Shown here: positions 1 through 64,000 of the stretch, in pieces
How positions within the stretch are numbered: position 1 is the stretch's first letter
Layout of the letters: every line of letters begins with the position of its first letter
Source of the DNA: SAR202 cluster bacterium bin87
GTDB taxonomy: Bacteria; Chloroflexota; Dehalococcoidia; Lucifugimonadales; UBA3495
NCBI GenBank assembly: GCA_002238825.1
Contig: MPNC01000002.1
Span: forward strand, 301,180-365,179
Direction of reading: 5' to 3'
Length of the DNA: 64,000 nucleotides
Notes under the pieces: generated by a model
Database searches by the model: none
Told to the model about the DNA's origin: nothing
The model's input: only the letters and a program-made list of their open reading frames with translations
Translations under genes and position numbers: made by a program

Positions 1-97
1 TGATTCTTATGGAAGCCATTGGTAGGCGCGATGAACTCCGGAGGGCAGGACGACCGGTCCGGGTTTCAACCGCGATATTAATGATAAAGCACGACCG

Positions 98-562
98 ATG
101 GATTTGCTACAATCGCTACCGCCCGGCGCCTTCGTTCCAGTCCACACGTTGGGCCGCGCCGGGAACCGACCGCGGGGCAGATTCCTGGGCAACTCGAAAC
201 ACGCCGTTCCACCGTTTGCCGTGGCGATAACGCTGGCTGCGTTGCTGGCCGGCATGGTTGCATGCGGACCGGATCAGTCGACCGCCGGTGGCGGCCATGG
301 CGACGGCGACTCGCTGTTTCCCCGGCTGCCCCGGGTGACCGGACACATCGACCGCGTGGACGTTGACTCCGACAATCCGCGAAACTTCCGGGCGCTGTAC
401 CTCACCGATGGTGATGGACGCGGGTGGATCTTTCATTCCGAGGGTTGGGTCGGCGTTTCCACTGGGCACCTGAAAGACCACCAGATTCACGGGACGCCAG
501 TGACCGTCTGGTATGAAGAGCGGTCTGGCGCAATCCAGTTGGCCCGGTTCGTGGCCGACTGA
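98..562 (+). CDS. Putative secreted lipoprotein, function unknown
   Basis: This 154-residue ORF belongs to no family I recognise. Residues about 40-57 form a hydrophobic stretch (ITLAALLAG) followed by MVAC at the end, which resembles a lipobox with the lipidated Cys in about position 56. The mature part is about 98 residues, Gly/Asp-rich at first, with a small beta-rich domain (DRVDVDSDNPRNFRALYLTD and a later WVGVSTGHL). About 36 residues precede the hydrophobic segment, which is long for a signal peptide, so translation may start further in; the GTG at 221 is in frame. It sits 15 bases from the convergent MFS gene. The ORF is probably real from its composition and length, but the start and the role are uncertain. 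Confidence 0.45.
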   Translation: MDLLQSLPPGAFVPVHTLGRAGNRPRGRFLGNSKHAVPPFAVAITLAALLAGMVACGPDQSTAGGGHGDGDSLFPRLPRVTGHIDRVDVDSDNPRNFRALYLTDGDGRGWIFHSEGWVGVSTGHLKDHQIHGTPVTVWYEERSGAIQLARFVAD

Positions 563-577
563 CGCCAGAACCGGCGA

Positions 578-1819
578 TCAAGCAGCGCGGCGTCGCGTCT
601 CCCGCACGAAGAGCACCACGCCGATCCCCGCGGCCGCGAACAATATGGCGTCCACCCACAGCGCCCAGGGGAAACCCCACAGGTCCGCGATGGCTCCGAA
701 CACCATCGCCCCAGCCACGGTGCCGATCCCGGCGAAACTGCGGAAGATGCCCAACGTCACTCCCTCCATTCCAGGGGGAGCAATGTCCGCGTAGAACACC
801 GTTCCCGCCGGGCTGCCCAGTCCTTCGCCCATGCCCATCAGGACGCCGGACAACAACAGTTGCCACAGGCTGTCCGCCCAGACGAACGCGGCGATGCCCG
901 CACACATCAGCACAACCGAAGGAATTATGGGCGACTTTCTGCCAAAGCGGTCGGAGAGGTAACCCGACGTCACCGTCGTAAAGAACTGCGGCAGGTGGGT
1001 TACGCTCAACCACCATCCGAGTTGCTGCGGCCCAAATCCCTTAACCTTTCCAAACAGCGGCATCACGCTGAACCGGGCCCCCTGCCGGTTCGCGACAATC
1101 ATGATGGCAAACAACCCGACGAAGATGAACGCCGGACTCCGCACCAGGTTCCAGAACGATCCTCGGCCGGTGGCGCGTGGCTGGCCGCCCTGTGGCCGCG
1201 AATCGGCTCGAGCAGGTTGCTGAGCCTGGACCTCACGCCATCTCGATTCCGGAAGCGCAAACAATATCAGGGCGAATGACAGCGCCATCAACACCGCCTG
1301 AGCAACCAGCGGTATGCGAAGTCCAAACGCTGATCCCAGGTAGCCCCCCACCAGCGGCCCCAATATCTGGCCGGACAGGATGCTCAACTCCTGCGTGCTG
1401 AGGATGCGTCCCCGCGTCGCGGGATCCGACTCGTCTCTCAGGTACACCGTTATCACGGTGGAGAAGGCATTGGACCCCAGACCGGAGACAAACCGCCAAC
1501 CCGTGAGCCACCAGAAATGGAAGGACATCGACACCATCGTCGCGCCGAACAGGTTCACCGCGGCTCCCAGGGCGAGGATCGGTTTGCGCCCGTATCGTTG
1601 CGACAGGTAACCGGCCGGGACGCCGGTGAACAGCCGTCCCGCCCCGAACAAACCGATGGCGATGCCAACCTGCGTCGCGTTGACGTGATATTCCTGCTGC
1701 GTGAACAGGGGCAGCACCGGGCCTATCGTGCCCATGCCAAAGCTGTTCAGGGCACCGCAAACGCTCACAATGACGATGCTGCGGTACCGGCCGCGAAGCG
1801 CGGAAACGATGTCACGCAT
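578..1819 (-). CDS. MFS family transporter
   Basis: This 413-residue major facilitator superfamily permease has about 12 hydrophobic helices. The family loop signature is visible after helix 2 (GYLSQRYGRKP) and repeated in the second half (GYLSDRFGRKSP), as expected for the duplicated six-helix fold. A basic central loop (about residues 195-225, QQPARADSRPQGG) separates the halves. The ATG at 1819 (MRDIVSALRGRYRS) is chosen; the 53 residues upstream in the same frame are Arg-rich and have no membrane character. The substrate cannot be told from sequence. It is divergent from the CoA-transferase pair beginning at 2136, so it might carry a substrate for that pathway, but this is only context. 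Confidence 0.85.
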   Translation of the reverse strand: MRDIVSALRGRYRSIVIVSVCGALNSFGMGTIGPVLPLFTQQEYHVNATQVGIAIGLFGAGRLFTGVPAGYLSQRYGRKPILALGAAVNLFGATMVSMSFHFWWLTGWRFVSGLGSNAFSTVITVYLRDESDPATRGRILSTQELSILSGQILGPLVGGYLGSAFGLRIPLVAQAVLMALSFALILFALPESRWREVQAQQPARADSRPQGGQPRATGRGSFWNLVRSPAFIFVGLFAIMIVANRQGARFSVMPLFGKVKGFGPQQLGWWLSVTHLPQFFTTVTSGYLSDRFGRKSPIIPSVVLMCAGIAAFVWADSLWQLLLSGVLMGMGEGLGSPAGTVFYADIAPPGMEGVTLGIFRSFAGIGTVAGAMVFGAIADLWGFPWALWVDAILFAAAGIGVVLFVRETRRRAA

Positions 1820-2135
1820 CACCGCGTGGACCGGAAGCCGGCGACGCCAGCGAAATTGACATTCATCGCGCTCACGCCGGTGGCGCGCGCCGATGGCGTC
1901 ATCGGATGCACGGGACCAAGGTGTTGCCTGGGCTTCGCATAATTTCCTGGACACTGGCGCCGTTTGGATCCCCGGCAATCATAGGCTTGAGGTTTGTGGG
2001 CGTCAACGAGATCGCGCAACGCTGAACCTGCCGACGCCGTGATCGCGCCAAGGTTGCCCGCTTGCCCCGTGTTGCCCTAAACTTGCGCCTAATTGAAGGC
2101 TCTTCGCATCTACCCTCTACACAGGAGGCTCAAAT

Positions 2136-3461
2136 ATGCCCCTGCCGACTCCTTTGCAAGGCATTCGCGTGGTCGACTTCACCTGGGTGCGCGCCGGACC
2201 CTGGGCAGCCCGCTGGATGGGCACCCTGGGCGCCGAGGTCATCAAGGTGGAATGGCCCCTGAACCTGGACACGCTCCGCCAGAACCGGTTCACCGTGCCG
2301 CCCGGCGTCGAGCCCGGGCCAAACTCCACCGGACAGTTCGCCGACACCAACGCCAACAAGCGCGGGATCAGCGTCAACACCCGGACCGACGAAGGGCTTG
2401 ATCTGGTCAAGCGCCTGATTTCGGTCTCCGATATCGTCATCGAGAACTTCAGCAGCCGCATCATGCAGCGCTGGGGTCTGGGTTACGAGCAACTCAGGAA
2501 GATCCGGCCCGATATCATCTATGTGTCCATGGCCGGCTTCGGTCACACCGGTCGCCACCACTGGTACGGGACCATGGGTCCCGCGGCGCAGGCGCTGAGC
2601 GGTCTGACCCACCTTTCGGGCCTGCCCGGGCAGCCACCCGCCGGCTGGGGCTGGTCCTACCTGGACGACACCGGCGGAATGTACGGCGCGATCTCGGCGT
2701 TGACCGCGCTGCGGCATCGTTCCGCCACCGGCCAGGGCCAGCACGTCGACCTTTCGCAGATGATCACCGGGATCACGCTGACGGGCCCGGCTTTCCTGGA
2801 CAAGACGGTCAACGGCCGCAAGGCCCGCCGTGAGGGGTTCCCGCCGGGTAACCGGACCGTGTGGCCCGGCGCCGAGGTGGTCAACAACTACCGCGGCCCC
2901 ATCGCCGCGCCTCACAACGCCTACCGCACCGCGCCCGGCGGCTACAACGACTGGGCAACCATCGCCTGCCTGTCCGATGACGAATGGCACAACCTGGTCA
3001 AGCTCATGGGCAGTCCCGCCTGGGCAGACGACCGCTTCGACACCATCGAAGGCCGGCTCGAGCACCAGGAGGAGATGGACGAGCACATCGAAGCGTGGAC
3101 CCAGAAGATGGGCAAGTACGAACTCACCGAGAAGTGCCAAGCCACCGGCGTCCGCGCCATGGCGGTGCAGAGCAGCCAGGATCGGGTCGAAAACGACCCA
3201 CAACTGCGGCACCGGGACATGTATGTTCCCATGGACCACCCCATGCTCGGCCCGTGGAAGTTCCAGAACGCTCCGTTCAAGATGTCCAAGTCGCCGGCTC
3301 GCATGTCCAGCCCGCCGCCAATGATTGGGCAGCACAACCGGGACGTACTCGAAGACCTGCTCGGCGTGGATCACCAGGACCTGCTGGACGGCTACGAAAA
3401 CGGCGTCTTCTGGCCCAGTACTATGGACCGGTACCCCTACATCGAGGAGGCCCTGCGATGA
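2136..3461 (+). CDS. CaiB/BaiF (family III) CoA-transferase, first copy
   Basis: This 441-residue protein matches family III CoA-transferases, which move CoA between carboxylic acids through an enzyme-aspartyl anhydride. The N-terminal block (GIRVVDFTWVRAGPWAARWM then LGAEVIKVEWP) and the NANKRGISVN segment are characteristic. The catalytic Asp should lie in the segment LSGLPGQPPAGWGWSYLDD (about residues 160-178). A strong ribosome site, aggagg, precedes the ATG at 2136. The stop overlaps the start of the next CoA-transferase (ATGA), so the two are translationally coupled and may form a heteromer. The acyl donor and acceptor are unknown. Confidence 0.9.
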   Translation: MPLPTPLQGIRVVDFTWVRAGPWAARWMGTLGAEVIKVEWPLNLDTLRQNRFTVPPGVEPGPNSTGQFADTNANKRGISVNTRTDEGLDLVKRLISVSDIVIENFSSRIMQRWGLGYEQLRKIRPDIIYVSMAGFGHTGRHHWYGTMGPAAQALSGLTHLSGLPGQPPAGWGWSYLDDTGGMYGAISALTALRHRSATGQGQHVDLSQMITGITLTGPAFLDKTVNGRKARREGFPPGNRTVWPGAEVVNNYRGPIAAPHNAYRTAPGGYNDWATIACLSDDEWHNLVKLMGSPAWADDRFDTIEGRLEHQEEMDEHIEAWTQKMGKYELTEKCQATGVRAMAVQSSQDRVENDPQLRHRDMYVPMDHPMLGPWKFQNAPFKMSKSPARMSSPPPMIGQHNRDVLEDLLGVDHQDLLDGYENGVFWPSTMDRYPYIEEALR

Positions 3462-4771
3462 CTTCCGCCAACGGCAACCAACAAGACGGGGGCGATATCG
3501 GTGGGGCCTTCCCCGCCGACCTGAGCCTGCCCGGAGCCCTGGACGGCCTGCGAGTGCTGGAGATCTGCGACGAAAGGGGCCAGTTCTGCGGCAAGCTGAT
3601 GGCCGACAACGGCGCCGACCTCGTCAAGATCGAACCGCCCGGCGGCGAGGCCTGCCGCAGCTTCGGGCCTTTCCTTGACGATGTCCCCCACCGCGAGCGC
3701 AGCCTGTCCTTCTGGCACTACAACACGTCCAAGCGGGGCATCACCCTGAACCTGGAGACAAAGCAGGGACAGGACATCCTGAAGCAACTCGCGGCCTCGG
3801 CCGACATCGTGCTGGAGAGTCGCAAGCCCGGTTACCTGGAATCGCTGGGATTGGGCTACGACGCATTGTCTGCCGATAACCCCGGCCTCATCATGTGCTC
3901 GCTCACACCCTACGGCCAGACCGGCCCCTGGCGGGACTACATCAGCAGCGATATCACCCAGATGGCCGGCGGCGGTCAGATGGCGTCGTCAGGTTACGAC
4001 GAAATCGACGTTCCCGGGGCGCCGCCCATCGCTCCGGGTGGGGGCAACTCCTGGCACATTGGCGCCCATTACGCTTACATCGGCCTGATGGGAGCGCTGT
4101 ATTACCGCTTCCTCACCGGCGAGGGGCAGTACATCGATGCCTCCATCCACGAGGCTTGCGCCCTCACCACCGAGGGCGCCATCGCCATCTACCTATCCAC
4201 CGGTGACGTGGTGCAGCGCCACACCGGACGCCATGCCGCGCCCGACATGTCCCCAGCCATCCAGTTCCCCACCGGCGATGGCGGTTGGCTCAACACGACG
4301 CGCTCTGGCACCAACCTGACGCCGCAACGGCTCAAGCTGCTGGCAGATTGGTTCGACCAGTCGGGCATGGCTGAAGACCTGACCGACGAGCGTTACCAGG
4401 ACCCCGAGGTCATTGCAGCGGAGAACGACCACATCGTCTCCGTGATGAAGAACTTCTTCATGAACTCCACGCTGATGGACTCCTTCCACGGCGGTCAGCA
4501 GCGTGACTTCCCGTGGGGCGCCATCCGCAGCATGGATGAACTCGTTGGCGACGAGCATCTCACGGACCGCGATTTCTTCAAGGAAGTGGAGCACCCCGAG
4601 CTGGGCCGCAGCTTCACCTACCCCGGGCCCGCAATGCTCTACAACGGTTCGCCGTGGCGCATCAGCCGCCGCGCTCCTCTAATCGGCGAGCACAACTCGG
4701 AGATCCTCCAAGGCGAACTCGGCCTCAACAACTCGCAGCTACTGCTGCTGGCAGAGGGCGGGGTGATCTAG
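3458..4771 (+). CDS. CaiB/BaiF (family III) CoA-transferase, second copy
   Basis: This 437-residue protein is a second family III CoA-transferase, clearly divergent from its neighbour. It carries LDGLRVLEICDERGQFCGKL, the ADLVKIEPPGG motif and NTSKRGITLNLE. The ATG at 3458 overlaps the upstream stop, which is why I chose it over longer in-frame versions that merely read through the first gene. Position-specific differences suggest the pair are two subunits rather than duplicates: the presumed catalytic region here reads MASSGYDEIDVPGAPPIAPG, different from the first copy. Heteromeric family III CoA-transferases are known for dicarboxylic and aromatic acids. Its stop shares its last base with the GTG start of the antitoxin-like gene. 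Confidence 0.88.
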   Translation: MTSANGNQQDGGDIGGAFPADLSLPGALDGLRVLEICDERGQFCGKLMADNGADLVKIEPPGGEACRSFGPFLDDVPHRERSLSFWHYNTSKRGITLNLETKQGQDILKQLAASADIVLESRKPGYLESLGLGYDALSADNPGLIMCSLTPYGQTGPWRDYISSDITQMAGGGQMASSGYDEIDVPGAPPIAPGGGNSWHIGAHYAYIGLMGALYYRFLTGEGQYIDASIHEACALTTEGAIAIYLSTGDVVQRHTGRHAAPDMSPAIQFPTGDGGWLNTTRSGTNLTPQRLKLLADWFDQSGMAEDLTDERYQDPEVIAAENDHIVSVMKNFFMNSTLMDSFHGGQQRDFPWGAIRSMDELVGDEHLTDRDFFKEVEHPELGRSFTYPGPAMLYNGSPWRISRRAPLIGEHNSEILQGELGLNNSQLLLLAEGGVI

Positions 4772-5430
4772 TGGACGACCCCCGCCATGTCCCGCTGTAC
4801 TCGATCCCGGAGTGCGCTCGGTATCTGGGTTTGTCCTCTGGAACGGTACGGAATTGGGTGACCGGCGATCATGGAGCAGGCGGGCCATTGATCCAACCCG
4901 CCGGCTCGGAGCCGAGGGCACTATCCTTCATAAATTTGGTGGAACTGCATGTGATGGCGGCATTGCGTCGCCATCACCGTGTCCCAATGCAGCGAATCCG
5001 AGTCGCGATTCAATACCTCGAGCGCCAACTTCGTTTGGAACACCCTTTGGCGCGCCGTGAATTATTGACTGATGGATTTAGCGTGTTCATTGAACACTTG
5101 GACCGTTTGCTCAATCTGTCGGCTCGCGGACAGCTTGAGATGCGCGAAATCGTGTATGCGTACTTGCAGCGGGTTGAGCATGATGACGAATTGGGGCTGG
5201 CTGCGCGACTGTTTCCTTTCACCAGAGGCGACCGTCATCAATCGCCAACCTTGATAGTTATCGACCCATCGATTTCGTTTGGTCGGCCAGTCGTAATGGG
5301 ATCAGGCGTGCGCGCGGACGTGATTGTCAATTTCTTCAATACCGGGGAAACCATCGCTGACTTAGCGGACGAATACCAATTGCACCCGTTCCAGATTGAA
5401 GAGGCTGTACGCTACGCCTTGGCCGCCTGA
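4771..5430 (+). CDS. VapB45-like antitoxin (HTH + DUF433)
   Basis: This 219-residue protein has an N-terminal MerR-like helix-turn-helix (about residues 9-31, YSIPECARYLGLSSGTVRNW) and a C-terminal DUF433 domain (about 155-219, with FGRPVVMGSGVRADVIV and IADLADEYQL). This arrangement and length match VapB45-type antitoxins, which bind the promoter through the N-terminus and neutralise a PIN-like toxin. The start is taken as GTG 4771; no in-frame ATG lies nearby and the codons before it belong to the CoA-transferase stop region. It overlaps the downstream toxin-like gene by 35 bases. Codon use is visibly more AT-rich than in the CoA-transferases, which suggests separate acquisition. Confidence 0.75.
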   Translation: MDDPRHVPLYSIPECARYLGLSSGTVRNWVTGDHGAGGPLIQPAGSEPRALSFINLVELHVMAALRRHHRVPMQRIRVAIQYLERQLRLEHPLARRELLTDGFSVFIEHLDRLLNLSARGQLEMREIVYAYLQRVEHDDELGLAARLFPFTRGDRHQSPTLIVIDPSISFGRPVVMGSGVRADVIVNFFNTGETIADLADEYQLHPFQIEEAVRYALAA

Positions 5431-5824
5431 CATCGTTTTCTTTTCGGACGAAGACCTCGGTACCCGGGTTTTCCCAAACACTCTGCGTGGCGGGGGAGTG
5501 TGCGTCGAGACCTTGCTGGGCAACTTCTCTAGCGGAACGCCCGACGCGGAATGGATCCCGCAAGTCTCGCGCCGCGAATGGGTAGTACTTACCCATGATC
5601 AACGCATCCGATACAACCGGTTGGAGAGGGACACCGTGATGAATTGTGGGTCACGTATGATAGTGATCTGCAGCGGCAACACCAGGGCTGAAATGGCCGA
5701 GATATTTTTGACATCGCGACGTAGGGTTCTCGCTTTTTTGCATCAAAACGAAGCTCCATTCATCGCCCGCTTGTATCAAAACCGCATTGAGATGTGGTTG
5801 AGCCACGAGAACTGGGCCCCGTGA
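5396..5824 (+). CDS. VapC45-like PIN-fold toxin
   Basis: This 142-residue protein resembles the VapC45 / PIN-like (PIN_10) ribonucleases. Acidic residues expected to bind metal are visible near the N-terminus (FFSDEDLGTRVFP, D18 and D20) and in the middle (VVLTHDQRIRYN, D68). The only plausible start is TTG 5396 inside the antitoxin gene; no clear ribosome site precedes it, so translational coupling is likely. The length agrees with VapC45 (about 140 residues). The last 39 codons are duplicated in tandem immediately downstream (5825-5942). The toxin target is presumably RNA, by family. Confidence 0.7.
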   Translation: MKRLYATPWPPDIVFFSDEDLGTRVFPNTLRGGGVCVETLLGNFSSGTPDAEWIPQVSRREWVVLTHDQRIRYNRLERDTVMNCGSRMIVICSGNTRAEMAEIFLTSRRRVLAFLHQNEAPFIARLYQNRIEMWLSHENWAP

Positions 5825-5942
5825 TTTGACATCGCGACGTAGGGTTCTCGCTTTTTTGCATCAAAACGAAGCTCCATTCATCGCCCGCTTGTATCAAAAC
5901 CGCATTGAGATGTGGTTGAGCCACGAGAACTGGACCCCGTGA
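5707..5942 (+). repeat. 118-bp tandem duplication of the toxin gene 3' end
   Basis: Bases 5707-5824, the last third of the VapC45-like gene including its stop, are repeated directly at 5825-5942. The copies differ at one position (G at 5816, A at 5934). The second copy has no start and is a gene fragment. Near-identity means a recent duplication. Confidence 0.95.
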
Positions 5943-5972
5943 CGAGACCTGCACCGTCGTGGCTTCGGTCGT

Positions 5973-7082
5973 CTACCCTACAAACAGATCCTCCGGCAGA
6001 AACGCTGAAACCACGAAGTTGGGTACGTCCACCACGTTGCTCACCTTCAGGTCCACGGCGACGCTGCAGATGACGTAGGCCTGGTTGCGGGAGAACCCGC
6101 GTTCCTGCAGCAGGTCGATCATGTTCAGGATCGCGTTGCGACAGGCCAGCGTCAGGTTCTCGCCCTCGTTCACCCCGTCGTCACGCACGGGCATGCCCAT
6201 GGTGGCGACGAACCGGCGCGGCGCCGCCCACTCCGGCGCGATGTAGTAGTCTTCCCGACTGAACCGTGGCCAGCGGATGTTGTGCCGCTCGGCCTCGCCC
6301 TTCAGCACTCGGAACCGGACCGTGCAGGTCGCCCCCATTTCCACGGCGGTGACGCACACCTCGCCGTCGCCCTGGGCAAAGTGACCGTCCCCGGTGGAGA
6401 ACAACGCTCCATCCACCGCCACCGGCAGCAGCAGTTTTGATCCGGTGGAAAGCTGTTTCACGTCGAAGTTGCCCCCGTTCTCCCGGGGCGGCAGCGTGCG
6501 GATCCCATGAGTCGCGCCGGCGCCACTGATCGGAACTGAGCCAGACACGTCCGGCGGCAAGGCAACTCCACCGCGCTCGGCCAACTCAGCCTCGCGTCGC
6601 GTCCACTCTTCCAGCTGGGCATGGGATGGCGCCACGCCGGATACGCCCATGAACGACGCGCCGGGTACCCGTACACCCGGTATCTGATCTGATGTGGCGT
6701 AGCCGTCCGCAATGTTCCAATGCACCATGAACGGATCGGTGAACACGTCCCGCAGGAAGCCGAAGCCGGGGAAGATCACGCTGAAAGCGTAGGGCTGAGG
6801 CTGGATGTCCACGAACTCCACTTCCAGCAGGTCGCCGGGCTCGGCACCCTTCACGGCCACCGGTCCGGTGAGCGGGTGTATCACCCCGGCATCCATGCCT
6901 CCGAAATCCGCTTCGGTTACGCCGGGCCGCATCTGGCCGTCGAAAGCGTCCCTGGTCTCTATCACCACCTCCTCGCCCTCGTCGACCTCGACGACGGGAG
7001 AGATGTCCGGATGCCACCGGTTGTGACCCGTGTTAGACTCCTCGCGCAGCGGCCTGCTGCGGTCGATAGTGATGCTTTGCAT
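5973..7082 (-). CDS. Acetamidase/formamidase family protein
   Basis: This 369-residue protein matches the FmdA/AmdA acetamidase/formamidase family, which hydrolyses small amides to ammonia and the acid. Diagnostic segments include HPLTGPVAVKGAEPGDLLEV near residue 70-90, FMVHWNIADG, and GDGHFAQGDGEVCVTAVE in the middle. The ATG at 7082 is chosen because a purine-rich ribosome site (ggggaggg) lies about 8 bases upstream; further upstream sequence in frame has no family similarity. It is divergent from the SnoaL-like gene at 7188, sharing a 105-base promoter region. Together with the two amidases in this window it suggests nitrogen recovery from amides. Confidence 0.88.
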   Translation of the reverse strand: MQSITIDRSRPLREESNTGHNRWHPDISPVVEVDEGEEVVIETRDAFDGQMRPGVTEADFGGMDAGVIHPLTGPVAVKGAEPGDLLEVEFVDIQPQPYAFSVIFPGFGFLRDVFTDPFMVHWNIADGYATSDQIPGVRVPGASFMGVSGVAPSHAQLEEWTRREAELAERGGVALPPDVSGSVPISGAGATHGIRTLPPRENGGNFDVKQLSTGSKLLLPVAVDGALFSTGDGHFAQGDGEVCVTAVEMGATCTVRFRVLKGEAERHNIRWPRFSREDYYIAPEWAAPRRFVATMGMPVRDDGVNEGENLTLACRNAILNMIDLLQERGFSRNQAYVICSVAVDLKVSNVVDVPNFVVSAFLPEDLFVG

Positions 7083-7187
7083 GGAAATTTCCCTCCCCGG
7101 CCGCGCGCTGTGCCCGCAGCCGCCTGCCGGGATGCTATCGGCAGCCCCCTGGGGAGTCAAGAAACAACAACGAGAGGAGGAGCCGCC

Positions 7188-7604
7188 ATGTCCTCGTCCA
7201 ATGGGAACCCTGACACCATCGCCGCGAACCTGGCCGCCGTCGAGGCCCACTTCCACTCCGAGGCCACCAATGAGGTGGAAGCCGCCCTCGATCTCTACAC
7301 CGACGACGTGGTATGGGAAGCGCCGGCACGTGGCCTGCGCTTCGAGGGCAAGCGCGCCGTCGCCGACAACTACACGCAAATGTTCGCCAAAATGGAGGAC
7401 GTAGAGTTCGAGAACCTGCAGCGCTTCGCCACCGAGGACCGGGTGGTGGATGACAGCGTGGTTCGCTTCCGTCTCACCGGCGAGGGTTACCTGCCCCTGA
7501 CACCCGGCACGCAGGTGGAGATGCGCCTCGTCCACATCTTCGAGATGCGCGACGGCCTCATCAGCAAGGAGATCGGCTACGAGATGTGGAGCCCAGCGAG
7601 TTAG
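7188..7604 (+). CDS. SnoaL-like / NTF2-fold protein
   Basis: This 138-residue protein has the cone-shaped NTF2-like fold pattern: an N-terminal helix (NLAAVEAHFHSEATNEVEAA), then LDLYTDDVVWEAPARGLRFEGKRAV, and a C-terminal beta sheet (VEMRLVHIFEMRDGLISKE). SnoaL-like proteins are small polyketide cyclases, dehydratases or isomerases, or ligand-binding proteins, so the reaction is open. The ATG at 7188 has an aggagg site 9 bases upstream. It lies just before the UlaG-like hydrolase and is probably co-transcribed with it. Confidence 0.8.
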   Translation: MSSSNGNPDTIAANLAAVEAHFHSEATNEVEAALDLYTDDVVWEAPARGLRFEGKRAVADNYTQMFAKMEDVEFENLQRFATEDRVVDDSVVRFRLTGEGYLPLTPGTQVEMRLVHIFEMRDGLISKEIGYEMWSPAS

Positions 7605-7651
7605 ACTGGTCTTCCACCTCTCCGAGGCCGTTGCCGGAGCAAAGTACGGAA

Positions 7652-8350
7652 ATGAGGCTCACCTACTTCGGGCACTGCGCCTTCCGCTGGGAAACGCCGG
7701 GCGGCGTCACGGCGGTGGCGGATCCGTACCGCAACCAGGCCGACCGTTACTGGTTCACCCGGATGTTCCCCGACATCCGTTGCGACCTTGGCCTCATCAC
7801 CCACGCCCACTTCGACCACGACGCCGTGGAACGCCTGCCGGAAACCGCCTCAATCCTGAGAACGCCCGGCGAGTTCGCCACGGGCGATCTGCAGATTCGC
7901 GGCGTGCAGGATTTGCACTCCGGAGCGTCCCGACTGCGCGACTTTCCCAACGTGATGTTCCGGCTGGACGCGGGCGGAGTCAGCTTTCTGCACATCGGCG
8001 ACAACCGCGTCGAGTGGCCGGTTGACGTCGCCTTCGCCGTGGGCAACGTCGACATGTTGCTGGTAACCGTGGACGACTCGAACCACCTGCTCACCTACGA
8101 ACAGGTGGACTCCCTGGTCCAGCGACTGCAACCCAAAGTGGTCATACCGATGCACTATGCCATCCCCGGCCTGACCGCTTCCGAGTGTGAACTCCTGCCC
8201 CCGGATGGTTGGATAGCCCGCCAGACCACCGTCCGCCGCCTCGAAACCGATCGGGTCGAGTTCAGCAGCGGATTACTGCCGGCGCAAACCGAGGTCTGGA
8301 TGTTTCAACCGGCCAGCGAGTCGCTGAACGCCCCTGAGATAGGGCCCTGA
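7652..8350 (+). CDS. UlaG-like metallo-beta-lactamase-fold hydrolase
   Basis: This 232-residue protein is a metal-dependent hydrolase of the L-ascorbate-6-phosphate lactonase-like branch. It begins MRLTYFGHCAF, contains the metal motif THAHFDHD (about residues 50-57) and a later metal-ligand histidine in VVIPMHYAIPG. I chose ATG 7652 because the family normally starts at this strand; an in-frame ATG at 7586, overlapping the previous gene, would add 22 residues of low similarity. The substrate is unknown; in other genomes this branch often hydrolyses lactones or phosphodiesters. Convergent with the DUF35 gene, with a perfect hairpin between them. Confidence 0.85.
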   Translation: MRLTYFGHCAFRWETPGGVTAVADPYRNQADRYWFTRMFPDIRCDLGLITHAHFDHDAVERLPETASILRTPGEFATGDLQIRGVQDLHSGASRLRDFPNVMFRLDAGGVSFLHIGDNRVEWPVDVAFAVGNVDMLLVTVDDSNHLLTYEQVDSLVQRLQPKVVIPMHYAIPGLTASECELLPPDGWIARQTTVRRLETDRVEFSSGLLPAQTEVWMFQPASESLNAPEIGP

Positions 8351-8376
8351 TACCCAATTTGTCCGGATACCAACGA

Positions 8377-8404
8377 GTAGGGGCGAATAATCATTCGCCC
8401 CTAC
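8377..8404. terminator. Perfect 12-bp stem hairpin between convergent genes
   Basis: Arms gtaggggcgaat and attcgcccctac enclose a 4-base loop. No strong T-run follows on either strand, so it may act as a bidirectional transcription barrier or be a REP-like repeat. Related GGGGCG hairpins occur at 28192 and 32541. Confidence 0.6.
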
Positions 8405-8428
8405 GTGATTAGCGATGAGATCACACGA

Positions 8429-8941
8429 TCAGGCTTCAGGCACTTCATGTGACCAAGTGAAGCCCTGGTCCGGCTCATCGATCAGCTTCCACTGCGGCAG
8501 CATGAACCCATCCTCCACCGGCTGGAATGCAACCTCCACCCGCTTGCCGATGCCGACGCTCGCCTCTTTCTCCATGTTGAAGTCGGCATCCACCAGGTTG
8601 CCGGTGATGCGAAGACCGTCGAACTCGGTCGGCTGCCCGCGTTGCTCGTCAAGCTCCACCAGCACGATTGCGAAGGGTGTTGAGTCGCGAAACGCGGGGA
8701 TCACCGTGTGGGCCACCACCTGGTAGGAGTAGATGGTGCCCCTGCCGGAAACCTGCTGCCATTCCCAGTTCAGGGACGTGCACCAGGGACATCCGGGCCC
8801 CGGCTCGCCGCGCAGCAGGCCGCAGTCGGAGCACTTCTTGACGACCAGGCGACCTTCCCCGGCCGCTTCAAAGTAACCCTTGTATTCGGAGTCATTCTCG
8901 GGGATGCTCAGCGTGATGCCCCGGTAGGTGTAGTTCGGCAT
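8429..8941 (-). CDS. DUF35 / OB-fold zinc-ribbon protein
   Basis: This 170-residue protein has the DUF35 arrangement: an N-terminal rubredoxin-like zinc ribbon (CSDCGLL then CPWC, four cysteines, about residues 37-55) followed by an OB-fold (SGRGTIYSYQVVAH and later GKRVEVAF). Such proteins pair with thiolase-fold enzymes and act as acyl-CoA-binding partners, as in the archaeal acetoacetyl-CoA thiolase/HMG-CoA synthase complex and steroid-degradation aldolase complexes. The thiolase gene lies 22 bases upstream on the same strand, which fits that pairing. The ATG at 8941 is the only reasonable start. Confidence 0.9.
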   Translation of the reverse strand: MPNYTYRGITLSIPENDSEYKGYFEAAGEGRLVVKKCSDCGLLRGEPGPGCPWCTSLNWEWQQVSGRGTIYSYQVVAHTVIPAFRDSTPFAIVLVELDEQRGQPTEFDGLRITGNLVDADFNMEKEASVGIGKRVEVAFQPVEDGFMLPQWKLIDEPDQGFTWSHEVPEA

Positions 8942-8963
8942 TGTCCTTCTCCCTGTTCGGCGT

Positions 8964-10193
8964 CTAGCTGAGCACGTTGCCCATGATCAGGGAACTGCCG
9001 ACCGCCGGCGTCCCCCAGCCCATGTTCATGCTGATCTTCGCGTCCTGCACCTGTCGGCAGCCACCCTCGCTATAGTCGAAGGTGTGGTCGCCCTCGGTGG
9101 CGCCGGGGCAGTAATCGTCCACCGTGCCGCGCAATTGGCGCACGTTTTCGATGACCATGTTCATCCCGTGGGTGTAACCCTCGCACAGGTGCCCACCGCT
9201 CACGTTGTTGGGCCGCCGGCCGCCCAGGTTGATGGCGCCGCTGGTAACGTAGTCCTTGCCCTCGCCCTTCTCGCACCAGCCGTAGTCCTCGAATTGCAGC
9301 AGCACGGTGTAGGTGAACGCGTCGTAGCAGCCGGTCAGGTCGACATCCTCGTGCTTCACGCCGGCCAGGTCGAAGATGCGCGGTGCGATGTAATGGCCGG
9401 CCACCCGCGAAATCGGGCCATGCTGGTAATGGAAGTCGCCGCCCGGCTTGGTGCCGCGACCCTGCACACCCTTGATGTAGACGGGCTTGTGCTTCAGGTC
9501 CTTCGCCCGTTCGGCGGACGTGACAATGACGCACGTGGCGTTGTCCGTTTCCAGGCAGCAGTCCAGCAGGTGGGCCACCGGCCGGATGATCCAGCGCGAG
9601 TTCATCACGTCGTCCACGGTGACCCGGTGCTTCATCAGCGCCTTGGGGTTGTTGGAGGCGTGGTTCGAGTGCGCCGCTTTGATGGCCGCCAGGTCCTCGC
9701 TTTTCACACCGTACTCGGCCATGTGGCGGGTGAAGGTGTAGGCGAACTGCTGCACCGCGCTGATGAGCCCATAAGGCCGCTTCATCAGGTCGAGCCCGCC
9801 GATGGGAGCCGATGCCCGCGCCCCGGTTCCGCCGATGCGCACGTTGGAATAGCCGTTCATCGAGCGGAAGACGGCAACGACATCACACATGCCCGCTTCG
9901 ATGGCGCCGATGGCCAACCCGACCAGCGCTTCTGTCGAAGAACCGCCGCCCGAGCAGTCCATGTAAAAGTTGGGCCGGATGCCGAGGTCGTACTGTATGG
10001 ACGTCGACGGTGTGGAATCCCCGCCGTGGTAGCTGAGCATCCCGTCCACCTCGTCGGGCGTCAGGCCGGCGTCGTTCATCGCGTTGCGGATCGCCTCGGC
10101 CCCCAGGGCACGGGTGGTGCGGCCCGAGGCCCGACTGTATTCGGTTTCGCCCACCCCGACGATGCAATATTTGTCCCGTGGATTGCCTGCCAT
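8964..10193 (-). CDS. SCP-x-type thiolase-fold protein
   Basis: This 409-residue protein belongs to the lipid-transfer/SCP-x thiolase branch. It starts with DKYCIVGVGETEYSR, has a candidate active cysteine in NFYMDCSGGGSSTEA (about residue 80), and C-terminal GGHLCEGYTHGMN with the expected His. It likely cleaves or forms a C-C bond on an acyl-CoA side chain, or acts as a retro-aldolase, in a complex with the adjacent DUF35 protein. Actual substrate unknown; aromatic, steroid or branched-chain acids are typical for this branch. The ATG at 10193 is followed by a typical N-terminus. Confidence 0.88.
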   Translation of the reverse strand: MAGNPRDKYCIVGVGETEYSRASGRTTRALGAEAIRNAMNDAGLTPDEVDGMLSYHGGDSTPSTSIQYDLGIRPNFYMDCSGGGSSTEALVGLAIGAIEAGMCDVVAVFRSMNGYSNVRIGGTGARASAPIGGLDLMKRPYGLISAVQQFAYTFTRHMAEYGVKSEDLAAIKAAHSNHASNNPKALMKHRVTVDDVMNSRWIIRPVAHLLDCCLETDNATCVIVTSAERAKDLKHKPVYIKGVQGRGTKPGGDFHYQHGPISRVAGHYIAPRIFDLAGVKHEDVDLTGCYDAFTYTVLLQFEDYGWCEKGEGKDYVTSGAINLGGRRPNNVSGGHLCEGYTHGMNMVIENVRQLRGTVDDYCPGATEGDHTFDYSEGGCRQVQDAKISMNMGWGTPAVGSSLIMGNVLS

Positions 10194-10270
10194 ATCATCC
10201 CTCCGGTTGGCAACGAATCAGAAACCACGCAGATTAAACCGGCGCGGCCCGGTTACGTTAACACGCTGAC

Positions 10271-10304
10271 AAAACAAGGGGCAACCCTGTGGTTGCCCCG
10301 TTTT
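10271..10304 (-). terminator. Rho-independent terminator after trpS
   Basis: A 9-bp GC-rich stem (ggggcaacc / ggttgcccc, loop ctgt) lies 47 bases beyond the trpS stop, flanked by AAAAC on one side and GTTTT on the other; on the minus strand the stem is followed by TTGTTTTG. Confidence 0.75.
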
Positions 10305-10350
10305 CGGATCGTATAGACAGCGACCGCGCGCGATGCCTCATGGTGCTTGC

Positions 10351-11367
<1,017 letters not shown>

Positions 11368-11767
11368 AGAAGATAATCTCCGGGATGGTTTACGCTGTGG
11401 TCTGAGGGTTTGCCAGGGCAACCTTACCGCTACTGACAGCAAGATGCCGGCAACGCCTGACCAGAACCATGAAAGAGTGCGATAAGTAACTTTCAGCAGG
11501 AACCAGCCGGTTGTGTCCCCGGCTGCTCGGTCCGGCAACTAATGAAGTACAGCTCACGCGAATCCGATCCCAACTATGCGAGACACGTACAGGAGAGCTG
11601 CTGTCATGCCGACTTTCCGGCGCGGGAGTGCGCCCATAATGCGATCGCGCTGGCCGTTACACCAGGCAGAACTACTGCACTGATCGGAACCAACCACCGG
11701 TACTGGTACTCGCGCGAGGCCACGGTGTACGGCGGCGTGGTGCAGATGTGGTTGAGACAAAACTCTT
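11368..11767. other. 400-bp intergenic stretch upstream of trpS
   Basis: No convincing gene is visible. A plus-strand ORF at 11542-11820 (92 codons) overlaps the end of the next gene and lacks a ribosome site. Its last third contains agatgtggttgag, also present near the end of the VapC45-like gene, so it could hold a decayed toxin remnant. A hairpin (cagccgg / ccggctg) lies at about 11503-11524. The trpS promoter should be here but no clear -35/-10 pair was found. Confidence 0.4.
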
Positions 11768-13996
11768 TCATCCTGGGCCCTCAGTATCGAGAAAGCCGGC
11801 CAGAGATCGAGCCCGATTGATCGCATCGGGTGAAAGCGAGTTCTGACGTTCACGATGACGCTGAAGATATTCTAGCACTCCGTCGGCAGCCGACGCTTTA
11901 CACTGGCCGCAAAGCAGGTCCCCGGCGCGGCACCGCTGCTGCAGTTCTGCGTACCGCCCGGGTTCGCGGGTAACGAAAAAGGCGTGCAGGCTGGACACTG
12001 AACAGATGCGAGGATCGGGGTTTCCGCCGAACTGCCTTTGTTCTTCCAGTGTGCCCCGCCCGCCGGTGTAAGCCCGTTTGATCCGGCGACGGATGTCGGC
12101 CTCGTTGTCGGAGTAGGCGACTCGGCTCGCCGGCACCGCGTTGGTCATCACCTCCACCGCGCCGCCGGTCCGGGGGTCTTCGTAGGTGGTCAGGTTCCGC
12201 AATGGGCGCAGATACAGCGCCGACGGCTTCAGGAACCCGAACCGCTCGGCTATGTTGCGAGTCATGCGCACGTACACGTCGCCGCCGATGCCGTCGACCA
12301 CCAACGTGCGGCAGGGGCCGCCGGCGTCCGGCTGCTGTACGTGCAGGATGTCGGCCAGGCGCAGCACGGGGCGGAAGGTATCGGTAGCGCTGTCCCGCAA
12401 GCGCATCCCCAAGGCAGAGTTCAGCGTGCTGAGCGGGATTGCCTCGCCCAGGCTGAAGGCGGTGCGAACCACAGCCGGATTGTCCTGCTGCAGGTACGCA
12501 TCCGCGAGCGCCAGGTCCAAACCGTCGGCCGCCATGGCAATCAGAGTGTCCAGCATCACGCTTCTGGACCGTTCCGGATCGTCCAGTTCATCGCGAAAGG
12601 CGATGATTGCCGACGCTCCCAGCCCCTGGAAGCACACCAGAATGCTAGCCAGGGTTCCGTGGCCCAGATGCGCCGGGCCGTCGATGGGAATTGACGCGAT
12701 CACCTTGCATGGTTGTCCATCCGTAAGAGCTTGCAAAAAGAGATCAACGTCGCGACTGCCAACCATCTGACCCGTCTCCAGGTAGGGGTGAGGCAATTTG
12801 AACCACTGCAACAACCGTCGCCGCTGCTCGGGGTAAAGCTCGTTCAGACCGGTAACCCGCAGCTCCTTGATCAGCTCGTTCTCTCGTGCCAGCGGCTGGT
12901 CGCCGGAGCGCACCACCAGGGAAGGGATTGCTATGTCGGCCTCGTCGGTGCGAGTTTCCGGCGATTCCGCGTCCAGTATCTGGCCATGCAACCGACTCAG
13001 ACGCTGGGCGATGTCGTTGAGGGTCCGCTCCTGCGCCTCGCGGGCGTTGGATAGCAGCAGCCGGGCGATGTCCTCAGCCGTCTCCGTGGACAAGCCCAAC
13101 TGCCGGGCCCGACGCCGCGCGTTGACAAACAGGTTTTCTTCCACTGCCGGCTTGTGGATCGTGTCGCTCTCGAGGTATTTTTCCGCCGCAACATTGCGCG
13201 ACGCCTCGATGCGCGCGTGGGTCAGTTCCAGGATCTGGTCGTGGCTTCCGGAAATGATGGCGCGTTGCCGTCCTCGATATTCGGCGTAGGGCAATCCTCT
13301 GCTGGGCATTTCAGCCCGAACCGCGGCCGGATCTTCACCGGCCAGCAACCGGCTCACGCCGCTTTCGATCTCTGCAACTTCCACCAGGCGTCGCCAATCC
13401 GATGGCACCAAATCGGCCGGTTGCTCATCCAGCCACGCGAACAATTTCGGCATCCGCTGGAGGTACATTTCCACCGCGCCCGGGAGCGTCAGCTGGTCGC
13501 GAAGTTGCGACGCCGTCGTCAAGCACTGGCGACGATAGGCCGCCAAATACGGCTCCCGCAGGCGTCCGGGAGGCGGCGCGTCTCGCAGGTAGTCGGCGTG
13601 CCGTTCAACACTCACCAGGTCCAGCAGCGCGGCGTCCCTCAGAAGCGCCGCGCTCGCGTCGTTGTTCACTCCGCCCCAGGCGCCCCGGACGGCGGCGGCC
13701 ACCGCCGTCACGTATGAGTCGGGCGCTCCGGCTCCCCGCAACCAGGCGGCAGCGAGGGCAACTGACGCGTCGACACGTTGCGGATCATCCAGTCGGCCAA
13801 CCAGGTGCAGGAGCGCCGCAATGTTGACCACCGTAGCATCGACATCCCAATTGCCGGACTCGATCAACTCGGCGGCTATTGCAGCCACGCGCCGCGCCAC
13901 CGGAAGCCCCTGCCCATCGGGGTGCCCGGCGTACATTCCGGCCAGGGAGGCGGCCAGGCGATGCCCGTCGGGGATGTAGGTATGCGCCGATGTCAT
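11768..13996 (-). CDS. HD-like / chorismate-mutase-like / TrpRS-like fusion protein
   Basis: This 742-residue protein appears to join three modules. Residues 1-150 look like an HD-domain helical bundle, but the expected His-Asp pair reads HL (AALLHLVGRLDD, residue 64). Residues about 253-328 resemble a type II (AroQ) chorismate mutase: ARIEASRNVAAEKYLES, then PAVEEN, GLSTETAEDI and NAREAQ, keeping the Arg, Lys and Gln positions but not the usual RE pair. Residues about 375-720 align with archaeal/eukaryotic TrpRS: HPYLETGQ, IDGPAHLGHGTL (HIGH-like), VYVRMTRNIAERFGF, AYTGGRGTLEEQRQFGG and CGQCKASAADGVLEYL. The KMSKS loop is absent. It probably does not aminoacylate tRNA; a role in sensing tryptophan or chorismate pathways is only a guess. 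The domain calls rest on motif recognition, not a search. Confidence 0.75.
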   Translation of the reverse strand: MTSAHTYIPDGHRLAASLAGMYAGHPDGQGLPVARRVAAIAAELIESGNWDVDATVVNIAALLHLVGRLDDPQRVDASVALAAAWLRGAGAPDSYVTAVAAAVRGAWGGVNNDASAALLRDAALLDLVSVERHADYLRDAPPPGRLREPYLAAYRRQCLTTASQLRDQLTLPGAVEMYLQRMPKLFAWLDEQPADLVPSDWRRLVEVAEIESGVSRLLAGEDPAAVRAEMPSRGLPYAEYRGRQRAIISGSHDQILELTHARIEASRNVAAEKYLESDTIHKPAVEENLFVNARRRARQLGLSTETAEDIARLLLSNAREAQERTLNDIAQRLSRLHGQILDAESPETRTDEADIAIPSLVVRSGDQPLARENELIKELRVTGLNELYPEQRRRLLQWFKLPHPYLETGQMVGSRDVDLFLQALTDGQPCKVIASIPIDGPAHLGHGTLASILVCFQGLGASAIIAFRDELDDPERSRSVMLDTLIAMAADGLDLALADAYLQQDNPAVVRTAFSLGEAIPLSTLNSALGMRLRDSATDTFRPVLRLADILHVQQPDAGGPCRTLVVDGIGGDVYVRMTRNIAERFGFLKPSALYLRPLRNLTTYEDPRTGGAVEVMTNAVPASRVAYSDNEADIRRRIKRAYTGGRGTLEEQRQFGGNPDPRICSVSSLHAFFVTREPGRYAELQQRCRAGDLLCGQCKASAADGVLEYLQRHRERQNSLSPDAINRARSLAGFLDTEGPG

Positions 13997-14070
13997 GGCT
14001 CGTGCAACCGGAACCGGGGTGATTGGCCCTATGATACCAGCAATGCCAGACAGCCAACTCGCGGGACATG

Positions 14071-14095
14071 CAAAAGCCCAGCCGGCGGCCGGGCT
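14071..14095 (-). terminator. Rho-independent terminator after the gyrA operon
   Basis: On the minus strand a GC-rich stem (agcccggccg / cggctgggct, one internal mismatch) is followed by TTTTG. It lies about 30 bases past the alpha/beta hydrolase stop. Confidence 0.65.
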
Positions 14096-14122
14096 CGGAA
14101 GTTCGTAGCGTGCTGCCTTCGG

Positions 14123-14812
14123 TTAAACCGCGTTATCGCCCAGACGGGTCAGGAAGCCGGCGATGGCTTCGTTCACCGCTTCCGGCTGCTCCAGCGTGAC
14201 GAAGTGCCCCGAGTTGGGCACTATCACTACCTCAGCGTCCTGCAACTCGCGGCCCAGGTATTCCGCGTAACGCACCGGGGTCATGACGTCATCGGCGCCC
14301 ACGACCACCAGCGACGGCAGGCTGATTTCCTTGACGCGTTCCATCACGTCAAACCGGTCACAGGCTGCCAGGTCGTTGTGCTCGACCATGGGGCCGGATT
14401 GCAGCGCGCGGGCGGCCAGCCGAGGCGCCAACTCCGTGTTGATCGCCTCGTAATACGCCGGCGCCTCGGCGCGCCATTGGGCATCGTCCAGACAGCGGTT
14501 GAGGTAGTCCGGATGCACCCGCAGTCGCCCGCCGGTTCCGATGAGGACCAGGCCAGCCAGGTCCTCGGGGAACCGCAGCGCATAGTCCAAGGCGATGGCG
14601 CCGCCCATGGAGTGCCCGAACAGGACGAAGGGCGGATACCCCTTACCGCGGGCGTAATCCCGCACCCAGTCCACGTATCCGCCGATGCTGTCCCTGGGTT
14701 CCCCGTCCGGGTGACCCGGGAGGTTGACGGCGTCGGCTTTTTCGAACCGCGCCGTCTGGTAGTGGTAGGTCAGTTCGTTCTGGCCGGAGCCATGAACCAT
14801 CACGAGTTGCAT
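14123..14812 (-). CDS. Alpha/beta hydrolase
   Basis: This 229-residue protein is a small alpha/beta-fold hydrolase. The oxyanion-hole segment MQLVMVHGSGQNELTYHY opens the protein, the nucleophile elbow is GHSMGG (about residues 66-71), the Asp is expected in VVVGADDVMTPV, and the His in VPNSGHFVTLEQPEAVN. It is a lipase/esterase-like hydrolase of unknown substrate. It starts 12 bases after gyrA on the same strand, so it is likely the last gene of that operon. Confidence 0.85.
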   Translation of the reverse strand: MQLVMVHGSGQNELTYHYQTARFEKADAVNLPGHPDGEPRDSIGGYVDWVRDYARGKGYPPFVLFGHSMGGAIALDYALRFPEDLAGLVLIGTGGRLRVHPDYLNRCLDDAQWRAEAPAYYEAINTELAPRLAARALQSGPMVEHNDLAACDRFDVMERVKEISLPSLVVVGADDVMTPVRYAEYLGRELQDAEVVIVPNSGHFVTLEQPEAVNEAIAGFLTRLGDNAV

Positions 14813-14824
14813 TGCCGCATTCCC

Positions 14825-17572
14825 TTACAACAGCGGAGCCTGTCCGTTTACGTGAGCGTCCGGATCATCATCGCCGTCTTCGTCATCGTCGTCGATGTCG
14901 TCATCCGCTGTGTCATCTGCGTTTTCGACGATGACCTCATCATCGGCGTCCTCGTACTGGCTGTCCGCCTGCGCTGCAACCTCTTCCGCTTGTTCGAGGG
15001 CGGTGCTGGCTGCGCCGTCCTGCAGAGCCGGATCGTCCTGGCTGTAGTCCGTCGCCCTGAAGCAGTAGATGGATACGACGCTGTCGTCGCCGCCGCGCTC
15101 ACGCCAGATGATGACTCCCTTGGTCTGACGCGTGTTCACGACCTTGATCTCAGCCAGATCGATGCGGACCACCTGCCCGCGCGCCGAGATTATGAACACC
15201 TCGTGCCCTTCTTCATCGTTCATTTCTGCGGACGTAACGATCTTGGCGTCCACCACCGGGCCGGTGGGCTTGTCGCTCTGGTCCACGGCAAACGTCTTGA
15301 CGCCCATTCCGCCGCGATTCGTCTCCCGGTACACCGCCTCGCCCTTGCTGTTATACAACGGCGTGGCCTTGCCGTAGCCCTTTTCGCTCACCACCAGCAG
15401 GAATTCGTCCTCGGGATCGTTGACCACGTCCAGCGCCACCACCCGATCCTTGCCCCCGAATTCGTCCTTGAACTTGACGCCGATCACGCCAGTGGCGTTA
15501 CGGTTACGCTCGGGGATGCTGGTAACCGGACATAGCAGCGCCTGTCCCTGCTCGGTGACCATCACGACCGATGCGTCGCTCTGCGCCGGGCGCACGGCGA
15601 CCAGCTCGTCGCCGTCCAGCACCTTCATGGCAATCAGGCCCGACTTCCTGAGGTTCTGCAACTGGCCCGGACGCAACGCGTTCACCCGGCCATTCCGGGT
15701 GGCAAAGACATACAGCCGGTTGTATTCATCACGGCTGGCCGGCAGCATCGTCTGCACGTGCTCGCCTGGCTGCAGGGGGATCAGATTCACCAGCAGCGTG
15801 CCCCGGGCGGTGCGCCCCGAATCGTTGGGCGTCTCGTAGACGCTCAGGGGGTACACTCGCCCCTTGTTGGTGAAGAACAGCAACTGCTCGTGGGTATTGA
15901 CGACGGATATTTGCATTATCGCATCGTCGTCCCGGTTGTTTGCCCCACGTACTCCTTTGCCGCCCCGTCGCTGGTTGCGGTAGGTGCTGATGGGCACGCG
16001 CTTGATGTAGCCGCGCTGGCTCAGCGTGACGACCACGTCTTCCTGCACGATGAACTGTTCAATGGACTGCTCCTGCAGTTCCTCGGGAATTATCACGGTG
16101 CGACGCGGGTCGGCGTGCTTGCGCTTCACCTCGCGGGTTTCCCGCTTGATCTCGGCCCGTATCTTCTGCGGGTTCTGCAGCAGGTCCTCCAGCCGGGTGA
16201 TGGTCGCCAGCAGGTCGTTGTATTCCTCGTCCAGACGCTGCCGCTCCAGCGCGGCCAACCGGCGCAACTGCATATCGAGGATGGCCTGGGCCTGGATCTC
16301 CGACAGGTCGAACTGCTGCACCAGATTGTTGCGCGCCGTCTCCACGTCCTGGCTGCTGCGGATGGTCTCGATTATCGCGTCGATGGCGTCAAGAGCCTTG
16401 AGCAGACCCTCCACGATGTGGGCCCGGTCCCGCGCCCTCCCCAACTGATACTCGGTCCGCCGCCGGATGACGTCTTCGCGGTGGGTGATGAAATGGTTGA
16501 TCAGGTCCTTGAGCGGCAGTTCCTGCGGTTGCCCGTCCACCAACGCCAGCATGATGGCGTTGAAGGACGACCGCAGCGCCGTTCGCTTGTACAGGTTGTT
16601 CAGGATCACCGTGGGCTGCGCGCTGCGCGCCAGCTCGATGACCACCCGGATGCCCCGGCGGTCCGACTCGTCGCGGATCTCGGTGATGCCCACCAGGGTT
16701 TTGTCACGAACCAGGTTGGCAATCTTTTCCACCAGCGTCGCCTTGTTGACCTGATAGGGCAACTCGCTGATGATGATCCGCTGCCGGTTGGAATTGCGGC
16801 CCGGCATGTCCTCGATCTCGGTCACGGCCTCCATCACGACGCGCCCGCGGCCGGTGGCGTACATATCCCGCACGCCGGCCACGCCGCGGATCCTGCCGGA
16901 GGTGGGAAAGTCCGGCGCCGGAACGATCTCCATCAACTGGTCGACGTTGCACGTCGGGTGGTCGATGACGTAATTGATGGCGTCGCAGATCTCGCCCAGG
17001 TTGTGCGGAGGCATGTTGGTCGCCATGCCCACGGCAATCCCGGAGGACCCGTTGATCAGCAGGTTGGGCATCCGCGCCGGCAGTACCTGTGGCTCCTTGA
17101 GGGAATCGTCGAAGTTGTCGGAGTAATCCACGGTCTGCTGGTCGATGTCCGCCAGCATTTCGTCGGCAATGGCCGCGAGCCGGGCCTCGGTGTAGCGCAT
17201 GGCCGCCGGGGGGTCGCCGTCGATGCTGCCGAAGTTGCCCTGACCGTCGATCAACGGCGCCCGCATGGAGAACACCTGGGCCATACGCACCAGCGCGTCG
17301 TAAACCGACCCGTCGCCGTGGGGGTGGAACTTGCCCAGCACCTCGCCGACAATACGCGCGCTCTTGCGGTACTGGCTCCCAGGGCGGATTCCCATGTCGT
17401 GCATGGCGTAAAGGATCCGCCGCTGCACGGGCTTCATGCCGTCCCGCACGTCCGGCAGCGCCCGGGCCACGATAACCGACATCGCGTAGGACAGATACGA
17501 CTCGCGCATCTCGTCCTCGATGGGTCGCAGCGTAAATTCTCCGCCTGGCTGTTGTGGGGGCGCCGTGGTCAT
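14825..17572 (-). CDS. gyrA: DNA gyrase subunit A
   Basis: GyrA cuts and rejoins DNA in the A2B2 gyrase. The 915-residue product has the catalytic tyrosine at about 127 (AAMRYTEAR), the [10 protein letters not shown] segment of the quinolone-determining region, and a C-terminal beta-pinwheel with a GyrA box (QRRGGKG), which separates it from ParC. The position equivalent to E. coli Ser83 is Gly here. The C-terminus ends in a long acidic tail with runs of Asp/Glu (about the last 55 residues). It overlaps the upstream PuuD-like gene by 4 bases. No gyrB is in the window. Confidence 0.95.
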
Positions 17573-18222
17573 CGTGACGTACTCCTCGTGTCGTTATTCT
17601 CGATAAAGTCCTGGGCGCGTTCCACCAATCCCAGAAACAGGTTGTTGAAACTGGCGGGTACTTCCTCGCTGCGTTCCGGCTGAAACTGCACGCCAATCAC
17701 CCAGCTGTGTTCCTTGCTTTCCAGGCCCTCTATCACGCCGTCGTCCAGTTGATATGCGATGGTCATCAGCCGCTCCGCTCGCTGCGGTTCACGGATGCCC
17801 TCATGATGCCGGCTGTTCACCCGGAACATGCCGGCGCTTCCGATGATCGCGGCCATTTTGGAACCCGGCGACAGGTAGATCTGGTGCTGCAGCGGTTCCG
17901 CCTCGTCTTCCGGGAAATGGGCAGGGGCGTCCAGGGCGTTCCCTCCCCCGAAGTGCCGGTTCAGCGCATGCATCCCGCCACCGGTGGCCAGCACGGGCAT
18001 ATCCATCGCTAACGCTGCCTGAAGAAAAATCGCGTCTTCGCCCGAATTGTAATCGGGCAGCAGCAGCCCACCCACGGATCCAAGCGCTCCCGTATCGGAA
18101 ACAATCGATGCAATTACTCGAACGCCGCCGCCGGCCTGTTCAATTGCGCGGATGGATGGTTCGGGACTGTGACCGTTACGGTCGTTGGCCAACACGGCGA
18201 TGATGGGCAAAGTCTGTGGCAT
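17569..18222 (-). CDS. Glutaminase-fold (peptidase C26-like) protein without catalytic Cys/His
   Basis: This 217-residue protein has the class I glutamine-amidotransferase / gamma-Glu-GABA hydrolase (PuuD-like) fold: [11 protein letters not shown], a nucleophile-elbow region [29 protein letters not shown] and a C-terminal [10 protein letters not shown]. The normal elbow is GIC-RG-M, so the Cys has become Gly81; the normal WHPE has become FQPE, so the His is Gln181, while Glu183 stays. A gamma-glutamyl hydrolase reaction is therefore unlikely. Its stop overlaps the gyrA start by 4 bases, so the two are translationally coupled. A regulatory or ligand-binding role is possible but unproven. Confidence 0.8.
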
Positions 18223-18254
18223 GCAGGCATATTCGCGTCGAATTATCTATAAAC

Positions 18255-18260
18255 ATTATA
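18255..18260 (-). promoter_or_regulatory. Probable -10 for the PuuD-like/gyrA operon
   Basis: Minus-strand TATAAT lies in an AT-rich 106-base gap, 33 bases upstream of the ATG at 18222. No good -35 was found at the usual distance. Confidence 0.5.
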
Positions 18261-18328
18261 CTAAAAATAGAACTAAATTGCCTACACAAACGACAGCGTA
18301 ATTCAGCATATTCGCAATCAACTACGCT

Positions 18329-18706
18329 TTAACACAATCCCTCCGCCGGATAATCGAGCCCCAAATCACCGGCCGCGTCTCGAAGCCTCCGATCAGTAGT
18401 CCATAGGCGAGCCGAACCGTGCAGTGACACTGCGGCCAATAGATGGGCGTCCACGTATCCCACGCCGCGACCCATCAGCCGGTTCTGTTCGATGAAAAAC
18501 AGCACTTCGTCGTGGTCGGCCACCAGGATCTGCGGCAACTCTTTGAGCAGGTCAAGCACGTATTTTCGGTCGGGTAGGTTGCCGCAAGCCAATTCCCCGA
18601 CGACCATGGGATGCATCAAAACTTGGTTATCTTCCAACAGCGCCCCGAGCACGGCGTCATTGCAGCGTAGGTGGTTGACCCATACTGACGTATCGACCAG
18701 CGTCAT
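18329..18706 (-). CDS. vapC: VapC PIN-domain toxin
   Basis: This 125-residue PIN-domain ribonuclease keeps the four acidic positions expected of the fold: MTLVDTSVW (D5), GELACG (the Glu), GYVDAHLLAA (Asp) and LWTTDRRLRD (Asp). VapC toxins cut tRNA or rRNA and stop translation when the antitoxin is lost. It overlaps vapB by 4 bases and follows it, the usual order. It is a different subfamily from the VapC45-like toxin at 5396. Confidence 0.9.
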   Translation of the reverse strand: MTLVDTSVWVNHLRCNDAVLGALLEDNQVLMHPMVVGELACGNLPDRKYVLDLLKELPQILVADHDEVLFFIEQNRLMGRGVGYVDAHLLAAVSLHGSARLWTTDRRLRDAAGDLGLDYPAEGLC

Positions 18707-18900
18707 GCCGTCTCACTCCTGCGGCGCGGGATGTCCTCAAGTTGGGGTTGGCTCCCACCTAGCCGGGCCAACCTCCGGGCGCTCTCGCGTTCAATCAGAG
18801 AGCGCAATCCTTCGCGCACCAAGTCTGCCCTGCTATTTATTCCGGTCAGCCGCCGAGCTTTGGCCAGCAATTCCTCGTCTATATTGATGGTAGTTCTCAT
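18703..18900 (-). CDS. vapB: VapB ribbon-helix-helix antitoxin
   Basis: This 65-residue antitoxin starts with the ribbon strand MRTTINIDEELLAKA, then the helices RLTGINSRADLVREGLRSL, typical of the type II VapB family. The C-terminal RRLARLGGSQPQLEDIPRRR is the toxin-binding tail. I chose ATG 18900 because GGAGG lies 6 bases upstream; a TTG at 18912 is inside that ribosome site. A palindrome at 18929-18952 is the likely autoregulatory operator. Confidence 0.9.
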   Translation of the reverse strand: MRTTINIDEELLAKARRLTGINSRADLVREGLRSLIERESARRLARLGGSQPQLEDIPRRRSETA

Positions 18901-18928
18901 GCAAGCCTCCAATGAGCCATTGGTCTTG

Positions 18929-18952
18929 CATCATATTATGCACCATATGATG
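18929..18952 (-). promoter_or_regulatory. Palindromic operator upstream of vapBC
   Basis: Perfect 8-bp arms catcatat / atatgatg are separated by 8 bases. It lies about 30 bases upstream of vapB and overlaps a candidate minus-strand -10 (CATAAT), as expected for ribbon-helix-helix autorepression. Confidence 0.7.
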
Positions 18953-18966
18953 TCTATGCCGAAGCG

Positions 18967-20292
18967 CTAGCCATGCGAAGCATCCTCCAACACCATCCGC
19001 GCCACGCGTCGGCCCATCCGCACCGAGTAGTTAGTCCCTCGGTCCTCGGGATAAATCTGCGTGGTGTTAGCCAGGTACAGAGACTCGATCGGCGTCCGGT
19101 GGTCGGGAATGTTTCGCTGGCTGTAGTGCACCCCGTTTATCGGCTGCGCTCCGTCCACCCGGTGGTGGTGGTATTCCAGTATCCAGTCCCGCGAGAATTC
19201 CGGGTTCAGTTTCCGGAGGTGCGGCACATAGTCTTCCAGCAGCTCTTCGGGTTCCTTGCGATACAGCTCGCTGTTCCGGTCCGGGTAGTTGGTCAGGTAC
19301 ACGATGTGGTTGCCGCCGTACAGGTCGCGGTCGATCATGTTGGTGTGCTCGATCACTCCCACAAAAGGCAGCGAACGATCCGCCACGTTGAGCCAGTACT
19401 TGGAAGTCAGAGGGCGGTCCAGCACCAGGATTACCAGCACTGCGGAGAGATACCTCGCCGACTCCAGCACCGACCTGTAATCATCCGGCAGGTCCGGCGC
19501 GAGCCGCGTGAATATGTACGAAGGGGTCGTCGCAATGACCGCGTCGTACTCGTAGTCCCGGTCTGGCCCACCATCCACCGAGGCCACGAAACCGCGTGCC
19601 CTACCATCCACTACGTTCACCCGCTTGACCGCCGCGCCAATGTGCACGCGACCTCCCCGCTCCTCGATCCGTTCGCCGCACGCGTCGAACACCCGGCCGA
19701 AGCTGCACATGGGGTAACCTAGCCGCTCCTTCTGCATCCGTTTCCGGGATGCGACGCGCAGGTAAATCTTCCCCCACAGCCAGGTCATGCTCACCTGGTC
19801 GTAGTAGTCGCCGAACTTGCCCCGCAGCATCGGCTCCCAGATGACCCGGTACGCGTCCTCGCCCATGTGGTCGCGAGTCCATTCCGCGGCCGTCACGCCT
19901 TCGAACTTGCGCCAGTCCCGCGTCTTCTGCAGCAGGAACGTCCAGAGCCCCAACCGGATGCGCTGGACCAATGGCAGAGGGGAGAACTTCAACAGGTCCA
20001 TCGGCGTGGCGAAATTCCATATGCGCCCACCATGGAACAGGCCCACTTTCGACTCGAGCCACTCCAGCGAATCACCCAGGCCCAACTCGTTGATCAGGTC
20101 CACCATGTCGGTGTCGCTGACGAACAGGTGGTGGTATCCGCGTTCCAGTTGGCCTCCGCCGACCTCGAAGGTTGACGCCTGCCCGGCCAGGAAGGGCGCC
20201 GCCTCGAACACCTCCGCGAAGTGTCCCCGCGAAGTCAGTTCCAGCGCCGCCGCCAATCCCGCCGCGCCGCCGCCGATGATGCCTACCCTCAT
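18967..20292 (-). CDS. FAD-dependent oxidoreductase (amine-oxidase-like)
   Basis: This 441-residue flavoprotein opens with the Rossmann motif MRVGIIGGGAAGLAAALEL and has the second FAD segment near the C-terminus (SLYLANTTQIYPEDRGTNYS). It belongs to the protoporphyrinogen-oxidase / phytoene-desaturase / amine-oxidase group, and the N-terminal layout also resembles UDP-galactopyranose mutase. Its position at the end of a four-gene operon with a glycosyltransferase and a lipid-flippase-like protein suggests it modifies a sugar or a polyprenyl lipid. The reaction is not resolved. It ends just before the vapBC promoter. Confidence 0.82.
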   Translation of the reverse strand: MRVGIIGGGAAGLAAALELTSRGHFAEVFEAAPFLAGQASTFEVGGGQLERGYHHLFVSDTDMVDLINELGLGDSLEWLESKVGLFHGGRIWNFATPMDLLKFSPLPLVQRIRLGLWTFLLQKTRDWRKFEGVTAAEWTRDHMGEDAYRVIWEPMLRGKFGDYYDQVSMTWLWGKIYLRVASRKRMQKERLGYPMCSFGRVFDACGERIEERGGRVHIGAAVKRVNVVDGRARGFVASVDGGPDRDYEYDAVIATTPSYIFTRLAPDLPDDYRSVLESARYLSAVLVILVLDRPLTSKYWLNVADRSLPFVGVIEHTNMIDRDLYGGNHIVYLTNYPDRNSELYRKEPEELLEDYVPHLRKLNPEFSRDWILEYHHHRVDGAQPINGVHYSQRNIPDHRTPIESLYLANTTQIYPEDRGTNYSVRMGRRVARMVLEDASHG

Positions 20293-20295
20293 GCC

Positions 20296-21417
20296 CTAAT
20301 CGTCCTGCGCCGCGCCGGTCCGAGGCTGTCCGGCTGTTGGCGCAACAGTCTGAACCGGCTGGCTCTCGGCCTCAGTCTCGGGAAGTGCAGTCAGCCGCCG
20401 CAATGAAAGATTGTGCCAGAAGAGCAACAGGAAGCCAGCGATGTTGACCGGCAACCACAGCGCGACCAGATGCACCGCGACCGTGTAGGCCGCCGCTGCC
20501 GCCGCGCCAATGCCCAACGCTACCAGAGTCTGTTGCGCCACTATCTCGAACGGCCCGATCCCCCCTATGGACGCCGGAATCGCCGTTATCAGGTTGGAAG
20601 TCACCGTGACCAGCAATATCGCCGCCGCCAGCAGCCAGAACGAGTCAAACCAGGCATCCAGGTTGAACGAGTACGCGACTATCAGATAGACGCCGGCCTC
20701 CGCCAGCCATACCGGCAGCGAACCCAGGAACAGCACGGCATGCTTCTTGGGCGAATTGAGCGTCGCCAGTCCTTCGACGAACCCGTGTATCACCTCCACC
20801 GCCGTGGAACGGAACCTCGTCGGGAGGATCACCGTGATAGCGATCAGCCAATCCACGGCGCGTCGGCTGGTCGCCAGAGCGGTCAGGGCCAACAGGGCCA
20901 CTGCGAAGCTGACGACCACTCCCACCATCAAGATGACGGCCGTCGACTGGTAAACCAGGGTCGCGTCACTGAACAGTCCCGCCGCCAGCAGGATCGGCGC
21001 CGCCACGGCCCCCATGGCCAGCAGGGTCAGCCCGTCGTAGAGCCGTTCGACGCTCAGCGTGGCGATGGACGCCGGCACGCTCACCTCTTTCTCTCGCTGC
21101 GACAGGTAAACCGCGCGCACCAACTCCCCCAACCTGGCCGGCAGCACGTTGTTCGCCATGTATCCGATGATGATCACCGGATACAGTCGACGGGCCGGTA
21201 TGCGGGACACGGGCGCCAGCAGGTATTGCCAGCGGAGCGCCCGAAACCACTGACCCACGAAGTACAGCACTATGGCCGGCGCCAGGTACCAGTAGTTCGC
21301 GCTCAGCAGCGCGTGGGCCAATTCTTTGCGGTCGACCAGCAGCATCAGCAGGCCCAAAGCCACTACGCTGACCAGTACGCCGGCCCAGAACCGCCAATTG
21401 CCGAAAAAATATCCCAC
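20296..21417 (-). CDS. Lysylphosphatidylglycerol synthetase TM-domain (AglD/YbhN-like) membrane protein
   Basis: This 373-residue membrane protein matches the PF03706 family, with about 8 hydrophobic helices and the family segment IIIGYMANNVLPARLGELVRAVYL (about residues 77-100; given in two blocks, IIIGYMANNV then LPARLGELVRA). The archaeal relative AglD is linked to lipid-linked sugar transfer in S-layer glycosylation, and YbhN-like proteins to lipid export. Here it follows a PMT-type glycosyltransferase by two genes, which supports a glycolipid or surface-glycan role. The ATG at 21417 begins MGYFFGNWRFWAG. Confidence 0.87.
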   Translation of the reverse strand: MGYFFGNWRFWAGVLVSVVALGLLMLLVDRKELAHALLSANYWYLAPAIVLYFVGQWFRALRWQYLLAPVSRIPARRLYPVIIIGYMANNVLPARLGELVRAVYLSQREKEVSVPASIATLSVERLYDGLTLLAMGAVAAPILLAAGLFSDATLVYQSTAVILMVGVVVSFAVALLALTALATSRRAVDWLIAITVILPTRFRSTAVEVIHGFVEGLATLNSPKKHAVLFLGSLPVWLAEAGVYLIVAYSFNLDAWFDSFWLLAAAILLVTVTSNLITAIPASIGGIGPFEIVAQQTLVALGIGAAAAAAYTVAVHLVALWLPVNIAGFLLLFWHNLSLRRLTALPETEAESQPVQTVAPTAGQPRTGAAQDD

Positions 21418-21429
21418 TATCGGAGATCG

Positions 21430-21942
21430 CTAGTGTGTATTCGAGAAGCCCGTCGGCGACGTGTCGCCAACCTGCAGGTACTGCTTCCCGGTGAGCGTTC
21501 GCACTCGCCACCGTTGATCAACATCATCGATCACGAAGGGCCGAGGTGGCTCTCGCAGGGCCTGCTCAAGCTCCGGCAACACCCCTGCTACCACCGTTAT
21601 GATGCCCTCGATTTCCGGAAGGCTCATCTCATTGTCGTAGAAATTACGATGGCCGTTATCCGCTCCGACATACGCAGTGAGGATTCGGCGGTCGTCGTAT
21701 TCGTCGGTTAGTTGCCTGGCGATGTGCCCTACCGTGCGGTGACCTCCCAAGTTAAGCCAGCCGCGCTGCTGTCCATGGGCCTTGAGCATCTGCGCCAATG
21801 CGCCCCAGACCTTTTCCGTGGCCTGGAGACGGTCACCGCGCTCGAGCTCATCGCGAGCCTGCTGGATCAATCGCCGGCTGATCTGCACGCGGTCTTCTAC
21901 CGTAGCCGATCCGGGCTCGGGCAACGTTGGGGCAGTGGTCAT
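21430..21942 (-). CDS. PaREP1/HEPN-like small protein
   Basis: This 170-residue protein contains an all-helical block (RRLIQQARDELERGDRLQAT then EKVWGALAQMLKAHGQQRGW) resembling PaREP1/HEPN-fold proteins common in archaea and Chloroflexota. The HEPN catalytic RX4-6H is not evident, so I do not claim a nuclease. It is 24 bases from the glycosyltransferase and 12 bases from the AglD-like gene, all on the same strand, indicating one operon. Its job there is unknown. Confidence 0.65.
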   Translation of the reverse strand: MTTAPTLPEPGSATVEDRVQISRRLIQQARDELERGDRLQATEKVWGALAQMLKAHGQQRGWLNLGGHRTVGHIARQLTDEYDDRRILTAYVGADNGHRNFYDNEMSLPEIEGIITVVAGVLPELEQALREPPRPFVIDDVDQRWRVRTLTGKQYLQVGDTSPTGFSNTH

Positions 21943-21966
21943 GCGTCAGCCTTGGACATTGTGGTC

Positions 21967-24600
21967 CTATTCCTTTCCATACTGATAGTAGCTGGCGGAG
22001 TACCAGTCGCTTTGCTGACGGCGGGCGATGACGTATTCCAGAGCTTGCCGGAGCTTGTCGGGATTACTGGCCGCATTCCGGAAGAACGCCGCGTCTGCTT
22101 CCAGCTGTTTCCAGAAACTGGTGTTGGTCCGGGCCTCTCCGGGGCGGCGGTAAGTTTCAGGATACCATAGCAGATTCCGCATGGGCCCTTCTCGCCAGTA
22201 ACCCGGCGCGTCCTCCTCGTCCACCGCATGGCCGTGCTCGGCTAGGTAGACCTGTGGCGCGAGGTCCTCACCGACCGCCTGGCAGTCTTTCTTCTCGTCT
22301 TGCGCTTCGTCGTCTTCGTCATCGTCGCTGGCGGCGACGCAAAATCGGTGGAACCGCAGGCTCCCCTCTTCCGTCTCGTGTCGCACGTACCACTGGAAGG
22401 GATACCACATGTCGTAATCCACCTTCACCGACCCATCGGCCGCGCCATCCACGAGAGCGTTTTCCAGCAGGTCGGCATAGGTGCGCTCCAGGTCTGCGGA
22501 TCCCTGGGCGTAAGCCAGTATCTCGATATTGGAGTCGTCGTAGGTGTACGCTGCCCTCACGGCTCCGGCTACCCCGAAAATCAGGAGCAGCGCCGCTATT
22601 CCCAACACCGCCGCTTTTCCGGCCTGACGGTTGCCTCGGATCATATAAGCCATCGCGACCGCCATGGGCAGCAGGATCAACACCGCCATCCAAATGGGGA
22701 GACTGTCGACCTCCCCTCGGACGGCCAGCCACGCGGCCCACACCACCAGCGCCAGCCATATCGGCGCCAGGATCAGCAATCCGATCACCCTGCGCGTTAG
22801 CAAACTCCAGTCGATCTCGTCTAAAAGATGGCCCAGGAACATCCCCGCCACCAACGCCAAAGGCACGGTTATGTTGACCAACAGCCACGGCATTTTTTCG
22901 GCCGCGACAGTGTACAGCAACAGCGTCGCTATCACCCACGCCGCCAACATCAGGCCCATCCCGCCATAGGTCTCCCGGCGGCGGATCAGCCAGATCACGC
23001 CCACCAGTCCGAACACCAACGCCAGCAGCTCGTACACGCTCAACCCAACGAAGTAGTAGTACCACGGCTGGTTCCCTCGTGCGACGTCCTGCTGCATCAG
23101 CCAGTAGCCCAGGCTCTGCCACGACCCGGTGAAAACGCCGGGCCAGTTGGTGAACATGGTGGTGTAGAGCACTGTCCATATCGCATAGAAGACCAGTGCG
23201 CACCCGAGCCAGAGACCCCCTGCCCAGGCGATGCCGAACGCGCCGCCCACCACCAGCAAAATCAGCAGCGCCAGGACCGGAATCAGGTAGTTCACTGCGA
23301 TGCGTCCGGCGGCCAGATCCTCCGCTGGCGCTGCCGGCGGGAGCAGTTGGCTGATGAACTCGGCGCCGCCCCACAGAAATGTGAGCCAGGCCCACGTGAG
23401 CAGGATGGTCGGCCCCAACAGCAGCATCACGCCGCGCCATCCGATTTCGGACGCGAGGTTCAGCCTCAGCGCGGCAATACCCAGAAGCAAGATGAACGCA
23501 CCGGCGCCGCAGTCCACCAAGCCGCCGGCTGTTCCCCATCCCGTCGACTGGAGCGCGGACAACACGTTGTGGAACGGTCCCACTATCACCACGGACACTG
23601 CGGCAATGGTCGCCAGTATCGCCACGACCACCGAGACCAGGCTCATGGGGCTACGGATGCGCCATAACCACATCGTGACTGCCAACCCCGCAACGACCAG
23701 CGCGGCCGCGGCCACGATGTGCAGCCAGACCGGCGCCGCCCACACCGGCAGTGTCGCGAACGGCGCCTCCCATACCGGAGCGCCGGTGGCGCCGGTCGAA
23801 CCCGTGTCACCGGATGCGATGGTCAACCCGAACGGGGATTGCGCCAACGCCATCAGCGCGGCGGCCTGGGGCAGCGTCAACGTGGCCAGCAGGATGAAAA
23901 ACCCCGATGACCCGCTCAGGCTCGCCAGGCCACGCCGTGTCTTCACCAACTCCCAAAGATCCCGCCAACCCAACGCCATCGCCGCCAGTCCCATGAACAG
24001 GATCACGAAATACGCGGTCTCCTTGGTCGCCAGCATTAGCGCGGTAACGACTGCCGCGCCAAACAGGTAGCGTTTGCGGCTGTTTATCCCATACTGCCAG
24101 AGCATGATCAGCAGCAGCACCCCCCAGACCACCATCAGGATGTCATTGCGCCCGAACCGGCTGAAGTAAAGCAGGGATGGGGAAAAGGCCAGGATCACCG
24201 CCGCGCACACCGCGCCCTTGTCCCCGATGAGCCGCCGCATGAAATAGGGCAAGACGGTCAGCGTCACGCCGAACAGCGCGTAGGGCAACCGCGCCAGGAA
24301 GTCGGTATCCCCGAGGTACTTGAGCACCACCGCCACCAGCTCGATCTGAAACGGCCCGTGCATCCACGGTGAGTGCGCGTATTCAACTCCCCGGGCCAGC
24401 TTCCACGAGAAGTGCAGGTGGATTGCCTCGTCGTAATGCATGGTCCGCCCGTCCAACTCCCACAACCGCATAGCGGCCGCCACGAAAGCGACGAGCAGAA
24501 AAGCCCACTCAACCGGCCCGAAACGAACCGCGGGCAGAAGGGTTTTGAGACGCGCCACGTTACCGCTGGCGCGCGCCAATTTGAGTGCGCTGGAAACCAT
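21967..24600 (-). CDS. Membrane glycosyltransferase, PMT-like (TIGR03663-type)
   Basis: This 877-residue protein has about 13-14 predicted hydrophobic helices. Near the N-terminus, MHYDEAIHLHFSW and YAHSPWMHGPF match the acidic and His loop of family GT39 / TIGR03663 (Agl23-like) proteins that act on polyprenyl-phosphate sugars. A long soluble C-terminal part (from about residue 700) includes an acidic run (SDDDEDDEAQDEKK). The operon context with an AglD-like protein and an FAD oxidoreductase fits surface glycosylation. Sugar and acceptor unknown. The ATG at 24600 starts a plausible cytoplasmic segment before helix 1. Confidence 0.82.
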   Translation of the reverse strand: MVSSALKLARASGNVARLKTLLPAVRFGPVEWAFLLVAFVAAAMRLWELDGRTMHYDEAIHLHFSWKLARGVEYAHSPWMHGPFQIELVAVVLKYLGDTDFLARLPYALFGVTLTVLPYFMRRLIGDKGAVCAAVILAFSPSLLYFSRFGRNDILMVVWGVLLLIMLWQYGINSRKRYLFGAAVVTALMLATKETAYFVILFMGLAAMALGWRDLWELVKTRRGLASLSGSSGFFILLATLTLPQAAALMALAQSPFGLTIASGDTGSTGATGAPVWEAPFATLPVWAAPVWLHIVAAAALVVAGLAVTMWLWRIRSPMSLVSVVVAILATIAAVSVVIVGPFHNVLSALQSTGWGTAGGLVDCGAGAFILLLGIAALRLNLASEIGWRGVMLLLGPTILLTWAWLTFLWGGAEFISQLLPPAAPAEDLAAGRIAVNYLIPVLALLILLVVGGAFGIAWAGGLWLGCALVFYAIWTVLYTTMFTNWPGVFTGSWQSLGYWLMQQDVARGNQPWYYYFVGLSVYELLALVFGLVGVIWLIRRRETYGGMGLMLAAWVIATLLLYTVAAEKMPWLLVNITVPLALVAGMFLGHLLDEIDWSLLTRRVIGLLILAPIWLALVVWAAWLAVRGEVDSLPIWMAVLILLPMAVAMAYMIRGNRQAGKAAVLGIAALLLIFGVAGAVRAAYTYDDSNIEILAYAQGSADLERTYADLLENALVDGAADGSVKVDYDMWYPFQWYVRHETEEGSLRFHRFCVAASDDDEDDEAQDEKKDCQAVGEDLAPQVYLAEHGHAVDEEDAPGYWREGPMRNLLWYPETYRRPGEARTNTSFWKQLEADAAFFRNAASNPDKLRQALEYVIARRQQSDWYSASYYQYGKE

Positions 24601-24729
24601 GAACCGGTTTACGCTTGGCTACCCCAGGGCAGATTGGTACATTGCCCGCACCGGCGCCATCGTGTACACCCGGGCCGGGTATCTGGAGGCAGTCGTTATC
24701 CCACGACTACGGTCGGCCGCGGATGCGCG

Positions 24730-26148
24730 TCAGCAAACCGCAGGCCGGTGTTGCGCCCAGGGCCGCGCCTCTTCGAAGGCCGCCATGGCCCGGAGCACGC
24801 GGGCTTCCGCTCCCGCCGGGCCCACGATGTGCAGACCCACGGGCAGACCGGCCGCCGAAAAGCCGCACGGCACGCTGGAGGCGGTTTGCTGGCTCATGTT
24901 GATCGGGAAAGTGAACGGCAGGTATCCCCACCACGGTTCCACGGATCGACCACCGATACTCGTGGGATGCTGGCCGATCGGGAAGGCGGTCACCGCCATC
25001 GCCGGCGTGAGCAGCAGGTCATAGGTGTTGAAGAAATCAGCGAACCGCCGCTTGTGACGGTCCACGTACGCCAGCGCCCGGGACAGGTCGGCCGCCGTAT
25101 GTTGCGACGCGCCGTCGAAGGTGTTTTGCACGTAATGGGTCAGTTCATCCCGTCGCTCCGGGTAAAGCGCCTCGTAGGACGTATATGACGCTATCCCGAA
25201 CACGGTGGAGAACGCCGGGAACGGGTCGCCCTCGATGTCCGGCGCCGCTTCCTCGACTATCGCGCCCAGTTCCTGGAAGACCTGCGCGGCGCCGCGCGTG
25301 ATCTGGACCACCTCAGGGTCCACCGCGGCATAACCCAGGTCGTCGCTCCACGCCACGCGCCAGCCCTCAACTCCGCCCTCCAGCGATGCCATGTAATCCG
25401 GCGGCGTATCGGTCATCGTGTTGGGGTCCCGCGGATCGGGTCCCGCCAATACCTGCAGCAGCATCGCAGTATCCCGCACCGTCCGGCTCATTGGGCCGCT
25501 TTGCGAAAAATGGTTGACGGCCGGCCCGCCGTAACCGCCATACCGGGGCACCCTGCCGTGGGACGGCTTGATCCCGGTAACTCCGCTGAAACTGGACGGT
25601 ATGCGGATGCTGCCGCCGCCATCGCTCCCGGTGGCTAGCGTGCACAGACCCGCGATCAGCGCGGCGCCCGCGCCCCCGCTGCTGCCTCCGGGGGTGTAGT
25701 CCGTGTTCCAGGGGTTACGGCACGGGTCGCTCACCAGGTTCTCGGTGGTTCCCGACTGGCCGAATTCCGGCGTGTTGGTCTTGCCCAGTATGATCCCACC
25801 GGCCGCCTTGACCCGTTCCACCACGATCGAGTCGATCTCCGGCACCCGGTCCCGGAAGACCGCCGACCCCATGGTCGTCCGCACTCCCTTGGTCAGCTCC
25901 AGGTCTTTCACCGAAACTGGGACGCCGTGCAGCGGGCCAAGGTCGTCACCCCGTTGCAACGCTTCATCCGCCGCCCTGGCGTCCGACATTGCCTGATCGG
26001 GACACAGGGTCAGGTAAGCATTCAGCTGCGGGTTCAACTGCTCGATGCGCTGGAAGAAGAACTCGGTCAATTCAACTGCGGAAACCTCTTTGGCGGCGAT
26101 CATACGCCGTACTTCCGTGGCGGGAGTGAAAGCCATTTCAGAATCCAT
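24730..26148 (-). CDS. Amidase (amidase-signature family)
   Basis: This 472-residue enzyme has the amidase signature: catalytic Lys in GVPVSVKDLE, Ser in TPGGSSGGAGAALIAG, and the nucleophile Ser within SDGGGSIRIPSSFSG. It releases ammonia from amides or acts as an aryl-acylamidase; the substrate is unknown. I chose the ATG at 26148 because gaggaga lies about 5 bases upstream; an ATG at 26178 would add 10 residues. It is a separate lineage from the AtzG-linked amidase at 58094. Confidence 0.92.
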   Translation of the reverse strand: MDSEMAFTPATEVRRMIAAKEVSAVELTEFFFQRIEQLNPQLNAYLTLCPDQAMSDARAADEALQRGDDLGPLHGVPVSVKDLELTKGVRTTMGSAVFRDRVPEIDSIVVERVKAAGGIILGKTNTPEFGQSGTTENLVSDPCRNPWNTDYTPGGSSGGAGAALIAGLCTLATGSDGGGSIRIPSSFSGVTGIKPSHGRVPRYGGYGGPAVNHFSQSGPMSRTVRDTAMLLQVLAGPDPRDPNTMTDTPPDYMASLEGGVEGWRVAWSDDLGYAAVDPEVVQITRGAAQVFQELGAIVEEAAPDIEGDPFPAFSTVFGIASYTSYEALYPERRDELTHYVQNTFDGASQHTAADLSRALAYVDRHKRRFADFFNTYDLLLTPAMAVTAFPIGQHPTSIGGRSVEPWWGYLPFTFPINMSQQTASSVPCGFSAAGLPVGLHIVGPAGAEARVLRAMAAFEEARPWAQHRPAVC

Positions 26149-26442
26149 AACGCTCTCCTCGTCGAGTTCCTGCTGCAATCTGTTGGTTGGGGAACTGACT
26201 TCTCCGCCTCCGGCGCCAGATCGCTGGCGTTGGGGGCTGTACGGCCGTCAAACCCGACAGTCAGCCTGATCGAGGATCACGGTCGTGCCGGCCCTCGAGT
26301 GCCCAGAATTGTACCATCCTGACCCGGGTTTCTTGCCGGCCACCGATGGCCCGATAGTCCAATACTCGCCGGGTCGGGGGCAGCCATGGTGTATAGTGGG
26401 CCGTCGTCGCCGACCAACGGCGCCCTCCCAAATCGCGTCACC

Positions 26443-27450
26443 ATGACCACCGTCGGAATCATCGCCAACCCCGCCGCCAGCAAGGATATTCGCCGCCTGG
26501 TGGCCCAGGGACGCGTGGTTCCCGATTGGGAAAAGGTCAACACCGTCCGGCGGGCTCTCATCGGGCTGCAATCTACGGATGTGCAACGCGTGATTGCCAT
26601 GCCCGACAGCGGCAATCTGTGCCGTCGCGCCGCCGACGATTCCAGCATCTCCCTGCCTTTGGAAATGCTGCCCATGTCTCCCCTCTATACCGAGGGAGAC
26701 ACCACCCGAGCCGCCGCCATGATGCACGAGATGGGCGTGGGTTGCCTGATCACGCTGGGCGGCGACGGCACCAACCGGGCAGTTGCCGTCGGGACCAACC
26801 AGATCCCGCTGGTGGCCATCTCCACCGGCACCAACAACATCTTTCCGGTCATGGTCGAGGGCACCCTGGCCGGCATCGCCGCCGGACTGGTCGCCTCCGG
26901 AAGCATGGAGATGTCCGACACCTCGGTGATCAGCAAAACGCTGCAAATCCACGTTAACGGCGAGTTCCGCGACCTTGCCCTCGTGGACGTCGCCATTTCC
27001 CGTGAGCGGTACGTCGCCACCCGCGCAATCTGGGACCTGGACACCGTGCACGAGGTGTTCCTCACCCGAGCCGAACCCGGCGGCATCGGATTGTCGTCAG
27101 TCGGCGGGCGGCTGCATCCCCTGTCAATCGCCGACGTCGGGGGCCTCCACTACGTGCTTGCGCGCGGGGGAGCGGACGCCGACAACCCACCGGGAAATAC
27201 CGTCATCGCACCGGTGGCGCCGGGCATCGTCGAGCCGGCTTCCATCGCCTCCTGGCAACTGCTCCACGAGGGCATCCCCGTGGCCCTGGAACCCCGCTAC
27301 TGTACGGTCGCCCTGGATGGCGAACGTTCCCTGACCCTGACCCCCGACGATTCAGCGGAGATCGTGCTCGCCCGGAACGGCCCTCCGGTTGTCCTAGTCC
27401 AACGCACCCTGCTCCGCGCCGCTCAACTCGGACGGTTCAACCTGTCCTGA
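26443..27450 (+). CDS. AcoX-like / ATP-NAD-kinase-fold protein
   Basis: This 335-residue protein starts with VGIIANPAASKDIRRLVAQG and has the GGDGTNRAVA motif (about residues 107-116) of the NAD-kinase superfamily. The long C-terminus and NPAASKD start resemble AcoX, a protein of unknown activity encoded near acetoin dehydrogenases. The window has no acetoin genes. ATG 26443 was chosen over ATG 26386 because the family begins at this strand, though neither has a clear ribosome site. Its stop overlaps the TauE/SafE start, so the two are coupled. Confidence 0.8.
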   Translation: MTTVGIIANPAASKDIRRLVAQGRVVPDWEKVNTVRRALIGLQSTDVQRVIAMPDSGNLCRRAADDSSISLPLEMLPMSPLYTEGDTTRAAAMMHEMGVGCLITLGGDGTNRAVAVGTNQIPLVAISTGTNNIFPVMVEGTLAGIAAGLVASGSMEMSDTSVISKTLQIHVNGEFRDLALVDVAISRERYVATRAIWDLDTVHEVFLTRAEPGGIGLSSVGGRLHPLSIADVGGLHYVLARGGADADNPPGNTVIAPVAPGIVEPASIASWQLLHEGIPVALEPRYCTVALDGERSLTLTPDDSAEIVLARNGPPVVLVQRTLLRAAQLGRFNLS

Positions 27451-28193
27451 TGCTCTTCGGTTGGGAGCTCGCTGTCATCCTGGCGGCGCTGCTGCTGGGG
27501 TCGTTCGTTTTCAGCGCGGTCGGCTTCGGGATGGCCTTGGCCATGGCTCCGATCCTCCTCCTGGTGCTGGCTCCCCGCGAGGTGGTGGTGCTGTCCAACG
27601 CGATGATCGTCGTCGCAACGGTGTTGATCCTGTTCCAGACCTGGCGGGAGTTCCGCTGGCGGCAGTCGTGGTTGTTCATTGTCTCCGGCCTGCCCCCGGT
27701 GCCCCTGGGGGTGCTGTTGCTTTCCGTCGCTGCACCCACCGCCCTGCGACTATCCATCGTCAGCCTGATCCTGGTGATCGCCGTGCTCACCCTGTTCAAC
27801 GTGCGCTTGACCGCAGCCCGCACCCGGTGGGGAGCCGTGGGTTTCGGCTTTACGACCACGCTGCTGACCACAACCCTCAGCATCGGCGGACCGGTGGCTG
27901 CAATCTACGCCATCGAACAGGACTGGCCTCGCGAGACCATGCGCGCGACCCTCGCGGTGTATTTCCTGCTGGCCGGCGTGCTGGGGTTGGCGCTGTACTT
28001 CGTGGTTGGGCTCATCCCGCGCGAGCTGGAGTACGAAATGGCGATCGGCGTCCCGGTGGTCGTGATCGGCTCAACGCTCGGCGGGTGGCTGGCTCGCCGC
28101 ATGAGTTTGCGTATCTTCCGCTACGCCGTGCTATTCGTCATCATTGGCGGCAGCACGTCGTTGCTGATCCGCGAGTTGGCGCGTTTGATTTAG
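27450..28193 (+). CDS. TauE/SafE-family membrane permease
   Basis: This 247-residue protein has about 8 hydrophobic helices and the duplicated half-motif of the sulfite exporter TauE/SafE family (FSAVGFGMALAMAPILLL; STLGGWLARRMSLRI). These proteins export sulfite, sulfoacetate or other organic anions. The ATG at 27450 overlaps the AcoX-like stop, so they are probably made together. Convergent with trxB; a hairpin lies between. Confidence 0.88.
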   Translation: MLFGWELAVILAALLLGSFVFSAVGFGMALAMAPILLLVLAPREVVVLSNAMIVVATVLILFQTWREFRWRQSWLFIVSGLPPVPLGVLLLSVAAPTALRLSIVSLILVIAVLTLFNVRLTAARTRWGAVGFGFTTTLLTTTLSIGGPVAAIYAIEQDWPRETMRATLAVYFLLAGVLGLALYFVVGLIPRELEYEMAIGVPVVVIGSTLGGWLARRMSLRIFRYAVLFVIIGGSTSLLIRELARLI

Positions 28194-28216
28194 GGGCGGA
28201 TACGCGACCCGCCCCT
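28192..28216. terminator. GGGGCG hairpin between convergent TauE and trxB genes
   Basis: Arms aggggcgg / ccgcccct with a 9-base loop start at the TauE/SafE stop codon. No T-run is present. It could stop both convergent genes, and it belongs to the same look-alike set as 8377 and 32541. Confidence 0.5.
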
Positions 28217-28250
28217 GCAATCTGAAGCCACCATTGTTGCGGTCTGCGGC

Positions 28251-29171
28251 CTACGCCGACAGATCGTGGAAAGCGGCCAACGCGGCCGTGATCCCGTCCC
28301 CCACCGCGGCTCCCAGCTGCCGGGTCGATTCCGCCCGGGCGTCGCCGCACACGTATACCTTCGGGATGTTCGTCCTCATGTGCAGGTCGCCGTGGATATG
28401 GCCCAATTCGTCCATATCCAGCTGGTCCTTGAAGGCCTCCGTGTTGGGGTGGAAACCGACGTACACGAAGGCGGCAGCAGTGGGATAGTCGTACACCTCG
28501 TCGGTCTTCAGGTTCTTGACCCGGGCCGCCTCCAGCACGTCATTCCCCACGAACTCCTCGACCACGTGGCTCCACAGCCATTTGTACTTGGGGTTGGAGA
28601 AGGCGCGGTCCTGCAGCACCTTGGTGGCGCGCAGCTCGTCTCTGCGGTGAATGATGGTCACGGAGTTGCAGATGCCCGTCAGATAGAAGCTCTCGTCCAT
28701 GGCGGAGTCGCCTCCGCCGATGACCACCACGTCCTGGCCCCGGAAGAAATTGCCGTCGCACACTGCGCAATACGAAACGCCACGCCCGCCGAACTCGTCC
28801 TCACCCGCCACTCCCAGCTTGTTGTGGGAACCGCCGGTGGCGATGATCAGAGCGCGCGCCGTGAAATCCCCCTCGGAAGTCCGGACCAGCTTCCGGTCCT
28901 CGTACAGGTTTTCCACCCCTTCGATTTCGGCAAACTCCATCTTGGCGCCAAACCGCTCGGCCTGGTTGTACATCTCGTCAGCCAGCGCCTGACCCTTCAC
29001 ACCATCACGGAACCCCGGATAGTTTTCAATATCGTCGGTAATCAGCAACTGCCCGCCCGGACCGATGCTTTCTATCATCAGCGTGCTGAGCATCGCGCGA
29101 GTCGAGTAGAGCCCAGCCGACAAACCCGCGGCGCCGGCGCCCAGGATCACAACATCGTAGTCGTTGGCCAT
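28251..29171 (-). CDS. trxB: Thioredoxin reductase
   Basis: TrxB passes NADPH electrons to thioredoxin. The 306-residue flavoprotein has an N-terminal FAD Rossmann motif (VVILGAGAAGLSAGLYS), the redox disulfide CAVC in GVSYCAVCDGNFF (about residues 135-140), and the NADPH motif VVVIGGGDSAMDE. The size equals the low-molecular-weight bacterial enzyme. No thioredoxin gene is adjacent. It is 16 bases from the epimerase gene on the same strand. Confidence 0.95.
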   Translation of the reverse strand: MANDYDVVILGAGAAGLSAGLYSTRAMLSTLMIESIGPGGQLLITDDIENYPGFRDGVKGQALADEMYNQAERFGAKMEFAEIEGVENLYEDRKLVRTSEGDFTARALIIATGGSHNKLGVAGEDEFGGRGVSYCAVCDGNFFRGQDVVVIGGGDSAMDESFYLTGICNSVTIIHRRDELRATKVLQDRAFSNPKYKWLWSHVVEEFVGNDVLEAARVKNLKTDEVYDYPTAAAFVYVGFHPNTEAFKDQLDMDELGHIHGDLHMRTNIPKVYVCGDARAESTRQLGAAVGDGITAALAAFHDLSA

Positions 29172-29187
29172 CTGGTGGATACCTCCT

Positions 29188-30237
29188 TTACCTGTTGGAT
29201 CCTTTGCCGGCCGCTGGCGCCGGGTTGGCGTGATGGCGGCGGCGTTCGGCCGTGGAACCCACGCGGTTGGCCCGCTGCGAGAACGAAGCCCGCACGTATT
29301 CCACCGAACGACGCAGCCCTTCCTCCAACGACACCGCGGGCGTCCACCTCAACTCTTTCTCCGCGCGCGTCGAGTCCAGGGCGATGTGGAGGACCTCGCC
29401 GGTGCGTCGGGGTCGATAGTCAGGCTCCTGGCCAAATTCCGTGATTTCCTGGAGCATCTCGTAGATCCGCGCGATGCTCACCTGTTCCCCGGTGCCAATG
29501 TTGTAGGTTCTGCCGTGGCCTTTGTTGACCGCCGCAAGGTTGGCCTGGACCACGTCCGACACGTATACGAAATCCCGTTCCTGGAGGCCGTCCCCGTAGA
29601 TATGCGGTCTGCGCTCGCTGAGCATCATTCCGGTGAAGATCGCGATGACGCCGGCCTCTCCGTCAGGGTTTTGTCCTGGACCGTAAACGTTGGCGTATCG
29701 AAGGATCGTGTAGTCCAGCCCGTACGTCTCATTGAACAACTCCAGGTACTGCTCACCGACGTATTTGGACAGGGCGTAGGGGGTGAGCGGGTTGACCCGC
29801 GTGTCCTCATCGCACGGGATCGTCTCCGGGTCGCCATAGATCGCGCCGCCGGTTGACGAAAAGATGAACTTCTCCACACCTTCGGAGGCCGCCGCCGCGA
29901 TCAACCGGATCGTTCCCATCACGTTGGCGTCAGCGTCAGCCACCGGATCAATCGCCGACTGGCGCACGCTGCTTTGGGCCGCCAGGTGAAACACGATCTC
30001 CGGCCGTTCCCGCTGGACGATCTGGGTCAGCCGGACATCGTTCAACTCCGCGTGATAAAAGGTCGCCTGATGATTAACATTCCGCAACTGACCGCTACTG
30101 AGGTTGTCCACCACTGCTACATCGTATCCGCTGTCCAGCAACCCGTCTACCAGATGCGAGCCGATGAATCCGGCCCCGCCGGTCACTAGCGCTTTTGTCC
30201 GTCGTGTCAAGTTGTTACGTCCGTTGCGTTCGATCAT
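29188..30237 (-). CDS. NAD-dependent epimerase/dehydratase (GalE-like)
   Basis: This 349-residue SDR-fold enzyme has the NAD-binding motif TGGAGFIGSHLVDGLL, the catalytic YxxxK (TPYALSKYVGEQYLE, about residue 150) with an upstream SSTGGAIYG Ser/Thr, and DLSSG-like early loop. It probably epimerises UDP-sugars (UDP-glucose 4-epimerase-like), providing sugars for the cell envelope. The C-terminus is extended by a basic tail (SQRANRVGSTAERRRHHANP). The exact substrate cannot be told. Its start sits near the MITE-like palindrome. Confidence 0.87.
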   Translation of the reverse strand: MIERNGRNNLTRRTKALVTGGAGFIGSHLVDGLLDSGYDVAVVDNLSSGQLRNVNHQATFYHAELNDVRLTQIVQRERPEIVFHLAAQSSVRQSAIDPVADADANVMGTIRLIAAAASEGVEKFIFSSTGGAIYGDPETIPCDEDTRVNPLTPYALSKYVGEQYLELFNETYGLDYTILRYANVYGPGQNPDGEAGVIAIFTGMMLSERRPHIYGDGLQERDFVYVSDVVQANLAAVNKGHGRTYNIGTGEQVSIARIYEMLQEITEFGQEPDYRPRRTGEVLHIALDSTRAEKELRWTPAVSLEEGLRRSVEYVRASFSQRANRVGSTAERRRHHANPAPAAGKGSNR

Positions 30238-30583
30238 GCTGATCGCAAATCATCTGCTATCGTAATTCAAACCACTGCCAGCGGCAACCAACCCCTTCCA
30301 TCGGTACTCGCTCAAACTTGATAGAGCAAGTCATCGGTACACCGTCGACCGACCGCCATCACCGGGCGCGTCAACCGGCATCCAAGCCTCACGCGTACCC
30401 AGTTTCGGTCGAACTGTCATTGCGAGCGAAGCGTGGCAATCTCGCGGTGGCGGCCGCGGTCTCTTGCAGCAACGAGATCGCCACGTCGCTGCGCTCCTCG
30501 CGATGACAAACTGGGTACGCGTGAGGCGTCCAAGTGGATCGTCCGCGATTGTGGTTTAATGCGCGGCGAAAGAGAGGTGCATT
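30238..30583. other. 346-bp intergenic stretch holding a MITE-like palindrome
   Basis: No gene is visible. The region contains the long inverted repeat at 30386-30527 and the ribosome site for the gene at 30584 (aagagaggt). Confidence 0.6.
30386..30527. mobile_element. MITE-like long palindrome (142 bp)
   Basis: Perfect 20-bp terminal inverted repeats, gcctcacgcgtacccagttt at 30386-30405 and its complement at 30508-30527, enclose a second, imperfect inverted repeat (tcattgcgagcgaagcgtgg ... cgctcctcgcgatgaca). A possible 6-bp direct repeat tccaag flanks the element at 30381 and 30529. It codes for nothing, so it needs a transposase from elsewhere. Elements containing cattgcgagcgaagcg are known from several bacterial genomes, including Chloroflexota. 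Confidence 0.7.
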
Positions 30584-31258
30584 ATGGCCAAGAAAAAGGG
30601 CTCCGCCCTGCTGATCGTCTACACCGACGTGGACATTGAGAACGACGCAGAATTTAACGCCTGGTACAACGAGGAACACGTGCCGGAACGCCTCAGCGCT
30701 CCCGGGTTTCTGGACGCCGCCCGTTACGAAGCGCTGAAAGGTGGCCCACGTTACCTGGCCGTTTACGAGTTGGAGACCGCCGACGCCCTGCAGACCGACG
30801 AATACCTGCGCATGAGCCAGAACCCGACGGAGTGGACCAGGCGCATGTCGCCCAACGTGGTCGGTCGCGGCACCGTGCGCATCGCCTGCACCCAGATCTA
30901 TCCGGAGGAAAGTGATCCGCACACCCTGGGGAGGGGCATGGCTCCCGCCTTGCAGATCGGTCGGATGGATGTTCCCGCCGACATCGAGGCCAGGTACAAC
31001 GAGTACTACGACACCGTCCGCACGCCGGCAAATCTGCAGATACCCGGTTGCCTCCACGTTCGCCGCTATCACGTGGTCGAAGGCAGCCCCAAGTACCTGA
31101 CGATGTACGAGTTCGAGCACGAAAAGGTTCCGGAAACCCTGGCCTGGGAGAACCAGCGCCGCCAGGACACCATGCACGAATACATCGGCGGCTCCTACGG
31201 CCATGCTCCGGGCTCGCCCGGAGTTTACCGCCGTGTCCAGCCGCCCCGTTCCTTCTGA
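30584..31258 (+). CDS. Tandem dimeric alpha-beta-barrel (EthD-like) protein
   Basis: This 224-residue protein holds two similar halves. The first has AEFNAWYNEEHVPERLSAPG then AARYEALKGGPRYLAVYELE; the second has EARYNEYYDTVRTPANLQIP and RRYHVVEGSPKYLTMYEFE. Each looks like a ferredoxin-like alpha-beta-barrel of the EthD/monooxygenase type, so one chain would form the dimer that other proteins make from two. The function is unknown; such folds bind or oxidise small hydrophobic compounds. An LLM oxidoreductase follows 86 bases later. Confidence 0.72.
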   Translation: MAKKKGSALLIVYTDVDIENDAEFNAWYNEEHVPERLSAPGFLDAARYEALKGGPRYLAVYELETADALQTDEYLRMSQNPTEWTRRMSPNVVGRGTVRIACTQIYPEESDPHTLGRGMAPALQIGRMDVPADIEARYNEYYDTVRTPANLQIPGCLHVRRYHVVEGSPKYLTMYEFEHEKVPETLAWENQRRQDTMHEYIGGSYGHAPGSPGVYRRVQPPRSF

Positions 31259-31344
31259 CCATAAAACGGTTGCGCCGGCCCACATGTTAGAATGGCGCAA
31301 CCGCAAACTCCTGATCTTCCTATAGCCATCTGAGGAGGCAATCG

Positions 31345-32511
31345 ATGAACGCTCCGGCCCGAATGAAATTTGGCGTGTTTATGGCCCCGTTCCACCGGGT
31401 CGGTGAGAACCCGACGCTGGCCCTCGAGCGTGACCTCGAGCTGCTCCAATGGCTGGACCACCTGGGTTACGACGAAGCTTGGATCGGCGAGCACCACAGC
31501 GCCGGCTGGGAGACCATCGCCTCGCCGGAAGTGTTCATGGCCACCGCCGCCGAGCGCACCCGCAACCTGCGCCTGGGCACCGGCGTCGTCAGTCTCCCCT
31601 ATCACCATCCCTACATGGTGGCCAACCGCATGGTGCTCCTGGATCACCTGACCCGCGGGCGCGTGATGCTCGGGGTCGGGCCCGGCGCGCTGGCTTCCGA
31701 CGCCTACATGTTCGGCATCGACCCGGCCCGTCAGCGCGAGATGATGGACGAGTCCCTGGGCGCGATCAAACGCCTGATGGACAGCGACGAACCCTACACC
31801 TACACGAGCGACTGGTTCGAATTGCACGACGCCCACCTGCAGTTGCGCCCCTATCAGCAGCCCTTCCCCCTGGTCGTGGCATCGGTTCAGTCGCCAGCGG
31901 GAGTTACGACGGCAGGCAAGTACGGCGCCGGCGTAATATCCCTCAGCGTTCCCCGCGACATGGTGCGCTCCACCAGCCTGAAAGACCAGTGGGCCATCGC
32001 CGAGGAGACCGCCGCCGAGCACGGCCAGACCGTAAAGCGCGAGGAATGGCGCCTTTCCGTCGGCGTCCACCTGGCCGAGTCCAAAAAGCAGGCCCAGGAG
32101 GACATCCGCGAAGGTTCCGCCCGCGTGGTGACCGAGTACTTCGGGAATACCCTTGGCCATGAAGTCCCCGACGTTCCTCGCGACCAGATCGTCGACTTTA
32201 TGACCGATAACAAGCAGTGGATCGTCGGAACGCCCGATGACTGCATTGAGCGCATCAACGAACTGCAGGAAATGTCCGGCGGGTTCGGCGGAATGCTGGT
32301 TCGGGTGGAAGACTGGGCTCCCCGCGACAAGCTCCATCGCTCGTACGAACTGCTGGCCCGGTACGTGATGCCCCAGTTCCAGGGCAGCCTGTCCGGCATC
32401 CAGACCTCCCAGCAGTGGGCGTCGGACCTTCGTGAAACGCTCCAGGTCAACCGCCGCGCCGGCCTCGACCGTGCGACGCAGACCTACGAGGCAAGCCGCC
32501 AGCAACGCTGA
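31345..32511 (+). CDS. LLM-class flavin-dependent monooxygenase
   Basis: This 388-residue protein belongs to the bacterial luciferase-like TIM-barrel family: MKFGVFMAPFHRVGENPT at the N-terminus, LGYDEAWIGEHHS, and LGTGVVSLPYHHPYMVANRM. These use reduced FMN and oxygen to insert or remove oxygen on organic substrates (alkanes, sulfonates, nitriloacetate). A partner flavin reductase is not in the window. This family is abundant in SAR202 Chloroflexota. The ATG at 31345 follows a GAGGAGG site. Confidence 0.9.
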   Translation: MNAPARMKFGVFMAPFHRVGENPTLALERDLELLQWLDHLGYDEAWIGEHHSAGWETIASPEVFMATAAERTRNLRLGTGVVSLPYHHPYMVANRMVLLDHLTRGRVMLGVGPGALASDAYMFGIDPARQREMMDESLGAIKRLMDSDEPYTYTSDWFELHDAHLQLRPYQQPFPLVVASVQSPAGVTTAGKYGAGVISLSVPRDMVRSTSLKDQWAIAEETAAEHGQTVKREEWRLSVGVHLAESKKQAQEDIREGSARVVTEYFGNTLGHEVPDVPRDQIVDFMTDNKQWIVGTPDDCIERINELQEMSGGFGGMLVRVEDWAPRDKLHRSYELLARYVMPQFQGSLSGIQTSQQWASDLRETLQVNRRAGLDRATQTYEASRQQR

Positions 32512-32540
32512 ACGTGGCGAATCACCGAACATCAACGCGC

Positions 32541-32572
32541 GGGGGCGGCAGATTGCCGCCCCTGCGGTTTTT
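32541..32572 (+). terminator. Rho-independent terminator after the LLM gene
   Basis: Stem ggggcggca / tgccgcccc (loop gat) is followed by TGCGG and TTTTT, 30 bases past the stop of the LLM oxidoreductase gene. Confidence 0.85.
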
Positions 32573-32740
32573 CAGCATGCGCCGCCTCCACGCTCCCGAG
32601 AGCACTGCATCCCTCCTGCCGAGCCGACCGGCGGGGCCGACCTATCCGAATAGCAGGGGACATCCCGTCCGCACTTTGGCCTCGCGCAAAGTACCGCCAG
32701 CGCCGCTCCATCAATTCGACGGCGCATTCGAGCGCCGGGT

Positions 32741-32746
32741 TATAAT
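32741..32746 (+). promoter_or_regulatory. Probable -10 for pyk
   Basis: TATAAT lies 39 bases upstream of the pyk ATG (32786), in line with a transcription start near 32753. No convincing -35 at 16-18 bases. Confidence 0.5.
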
Positions 32747-32785
32747 GGCAAAAAGATAGAGGACCATGGAGCAGAGGTAGACGTT

Positions 32786-34240
32786 ATGCGCAAGACTAAA
32801 ATTATCGCCACCATAGGCCCAGCATCCCGGTCCCCGGAAATTCTGGACCGCCTCATCGGCGCCGGCATGGACGTCGCCCGCCTCAATTTCTCCCACGGTA
32901 CGCTGGAAGAGCACGCCGAAGTTATAGCGAACGTGCGGGCAGCGTCCGAAAAACACAACCGGCCCGTGGCCGTCCTGCAGGACCTGGGCGGCAACAAGTT
33001 CCGTCTGGGCAACATGGCGGAACCGGCGCAGTTGAACTTTGGGGATGAAGTTTCGATCATCAACGAACCCAACTCCGGTTCTCCGTACCTCCTTCCTTTC
33101 CCCGAGCCGGATATTCTGCGCAGCATGCGTCCCGGCAACCTGGTATACATCTCCGACGGAACGGTCTGCCTGGAAGTCCTGGAGGTAACACCGGACCTCG
33201 AAGTTAAGACCCATGTCCGTAACGGGGGCAATCTCTCTTCGTACAAGGGCGTCAACCTCCCTGACGTGCCCATCGATATGCCGGTCATCACCGAAAGCGA
33301 CAAGATCGCCCTGCAGTTCGGAGTCGAACAGGAAGTGGACTGGGTAGCGCTGTCGTTCGTGCGCACCGGCGAAGATGTCCGCTACGCCCGCGCCTATCTC
33401 AACCAGCTCGGCAGCCGCGCCCCGGTCATGGCCAAGTTGGAGCGCCGCGAGTGCATCGCGAACCTGGACGACATCCTCGGGGAAGTGGATGGCATCATGG
33501 TCGCCCGGGGCGACCTCGGCGTGGAGATGCCGATGGAGGAAGTCCCCGTCATCCAGAAGGATATGGTCACCCGGGCCAATCGGGCCGGCCGCATCTCCTC
33601 GGTCGCCACCCAAATGCTGCGGTCAATGGTCAACTCGCCCACGCCAACTCGAGCCGAGGTGTCCGACATCGCCAACGCCGTGCTTGACGGGTGCGACTCC
33701 ATTCTGCTGTCCGACGAAATCGCCGTGGGCTCGTATCCGGTGGAGGCGGTGCGCATCGCCGATGCAGCCATCGTCCAGGCCGAAAAGATGTACCACTACT
33801 ACTCCGAGTTCCCCCAGCGTGACCAGACCCAGTCCGTCACCTGGGGAGCCACCCAGCTGGCCAAGTCGCTCAATGCCAAACCTATCGTGATCACGAGCAC
33901 GGGGCGCGCCGCCTACGAGATTTCACGTTTTCGGCCAGAGAACGACATCATCGTGTTCTCGCATGACATGGCCGTACAGCGTCGCGTGTGCATGGCCTGG
34001 GGACTAAATCCCAAGGGAGTCCTCCCCGCCGAGCGGGACGTGGCCAAGTTGGTCACCATGCTGGTCGACGCGGCGATGGCGACGGGCATGGTTTCGGAGC
34101 GGGACGTGGTCACCCTGGTACACGGCTTCATGACCGGCGTTACCGGGACGACCAACACCATCCAGGTGCTCAACATCCAGGAATACCTGGATCACATTGG
34201 TCGGAACGCAGTTGCTTCGGCGGCGCCGGACGCGGTCTAA
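32786..34240 (+). CDS. pyk: Pyruvate kinase
   Basis: Pyruvate kinase makes ATP from phosphoenolpyruvate. The 484-residue product has TKIIATIGPASRS, RLNFSHG, the catalytic Lys in MAKLERREC, the VARGDLGVEMP metal motif and the VATQMLRSM segment. The potassium-site region reads QDLGGNKFRLG; Leu and Lys at the positions normally Thr/Glu match the potassium-independent class, though Gly-Asn for Gly-Pro is unusual. The LSGETA-type motif reads LSDEIAVG. The C-terminal allosteric domain is complete and ends TNTIQVLNI before a short tail. It is convergent with gltD. Confidence 0.93.
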   Translation: MRKTKIIATIGPASRSPEILDRLIGAGMDVARLNFSHGTLEEHAEVIANVRAASEKHNRPVAVLQDLGGNKFRLGNMAEPAQLNFGDEVSIINEPNSGSPYLLPFPEPDILRSMRPGNLVYISDGTVCLEVLEVTPDLEVKTHVRNGGNLSSYKGVNLPDVPIDMPVITESDKIALQFGVEQEVDWVALSFVRTGEDVRYARAYLNQLGSRAPVMAKLERRECIANLDDILGEVDGIMVARGDLGVEMPMEEVPVIQKDMVTRANRAGRISSVATQMLRSMVNSPTPTRAEVSDIANAVLDGCDSILLSDEIAVGSYPVEAVRIADAAIVQAEKMYHYYSEFPQRDQTQSVTWGATQLAKSLNAKPIVITSTGRAAYEISRFRPENDIIVFSHDMAVQRRVCMAWGLNPKGVLPAERDVAKLVTMLVDAAMATGMVSERDVVTLVHGFMTGVTGTTNTIQVLNIQEYLDHIGRNAVASAAPDAV

Positions 34241-34277
34241 AGCCCGACCGATACGCCGGCAACACGCCTGAAATGCA

Positions 34278-34306
34278 ACGACGGGCTGGACAATCCAGCC
34301 CGTCGT
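34278..34306. terminator. Bidirectional hairpin terminator between pyk and gltD
   Basis: Arms acgacgggctgg / ccagcccgtcgt with a 5-base loop form a perfect 12-bp stem between convergent genes; ATCGTATT follows on the plus strand. Confidence 0.75.
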
Positions 34307-34333
34307 ATCGTATTCGGGTCCGTCGGGCGACGG

Positions 34334-35777
34334 CTACTCAGCGGCGCTCGATCGCGGCAAGCGGCTGGCTCCCGCCGACAGGTACTGGTCCACACCGCGC
34401 GCCACGTCCCTTCCTTCGGCAATCGCCCACACCACCAGCGACTGGCCGCGAACCATGTCGCCGCCGGCGAATATGCCCGGGACCGAAGTCATCTTGTTGT
34501 CATCAACTTTGACGTTGCCTCGGCCGTCCAACTCAACGCCGAGTTGGTCGATCATCCCGCCGTGTTCCGGATGCAGGAACCCCATCGCGAGCAGCACCAG
34601 GTCGGCGTCCACGCTGAATTCGCTGCCCGGAACTTCCGCCATCTGGAAGCGCCCGTTTTCACCCCGCGTCCAGTCGACACGCACGGCGTGCAGCCGGTTG
34701 ACCTGACCATTCGCTCCGGAAAGCGACTTGGTGAGGATGTTGTAATCGCGCACCCCGCCTTCTTCGTGGGCACCGGATGTGCGCAGGATCATTGGCCAGA
34801 GCGGCCACGGGTTGTCGTCCGGGCGCGTTTCGGGCGGTTCCGGCAACAACTCGAACTGGTGGACGATCTCGGCTCCCTGCCGATGCGCGGTGCCCAGGCA
34901 GTCGGCCCCGGTGTCGCCCCCGCCCAGGATGATAACTCGCTTGCCCTCGGCCGTGATTTGATCGCCAATGCTCTCGCCCGCCAGCAACCGGTTCTGCTGT
35001 GGCAGGTATTCCATGGCAAAGTGCACGCCGTCCAGATCACGTCCCGGCACGTCAAGGTCCCTCGCCTGGGTGGAACCGCCGGTAAGGCACACCGCATCGT
35101 ATTCTTCCAGGAGTCGCTCGGCGGGGTAATTCCCCCCGACATTGACGCCGGTGCGAAACTCGATACCCTCTGCTTCCATCAACTGGACCCGGCGTTGAAC
35201 CACCGACTTTTCCAGCTTGAAATCGGGAATGCCCAGCATCAGCAGACCGCCGATATAGTCCGCTCGCTCCAGCACCGTGACCGTGTGTCCCGCCCGGTTC
35301 AACTGCTGAGCCGCAGCAAGTCCCGAGGGCCCGCTCCCGACCACGGCTACCGTTTTGCCCGTGCGCGTCGCAGGTACCTCCGCTTTGATCCAGCCCTGCT
35401 CAAACCCCCGGTCGCTGATCTCTTTCTCGATGTATTCGATGGTCACCGGGTCGGCATTGATGCTGAGCACGCAGGACGCCTCACACGGAGCCGGGCAGAT
35501 CCGGCCCGTGAATTCAGGGAAGTTGTTGGTGCTGAGCAGGATTTCCAGCGCCTGCTCCCAATTCCCCAGGTACACCTGGTGGTTGAAGTCCGGGATTACG
35601 TTCCCCAAGGGGCAACCCATGTGGCAGAACGGCACGGCACAATCCATGCATCGCCCGCCCTGCTCCGTCGCCTGTTGGTCCGACCAGCGGTGGTAATACT
35701 CGCGGTAGTCTCCGATGCGTTCCGATGGAGGGCGGCGCTCCGGCGGAGTGCGACCGAATTCCACAAAGCCGGTGACT

Positions 35778-35785
<8 letters not shown>
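34334..35785 (-). CDS. gltD: Glutamate synthase small subunit
   Basis: GltD feeds NADPH electrons to GltB for glutamate formation from glutamine and 2-oxoglutarate. The 483-residue product has the N-terminal iron-sulfur cysteines (CMDCAVPFCHMGCPLGNVIP and RICPAPCEASC), the FAD motif VAVVGSGPSGLAAAQQLNRA and the second nucleotide motif VIILGGGDTGADC. Length and order match bacterial GltD. Its start overlaps the gltB stop by 8 bases, so translation is coupled. Confidence 0.97.
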
Positions 35786-40325
<4,540 letters not shown>

Positions 40326-40351
40326 GGCTGCACCCTGCGGTCGCTGGAACA

Positions 40352-40552
40352 ATGAAAAAACAGCCAGCTATGCTGAAAGCTGTTCCCATAAACGGGGTCA
40401 GGGAACTCCTCGCCGCTGGCAAAATCAGTTTGTGTAATATATCACAATTGGTAGGGATTGCAAGGCAAACCATCGCCGGCCTATACTCCCGCAACCTTCA
40501 CGTGGGAGTCTACGACGACTTGGAAAATCAACTTGTGACTGCGGCCCGATGA
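40352..40552 (+). CDS. Small XRE/HTH-type DNA-binding protein
   Basis: This 66-residue protein has a helix-turn-helix of the small Cro/CI type: GVRELLAAGKISLCNISQLV followed by GIARQTIAGLYSRN, then YDDLENQLV. That pattern (a short N-terminal helix, recognition helix after LVGIARQTI, closing helix) resembles HTH_26. Its TGA overlaps the ATG of rsfS (ATGA), so the pair is translationally coupled, which supports a real gene. No ribosome site is visible before ATG 40352; ATG 40370 is an alternative start. It could regulate itself and the facing gltB. Confidence 0.55.
   Translation: MKKQPAMLKAVPINGVRELLAAGKISLCNISQLVGIARQTIAGLYSRNLHVGVYDDLENQLVTAAR
40431..40446. promoter_or_regulatory. CRP/FNR-like palindrome
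   Basis: TGTGT-N6-TCACA is one base from the CRP consensus TGTGA-N6-TCACA. It overlaps the -10 of the gltB promoter, so binding would be expected to repress gltB. It also lies inside the small HTH gene. Confidence 0.45.
40436..40463 (-). promoter_or_regulatory. Probable gltB promoter
   Basis: Minus-strand TTGCAA (40458-40463), 16-base spacer and TATATT (40436-40441). It would give a leader of about 105 bases before gltB and runs through the small HTH gene antisense. Confidence 0.5.
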
Positions 40553-40914
40553 CCAGTACTACCGACACATTAACGCCTGCCGACGTTGCCCGCCTGGCCG
40601 TGGACGTTGCCGCCGACAAGCTGGCCTCGGACATCGTCATGCTCGATCTTCGGGAGTTGACGGCCTTCGCCGACTATTTCGTCGTGATGACCGCCGATTC
40701 CGCGCGTCAGATCGAAGCGCTGGAAGAAGATCTTTCAGCAGCTATGAAGGAAGCCAGCGTCGCGCGGCACCATCGCGAGGGCACACCGGCGTCAGGCTGG
40801 GTTCTTCTCGATTTCGCCGGCGTGGTGATCCATATTTTCGGGCCGGAAGAGCGTCGCTTCTTCGGGTTGGAGCGCCTATGGAGCCGCGCCCCGCAGGTGG
40901 TCAGGATTCTCTGA
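40549..40914 (+). CDS. rsfS: Ribosomal silencing factor RsfS
   Basis: RsfS binds ribosomal protein L14 and blocks subunit joining in poor nutrition. The 121-residue product has the family's [20 protein letters not shown] start of the domain, then [22 protein letters not shown] and [12 protein letters not shown]. The ATG at 40549 overlaps the stop of the HTH gene. Its 3' end overlaps convergent ndk by 14 bases. Confidence 0.93.
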
Positions 40915-41353
40915 GCCAGGGGTCGTTGCTGCGCACGTAATCCAGCGCGTGGCCCGGTTCAAAGAACAGCCCGATCTCCCGCTCCGCCGACTCTGGGCTG
41001 TCCGATCCGTGGACAATATTGCGTCCGGTGTCGATCCCCAGGTCCGCCCGTATCGTACCCGGCGTTGCCTCAGCCGGGTTCGTGGCCCCGATGGTCTGCC
41101 GCGCCAGCGCCACCGCGTTATCCGATTCCCAGATCATGGCAACGATGGGTCCCGACGTGATGAAGTCCACCAGCGACGGGAAGAAGGGCCGCTCGACGTG
41201 CTCCGCATAGTGCCGCCTGGCCAAGCCCTCGTCTACGATCATCAGGCGGATGGCCACCAGCTTCAGCCCTCGACGTTCCAGCCGTGAGATCACCTCGCCG
41301 ACGAGGCCGCGCTGTATGCCATCGGGTTTGATGGCGACGAAAGTCCGTTCCAT
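40901..41353 (-). CDS. ndk: Nucleoside diphosphate kinase
   Basis: Ndk equalises nucleoside triphosphate pools by phosphorylating NDPs through a phospho-histidine. The 150-residue product has [20 protein letters not shown] at the start and [16 protein letters not shown] with the active-site His near residue 118. All family blocks are intact. It is 45 bases beyond tsaB on the same strand and overlaps rsfS tail-to-tail. Confidence 0.96.
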
Positions 41354-41398
41354 ATGGTTTGCTTGCTCCTTGTGATTGATGAGTTCGTGATGACGGCG

Positions 41399-42142
41399 CT
41401 ACGATGAGGACAGTCGCCCCTGGCGAACCAGGTCCCGCCGGCGCGGGGCCCCGATAGTAGGCATCCGCAGGTAATACGGCTGTAGCGCAGCCAGGTCATC
41501 GGATTGGCCCGCGCTCAGCCGCCCGGCAGCCAATTCTGACAAAGCGAAGAGCCGGTCGGCCGGCGTCCAGGGCATCACCACAGATCCGGCGCCGTCCCCG
41601 GCCAGATCCCAGATTTCATCCCGGCGCGCCCAGGCCGCCTCTCCGCAATAAATCCTCGTCAGCGATTCCTCCGCGTCGTGCTCCAGCAGGTCCGCGGGTG
41701 ATCCAACCCGGTCCTCTCGCATTCGTTCGCCGCCGGCGCCGAATGCTCCTGCTGCTACCTCGTTCCGCCCGGCGTCCAGCCAGGCCACCGGGCTACACTC
41801 GCCCGTCGGTTGGGCATGTCTCGCGTGGTCCAGGTACCTCCGGGCTTCCAACAGCAGCGTATCCACCCCGATGATGGGAAACCCGCCGGCCATGGCCAGC
41901 CCCTTGGCGGCGCTGACGCCCACCCGCAACGCGCTGAACGGCCCCGGTCCCAACGCCACGGCCACCGCAGTCAGTTCCGCGGCCCTTATGCTGCGCGCGT
42001 TCAGCAACTCGGTAACCGCCGGCATTAGTTGAGCGGTGTGATTCGCGGTCGACCGCCAAATCCGCGCCTCAACCACCTGCCCGTCGCTGCCGGCAAGCGC
42101 CGCTCCGCCATAGCGGGATGAGGTGTCAATGGACAGGAGCAT
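41399..42142 (-). CDS. tsaB: tRNA threonylcarbamoyladenosine protein TsaB
   Basis: TsaB is the scaffold that pairs with TsaD in making t6A37 of ANN-decoding tRNAs. The 247-residue product begins MLLSIDTSSRYGGAAL and has the ASKHA-fold segments VAVALGPGPFSALRVGVSAA and KGLAMAGG. The ATG at 42142 overlaps the tsaE stop by one base, so upstream in-frame sequence (which belongs to tsaE) is excluded. The C-terminus after residue 200 is Arg/Gln-rich and variable. Confidence 0.93.
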   Translation of the reverse strand: MLLSIDTSSRYGGAALAGSDGQVVEARIWRSTANHTAQLMPAVTELLNARSIRAAELTAVAVALGPGPFSALRVGVSAAKGLAMAGGFPIIGVDTLLLEARRYLDHARHAQPTGECSPVAWLDAGRNEVAAGAFGAGGERMREDRVGSPADLLEHDAEESLTRIYCGEAAWARRDEIWDLAGDGAGSVVMPWTPADRLFALSELAAGRLSAGQSDDLAALQPYYLRMPTIGAPRRRDLVRQGRLSSS

Positions 42143-42693
42143 CAGGAATTCTGCCCCGGCGCAGCGGACGAGAAATGGCGCGTCAATTGGGACAGCAACG
42201 CCGCGTACCTTTCGGGCGCATTGGAAATCGATATCCGGTGACGCGACGGGACCGACCCGTCCGCATCCGGGATCACCTCGCATGCCGCCGGGCTGCCGTC
42301 CGCTGCATAGTCCAATCCGATCCACAACGCGTCGGCCGGAAATATCTCGGCCGCCCGGTCCGCCCATTCCACGATGAGCACCTCTTCCCCGGCCGCCATG
42401 ATGTCTTCCAGGCCGAGGTCCCACGCCTCGGCAGCGTGATCAATCCGGTATAAATCGGCGTGATGGATGGTCAATCGGCCCTGGTACCGGGTCACCAGCA
42501 CAAATGTTGGACTGCGCGCGTAGCCGGGTGCGCCCAACCCGCGGGCTATCCCCTGGGTGAGGCAGGTCTTACCAGCGCCCAACGGCCCGGTCAGGAGGTA
42601 GATGTCCCCGGGAGAGGCCGCCTCGCCGATGGTTCTTCCCACCTCGCGGGTCTCGTCGGCCGTTTCAGTATGGATCGTGATGTTGGTGGGCAT
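42142..42693 (-). CDS. tsaE: tRNA threonylcarbamoyladenosine ATPase TsaE
   Basis: TsaE is the P-loop ATPase that completes the TsaBDE complex. The 183-residue product has Walker A in LLTGPLGAGKTCLTQGIARG (about residues 33-52) and the SPTFVLVTRY and HHADLYRI segments of the family. The ATG at 42693 (MPTNITIHTETADETREVG) begins the domain; the longer in-frame version is Arg-rich. The C-terminal 40 residues lack family similarity. It is followed directly by tsaB. Confidence 0.93.
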   Translation of the reverse strand: MPTNITIHTETADETREVGRTIGEAASPGDIYLLTGPLGAGKTCLTQGIARGLGAPGYARSPTFVLVTRYQGRLTIHHADLYRIDHAAEAWDLGLEDIMAAGEEVLIVEWADRAAEIFPADALWIGLDYAADGSPAACEVIPDADGSVPSRHRISISNAPERYAALLSQLTRHFSSAAPGQNS

Positions 42694-42733
42694 TACCCTA
42701 TACACCGGTATCCGATTAATCCGCCGGGCCGGG

Positions 42734-43747
42734 TCAGCTGAAATGGTCCCAACCGGCGCCGGCCCGCAGTCGAGGATTGCCATCAGCGTCCAGCACCGTA
42801 ACCGCTCCCGGCTCTCCATCGAGAACCTCGCCAATCACCGCGGCGCCGCGGGGCAACCCGTCAATGACGGCGGCCATGACCTCGGGCGGCGCGGTGAACA
42901 ACAGGACATAGTCCTCGCCACCGTACAACGCCAGATCCAGCCAGTCCTCGGAGAACACGGATTTGAGCGCCGACTCAGCCGGAACCTTGTCGGCCCAGAT
43001 CACGGCGGCCACCCCGCTGGCCGCGCACAGTTTTCCCAGATCGTCTGCCAGCCCGTCGCTGACGTCCATTGCAGAAACTACCCCATTCGCGACCAGAGTT
43101 TGCCCTTCCGTTACGTGAGGGCGTGGTCGACGATGGGCCCCAGTGAGGCGATCCATTGAGGGACCGCGGTCTCCGGTTGCCTGCAGCATCGCGCGCAGCC
43201 CACCGGCCGACCCGCCCACGGATCCCGTCACCCCAATCAGGTGTCCCGGCCTGGCCGCCGTTCGTACCATGGGTTCGGCGCTGGCGATGCCGGTGAGCGC
43301 TACGGTGATGAACCCCACGGGAGACCTCACCATATCGCCACCGATGATCCTCGCCCCGAATTCACGGCAAATCTCGTTCATTCCGGCGTACAGTTCTTTG
43401 ATGTCATCAACCAACGTATGCGCCGGCAGACCCAGCGTGACCAACGCCAGCGCCGGTGTTGCCCCCATGGCCGCCACATCGCTCACGTTGGAGGCGATAG
43501 CCTTCCAGCCCAGATCTCGCCACGGCGTGGTTTCAGAGGTGAAATGGATGCCGTCGACCATGGTATCGGTGGTGTACACCTCGGTGACCCGGTCCCGCAA
43601 GAAGGTGACCGCGGCTCCGTCATCTCCGTTATCTACCACGGTTTGGTAAACGCTGGAAGCATCCGGCCCTGTATCGGAGTCGGACTGCCGTGTCCACTCC
43701 TGAACCAATTGGATGAGCCCGAATTCGCCGAGGTCGGAAATGCGCAT
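42734..43747 (-). CDS. thiL: Thiamine-monophosphate kinase
   Basis: ThiL phosphorylates thiamine monophosphate to the diphosphate. The 337-residue product has GDDGAAV near the N-terminus, TTDTMVDGIHF, MDVSDGLADDLGKLC and GGEDYVLLF, all family signatures. ATG 43747 starts MRISDLGEFGL, the normal N-terminus; a TATATT -10 is placed so that transcription should begin at about this A, giving a leaderless message. The upstream in-frame codons are not used. Confidence 0.94.
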   Translation of the reverse strand: MRISDLGEFGLIQLVQEWTRQSDSDTGPDASSVYQTVVDNGDDGAAVTFLRDRVTEVYTTDTMVDGIHFTSETTPWRDLGWKAIASNVSDVAAMGATPALALVTLGLPAHTLVDDIKELYAGMNEICREFGARIIGGDMVRSPVGFITVALTGIASAEPMVRTAARPGHLIGVTGSVGGSAGGLRAMLQATGDRGPSMDRLTGAHRRPRPHVTEGQTLVANGVVSAMDVSDGLADDLGKLCAASGVAAVIWADKVPAESALKSVFSEDWLDLALYGGEDYVLLFTAPPEVMAAVIDGLPRGAAVIGEVLDGEPGAVTVLDADGNPRLRAGAGWDHFS

Positions 43748-43753
43748 GGTCCC

Positions 43754-43783
43754 AATATACAAGCAAAACGGGCCTTCGTTCAA
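43754..43783 (-). promoter_or_regulatory. thiL promoter (leaderless)
   Basis: Minus-strand TTGAAC (43778-43783), 18-base spacer, TATATT (43754-43759). The expected start is at the thiL ATG, and the -35 lies in the loop of the 16S terminator. Confidence 0.55.
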
Positions 43784-43790
43784 AGGCCCG
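43765..43790 (-). terminator. Rho-independent terminator of the 16S unit
   Basis: Stem cgggcctt / aaggcccg (6-base loop) is followed on the minus strand by TTTT, about 230 bases past the 16S 3' end. Confidence 0.75.
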
Positions 43791-44021
43791 GATGCATTCG
43801 GCGTTCGTTAGCGGCTGATTAGTGAAAGGAAGCAAGAAGTTTGCGAATTGTTCCGGCGATTGTGCCGGTAACAGCGGATTTTCTCAGGGAACCCGTTTAT
43901 CGGGAATGGGAGTCTAAAAGACTCGACCTAAAGACCCGAGTTACAGGAACATCCGCTGATTGACCTGGGAGTGGGCCGGTTCGCGCCCGTTAAGGCGTTC
44001 CCCGACTAAGGTCTCCCTTTT

Positions 44022-45535
<1,514 letters not shown>

Positions 45536-45914
45536 GAACCTTACTTCCTTCCACTATTCAGCTGTTAAGGAGCCTTCACCGGCGGTGGCTTGTGGCCTCG
45601 ACGACCAGTGAGTTCGGCAACTTTAGCCGCTTTCGAGGGTATTGTCAATACCCGCCGCGATTTCCATCCGCCAATCCGGCCACCCAGCGGCTTTTGGCGT
45701 CCAACACACGGTTTCGGCCGCCCCTTGCCCGGTAAACCCAGCCTCCGCACCATGCCCGTGCCGTCTACCCCGGTTGCGAATTCCCGCCCGGTTGCCAATG
45801 CACGCCGCCGCCGTTGATTGACCGCCGTCCGAGCCGCCGAATACACTCCCAACGCAGTCCGCGCTTGTCGATCCGCCCGGCGCGCGTCGCACCACAGGAG
45901 CAGGACGTATCGCC
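45536..45914. other. 16S leader/promoter region and MFS upstream region
   Basis: The stretch holds the 16S promoter at 45620-45648, about 78 bases of leader, and a ribosome site (aggagcagga) 10-18 bases before the MFS ATG at 45915. No gene is seen. Confidence 0.6.
45620..45648 (-). promoter_or_regulatory. 16S rRNA promoter
   Basis: Minus-strand TTGACA (45643-45648), exactly 17 bases, then TAAAGT (45620-45625). This near-consensus promoter would start transcription near 45613. Confidence 0.8.
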
Positions 45915-47162
45915 ATGCAAAGTCCACCGGACCAGGCGTCATCTTACCGTTGGGTGGTCATGGGAATCTGGCTCACCGCCAGCGTGGCCGGTTTCATGAT
46001 CATGTCCACCATCGGCATCCTGCTGCCCGCCATCAGCGCCGACCTCCGGCTGTCGCCTTTCCAGCAAGGCATGCTCGGTTCCTCCGCCTATTGGGGAAAT
46101 CTGGTGCTGGCCATTCCCATCGGCTGGTGGGCGTCCCGATTCTCTCCCAGGATACTGACCTCCATCACCCTCGCCCTGGGAACGCTGTTCCTTCTTGCCC
46201 AGTCCTTCTCGCCAGGCTTCGCAGTGCTGCTGCTGGGTCGCGTCGCCTTCGGCGTGAGCGTGATCGCCCGCCAGCCGGCCCGGGCGCTGCTCACCCAGCA
46301 ATGGTTCCCGCCGCGCCAGGTGGTGCTGGTCAACAGCATCTCCAATGCGATGTTCGGCCTGGTGGTGGGTGGTGGAATCGCGGCTTCACCATTCATCCTT
46401 ATCGCCCTGGCTGACGACTGGCGGGCAACCCTCCTCTGGTTCGTCGGTCTTTTCGGCGTGTTGACACTGCTCTGGCTGGTGTTCGGGCGTGAAAGGATCA
46501 CCGCCGAATACCGGCAGCGTCTCGGCTCCCAGGACGTCAATGTTCTCAAAGGCGCCATGCGTTACCGCGACCTGTGGATCGGCGGTCTGGGGTTTGTGGG
46601 GGCCACCATGGCCTGGTCCGGTTTCCTCAGCTTCTATCCCACCCTGATGCTGGATACCTACCAGATGTCCCTGATCTGGTCCGGAGGCATTCTGGCGGTG
46701 GGCATCTTCGTGGGCGGCCTCTGCGGATTGGGCTTCGGTTGGCTGGTCATGGTCTCGGATCAAGGCCGCACCGTCTTGCTGGGCACCGGCGCAGTCATGG
46801 CCGTCACCTTTGTGGGCATGACCCTCACGGGATCGCTCCCGGTGCTATTGGCGCTCACCATCGTCAATGGAATAGCCTGGGGCTTTTGGCCGGTTCTCTA
46901 TTCGGTACCCTTCAATCTGCCCGGAATACGACCGCGTGAGATTGCCGTCAGTCTCGCGTTCATCCAGATGAGCAGTTCTGCGGGTATCGCGCTGGGTCCC
47001 CTGGTCGCGGGCATTATTCAGGAGTTGACCGGAGACGTCAGGCTGTCGTTGATCGTGGTGAGCTTCGCATCGCTGTCGTTGTGCGCCGCCGGCCTGATCA
47101 TGAAACACGGGCTCTCCAGCCTGCCTGCGCCCGCGCCGGCTCCTTCCGCCACCGGCGGTTGA
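45915..47162 (+). CDS. MFS family transporter
   Basis: This 415-residue permease has about 12 hydrophobic helices. The loop after helix 2 reads IGWWASRFSPR, a degenerate version of the usual motif, and helix 4 contains LLLGRVAFGVSVIARQPARA. MFS proteins of this type (CynX/OFA-like, organic anion) vary widely in substrate, so none is assigned. The C-terminus ends in a proline/alanine-rich tail. The start at 45915 follows a purine-rich ribosome site. A second MFS gene follows. Confidence 0.85.
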   Translation: MQSPPDQASSYRWVVMGIWLTASVAGFMIMSTIGILLPAISADLRLSPFQQGMLGSSAYWGNLVLAIPIGWWASRFSPRILTSITLALGTLFLLAQSFSPGFAVLLLGRVAFGVSVIARQPARALLTQQWFPPRQVVLVNSISNAMFGLVVGGGIAASPFILIALADDWRATLLWFVGLFGVLTLLWLVFGRERITAEYRQRLGSQDVNVLKGAMRYRDLWIGGLGFVGATMAWSGFLSFYPTLMLDTYQMSLIWSGGILAVGIFVGGLCGLGFGWLVMVSDQGRTVLLGTGAVMAVTFVGMTLTGSLPVLLALTIVNGIAWGFWPVLYSVPFNLPGIRPREIAVSLAFIQMSSSAGIALGPLVAGIIQELTGDVRLSLIVVSFASLSLCAAGLIMKHGLSSLPAPAPAPSATGG

Positions 47163-47324
47163 TCCGTTCAACCGGTGCTCGCCGGCAGCGGTCCGCGCGA
47201 GCCGGCCACAGATGCGACTGGCCTTCGGGGCTGACGCGCCTGCCGTGTATAATCGCGCGATGCTTCAATCCGATTTTCCGCCGGACAGCCGCGCCGCCTG
47301 CAGATTTCGATTCCAGGCAAGCTC

Positions 47325-48620
47325 GTGCTGAGTGCGGCCCGCGCCCGCCTCCACTACGGCTGGGTGATATTCGTCCTGTCGCTGGGCAACCTCACCGTCG
47401 AGGGTGGCACCAAGAACAGCGAGGCCGTGTATTTCAACGCGCTCAAAGACGCCTTCGGCCGCAGCGCAACTTACACCTCGGCGGTCTTTTCCCTTGCGGG
47501 GCTGATTGGCGCCATCTGCGCCCCTCTCCTGGGCATTCTGCTGGACCGATGGGGCGCTCGCGTGCTGTTCCCTCTGGCCGGTCTCTTCATCCTCTTCGGC
47601 TGGATCACGGCCAGCTACACGACCGATCTATGGCAGATGTTCATTTTTTACAGCGTCTTCGCCGGAATCGGTCACACTGCCATTTCGTCCTTTTCAATGA
47701 CCGCGACCGTTGCACCCTGGTTTCCGCGTACCCGTGGACGCATGCTCGGGTTGGCGGATAGTGGGAACCCCATCGGGCAGGCGGTTTTCGCGCCGCTGGC
47801 CGGAGTATTGATCACCGAAGTTGGCTGGCGCTGGGCCTACCGCATCTACGGCGTAATCTTCGCCGTGTTGATAGCCTTGCCCAACCTTCTACTGCAGCGC
47901 CGCCCTCCAGAAACGCCGACCGCCACCCTTGGGCCGCCTCACGCGCATCAGTCCCAGCCCTCCCCCGTAAATTCCGGCGCTCCGCGGAGCCGGACCGCGG
48001 CCGCGGAGGCGCCGACTCTGGGCAACGCGGTCCGCGACGCCGCGATGTGGATGCTGGTCCTGACCCGCGTGTTCGGTTCCACGGGAACTCAGATGATCCG
48101 GGTCCACCTGGTTACGTTTTTCGTTCTGGCGGGTTACAGCGTTCAAACCGCGGCGAACACCCTGGGCGCGGTGGGGCTGGTCAGCGTGTTCGCCCGACCC
48201 CTGATCGGTTTGGCTACCGACCGCTGGGGGCGGGAGTCGGTTTATACGGTCGGGATGAGCGTCGCTGCCGGAGCCGTCCTGCTGGTGCTTTGGCTCGGCG
48301 ACGGCCGGAGCTTCTGGCCCCTGGCAATCTACGTCGGCCTGGCGGGCATAACCGACGGTATCAGCGGCCTGATTATTGGCGCCAAGGCGGCGGACATCTT
48401 TCCCAGCGAATCTCTGGGCACCGTGATGGGATTTGTCGAAATGGGCCGGGGGGCGGCGATCTTTCTTGGGCCGATCGTAGCCGGCCTGATGTTCGATCTG
48501 CAGGGCGACTACGTGCAGGCGTTCGTCCTGTCCGCAATCCTGACAGTCGCGTCCGTGTGCACTATGTGGATTGCCGACTTCATCGGCCGACGCCGGCGCA
48601 CCACCCAGGCATTTCAGTAA
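47325..48620 (+). CDS. MFS family transporter
   Basis: This 431-residue permease has about 12 helices in two halves separated by a long hydrophilic loop (about residues 190-240, ATLGPPHAHQSQPS). Motif A survives as LGILLDRWGARV and again in LATDRWGRESV. It resembles oxalate/formate antiporter-type (OFA) monocarboxylate carriers in the N-terminal GWVIFVLSLGNL. GTG 47325 starts the first helix; no ATG is nearby. It may act with the dienelactone hydrolase downstream, but the gap of 265 bases with its own promoter argues against one operon. Confidence 0.83.
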   Translation: MLSAARARLHYGWVIFVLSLGNLTVEGGTKNSEAVYFNALKDAFGRSATYTSAVFSLAGLIGAICAPLLGILLDRWGARVLFPLAGLFILFGWITASYTTDLWQMFIFYSVFAGIGHTAISSFSMTATVAPWFPRTRGRMLGLADSGNPIGQAVFAPLAGVLITEVGWRWAYRIYGVIFAVLIALPNLLLQRRPPETPTATLGPPHAHQSQPSPVNSGAPRSRTAAAEAPTLGNAVRDAAMWMLVLTRVFGSTGTQMIRVHLVTFFVLAGYSVQTAANTLGAVGLVSVFARPLIGLATDRWGRESVYTVGMSVAAGAVLLVLWLGDGRSFWPLAIYVGLAGITDGISGLIIGAKAADIFPSESLGTVMGFVEMGRGAAIFLGPIVAGLMFDLQGDYVQAFVLSAILTVASVCTMWIADFIGRRRRTTQAFQ

Positions 48621-48757
48621 CGGGTCCCGATCCGAGCCCTCACCGCAGGAAGGGCGCCGGGTACGCATGATCGGCGCGGTTCCAGTGTCGCGGCTGCTGG
48701 CCGGCTCAGCCGATCTCCATCACGCCGCCGTGGGCCAGTCATACGGACGTAACCTGC

Positions 48758-48786
48758 TTGTTTGGCCCGCGATCCTTTGTTACAAT
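48758..48786 (+). promoter_or_regulatory. Probable promoter of the dienelactone hydrolase gene
   Basis: TTGTTT (48758-48763), 17-base spacer and TACAAT (48781-48786), 99 bases before the start codon. Confidence 0.55.
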
Positions 48787-48885
48787 TCCGACGCACGAAA
48801 GATACGGCTCGCGGACGAGCGTGCTCTGCCACCGCCGAGCCGCCGTATCACCGCAGTTCGCGCAACCAATGGAGGAGGAAATACT

Positions 48886-49674
48886 ATGCCGTCGTTCTGG
48901 GAAAACATTCGAATGCCCGACCCCGAGGAGGACCGCGAATCTGGAGCCAACATCGCCGAGGCCGGTGATATGGCTGCCTACGTAAGCTTCCCGCCGCCAA
49001 GCGCTGGCACCAGCCTGCCGGCCGTTATTGTCGTTCAGGAAGCGTTCGGCGCCAATCAGCACATCCAGAAGGTGGCCGACGGCTTCGCAGCTGCGGGGTT
49101 CGTCGCCGTGGCCCCGGCCTTGTTCCACCGTAACGAGCGCAACCCCAACCCCATGCTGGGCTACACTCCTGAGGACTTCGACGCCGCGATCAACACCTAC
49201 ATGCCCGCGCTTACCGGCCAGGGCATCATTGCTGACATCAATGCCACCGTCGATTACCTGCAGCGCACGTATCCGCGCACCCGCGGGCAGAAGATCGGAA
49301 TCGTCGGTTACTGCATGGGCGGTCGCGTGGTCTACCTGGCCGCCAGTTCCTGTTCCGGGCTCTCCGCAGGCGTGGTGTATTACGGTGGCGCAATTCTCGC
49401 CCCCTACAGTGACGGCGTGACCCCCATCGACGGCACCGCCAACATCAGCATCCCGCTGATGGGCAACTTCGGGGAGACCGACGGCAATCCGACCCCTGCT
49501 GACGTCTCTCAGATCGAAGCAGCCCTGGATGCGGCCGGAAAGTCCTATGACTTCAAGATGTACTCCGGCGCCGGCCACGGCTTCAACTGCAACGACCGCG
49601 ACAGCTATAACCAGGCTGCCGCCGACGACGCGCAGGCCCGCACCGTGGCTTTCTTCAACGAGCACCTGAAGTAA
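48886..49674 (+). CDS. Dienelactone hydrolase family protein
   Basis: This 262-residue protein matches carboxymethylenebutenolidase-like hydrolases that open the lactone ring in chloro- and aromatic catabolism. The Cys nucleophile sits in GIVGYCMGGRVVYLAA, the Asp in NFGETDGNPTP and the His in YSGAGHGFNC, giving a Cys-Asp-His triad. ATG 48886 was chosen because GGAGGAGG lies 8-15 bases upstream. Its terminator at 49700 shows a single-gene unit. The true substrate may differ, since the family includes many general esterases. Confidence 0.92.
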   Translation: MPSFWENIRMPDPEEDRESGANIAEAGDMAAYVSFPPPSAGTSLPAVIVVQEAFGANQHIQKVADGFAAAGFVAVAPALFHRNERNPNPMLGYTPEDFDAAINTYMPALTGQGIIADINATVDYLQRTYPRTRGQKIGIVGYCMGGRVVYLAASSCSGLSAGVVYYGGAILAPYSDGVTPIDGTANISIPLMGNFGETDGNPTPADVSQIEAALDAAGKSYDFKMYSGAGHGFNCNDRDSYNQAAADDAQARTVAFFNEHLK

Positions 49675-49699
49675 GCGCAGCCATATCCTCGGGTTATAC

Positions 49700-49735
49700 G
49701 GCCCCCGCGCCATTAACGCGGGGGCCAATTATTTT
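49700..49735 (+). terminator. Rho-independent terminator after dienelactone hydrolase
   Basis: Ten-base stem ggcccccgcg / cgcgggggcc with a 7-base loop is followed by AATTATTTT, 25 bases past the stop. Confidence 0.9.
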
Positions 49736-49954
49736 GCGGACGCCGCCCGAGAACCTGGGACCGGAGCGACTCGCACCAGACCGGATTGAAATGATCAACA
49801 GGATGGGCGCGACCCGCCCCGAAACGCCTGAGCGATTCCTCGCAGGCCAACGACGAGCCGCTTCATAATGCGGGTGTGCATCGCCGACGGATCCGGCGGC
49901 GCCGAATGCGACTCCAACCAGCGTTGGCGGAACGCGCCGGGCGGCGCTATCGCA

Positions 49955-51352
49955 TCATCCCCCCAGCGGGGATATTCCGCGCACCAGCCGCATTATGTCA
50001 TTGGCGGAGATGGCAATCACCAGCGCCAACAGAGCCACGAACCCGATGAGGTGCACCAGTCCTTCTTTTTCAGACGGCACCCGTTTGCCCCCGCGCACCC
50101 ACTCGATGAAAACGAACAGGAGCCGCCCGCCGTCCAGCATCGGAATCGGCAGGATGTTCAGCACCGCCAGGTTGATGCTCAACAGGATCGCCACCAGCAT
50201 CCAGCCCTGGATCCCACCCTGACGGGTTACCTCACCGGTAATCTGGGCGATCCCGATGGGGCCACTCAATTCCGGTCCGCGTCCCCCGCCGAACCAACCT
50301 CGGATCTCCCTACCCATCAGGGTCAGCATGTCCCAGGTGCTGATTGCCCCGAGACGGACCGCGGTCCAGGGAGGTTCGATTTTCCGGACCTCCTGCTGGT
50401 CCACCACGGAAAATGTGATCCCGACCGCGCCCTCACCCGGTGGCGGGTCCACGCGCGGCGTCACCTGGGCCACCCGCTGCTGGCCATCCCGTTCGATCAC
50501 CCAGGTCATCTCAGTGCCGGCGGCGAGGTGGACCTCCCGCGGCAGTTCCTGCGGCGCGCCCGGAGACCGGTCGCCGACTTGCACCACCCGGTCTCCGGCC
50601 ATCAAACCCGCGGCTTCCGCCGGTGAATTTGGCGCGACCGATGTGATCTCAGCTGACCCGCCGACCATCTCGGTGTGCGGGATCATGAACATGATGGCGA
50701 ACGCGACGATGGGGAACAGCGCGTTCATCGCCGATCCGGCCGCCAGCACGATGGCCCGTTGGCCGAGGCCCCGCCGCGCCAGGCTCCCCGGCGCGGCGGG
50801 ATTGTTCTCCCCCGACAGCCTCACGAAGCCGCCCAGCGGAAGCCAGTTGACGGTGTAGATCATATCGGCCAGGACGATGCGGTCGGGCAATACCTCCCGA
50901 ACGCGTCCCTCGTGCCGGAGGAACTCGTCGGTCTGGACATCGTCCAGCCGCCGGCGGGCGGGCTGCCCTCCAGGTTCCTCAGATCGGGCCCTGCGGCCAA
51001 AACCCGCCAACCCGGCCAGGGATCCCAGCGCCCCCCCGATTCGACCGGCTTCGCGCAATTCAACGTAGCGCGCAACCAGCTGGCCCTCCGGGTTTTCACC
51101 GGACAGAACTCGAATCACCTGGCCCGGGCGGATGGCGCCCATCACCCCATTGAGGCAAACCGTTGTGGGACTCAGCAGCGTCTCCGTGCGTCCGGTGTAA
51201 ATCCCGAAAGCGCGGGGCGGGTAACCGACACCGAACTCGAGCACCTTGATCCCGAAAGCCTTGGCCGACCAGAAGTGCCCCAACTCGTGCACCACCACCA
51301 ACAACAGCAGCATCGGCACGAACGACGCCACCGCGATAATCCACGTTTCCAT
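49955..51352 (-). CDS. rseP: Site-2 protease family zinc metalloprotease RseP
   Basis: RseP is an intramembrane protease that releases regulatory factors or clears signal peptides. The 465-residue product has the zinc motif HELGH in the first helix (residues 22-26), a PDZ domain (about 235-320, with APNSPAEAAGLMAGD), and the third ligand region in LPIPMLDGGRLLF. An insertion of about 100 residues (55-160, Arg/Glu-rich) sits between the first helix and the NWLPLGGFV block. It is the last gene of the rpsB-cdsA-dxr operon. Confidence 0.92.
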   Translation of the reverse strand: METWIIAVASFVPMLLLLVVVHELGHFWSAKAFGIKVLEFGVGYPPRAFGIYTGRTETLLSPTTVCLNGVMGAIRPGQVIRVLSGENPEGQLVARYVELREAGRIGGALGSLAGLAGFGRRARSEEPGGQPARRRLDDVQTDEFLRHEGRVREVLPDRIVLADMIYTVNWLPLGGFVRLSGENNPAAPGSLARRGLGQRAIVLAAGSAMNALFPIVAFAIMFMIPHTEMVGGSAEITSVAPNSPAEAAGLMAGDRVVQVGDRSPGAPQELPREVHLAAGTEMTWVIERDGQQRVAQVTPRVDPPPGEGAVGITFSVVDQQEVRKIEPPWTAVRLGAISTWDMLTLMGREIRGWFGGGRGPELSGPIGIAQITGEVTRQGGIQGWMLVAILLSINLAVLNILPIPMLDGGRLLFVFIEWVRGGKRVPSEKEGLVHLIGFVALLALVIAISANDIMRLVRGISPLGG

Positions 51353-51373
51353 AGACCTGGCCCGCGTGGCCGG

Positions 51374-52501
51374 CTAATTCATCCCGCTGCTCACGATCTC
51401 AGCAGCGCGCAGGTTGGCCCAGCGGTCTGCATCTACTATAGCATCCAGGTCTGGCGACGGTTGGGGTACGTGTTCGCTCAGCACTCGCTCGACCAGCCGG
51501 TAGATGTCGGTATAACTGATGCTCCCAGCAAGGAAGGACTGGACCGCCACTTCATCCGCGGCGCTGAGCACGGCGGGCATGGTTCCGCCCGTCTTGCCGG
51601 CGGAGACCGCCAGATCAAAGCAGGGGTAGCGTTTCGGCTCCAGCGGTTCGAAGTCCAAAGACCACGGAGCACCGATGTCCAGGCGCGGGATCTCGTCGTT
51701 GGCGAAACGCTTGGGGTGAAACAGGGCGTACTGTATGGGCAACCGCATGCTGGGCGGCCCCAACTGCGCTTTCACCGATCCGTCATCGAACTCGACCATG
51801 GAATGTATGGTGCTCTGGGGATGCACCACCACGGCAATGTCCTCCCACGGCACGGAAAACAGCCAATGCGATTCGATCACCTCAAAGGCTTTGTTCATCA
51901 GCGTGGCGGAGTCTATGGTGATCTTGTCCCCCATGCGCCAGGTCGGATGCTTCAGCGCCTGCTCTGGGGTTACCGATTCCAGCTCCTCCAGCGGTGTACG
52001 CCGGAACGGGCCGCCGCTGGCGGTTATCATCAACCGCCGGATGTGGTTGTCCTCCCCTTGCAGACACTGCCAGATGGCGCTGGGCTCGCTGTCCACCGGG
52101 AGAATCACCGCGCCGTACTGCGCTTCAGCTTCCTTCAGGACCTGACCCGCCATCACGATGGGTTCCTTGTTGGACAGCGCGACCTGCTTGCCCGCCCGCA
52201 GCGCGCTCATCGTAGGCGTCAGGCCAACAGCGCCCATCAGCGCGACCATCACCTGGTCCACTTCAGGGAGCGACGCCATTTCCGCCATAGGCATAACTTT
52301 CGTGCCGGCCGGTAATTCCTCAGGCGGGTTCGAGCACCAAACGTAATCTGGAGTGAACTCGGCGGCCTGTTCCAGGAGCAGGCCGGTGTTGTTGCCGGCG
52401 GCCAGACCGACGACTTGAAACTCGTCGGGAAACGCCCGCACGATATCCAGCGTTTGACGCCCGATAGAGCCGGTGGAGCCGAGAATGACGATGCGCCGCA
52501 T
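51374..52501 (-). CDS. dxr: 1-deoxy-D-xylulose 5-phosphate reductoisomerase
   Basis: Dxr commits carbon to the MEP isoprenoid pathway, using NADPH. The 375-residue product has VILGSTGSIGRQTLDIVRAF at the N-terminus, NKEPIVMAG, and the catalytic loop VDSEPSAIWQCL and TASGGPFRRTP with the metal-binding acidic residues. The ATG at 52501 is in the usual position. It lies between rseP and cdsA, a common order in bacteria. It supplies precursors to UppS. Confidence 0.95.
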   Translation of the reverse strand: MRRIVILGSTGSIGRQTLDIVRAFPDEFQVVGLAAGNNTGLLLEQAAEFTPDYVWCSNPPEELPAGTKVMPMAEMASLPEVDQVMVALMGAVGLTPTMSALRAGKQVALSNKEPIVMAGQVLKEAEAQYGAVILPVDSEPSAIWQCLQGEDNHIRRLMITASGGPFRRTPLEELESVTPEQALKHPTWRMGDKITIDSATLMNKAFEVIESHWLFSVPWEDIAVVVHPQSTIHSMVEFDDGSVKAQLGPPSMRLPIQYALFHPKRFANDEIPRLDIGAPWSLDFEPLEPKRYPCFDLAVSAGKTGGTMPAVLSAADEVAVQSFLAGSISYTDIYRLVERVLSEHVPQPSPDLDAIVDADRWANLRAAEIVSSGMN

Positions 52502-52521
52502 TTGTTCGCTTCCGGGTCAGT

Positions 52522-53559
52522 TTATGGGGTGCTCACGGCTGCCAGGACGTACACCGCGATCAGGGACGGAAGAAGGCTGTCCAACCGATCCAACATCCCG
52601 CCGTGTCCGGGAAACAGGTTGCCTGAGTCCTTGGCGTCAGCCAACCGTTTGATTTTGGATTCGGCCAGATCACCTATGGGCGATACGGCGCCTAAAATAA
52701 CACCGATCATCGCCAGGTGCCAAATCTCCAGGCGCAGCGGAAAAAGCACGCCGACCACAACCGCGGCGATTGCTGCGGCCAGCATTCCGCCGGCGGTCCC
52801 CTCCCAGGTTTTCCCGGGGCTGATCCCGGGAGCCATGCGATGCCTGCCGAAAAGACGACCCACCATGTACGCACCGGTGTCTGCGGCATACACGGTGAGG
52901 ATCGCCAGGAGCAGCCACCAGCAGCCCGTTTCCGTGAGAACGGTGAGTTCCCGCGCGAAATCGGAACCGATTATGTCCGGCAGCGCCCAAACCCCTTCCG
53001 CAGCGCCCGGGGCCGCATAGGCCGTTTCGAAAGCCTCGCCGAGTCCGTCATCTTCTATGAGCGGAGGCCTCGATAATGGAGGCGCTGGGTCGTCAACTTT
53101 CGCCCTCCAAAGCCTGGGCAACCCGTCGATCCCGCGAAGCGCCGTCGCGGCCGCCAACGCTCCTCCGATGTAAACGGGCGACACTATCAAATAACCCGCC
53201 GCCGCTATCGGGCGCTGCCCGTGCCAGGCGGCGATCATCCACAAACCGGCAGCGACGGCGCCGGCCATGCAGATGCCCAGAACTGCCCACCCGAAATCCT
53301 GGGGCCGTACCGCCAGCTCTCCCGCCAGCACCAGCGCGACCGCCCAGACTCCACCCAGCAGCACGGGCAGCGGCGTGTCGGGGCTGTCATCGCCCTCCGC
53401 CATTCGGTCACGATTGGCGGGATACAGCCGATATGCTTCTCTAACCCCGATCACCGCGGCGACCGCAGCCAGGATGGTAATCCAGGGTGCGCCCAACCAG
53501 ATGCACGCCAGCACCACGGGCACACCCACCAGGGCGGTTAGAACCCGGTGGAGCAGCAC
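52522..53559 (-). CDS. cdsA: Phosphatidate cytidylyltransferase
   Basis: CdsA makes CDP-diacylglycerol from phosphatidate and CTP. The 345-residue membrane protein has about 8 helices and the C-terminal signature GISPGKTWEGTAGGMLAA plus GDLAESKIKR. Start: GTG 53559, five bases after the uppS stop, with GGAG upstream; longer in-frame versions read back into uppS. A soluble insert of about 75 residues (DPAPPLSRPPLIEDDGLGEA) interrupts the middle, which is unusual for the family. Confidence 0.88.
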   Translation of the reverse strand: MLLHRVLTALVGVPVVLACIWLGAPWITILAAVAAVIGVREAYRLYPANRDRMAEGDDSPDTPLPVLLGGVWAVALVLAGELAVRPQDFGWAVLGICMAGAVAAGLWMIAAWHGQRPIAAAGYLIVSPVYIGGALAAATALRGIDGLPRLWRAKVDDPAPPLSRPPLIEDDGLGEAFETAYAAPGAAEGVWALPDIIGSDFARELTVLTETGCWWLLLAILTVYAADTGAYMVGRLFGRHRMAPGISPGKTWEGTAGGMLAAAIAAVVVGVLFPLRLEIWHLAMIGVILGAVSPIGDLAESKIKRLADAKDSGNLFPGHGGMLDRLDSLLPSLIAVYVLAAVSTP

Positions 53560-53564
53560 CCGCT

Positions 53565-54347
53565 TTACGCTCCGGAAGGATGGTCCTGGACAGCCAGGGA
53601 GCCGAACCGCCTCTGCCGTTGACCGTAGGCGCTCAGCGCGCGATCCAACTCTGCCGCATCCAGATCCGGCCAAAGCGCCGGCGTGTGGTAATACTCACTG
53701 TAGGCCGCCTGCCAGATGAGAAAATTGCTGAGGCGCTGCTCGCCTCCGGTCCGGATGATCAGGTCGGGATCCGGGCAACCGTCCGTGTACAGGTAGCGGG
53801 CGAACAGCGATTCGTCCACGTCGTCCGGAAGCACCCCGTCTGCCAGCATCCGCCGGACCGCCTGCAGGATCTCGTCGCGGCCGCCGTAGTTGAAGGCGAT
53901 GTTAACCGTGATCCCGGCATTGTGCTCGGTGATGGCCTGCGCCTGCCGTATCGCATCCTGGAGCGCGGGATCCAACGGGTTCATGTCCCCCAGGTGCACC
54001 AACCTGACGCCAGCCTTGTGCAGTTCCCGGGTCTGCGGCTCGATTTCTTCCGCCAGGATCGCCATCAGGCTGTCCACTTCATCATTGGGCCTTCGCCAGT
54101 TTTCCGTAGAAAACGCGTAGAGAGTGACCACCCGGATGCCACGTTGCGCCAGCAACTCGACGACCTGCCGGATATTGCTCACACCGCGCCGGTGACCCGC
54201 CTTGCGCGGGAGGCCCTGGCGCTCAGCCCAGCGTCCATTGCCGTCCATGATGATGGCCACGTGGCGTGGGATCGAATCGACGCCGGCATCCGCGCCGGAG
54301 GCGGGTAGCGAGTATTCGGCGTTGGGCAGGTCCGAGTTATGTGACAT
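53565..54347 (-). CDS. uppS: Isoprenyl (undecaprenyl) diphosphate synthase
   Basis: UppS makes the C55 lipid carrier for cell wall or glycan assembly. The 260-residue product has the catalytic Asp in IIMDGNGRWAERQGLPR, ISFST-like LYAFSTENWRRP and the RTGGEQRLSNFLIWQ segment. ATG 54347 (MSHNSDLP) is chosen; upstream in-frame codons show no family similarity. The N-terminal 25 residues are non-conserved. It probably supplies the lipid used by the PMT-like transferase at 21967. Confidence 0.95.
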   Translation of the reverse strand: MSHNSDLPNAEYSLPASGADAGVDSIPRHVAIIMDGNGRWAERQGLPRKAGHRRGVSNIRQVVELLAQRGIRVVTLYAFSTENWRRPNDEVDSLMAILAEEIEPQTRELHKAGVRLVHLGDMNPLDPALQDAIRQAQAITEHNAGITVNIAFNYGGRDEILQAVRRMLADGVLPDDVDESLFARYLYTDGCPDPDLIIRTGGEQRLSNFLIWQAAYSEYYHTPALWPDLDAAELDRALSAYGQRQRRFGSLAVQDHPSGA

Positions 54348-54592
54348 GAAAAAGTTCGCAGACAGAGGGTGGTCCAGGTATCGGGATGGCTCGCGTCCAT
54401 GCCGGTACGGCAGAGTTCGCTGCGCGGGCGACTGCGCTTGCCGGAGATTCCAGTGTGGGGCAACGCCGATGGTGTTCAGGCAAACTTGCGCCCGCCTATC
54501 GGTTCTCATGGGGACGAGGCCCCGAATATGGCGGGCGTCCAACAGTGTTGAAGGAACGCGCTAACGCGTGCGCCAGGCATCTGAGGCGGGAG

Positions 54593-55198
54593 CTACACCT
54601 CCATGATTTCCCCTTCCTTCGTCGCCGCCACCTCGTCGATGGTCTTGATGTGAGCGTCGGTCGTCTTTTGCAACGAGTCCTGGCTGCGCCGGTTCTCATC
54701 TTGGGAGATCGATTTGTCTCGCTCCATTTTGCGCAGGGAATCCACACCTTCGCGCCGGACGTTCCGGACCGCCACCTTGCTGTCCTCCGCCTTTCGCTTC
54801 AGCAAGCGCACCATCTCCTGGCGCCGTTCCTGTGTCAACGGCGGGATGGGAACCGTGATCACGTTGCCGTCGTTGGAGGGATTGAACCCCATTTCGGACT
54901 GGGTCAGGCTCCGTTCAATGTCGCGCAAGGCCTGCCGGTCCCAGGGCTGCACCATGATGGCCCGGGCATCGGGGGCCGATATGGAAGCAATCTGTTTGAG
55001 AGGTGTGGGTGAGCCATAGTAGTCGACCGACAAGTCTTCGATCAGCGCGGGCGTTGCCCGTCCCGTTCGGAGCGTGCTGATGTCGCGGCGCATCGCTTCG
55101 ATCGATTGACCCATTTTGCGCTCCGCTTCGGTCAGCACGGCCTCCATGGTCGGCCCATCCTGATCGCCGTTGTTGCCTCGGTTGTTGCGATCTGGCAT
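54593..55198 (-). CDS. frr: Ribosome recycling factor
   Basis: RRF with EF-G splits the post-termination ribosome. The 201-residue product has the triple-helix core (MEAVLTEAERKMGQSIEAMR) and the beta hinge SVDYYGSPTPLKQIASIS, with ERRQEMVRLLKRKAED in the C-terminal helix. It is about 15 residues longer than usual at the N-terminus. AGGAGG is 6 bases upstream of ATG 55198. Confidence 0.96.
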   Translation of the reverse strand: MPDRNNRGNNGDQDGPTMEAVLTEAERKMGQSIEAMRRDISTLRTGRATPALIEDLSVDYYGSPTPLKQIASISAPDARAIMVQPWDRQALRDIERSLTQSEMGFNPSNDGNVITVPIPPLTQERRQEMVRLLKRKAEDSKVAVRNVRREGVDSLRKMERDKSISQDENRRSQDSLQKTTDAHIKTIDEVAATKEGEIMEV

Positions 55199-55245
55199 TT
55201 GGTCCCTCCTTTACGGCTGAACGTCTTTAGCTGGCGGTTTTCGTA

Positions 55246-56007
<762 letters not shown>

Positions 56008-56059
56008 TCAAACCCGACGCAGCATCAACCTGGGAGCGATGCCGTTTTCGCTTGGTCCT

Positions 56060-56566
56060 TTACTCTCCAAGCGCGAGCCTGCGGAAGCTGACGATACGCA
56101 CGTTTTCGCCGGTCTGCGCAGCGGTTTCCCGCACCAGGTCCGCGAGAGTCCTTGACCCGTCCTTGATGAACGGCTGTTGCATCAGGCACACCTGGGCGGC
56201 GGGGCGATCGTCGCCCTCATCCTTGTCCTCTTCGTTCAGGTACACCGGCGACATTGCCGCCACCTGCATGGCGATGTCGTGCGCCAACGTGCGGAACTCG
56301 TCGGTGCGCGCCACAAAGTCAGTTTCGCATCCCAACTGCACCAATGCTCCGACCCGACCACCGGTGTGGATATACGACTCGACCAACCCCTGCGAGGTTT
56401 CGCGGTCGGCTCGTTTAGCGGCCTGCTCGAACCCTTTCTGGCGGAGGGCTGCCATGGCCTGCTCCAGGTTTCCGCCGTTGTCCTCCAGAGCTTGCTTGCA
56501 ATCACTGATGCCGGCGCCGGTCTGTTCGCGCAGGCTTTTGATCAGTTCAACGGTTACTGCAGGCAA
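56060..56566 (-). CDS. tsf: Elongation factor Ts (short form)
   Basis: EF-Ts reloads EF-Tu with GTP. The 168-residue product has the UBA-like N-terminus VELIKSLREQTGAGISDCKQ and the family signature GLVESYIHTGGRVGALVQL then CETDFVAR. It lacks the second core subdomain of the 280-residue proteobacterial form, as in Thermus and Chloroflexota. The start is TTG 56566 with GGAGG about 9 bases upstream, a rare start choice. Confidence 0.93.
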   Translation of the reverse strand: MPAVTVELIKSLREQTGAGISDCKQALEDNGGNLEQAMAALRQKGFEQAAKRADRETSQGLVESYIHTGGRVGALVQLGCETDFVARTDEFRTLAHDIAMQVAAMSPVYLNEEDKDEGDDRPAAQVCLMQQPFIKDGSRTLADLVRETAAQTGENVRIVSFRRLALGE

Positions 56567-56619
56567 CTTTTGCGCCTCCTGTGGGTAATGCGGTTTGGCG
56601 ATTGGTCAGGGAGAGCCGG

Positions 56620-57495
56620 CTACGTCTCGAGGGGGCGAGCGGACATCATCTGCCCGAGCTCTTCCAGCGTCACCGTGTTGCTGAAAGGCCGCGCATCTTC
56701 GTCGCCTTCTTCCCCGTCAGTTTCCGACGCCTCGGTCTGCGCAATTTGCAGGGCTTCCCGCTGCGCCTGACCTTCTTCGATGGCTGAAGCCATGCGCCCG
56801 GTGATCAGTCTGATGGACCGAACCGCGTCGTCATTGCCGGGCACCGCGTGGGTTACCTGGCCCGGATCGCAGTCGGTATCAACAATCGCAAAGATGGGGA
56901 TGTTGAGCCGGCGCGCTTCCGCGATGCAGATATCCTCTTTGCCAATGTCAATCACGAAGAGAGCGGAAGGCAGCCGGTCCATGTTTCGGAGACCGGTGAA
57001 GTACTTTTCGAGCTTGTCCAGGGTGTGCGTCAGCCGCACCGTTTCCTTCTTGGGCAGCCGCGCCAGGTATCCCGTGTCCCGCTGTTCCTGCAGACGCTTC
57101 ATGTGGTCGATGCGACCCTTGATGGTCTGGAAGTTGGTCAGCGTGCCGCCCAGCCAGCGCTGGTTCACGTACCACTGGTCGGTGCGCTCTGCTTCGGAAG
57201 CAATCACGTCCTGGGCCTGCTTCTTGGTACCGACGAACAGGACCTTGCCACCGTTGGCGGACAATTCCACCATCGCCCGATATGCGTCGGTGATCAGCCC
57301 CATCGTCTGCTGCAGGTCGATGATGTGAATCCCGTTGCGCTGCGTGAATATGTAGCGGCGCATGCGCGGGTTCCACCGCCTGGTCTGGTGACCAAAGTGG
57401 ACGCCGGCCTCCAACAGGGACTTCATCGTGATCGGTTCCAGCGCGGGAGCCGCATTCATCGCACTCTCCGCCGGGCGTTCCGGGGCTTGTACCAT
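56620..57495 (-). CDS. rpsB: 30S ribosomal protein S2
   Basis: S2 binds the 30S subunit. The 291-residue product has the family blocks [35 protein letters not shown] and [20 protein letters not shown]. The C-terminus is extended by an acidic Glu/Asp tail ([15 protein letters not shown]). The ATG at 57495 begins [14 protein letters not shown]; an in-frame ATG further in (MNAAPAL) is an alternative. It leads the operon with tsf, pyrH, frr. Confidence 0.95.
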
Positions 57496-57900
57496 AAGCT
57501 CTGTGCCTCTCTCCTGTGTCTGGCGTAAGATCGGGCGTGAGTATAGCACAGGCCAAATCCGAGCGGCAATCTGAAACGTTTCCCGCGCGTACCCGCTTTG
57601 CCGGAGCCGGGCAGTTTGCATGGATACACATGATCGAATCGATGAGACGCTCTACATCAGTCCAGAGCGAAAGTGGATAGAAGCAGCGAACAACAGGGCC
57701 AAATGGCATGCTCAACCAGCTAACGATCCCCTCTCATCCACCTTGAACCATCCCCGTTCATCCTGTTTGTCCATGCAAGAGGAAACGCTTCGCCCGGTGA
57801 CCAGGCTCCAGCCGGTCCGATGCCGGTATTCCTTCCTTGCCTCTGCGCGACGCGCTATGTACACTCGCGCCCAACCTCGACCATGCAGGAGGTGTGGCCA
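57496..57900. other. 405-bp gap between the rpsB operon and amidase genes
   Basis: It holds the rpsB promoter (57540-57569) and, closer to 57900, the upstream region of the AtzG-like gene. It also contains ttcatcctgtttgtccatg at about 57762, of a type often dispersed in bacterial genomes. No gene was found. Confidence 0.55.
57540..57569 (-). promoter_or_regulatory. rpsB operon promoter
   Basis: Minus-strand TTGCCG (57564-57569), 18-base spacer and TATACT (57540-57545); transcription would start near 57533, 38 bases before rpsB. Confidence 0.65.
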
Positions 57901-58101
57901 ATGCCGATTTCCGACGAAACCATGAAGCGAATCATCGCCGAATACGGCGGGTTCGAGTTGTCCGACGCCGAATTGGCGCTGGTCAAACCCGAGCTGGAAA
58001 ACTACCTGACCGAACTGCAGAACCTGCGCGACCTTGACCTCTCCGACGTTATGTCCGCGCGCCTGCTGAGGCCAGCCGATGGAGGACAAGCCGATGCCTG
58101 A
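57901..58101 (+). CDS. AtzG/GatC-like small amidase subunit
   Basis: This 66-residue protein has the helix-pair pattern of the AtzG/GatC family, small partners that stabilise a neighbouring amidase. Its N-terminal part reads DETMKRIIAEYGGFELSDAE and the loop LRDLDLSDVMSARLL resembles the GatC-like arm. The stop overlaps the start of the amidase gene, which supports a pair as in AtzG-AtzE. A ribosome site (aggaggtg) precedes ATG 57901. Confidence 0.65.
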   Translation: MPISDETMKRIIAEYGGFELSDAELALVKPELENYLTELQNLRDLDLSDVMSARLLRPADGGQADA

Positions 58102-59518
58102 TTCCGACCTGCTCAAGCTGACCATTTCCGAAGTCGCCCCGCTGATCCAGGCCCGGGAGGTTTCTCCGGTTGACCTCACCGAGGCGGCCCTGGCCGAAGC
58201 CGAGCGCCGCCAACCCACGCTCAATTCCTTCATCAACATCATGCGGGAACAGGCACTCGAACAGGCCGAACAGGCGGAGGAAGCCCTGTCCCGTGGCGAG
58301 TATCTCGGCCCCCTCCACGGCATCCCCATCGGTATCAAGGACAACATAGCCACCGGCGGCATCACCACCACCGTGGGTACCAAGGTGCTGCGGGACAACG
58401 TGCCCGATGAGGACGCCGAGGTAGTCCGCCGCTGCAAGGCCGCCGGCGCCATCATCATCGGCAAGGAAAACCTGGAGGAGTTCGCCGCCGGCGCCACCTC
58501 CAACAACCCCCACTACGGGGCGGTGCACAACCCCTGGAACGTGGACCACATCCCCGGCGGTTCCAGCGGGGGCGGCGGCGCCAACGTGGCCGCCGGCGTC
58601 ACCTTCGCGTCCCTGGGAACCGACCTGGGCGGTTCGGTGCGTCTGCCCGGCGCCTTCTGTGGCGTCGTCGGACTCAAGCAGACCTTCGGGCGGGTGAGCC
58701 AGCGCGGCCTGCTGGTGACCAGCTTCAACGGCGACCATATCGGCCCCATGACCCGCTCCGTGCGCGACAGCGCCCTGGTCCTGCAGGCCATCGCCGGCTA
58801 CGACCCCCTGGATCCCAGCACGGTTCCGGTACCGGTTGACGACTACGCGCTCATCATGGAACGCGGGATCAGCGGGCTGACCATGGGCATTCCGTCGAAC
58901 TACTACTATGATCACCTTGACCCTGAGGTGGAGGAAGCGATTCGCCGCGCCATCGCCGCCCTTGAGGAACTGGGCGTCGAGACCCGAGAGGTCAGTGTCC
59001 CCAGCATGCAATACGCCGGCGCGCTGCGCTTCTCCAGCATGGCGGACAGCGTGGTCACCCACGAGCCATACATCGAGGCCAGTCGCGAAGACTACGGTCC
59101 CGATACCCTGTACCGCACCCTGGCCGGCCAGTTTGTACTCGGCCGCGACTATTCCAAGGCGATGAAAGTCCAGCGCATCATCAAGGAGGAACACGCCCGC
59201 GTCATGCAGGACGTGGACTTCCTCATCACACCGACCACGCCGCTGCCGGCTCCGCGCATCGACGCCGACACCCTGGACGTGGAAGGTGGCCGCCAGAAGG
59301 TGCGCGGTCCCGGTTCCGGCCACGTTTCGCGCAACACCAGCCCCATGAACGCCACCGGGTTCCCGGCGATAACCGTGCCCTGCGGATTCAGCGAGCTGGG
59401 ACTGCCCATCGGCCTGCAGTTCATCGGCCGTCCGTGGGAGGAGGGCAACCTGTTCCGCATCGCCAACGCTTACGAGGCCGTCTCTCCCAGCCGGGGCGTC
59501 TGGCCCAGCCTGGAGTGA
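58094..59518 (+). CDS. Amidase (AtzE/GatA-like)
   Basis: This 474-residue amidase-signature enzyme has the Lys in IPIGIKDNIATGG, the cis-Ser in IPGGSSGGGGANVAAG and the nucleophile in LGTDLGGSVRLPGAFCG. With the AtzG-like small subunit upstream it resembles AtzE-type 1-carboxybiuret hydrolases or GatA. A tRNA-amidotransferase role would need GatB, absent here. ATG 58094 was chosen because GGAGGA sits 8 bases upstream; the ATG at 58079 is possible. Confidence 0.9.
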   Translation: MPDSDLLKLTISEVAPLIQAREVSPVDLTEAALAEAERRQPTLNSFINIMREQALEQAEQAEEALSRGEYLGPLHGIPIGIKDNIATGGITTTVGTKVLRDNVPDEDAEVVRRCKAAGAIIIGKENLEEFAAGATSNNPHYGAVHNPWNVDHIPGGSSGGGGANVAAGVTFASLGTDLGGSVRLPGAFCGVVGLKQTFGRVSQRGLLVTSFNGDHIGPMTRSVRDSALVLQAIAGYDPLDPSTVPVPVDDYALIMERGISGLTMGIPSNYYYDHLDPEVEEAIRRAIAALEELGVETREVSVPSMQYAGALRFSSMADSVVTHEPYIEASREDYGPDTLYRTLAGQFVLGRDYSKAMKVQRIIKEEHARVMQDVDFLITPTTPLPAPRIDADTLDVEGGRQKVRGPGSGHVSRNTSPMNATGFPAITVPCGFSELGLPIGLQFIGRPWEEGNLFRIANAYEAVSPSRGVWPSLE

Positions 59519-59559
59519 CACCTACGACGTCTCTACGGAGGTAGCGCAGGAGCAATCTC

Positions 59560-60552
59560 ATGGAATACCGACGCTTCGGCCCAACCGACATGACCGTTTC
59601 GGCCCTTGGGTTCGGTTGCTGGGAGATGGGCGGCACCTACGGCGACGTGTCCGGCAGTGAGCTCGACGCGGCGGTCAACCGCGCCATCGACCTTGGCATC
59701 AACTGCTTCGACACGGCGCCGGCCTACGGGCGGGGCGAATCGGAGGTCGTCCTGGGCAAGGCGCTGGGCAACCGCCGCAAGGACGTCATCGTCGTCACCA
59801 AGTGCGGCGTCGGCTACGCCGACCGGCCCAAGGGACGGGACAGCCGCATGGTGTCCATCTTATCCTCGGTGGAGCAGAGCCTGCAGAACCTGGGCACCGA
59901 TTACATTGACGTCCTGCTGATTCACTGGCCGGACGTCAACACTCCATTCGACGAGACCATGCACGCCCTGGACAGCCTGGTCAACCAGGGCAAGGTGCGC
60001 GCCGTGGGCGTATCGAACTTCACCCTCGACCAGATCCGGGAGTGTGAATCCGTTCGCAGCGTGGACGTCGTCCAGTATGGCCTCAATATGTTCGACCGGC
60101 GCATGGAGCAGGAAATCTTCCCCTACTGCCTGCAGCAGGGCACCGGCGTCATGGTCTACGGACCACTGGCGTTCGGGCTGTTGACCGGAACCATGTCGGC
60201 GGACACCACCTTCGGCAACAACGACTGGCGCGCCACCGGCGGCCGGCCCGGCTGGAACATCGGCGTGTTCGCCGAGGAGCATTTCCAGCGCAATCTGCGC
60301 GTCGTGGAAGACCTGAAACCCATCGCCGAGGCCCGGGGCAAAACGATGCCCCACCTCGCCCTGCGCTGGGTGCTCTCCAACCCCGCCGTGTCCGTGGCGC
60401 TGGTCGGCACCCGCACCGTGCGAGAGGTTGAGGACAACGTCGCTGCGCTGGAGTGGGCTCTCTCCGGCGCGGATATGGAGCAGATCGACGCCATCTTCGC
60501 CCGCTACGGCGTCGACACTTACCCTGACATAGTGATCGACCCGGACGAATAG
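59560..60552 (+). CDS. Aldo/keto reductase
   Basis: This 330-residue NADPH-dependent oxidoreductase of the AKR family reduces aldehydes or ketones. The tetrad is visible as Asp and Tyr in CFDTAPAYGRGESEVVLG, Lys in VIVVTKCGVGY and His in VLLIHWPDVN. The typical C-terminal NADP-binding segment follows (ALVGTRTVREVEDNVAA). The ATG at 59560 follows a plausible ribosome site (cggaggtag at 59533). It ends in a strong hairpin. Confidence 0.93.
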   Translation: MEYRRFGPTDMTVSALGFGCWEMGGTYGDVSGSELDAAVNRAIDLGINCFDTAPAYGRGESEVVLGKALGNRRKDVIVVTKCGVGYADRPKGRDSRMVSILSSVEQSLQNLGTDYIDVLLIHWPDVNTPFDETMHALDSLVNQGKVRAVGVSNFTLDQIRECESVRSVDVVQYGLNMFDRRMEQEIFPYCLQQGTGVMVYGPLAFGLLTGTMSADTTFGNNDWRATGGRPGWNIGVFAEEHFQRNLRVVEDLKPIAEARGKTMPHLALRWVLSNPAVSVALVGTRTVREVEDNVAALEWALSGADMEQIDAIFARYGVDTYPDIVIDPDE

Positions 60553-60569
60553 GTCCGGGTCGATCGTTT
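60534..60569 (+). terminator. Terminator overlapping the AKR stop codon
   Basis: Stem gatcgacccggac / gtccgggtcgatc (13 bp) has the loop GAATAG, which contains the gene's own stop codon, followed by GTTT. Confidence 0.75.
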
Positions 60570-60595
60570 CCCCACGGTTATGGCGGCGTGAAGAA

Positions 60596-62167
60596 CTAGC
60601 CCGCAGCGACCCAATCGGCCACGCGCTCGCCCACCATGATGACGGTGGGATGAATTCCGCCGGAACGGGGGACCCGTGGCATCACCGACGCGTCGACAAC
60701 CCAAAGGCCGTCCACGCCACGCACCCGGCAATACTGGTCAGTCACGGCCATGGTGTCAGCGTCCGGCCCCATCCGGCAGGTGCCGGAAACGTGCCGCGCC
60801 GTGCCCACCGTCTCCCGAGCCCAGCGGTCCAGGGCGTCGTCATTGTTCAGGATGTCATCCAGCGGGTTGATCCGGAAGTCGTACACGTCGCTGAAGGCTT
60901 CCGATTCCAGCATCCGTGCGCCGAATCGAATGCCCTCCCGGATGCGCTTGGCATCGTTGGGATGCCGCAGGTACTGGTAGTTGAACTCCGGTTGCACGTC
61001 GGGATCGGATGATTGCAACTTCACAAACCCCGATCCATCGGGCAGCCCCAGCGTGCACGAAATCCGCGCCGCGCGTTCCGCAGGGACGTCCCCGGTGTTG
61101 TAGCGGGTCCGCACGCCGGCGACCTTCTCTTCCCGCTCGTCCACCACCGTGCTGCTGCGGAGCACCATGTCATTGGTGTAGCCCGCCCCGCCAGAGTAGT
61201 GCAGGCCGAAGTGCGGCGCGTCCAGGTCGCCCGTCAGCGTCTTGCCATCCTTCACCTTATAGGTGATATGGACGCTCAGGTGGTTCCACAATCCCTGGCC
61301 GACGCCCGGGCTGTCGTGGATCACGGGGATGCCAAATTGCCGCAGGTGTTCCCGAGGGCCGACGCCGGACAGCATCAGCAACTGGGGTGAGCGGATCGCC
61401 CCGCTGCTCAGCACGACCCGGTTGGCCCCGACAGTGAAGATCTCACCCCCGCTGGAGGCCTCGACGCCGACGGCTTTGTTGCCCTCGAACAGGACCCGGC
61501 GCACGTACACGTTGCCCCGCACCGTCAGGTTCAGCCGGTGCCGCATCGGGTTGAGGTGCGTCATGGCCGCGCTCATGCGGATACCGCCCAGGTTGTTGGT
61601 CGGCGACACGCCGACGCCGGTGGGGTTCGGCCCGTTGGTGTCCTCCACGGCAGGGTAACCCTCGGCCAGGCAGGCATCATAGAACGCCTTCTGGATGTCC
61701 GCCCACGTGCCGGTTATCCGACGCCGGACCGGCATCGGGCCGTCCGAGCCGTGATAGTCGTCCTGGATGTCCATGTCGTTTTCCATCTTGCGATAGAAGG
61801 GCAGCACCTTATCGTAAGACCATTCATCGTTGCCCCGGGCGGCCCAGTCGTCGAAGTCCTCGGGGAACCCGCGCTGCATCGCCTGGCCGTTGATGGACGA
61901 CCCGCCGCCGATAACCTTGCCCTGCGCCACGTGGATTTCGCCCTGCTCCTCGGTGATGGTTCCCCGCAGCGCCCAGTTGTGAATGGAGTCCTGAGCTTCG
62001 GCGTACCTGGTGCCGCCAAACTTCACGTCGTCGGGCAGAACGGCCGGATCCGGATAGTCGTTGCCGGCCTCCAGCAGCAGCACCGAGGTGTTCGCGTCCT
62101 CTGCCAATCGGCTGGCCAGCGTGGAGCCGGCCGCACCGCCTCCGACCACGATAACGTCGTACTTCAT
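60596..62167 (-). CDS. GMC-family FAD oxidoreductase
   Basis: This 523-residue flavoprotein is a glucose-methanol-choline oxidoreductase, oxidising alcohols. It has the FAD motif VIVVGGGAAGSTLASRLAED, the GMC signature region GGSSINGQAMQRGFPEDFDD, and C-terminal HVSGTCRMGP and RSGGIHPTVIMVGERVADW with two His. Substrate unknown (choline-like or polyethylene glycol dehydrogenases are relatives). ATG 62167 follows AGGAGG by 6 bases. Confidence 0.92.
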   Translation of the reverse strand: MKYDVIVVGGGAAGSTLASRLAEDANTSVLLLEAGNDYPDPAVLPDDVKFGGTRYAEAQDSIHNWALRGTITEEQGEIHVAQGKVIGGGSSINGQAMQRGFPEDFDDWAARGNDEWSYDKVLPFYRKMENDMDIQDDYHGSDGPMPVRRRITGTWADIQKAFYDACLAEGYPAVEDTNGPNPTGVGVSPTNNLGGIRMSAAMTHLNPMRHRLNLTVRGNVYVRRVLFEGNKAVGVEASSGGEIFTVGANRVVLSSGAIRSPQLLMLSGVGPREHLRQFGIPVIHDSPGVGQGLWNHLSVHITYKVKDGKTLTGDLDAPHFGLHYSGGAGYTNDMVLRSSTVVDEREEKVAGVRTRYNTGDVPAERAARISCTLGLPDGSGFVKLQSSDPDVQPEFNYQYLRHPNDAKRIREGIRFGARMLESEAFSDVYDFRINPLDDILNNDDALDRWARETVGTARHVSGTCRMGPDADTMAVTDQYCRVRGVDGLWVVDASVMPRVPRSGGIHPTVIMVGERVADWVAAG

Positions 62168-62283
62168 GCGTCCTCCTGGGGCTATCATTTCCCCGTGTTG
62201 AATTGATAGTTTAGACTGGGATTATATCGGAAAACCGCACCCGCCAATCGCGGCCGTCAACGAGCATCCATCAGGGGAGCATC

Positions 62284-63360
62284 ATGTCAGATCAGACACC
62301 AGACCAAAACCTCCACCTCCCCAGCCTGGTCATCAAAAACTTCCGCGGCATCGACGAACTGACCATCCCCCGCCTGGGCCGCGTAACCCTGCTTGCCGGG
62401 AAGAACGGAGTTGGGAAAACGACGGTGCTGGATGCGGTGCGGGTGTGGGCGTCCCGGGGCTTAACCAACGAGTTCAGTGAGGTGCTAACAGACAGAGGCG
62501 ATGCATTCATCAGAAACGCAGATAGTCAACAACGAACGGTTATTGACCGCACAGCACTGTTCACGCATCGACCAGCCTCGCCGGAGATAACCATTTCTAT
62601 CGGAGCAATTGAAGACGCCAATACACTCAAAATCCGGCAATTCTATTCCAAGGATAGGACAAGCCGGCCAGTTCCGTTCCCGATGGACGTGTCCGAATAT
62701 GTCCACCTAGAAATGCAGCTCGGCGCAAGCGGGCTGTGGCGTGAAGGGCTTCACTTTTTGCTTGATTCCATTCCTACGGCTGTTCCCTGCAGCACGTTCG
62801 GGCCCAATCGCCCGACCGATGAGACAGTCGAAGAATATTGGAACGAAGTGGCCCTCACTTCCCACGAGGACCGGGCCCTAGAAGCACTGAACCTCATCAC
62901 GGACGTAGTAGTGGAGCGTGTCGCGGCATTGGAACCATTTCCCGGCACGGGATTCATGCAACCACGCCGTGTAATGGCGAAGGTACGGGATTCAGACTGT
63001 CAAGTACCGTTGCGTACCTTGGGAGATGGAGCATTCCGTACGTTCGCCGTAGGCCTTGCGTTGGCCAGAAGCAGCGGCGGCTTTCTCCTCATCGACGAGG
63101 CCGAAAATGGCATCCATCACTCCATCCAGGCCAAGTTCTGGAACATGGTGCTGCAGACTGCGGAGCGCAACAACGTGCAGGTCATCGCCACCACCCACAG
63201 CTGGGATTGCGTAGAGGGCTTCGCACAGGCAGCAAACGAATTAGAGGACATCGAGGGCCTGCTGGTCCGCATCGAGCGCGTGCCGGTCGGCTTGAGGGCG
63301 ATCACCTACGATGAATCTCGCTTGGCCTCGGTTACGAAATACGATATCGAGGTGCGCTGA
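62284..63360 (+). CDS. AAA-family ATPase (OLD/ABC-type ATPase fold)
   Basis: This 358-residue ATPase has Walker A GKNGVGKTT (residues 39-47), a signature-like LGDGAFRTFAVGLALA and Walker B GGFLLIDEAENGIHHS, then VIATTHSWDC with the H-loop. It has no nuclease domain of its own. This architecture is that of AAA_21/OLD-type ATPases found in phage defence (PARIS, Gabija, Septu) and in transport. The next gene is a TOPRIM protein 2 bases away, so the pair likely works together. Codon use is more AT-rich than the neighbours, suggesting horizontal origin. Confidence 0.82.
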   Translation: MSDQTPDQNLHLPSLVIKNFRGIDELTIPRLGRVTLLAGKNGVGKTTVLDAVRVWASRGLTNEFSEVLTDRGDAFIRNADSQQRTVIDRTALFTHRPASPEITISIGAIEDANTLKIRQFYSKDRTSRPVPFPMDVSEYVHLEMQLGASGLWREGLHFLLDSIPTAVPCSTFGPNRPTDETVEEYWNEVALTSHEDRALEALNLITDVVVERVAALEPFPGTGFMQPRRVMAKVRDSDCQVPLRTLGDGAFRTFAVGLALARSSGGFLLIDEAENGIHHSIQAKFWNMVLQTAERNNVQVIATTHSWDCVEGFAQAANELEDIEGLLVRIERVPVGLRAITYDESRLASVTKYDIEVR

Positions 63361-63362
63361 TC

Positions 63363-64000
63363 GTGATAATCCCCCGGCCGGGCTCATCCGATCCCCTGCT
63401 GGTGGTCGAGGGCAAAGACGACCTCCATGTTATTTCACACTTATCAGGGCGGGCAGCTCCGTTTCTAACTTTCGGCATCAGGGATTATGAAGGTATCGAC
63501 AACGTCCTCGGCAGCATCAACGGGCACATCGACACGCCGGGCCGGCCTGCCGTGGGTTTTGTGATGGACTCGGATCGGGACCCAAACCAAACTTGGGACA
63601 GAGTTCAAGGAGAATTTGCCAAAGCGGTACGCGCGGTCGCACTGCCTGACCGTCCTGATCCAAACGGCACCATCATTTCTGAAAGTCCAGGCACGGGCGA
63701 ACCCCGCATTGGCATTTGGATGATGCCCGACAATACATCGCCGGGAGAACTCGAAGACTTCGTCGCCGAAATGATTCCCGAGGATGACCGAGTTTGGCCG
63801 CTGTCCCGCCGATACGTCAATCAAATCCCGCTCGTCGAGCGCAAATTCGCCGAAAGCAAAACCGGCCGTGCGCAGGTCCATGCTTGGCTGGCGGTTCAGG
63901 AAGATCCCAGGCCAATGGGTCTGGCTATTCGCACCCAGGACCTGCAAATCGCCAACCTGCTCTCCCAGACGTTCCTCGCCTGGCTCAATCGCCTCTTCGC
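63363..64000 (+). CDS. TOPRIM/DUF3226-like protein (partial, runs off window)
   Basis: At least 212 residues are visible with no stop before the window end. It starts with GTG 63363. The first TOPRIM acidic motif is LLVVEGKDDLHV (about residues 12-23) and the DxD motif is VMDSDRDPNQ (about residue 68), as in DUF3226 / OLD-family TOPRIM nucleases. A later MMPDNTSPGELEDFV is the usual DUF3226 segment. With the ATPase it could form a split OLD-like nuclease. The C-terminus is outside the window. Confidence 0.75.
   Translation, partial: MIIPRPGSSDPLLVVEGKDDLHVISHLSGRAAPFLTFGIRDYEGIDNVLGSINGHIDTPGRPAVGFVMDSDRDPNQTWDRVQGEFAKAVRAVALPDRPDPNGTIISESPGTGEPRIGIWMMPDNTSPGELEDFVAEMIPEDDRVWPLSRRYVNQIPLVERKFAESKTGRAQVHAWLAVQEDPRPMGLAIRTQDLQIANLLSQTFLAWLNRLF

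Follow-up and report, generated by a model that had tools for sequence, protein, structure and literature searches.

What does a single protein do that joins a part resembling HD hydrolases, a part resembling AroQ chorismate mutase (CM) and a part resembling TrpRS? We analyzed the locus that encodes such a protein within a 64-kb stretch of DNA (the window), together with genomes of its relatives. An earlier note had given the coordinates of the open reading frame (ORF), which hold, and had left its strand unstated. The gene lies on the minus strand and comprises 742 codons with an ATG start.

11768..13996, minus strand: whole gene, HD-like / AroQ chorismate mutase / TrpRS-like (ATG-start ORF, 742 aa)

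The fusion gene is conserved throughout the genus

We searched for orthologues with the same layout and for their gene neighbours. A full-length orthologue without stops was found in all 14 genomes of the genus, with identities of 66-80%, and trpS adjoined it in every locus examined. Three of the 14 genomes carrying the unbroken ORF are single-contig assemblies. The identical unbroken layout in 14 genomes rules out an assembly chimera or a frameshift, either of which could have produced the fusion artificially, and the layout is therefore genuine. Of the three folds proposed from the sequence, CM-like and TrpRS-like were borne out by profile searches, Foldseek and hhalign, and HD-like is suggested by Foldseek. 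A PHROGs search returned no match for the fusion protein.

We then compared selection on the segments within the genus. The dN/dS was approximately 0.22 in the HD-like segment, 0.15-0.18 in the TrpRS-like segment and 0.039 in residues 241-395. Mean identity in residues 241-395 was approximately 92-94%, and synonymous variation was like that of the other segments (pS 0.56). The fusion ORF is a real conserved gene under strong purifying selection. Because residues 241-395 combine this dN/dS with the highest identity while their synonymous sites vary normally, the CM domain and its linker are the most constrained part of the protein. An RNA element or a T-box underlying the conservation or the regulation of trpS was considered and rejected, since Rfam matched only the 16S rRNA gene and synonymous sites vary.

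The N-terminal part is HD-like

13412..13996, minus strand: HD-superfamily-like domain (YpgQ-like fold), residues 1-195 (Foldseek search with the AF2 model)

No significant sequence family was found for the N-terminal 200 residues among Pfam and NCBIfam profiles, and the HMM matches were weak (TIGR00295 0.02, HDIG 0.05, 3dto E 0.29). The AF2 model of this part is all-helical. Its top Foldseek matches were the HD hydrolases 3djb and 5dqw of the YpgQ group (probability 1.00, E 7e-3 to 2e-2, TM about 0.45). These are the best structural matches of the model, but they are weak (E 7e-3), and the fusion protein differs from the YpgQ group in having HL in place of the metal-binding HD. The change from HD to HL had been pointed out previously and was seen again in the orthologues, with LL in one of them (L014); the His itself is not universal. 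Ala occupies the position of the later Asp of 3dto, and the H...HD...D metal ligands are not kept. Judging from the modelled fold, we describe this part as HD-like, with its metal motif lost.

The middle part matches AroQ chorismate mutases

13007..13276, minus strand: AroQ-type chorismate mutase domain, residues 241-330 (CM_2, gapless HMM alignment, hhalign; 93% mean identity in the genus, dN/dS 0.039)
12812..13006, minus strand: continuation of the third CM helix, with the linker to the TrpRS-like part, residues 331-395, nearly invariant (92% mean identity, dN/dS 0.039)

Pfam CM_2 matched residues 251-323 with an E value of 8.5e-7, a modest match at 29.5 bits against the curated gathering cut-off of 27. 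When compared with bona fide AroQ domains by hhalign, the middle part reached a probability of 96.6%, against 0.8% for a helical control pair. The bundle was matched to AroQ by Pfam, NCBIfam and hhalign, as the earlier reading had supposed. Searching the PDB sequences with a profile of the CM domain gave chance matches only and no CM, the profile being too shallow. Helices were predicted at residues 237-270, 282-299 and 304-342 (AlphaFold, with low pLDDT in the CM region), positions that would suit the three helices of an intertwined AroQ dimer.

To place the active-site residues, we used a reference profile of 13 ordinary AroQ domains, including those of E. coli PheA and TyrA, which aligns gaplessly to residues 245-324. 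Eight polar active-site residues of the E. coli enzyme (EcCM), as listed in the literature (PMC5526877), were considered, and five of them are kept in the fusion: R245, R262, K273, E286 and Q322 are the equivalents of R11, R28, K39, E52 and Q88. These five are invariant in all homologues of both lineages that carry the protein (n = 16, comprising the 14 genus members and two genomes of a second lineage described below). In every homologue, the positions of EcCM D48, R51 and S84 are taken by other residues, here K282, V285 and A318, respectively. The side chain of D48 has been reported as not imperative (PMC12329711), and the equivalent of S84 is Gly in BsCM_2, the DAHPS-linked domain of B. subtilis (PMC5526877). 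All 13 ordinary AroQ domains in the comparison have R51, which is Val in the fusion. The earlier note had read the RE pair of AroQ as changed to EE. This was an error of register: the gapless alignment sets V285-E286 at R51-E52, so that the catalytic Glu remains and Val stands in place of the Arg.

Because most of the active-site residues are kept but R51 is replaced, activity of the domain is likely and not certain. On these sequence grounds, we consider it quite probable that the AroQ domain of the fusion is catalytically active as a chorismate mutase.

The fusion protein resembles CMs of the AroQ-alpha type (CM_2; the N-terminal domains of E. coli PheA and TyrA) in its three predicted helices, in the gapless alignment over 80 residues and in the equivalents of R11, R28, K39, E52 and Q88, whereas D48, R51, S84 and D18 are replaced. 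Joining to other domains is common in the AroQ-alpha family. The partners elsewhere are PDT, PDH, DAHPS and CDT, whereas here the partner is a pseudo-TrpRS. In the AroQ-DAHPS proteins of B. subtilis and P. gingivalis and in CM-CDT, an AroQ-fold domain is likewise joined to a partner from the aromatic pathway; the fusion differs from them by its aaRS-like partner. We found no such partner, and no description of a CM-TrpRS fusion, in the open-access literature searched (most subscription journals lie outside it), in line with the earlier view that the layout is undescribed. Both halves belong to known families; what is new is the TrpRS-like type of partner for an AroQ chorismate mutase.

The fused domain is the only chorismate mutase candidate in the genus

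We compared 69 relatives, comprising the 14 genus members and 55 others from 44 genera. The records identified by name are metagenome-assembled genomes of Dehalococcoidia/Chloroflexota, and it is on such genomes that gene absences were judged. AroQ had exactly one match in each genus genome (14/14), always the fusion domain, and none in the 55 other relatives; AroH was found in none of the 14 genus genomes and in 53 of the 55 others (the two that lack it have a completeness of 71% and 78%), a complementarity that amounts essentially to one evolutionary event and not to 14 independent ones.

Prephenate dehydratase, an enzyme that requires prephenate, is kept in 14 of 14 genus genomes, as is trpA (14/14). 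In the window's genome and in G010, the dehydratase is encoded by an ORF of its own. A second, shorter prephenate dehydratase match was observed in two genomes (G009:C82:7725-8252 and G011:C25:7728-8258), with open frames of 193 and 198 aa.

The gene order in sister genera is trpA-aroH-aroF (DAHPS type I-beta)-GNAT-kinase. The syntenic order in the genus is trpA-DAHPS (type I-alpha)-GNAT-kinase, and no remnant of aroH was detectable at the syntenic site. The genus has lost the usual CM and appears to rely instead on the fused AroQ domain. The loss of AroH and the gain of the fusion is a case of non-orthologous displacement. AroH (Pfam CM_1), which fills the CM role in the sister genera, probably catalyzes the same reaction; its fold, however, is unrelated to that of the fusion's AroQ domain.

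It was also observed that a type I-alpha (aroFGH) DAHP synthase replaces the type I-beta enzyme of the sister genera at the site of aroH loss (L110:7642-9866, L111:9131-12679). The exchange of DAHP synthase type and the loss of aroH at one site point to a remodelling of the aromatic pathway at two of its steps.

These observations bear on the possibility that the AroQ domain is a non-catalytic sensor of chorismate or prephenate, with an unrecognised CM elsewhere in the genome and with the protein controlling TrpRS, tRNA(Trp) or a downstream partner. Regulatory AroQ domains do exist, namely LmCM and BsCM_2 of DAHPS (PMC5526877), and the replacement of D48, R51 and S84 in all homologues would suit a sensor. 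Yet the 14 genomes contain no other AroQ or AroH while keeping prephenate dehydratase, the essential Lys and the two Args that bind carboxylates do not vary, and a third CM family would have to be assumed, which makes such a sensor improbable. The earlier description of a degraded chorismate mutase is likewise probably wrong: five of eight residues are kept in the most conserved part of the protein, which is the sole CM candidate where PDT is retained.

The TrpRS-like part keeps the motifs of the anticodon module

11822..12811, minus strand: archaeal/eukaryotic-type TrpRS-like module (Rossmann fold and anticodon-binding domain), residues 396-725 (NF008925, 3a04)
12659..12670, minus strand: HLGH (class I HIGH motif), residues 443-446 (motif scan of homologues)
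12140..12154, minus strand: EVMTN at the KMSKS position, residues 615-619 (alignment to 3a04/3jxe, motif scan)
12056..12073, minus strand: AYTGGR anticodon-loop motif, residues 642-647 (TGGR invariant in both lineages, 16/16)
11900..12004, minus strand: C665-x23-C689-x6-C696-x2-C699, [4Fe-4S] motif of the anticodon-binding domain (invariant, 16/16)

The NCBIfam profile of archaeal-type TrpRS, NF008925, matched residues 396-721 with an E value of 1.7e-47, scoring 162 bits against an equivalog cut-off of 451. The A. pernix TrpRS 3a04 was matched in the PDB by phmmer (E 5.5e-27) and with the model by Foldseek (E 1.3e-15), where the top matches were all TrpRS. The C-terminal part does follow the archaeal/eukaryotic TrpRS, as first noticed.

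The TGGR loop contacts the anticodon in human TrpRS. In the TrpRS of T. maritima, the same Cys motif binds a [4Fe-4S] cluster beside the anticodon (PMC2954223). The HIGH site is degenerate, reading HLG[HRYN] in the genus and H[LV]GQ in the second lineage, so that the last His is not conserved. KMSKS was absent from all 16 homologues of both lineages in the motif scan; the loss of this loop noted before is thus general, and no close homologue has the motif intact. The two lineages are unlike each other at Trp-pocket positions. Where archaeal TrpRS has the Gln of its TQAAD/IQIAP segment, which we take to be the equivalent of human Q284 in the Trp site, the genus has an invariant Arg (Arg546) and the second lineage a Tyr.

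Compared with A. pernix 3a04, P. horikoshii 3jxe and the Fe-S TrpRS of T. maritima (2g36), the module shares homology over the whole domain, TGGR and C-x(21-24)-C-x6-C-x2-C, but it is without KMSKS and has a degenerate HIGH motif and changed Trp-pocket positions. Its sequence indicates that the ATP motifs, gone or degenerate in the 16 homologues, are lost, and that Trp binding is probably lost too. The TrpRS-like part cannot be expected to activate Trp, and the anticodon module is kept.

The same motifs speak against a ligase. The earlier note had raised an unknown ligase, which nothing in these 16 sequences supports. In a more specific form, the TrpRS-like part would activate an acid that the CM domain makes, be it prephenate, arogenate or another, in keeping with its Rossmann fold, with the partial retention of HLGH and with the invariance of Arg546 in the genus at the Gln position. 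However, KMSKS and the last His of HIGH are not kept, and the pocket residue is R or Y depending on the lineage. We give this form almost no credence.

The fusion gene is linked to a canonical trpS

10351..11367, minus strand: canonical bacterial trpS with intact KMSKS, next gene downstream (NF008922 E 1.4e-95, TIGR00233 E 2.2e-88)

Unlike genes for archaeal-type TrpRS, the fusion gene adjoins a canonical bacterial trpS. The fusion gene followed by trpS on the same strand was found in all 13 genus loci with flanks and in the two second-lineage genomes. In L039 and L041 the linkage holds although every other tested neighbour from the window is absent there. The gap between the two genes is 2-55 bp in six genus loci and up to 900 bp in others, with 400 bp in the window.

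We expanded the search beyond the genus. Two genomes of another, distant Chloroflexota family, G687 and G723, encode a 549-aa protein that is 51% identical to the fusion from residue 206 on, with matches to CM_2 (E 7e-9; 36.3 and 35.4 bits in the two genomes) and tRNA-synt_1b (E 2e-10). Its CM substitutions and its Cys and TGGR motifs are those of the genus, and KMSKS is missing here too. Identity between the genus and this second lineage is 64% in the CM segment, 62% in residues 346-400 and 45% in the Rossmann part. The HD-like part is absent from the second lineage, where homology begins at residue 206; it looks either to have been added later in the window's genus or to have been lost elsewhere. 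The second-lineage trpS adjoins the fusion gene and is 72% identical to that of the window.

L176:7633-10407 and L146:889-3720: fusion and trpS pair in the second lineage

In both genomes the fusion is the only AroQ match and AroH is absent; in the surroundings of the second lineage, AroH is missing in any case. These two were the only genomes with a further homologue among 400 searched from the phylum. No further homologue of the middle domain was found in 294 genomes of the class, and none of the protein on the plasmids and viral contigs searched. The fusion-trpS pair looks to have been horizontally transferred, moving together as a unit.

The invariant, operon-like linkage to trpS and the retained anticodon/Fe-S module could also point to a translation accessory factor, which would bind tRNA(Trp) as a partner of TrpRS (in delivery, quality control or modification) and whose bundle would merely resemble CM. 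This is very unlikely: the bundle matches AroQ in Pfam, NCBIfam and hhalign with five catalytic residues in register, and AroH was lost exactly in the fusion-bearing genus.

A different case is that of an active AroQ domain to which the dead TrpRS is only a scaffold, serving dimerisation or co-localisation with TrpRS and sensing nothing. The loss of the ligand pocket and the ATP motifs would fit, as would the fact that TrpRS is an obligate homodimer (PMC2954223) and AroQ domains are obligate dimers too; moreover, CM-CDT fusions gained no kinetic benefit (PMC10520331). A pure scaffold, however, would need neither the anticodon loop and four C-terminal Cys, invariant in both lineages, nor the constant linkage to trpS. 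We consider a scaffold unlikely, though less so than the sensor or the accessory factor.

A possible regulatory link to the chorismate branch point

Chorismate mutase stands at the branch point between Trp on one side and Phe and Tyr on the other. Where its regulation is known, amino acids act on it by way of ACT domains, of allosteric sites in the enzyme itself or of partner enzymes. The reading that we favour, and regard as fairly likely, is that the fusion serves the genus as its working chorismate mutase, a replacement for AroH that carries a pseudo-TrpRS as a regulatory module. The AroQ domain (241-330) would turn chorismate into prephenate for the Phe/Tyr branch, the ancestral AroH having been replaced. 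It would have acquired an archaeal-type TrpRS as partner, in which Trp activation is gone and the anticodon-reading Fe-S part is kept, and, in the window's genus only, a putative metal-less HD domain as well.

Because the fusion gene is tied to a real trpS, the dead TrpRS is most likely regulatory; we hold a regulatory role to be somewhat more probable than its opposite. By binding tRNA(Trp) or by forming a dimer with TrpRS, the module may set CM activity according to the state of Trp or of tRNA(Trp) charging, directly or through TrpRS. When Trp is short, chorismate would go to Trp, and when it is plentiful, to Phe/Tyr. This is compatible with the earlier suggestion of a sensor that links the start and the end of Trp metabolism.

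That tRNA(Trp) is the specific signal is possible but doubtful. Slightly more tentative still is the proposal that tRNA(Trp), uncharged or charged, is bound by the Fe-S anticodon module and directly switches the fused CM, dividing chorismate between Trp and Phe/Tyr. By analogy, a Trp-responsive control of CM would have precedents: in yeast, Trp activates the chorismate mutase Aro7 (PMC4458059), and B. subtilis uses uncharged tRNA(Trp) as a signal for Trp (PMC11255114).

In this lineage, the chorismate mutase seems to have been exchanged for one that bears a dead synthetase of exactly the amino acid competing for chorismate and whose gene is tied to the real trpS; the pair recurs in a second lineage. 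This suggests that the Trp or tRNA(Trp) state of the cell may control the chorismate branch point. If both the activity and the binding of tRNA(Trp) or TrpRS are true, the protein would be a direct link, at the protein level, from the translation machinery to the control of flux in amino acid synthesis.

Other features of the window

Upstream of the fusion gene lie an alpha/beta hydrolase gene and gyrA (14123-17572, minus strand), which are kept in 11 of the 13 genus loci and not in L039 and L041. Further along, the window holds a complete 16S rRNA gene (RF00177; 44022-45534, minus strand). Because the search of the 64-kb window found neither 23S nor 5S rRNA genes and no tRNA gene, the rRNA genes appear to be unlinked in the window's genome.
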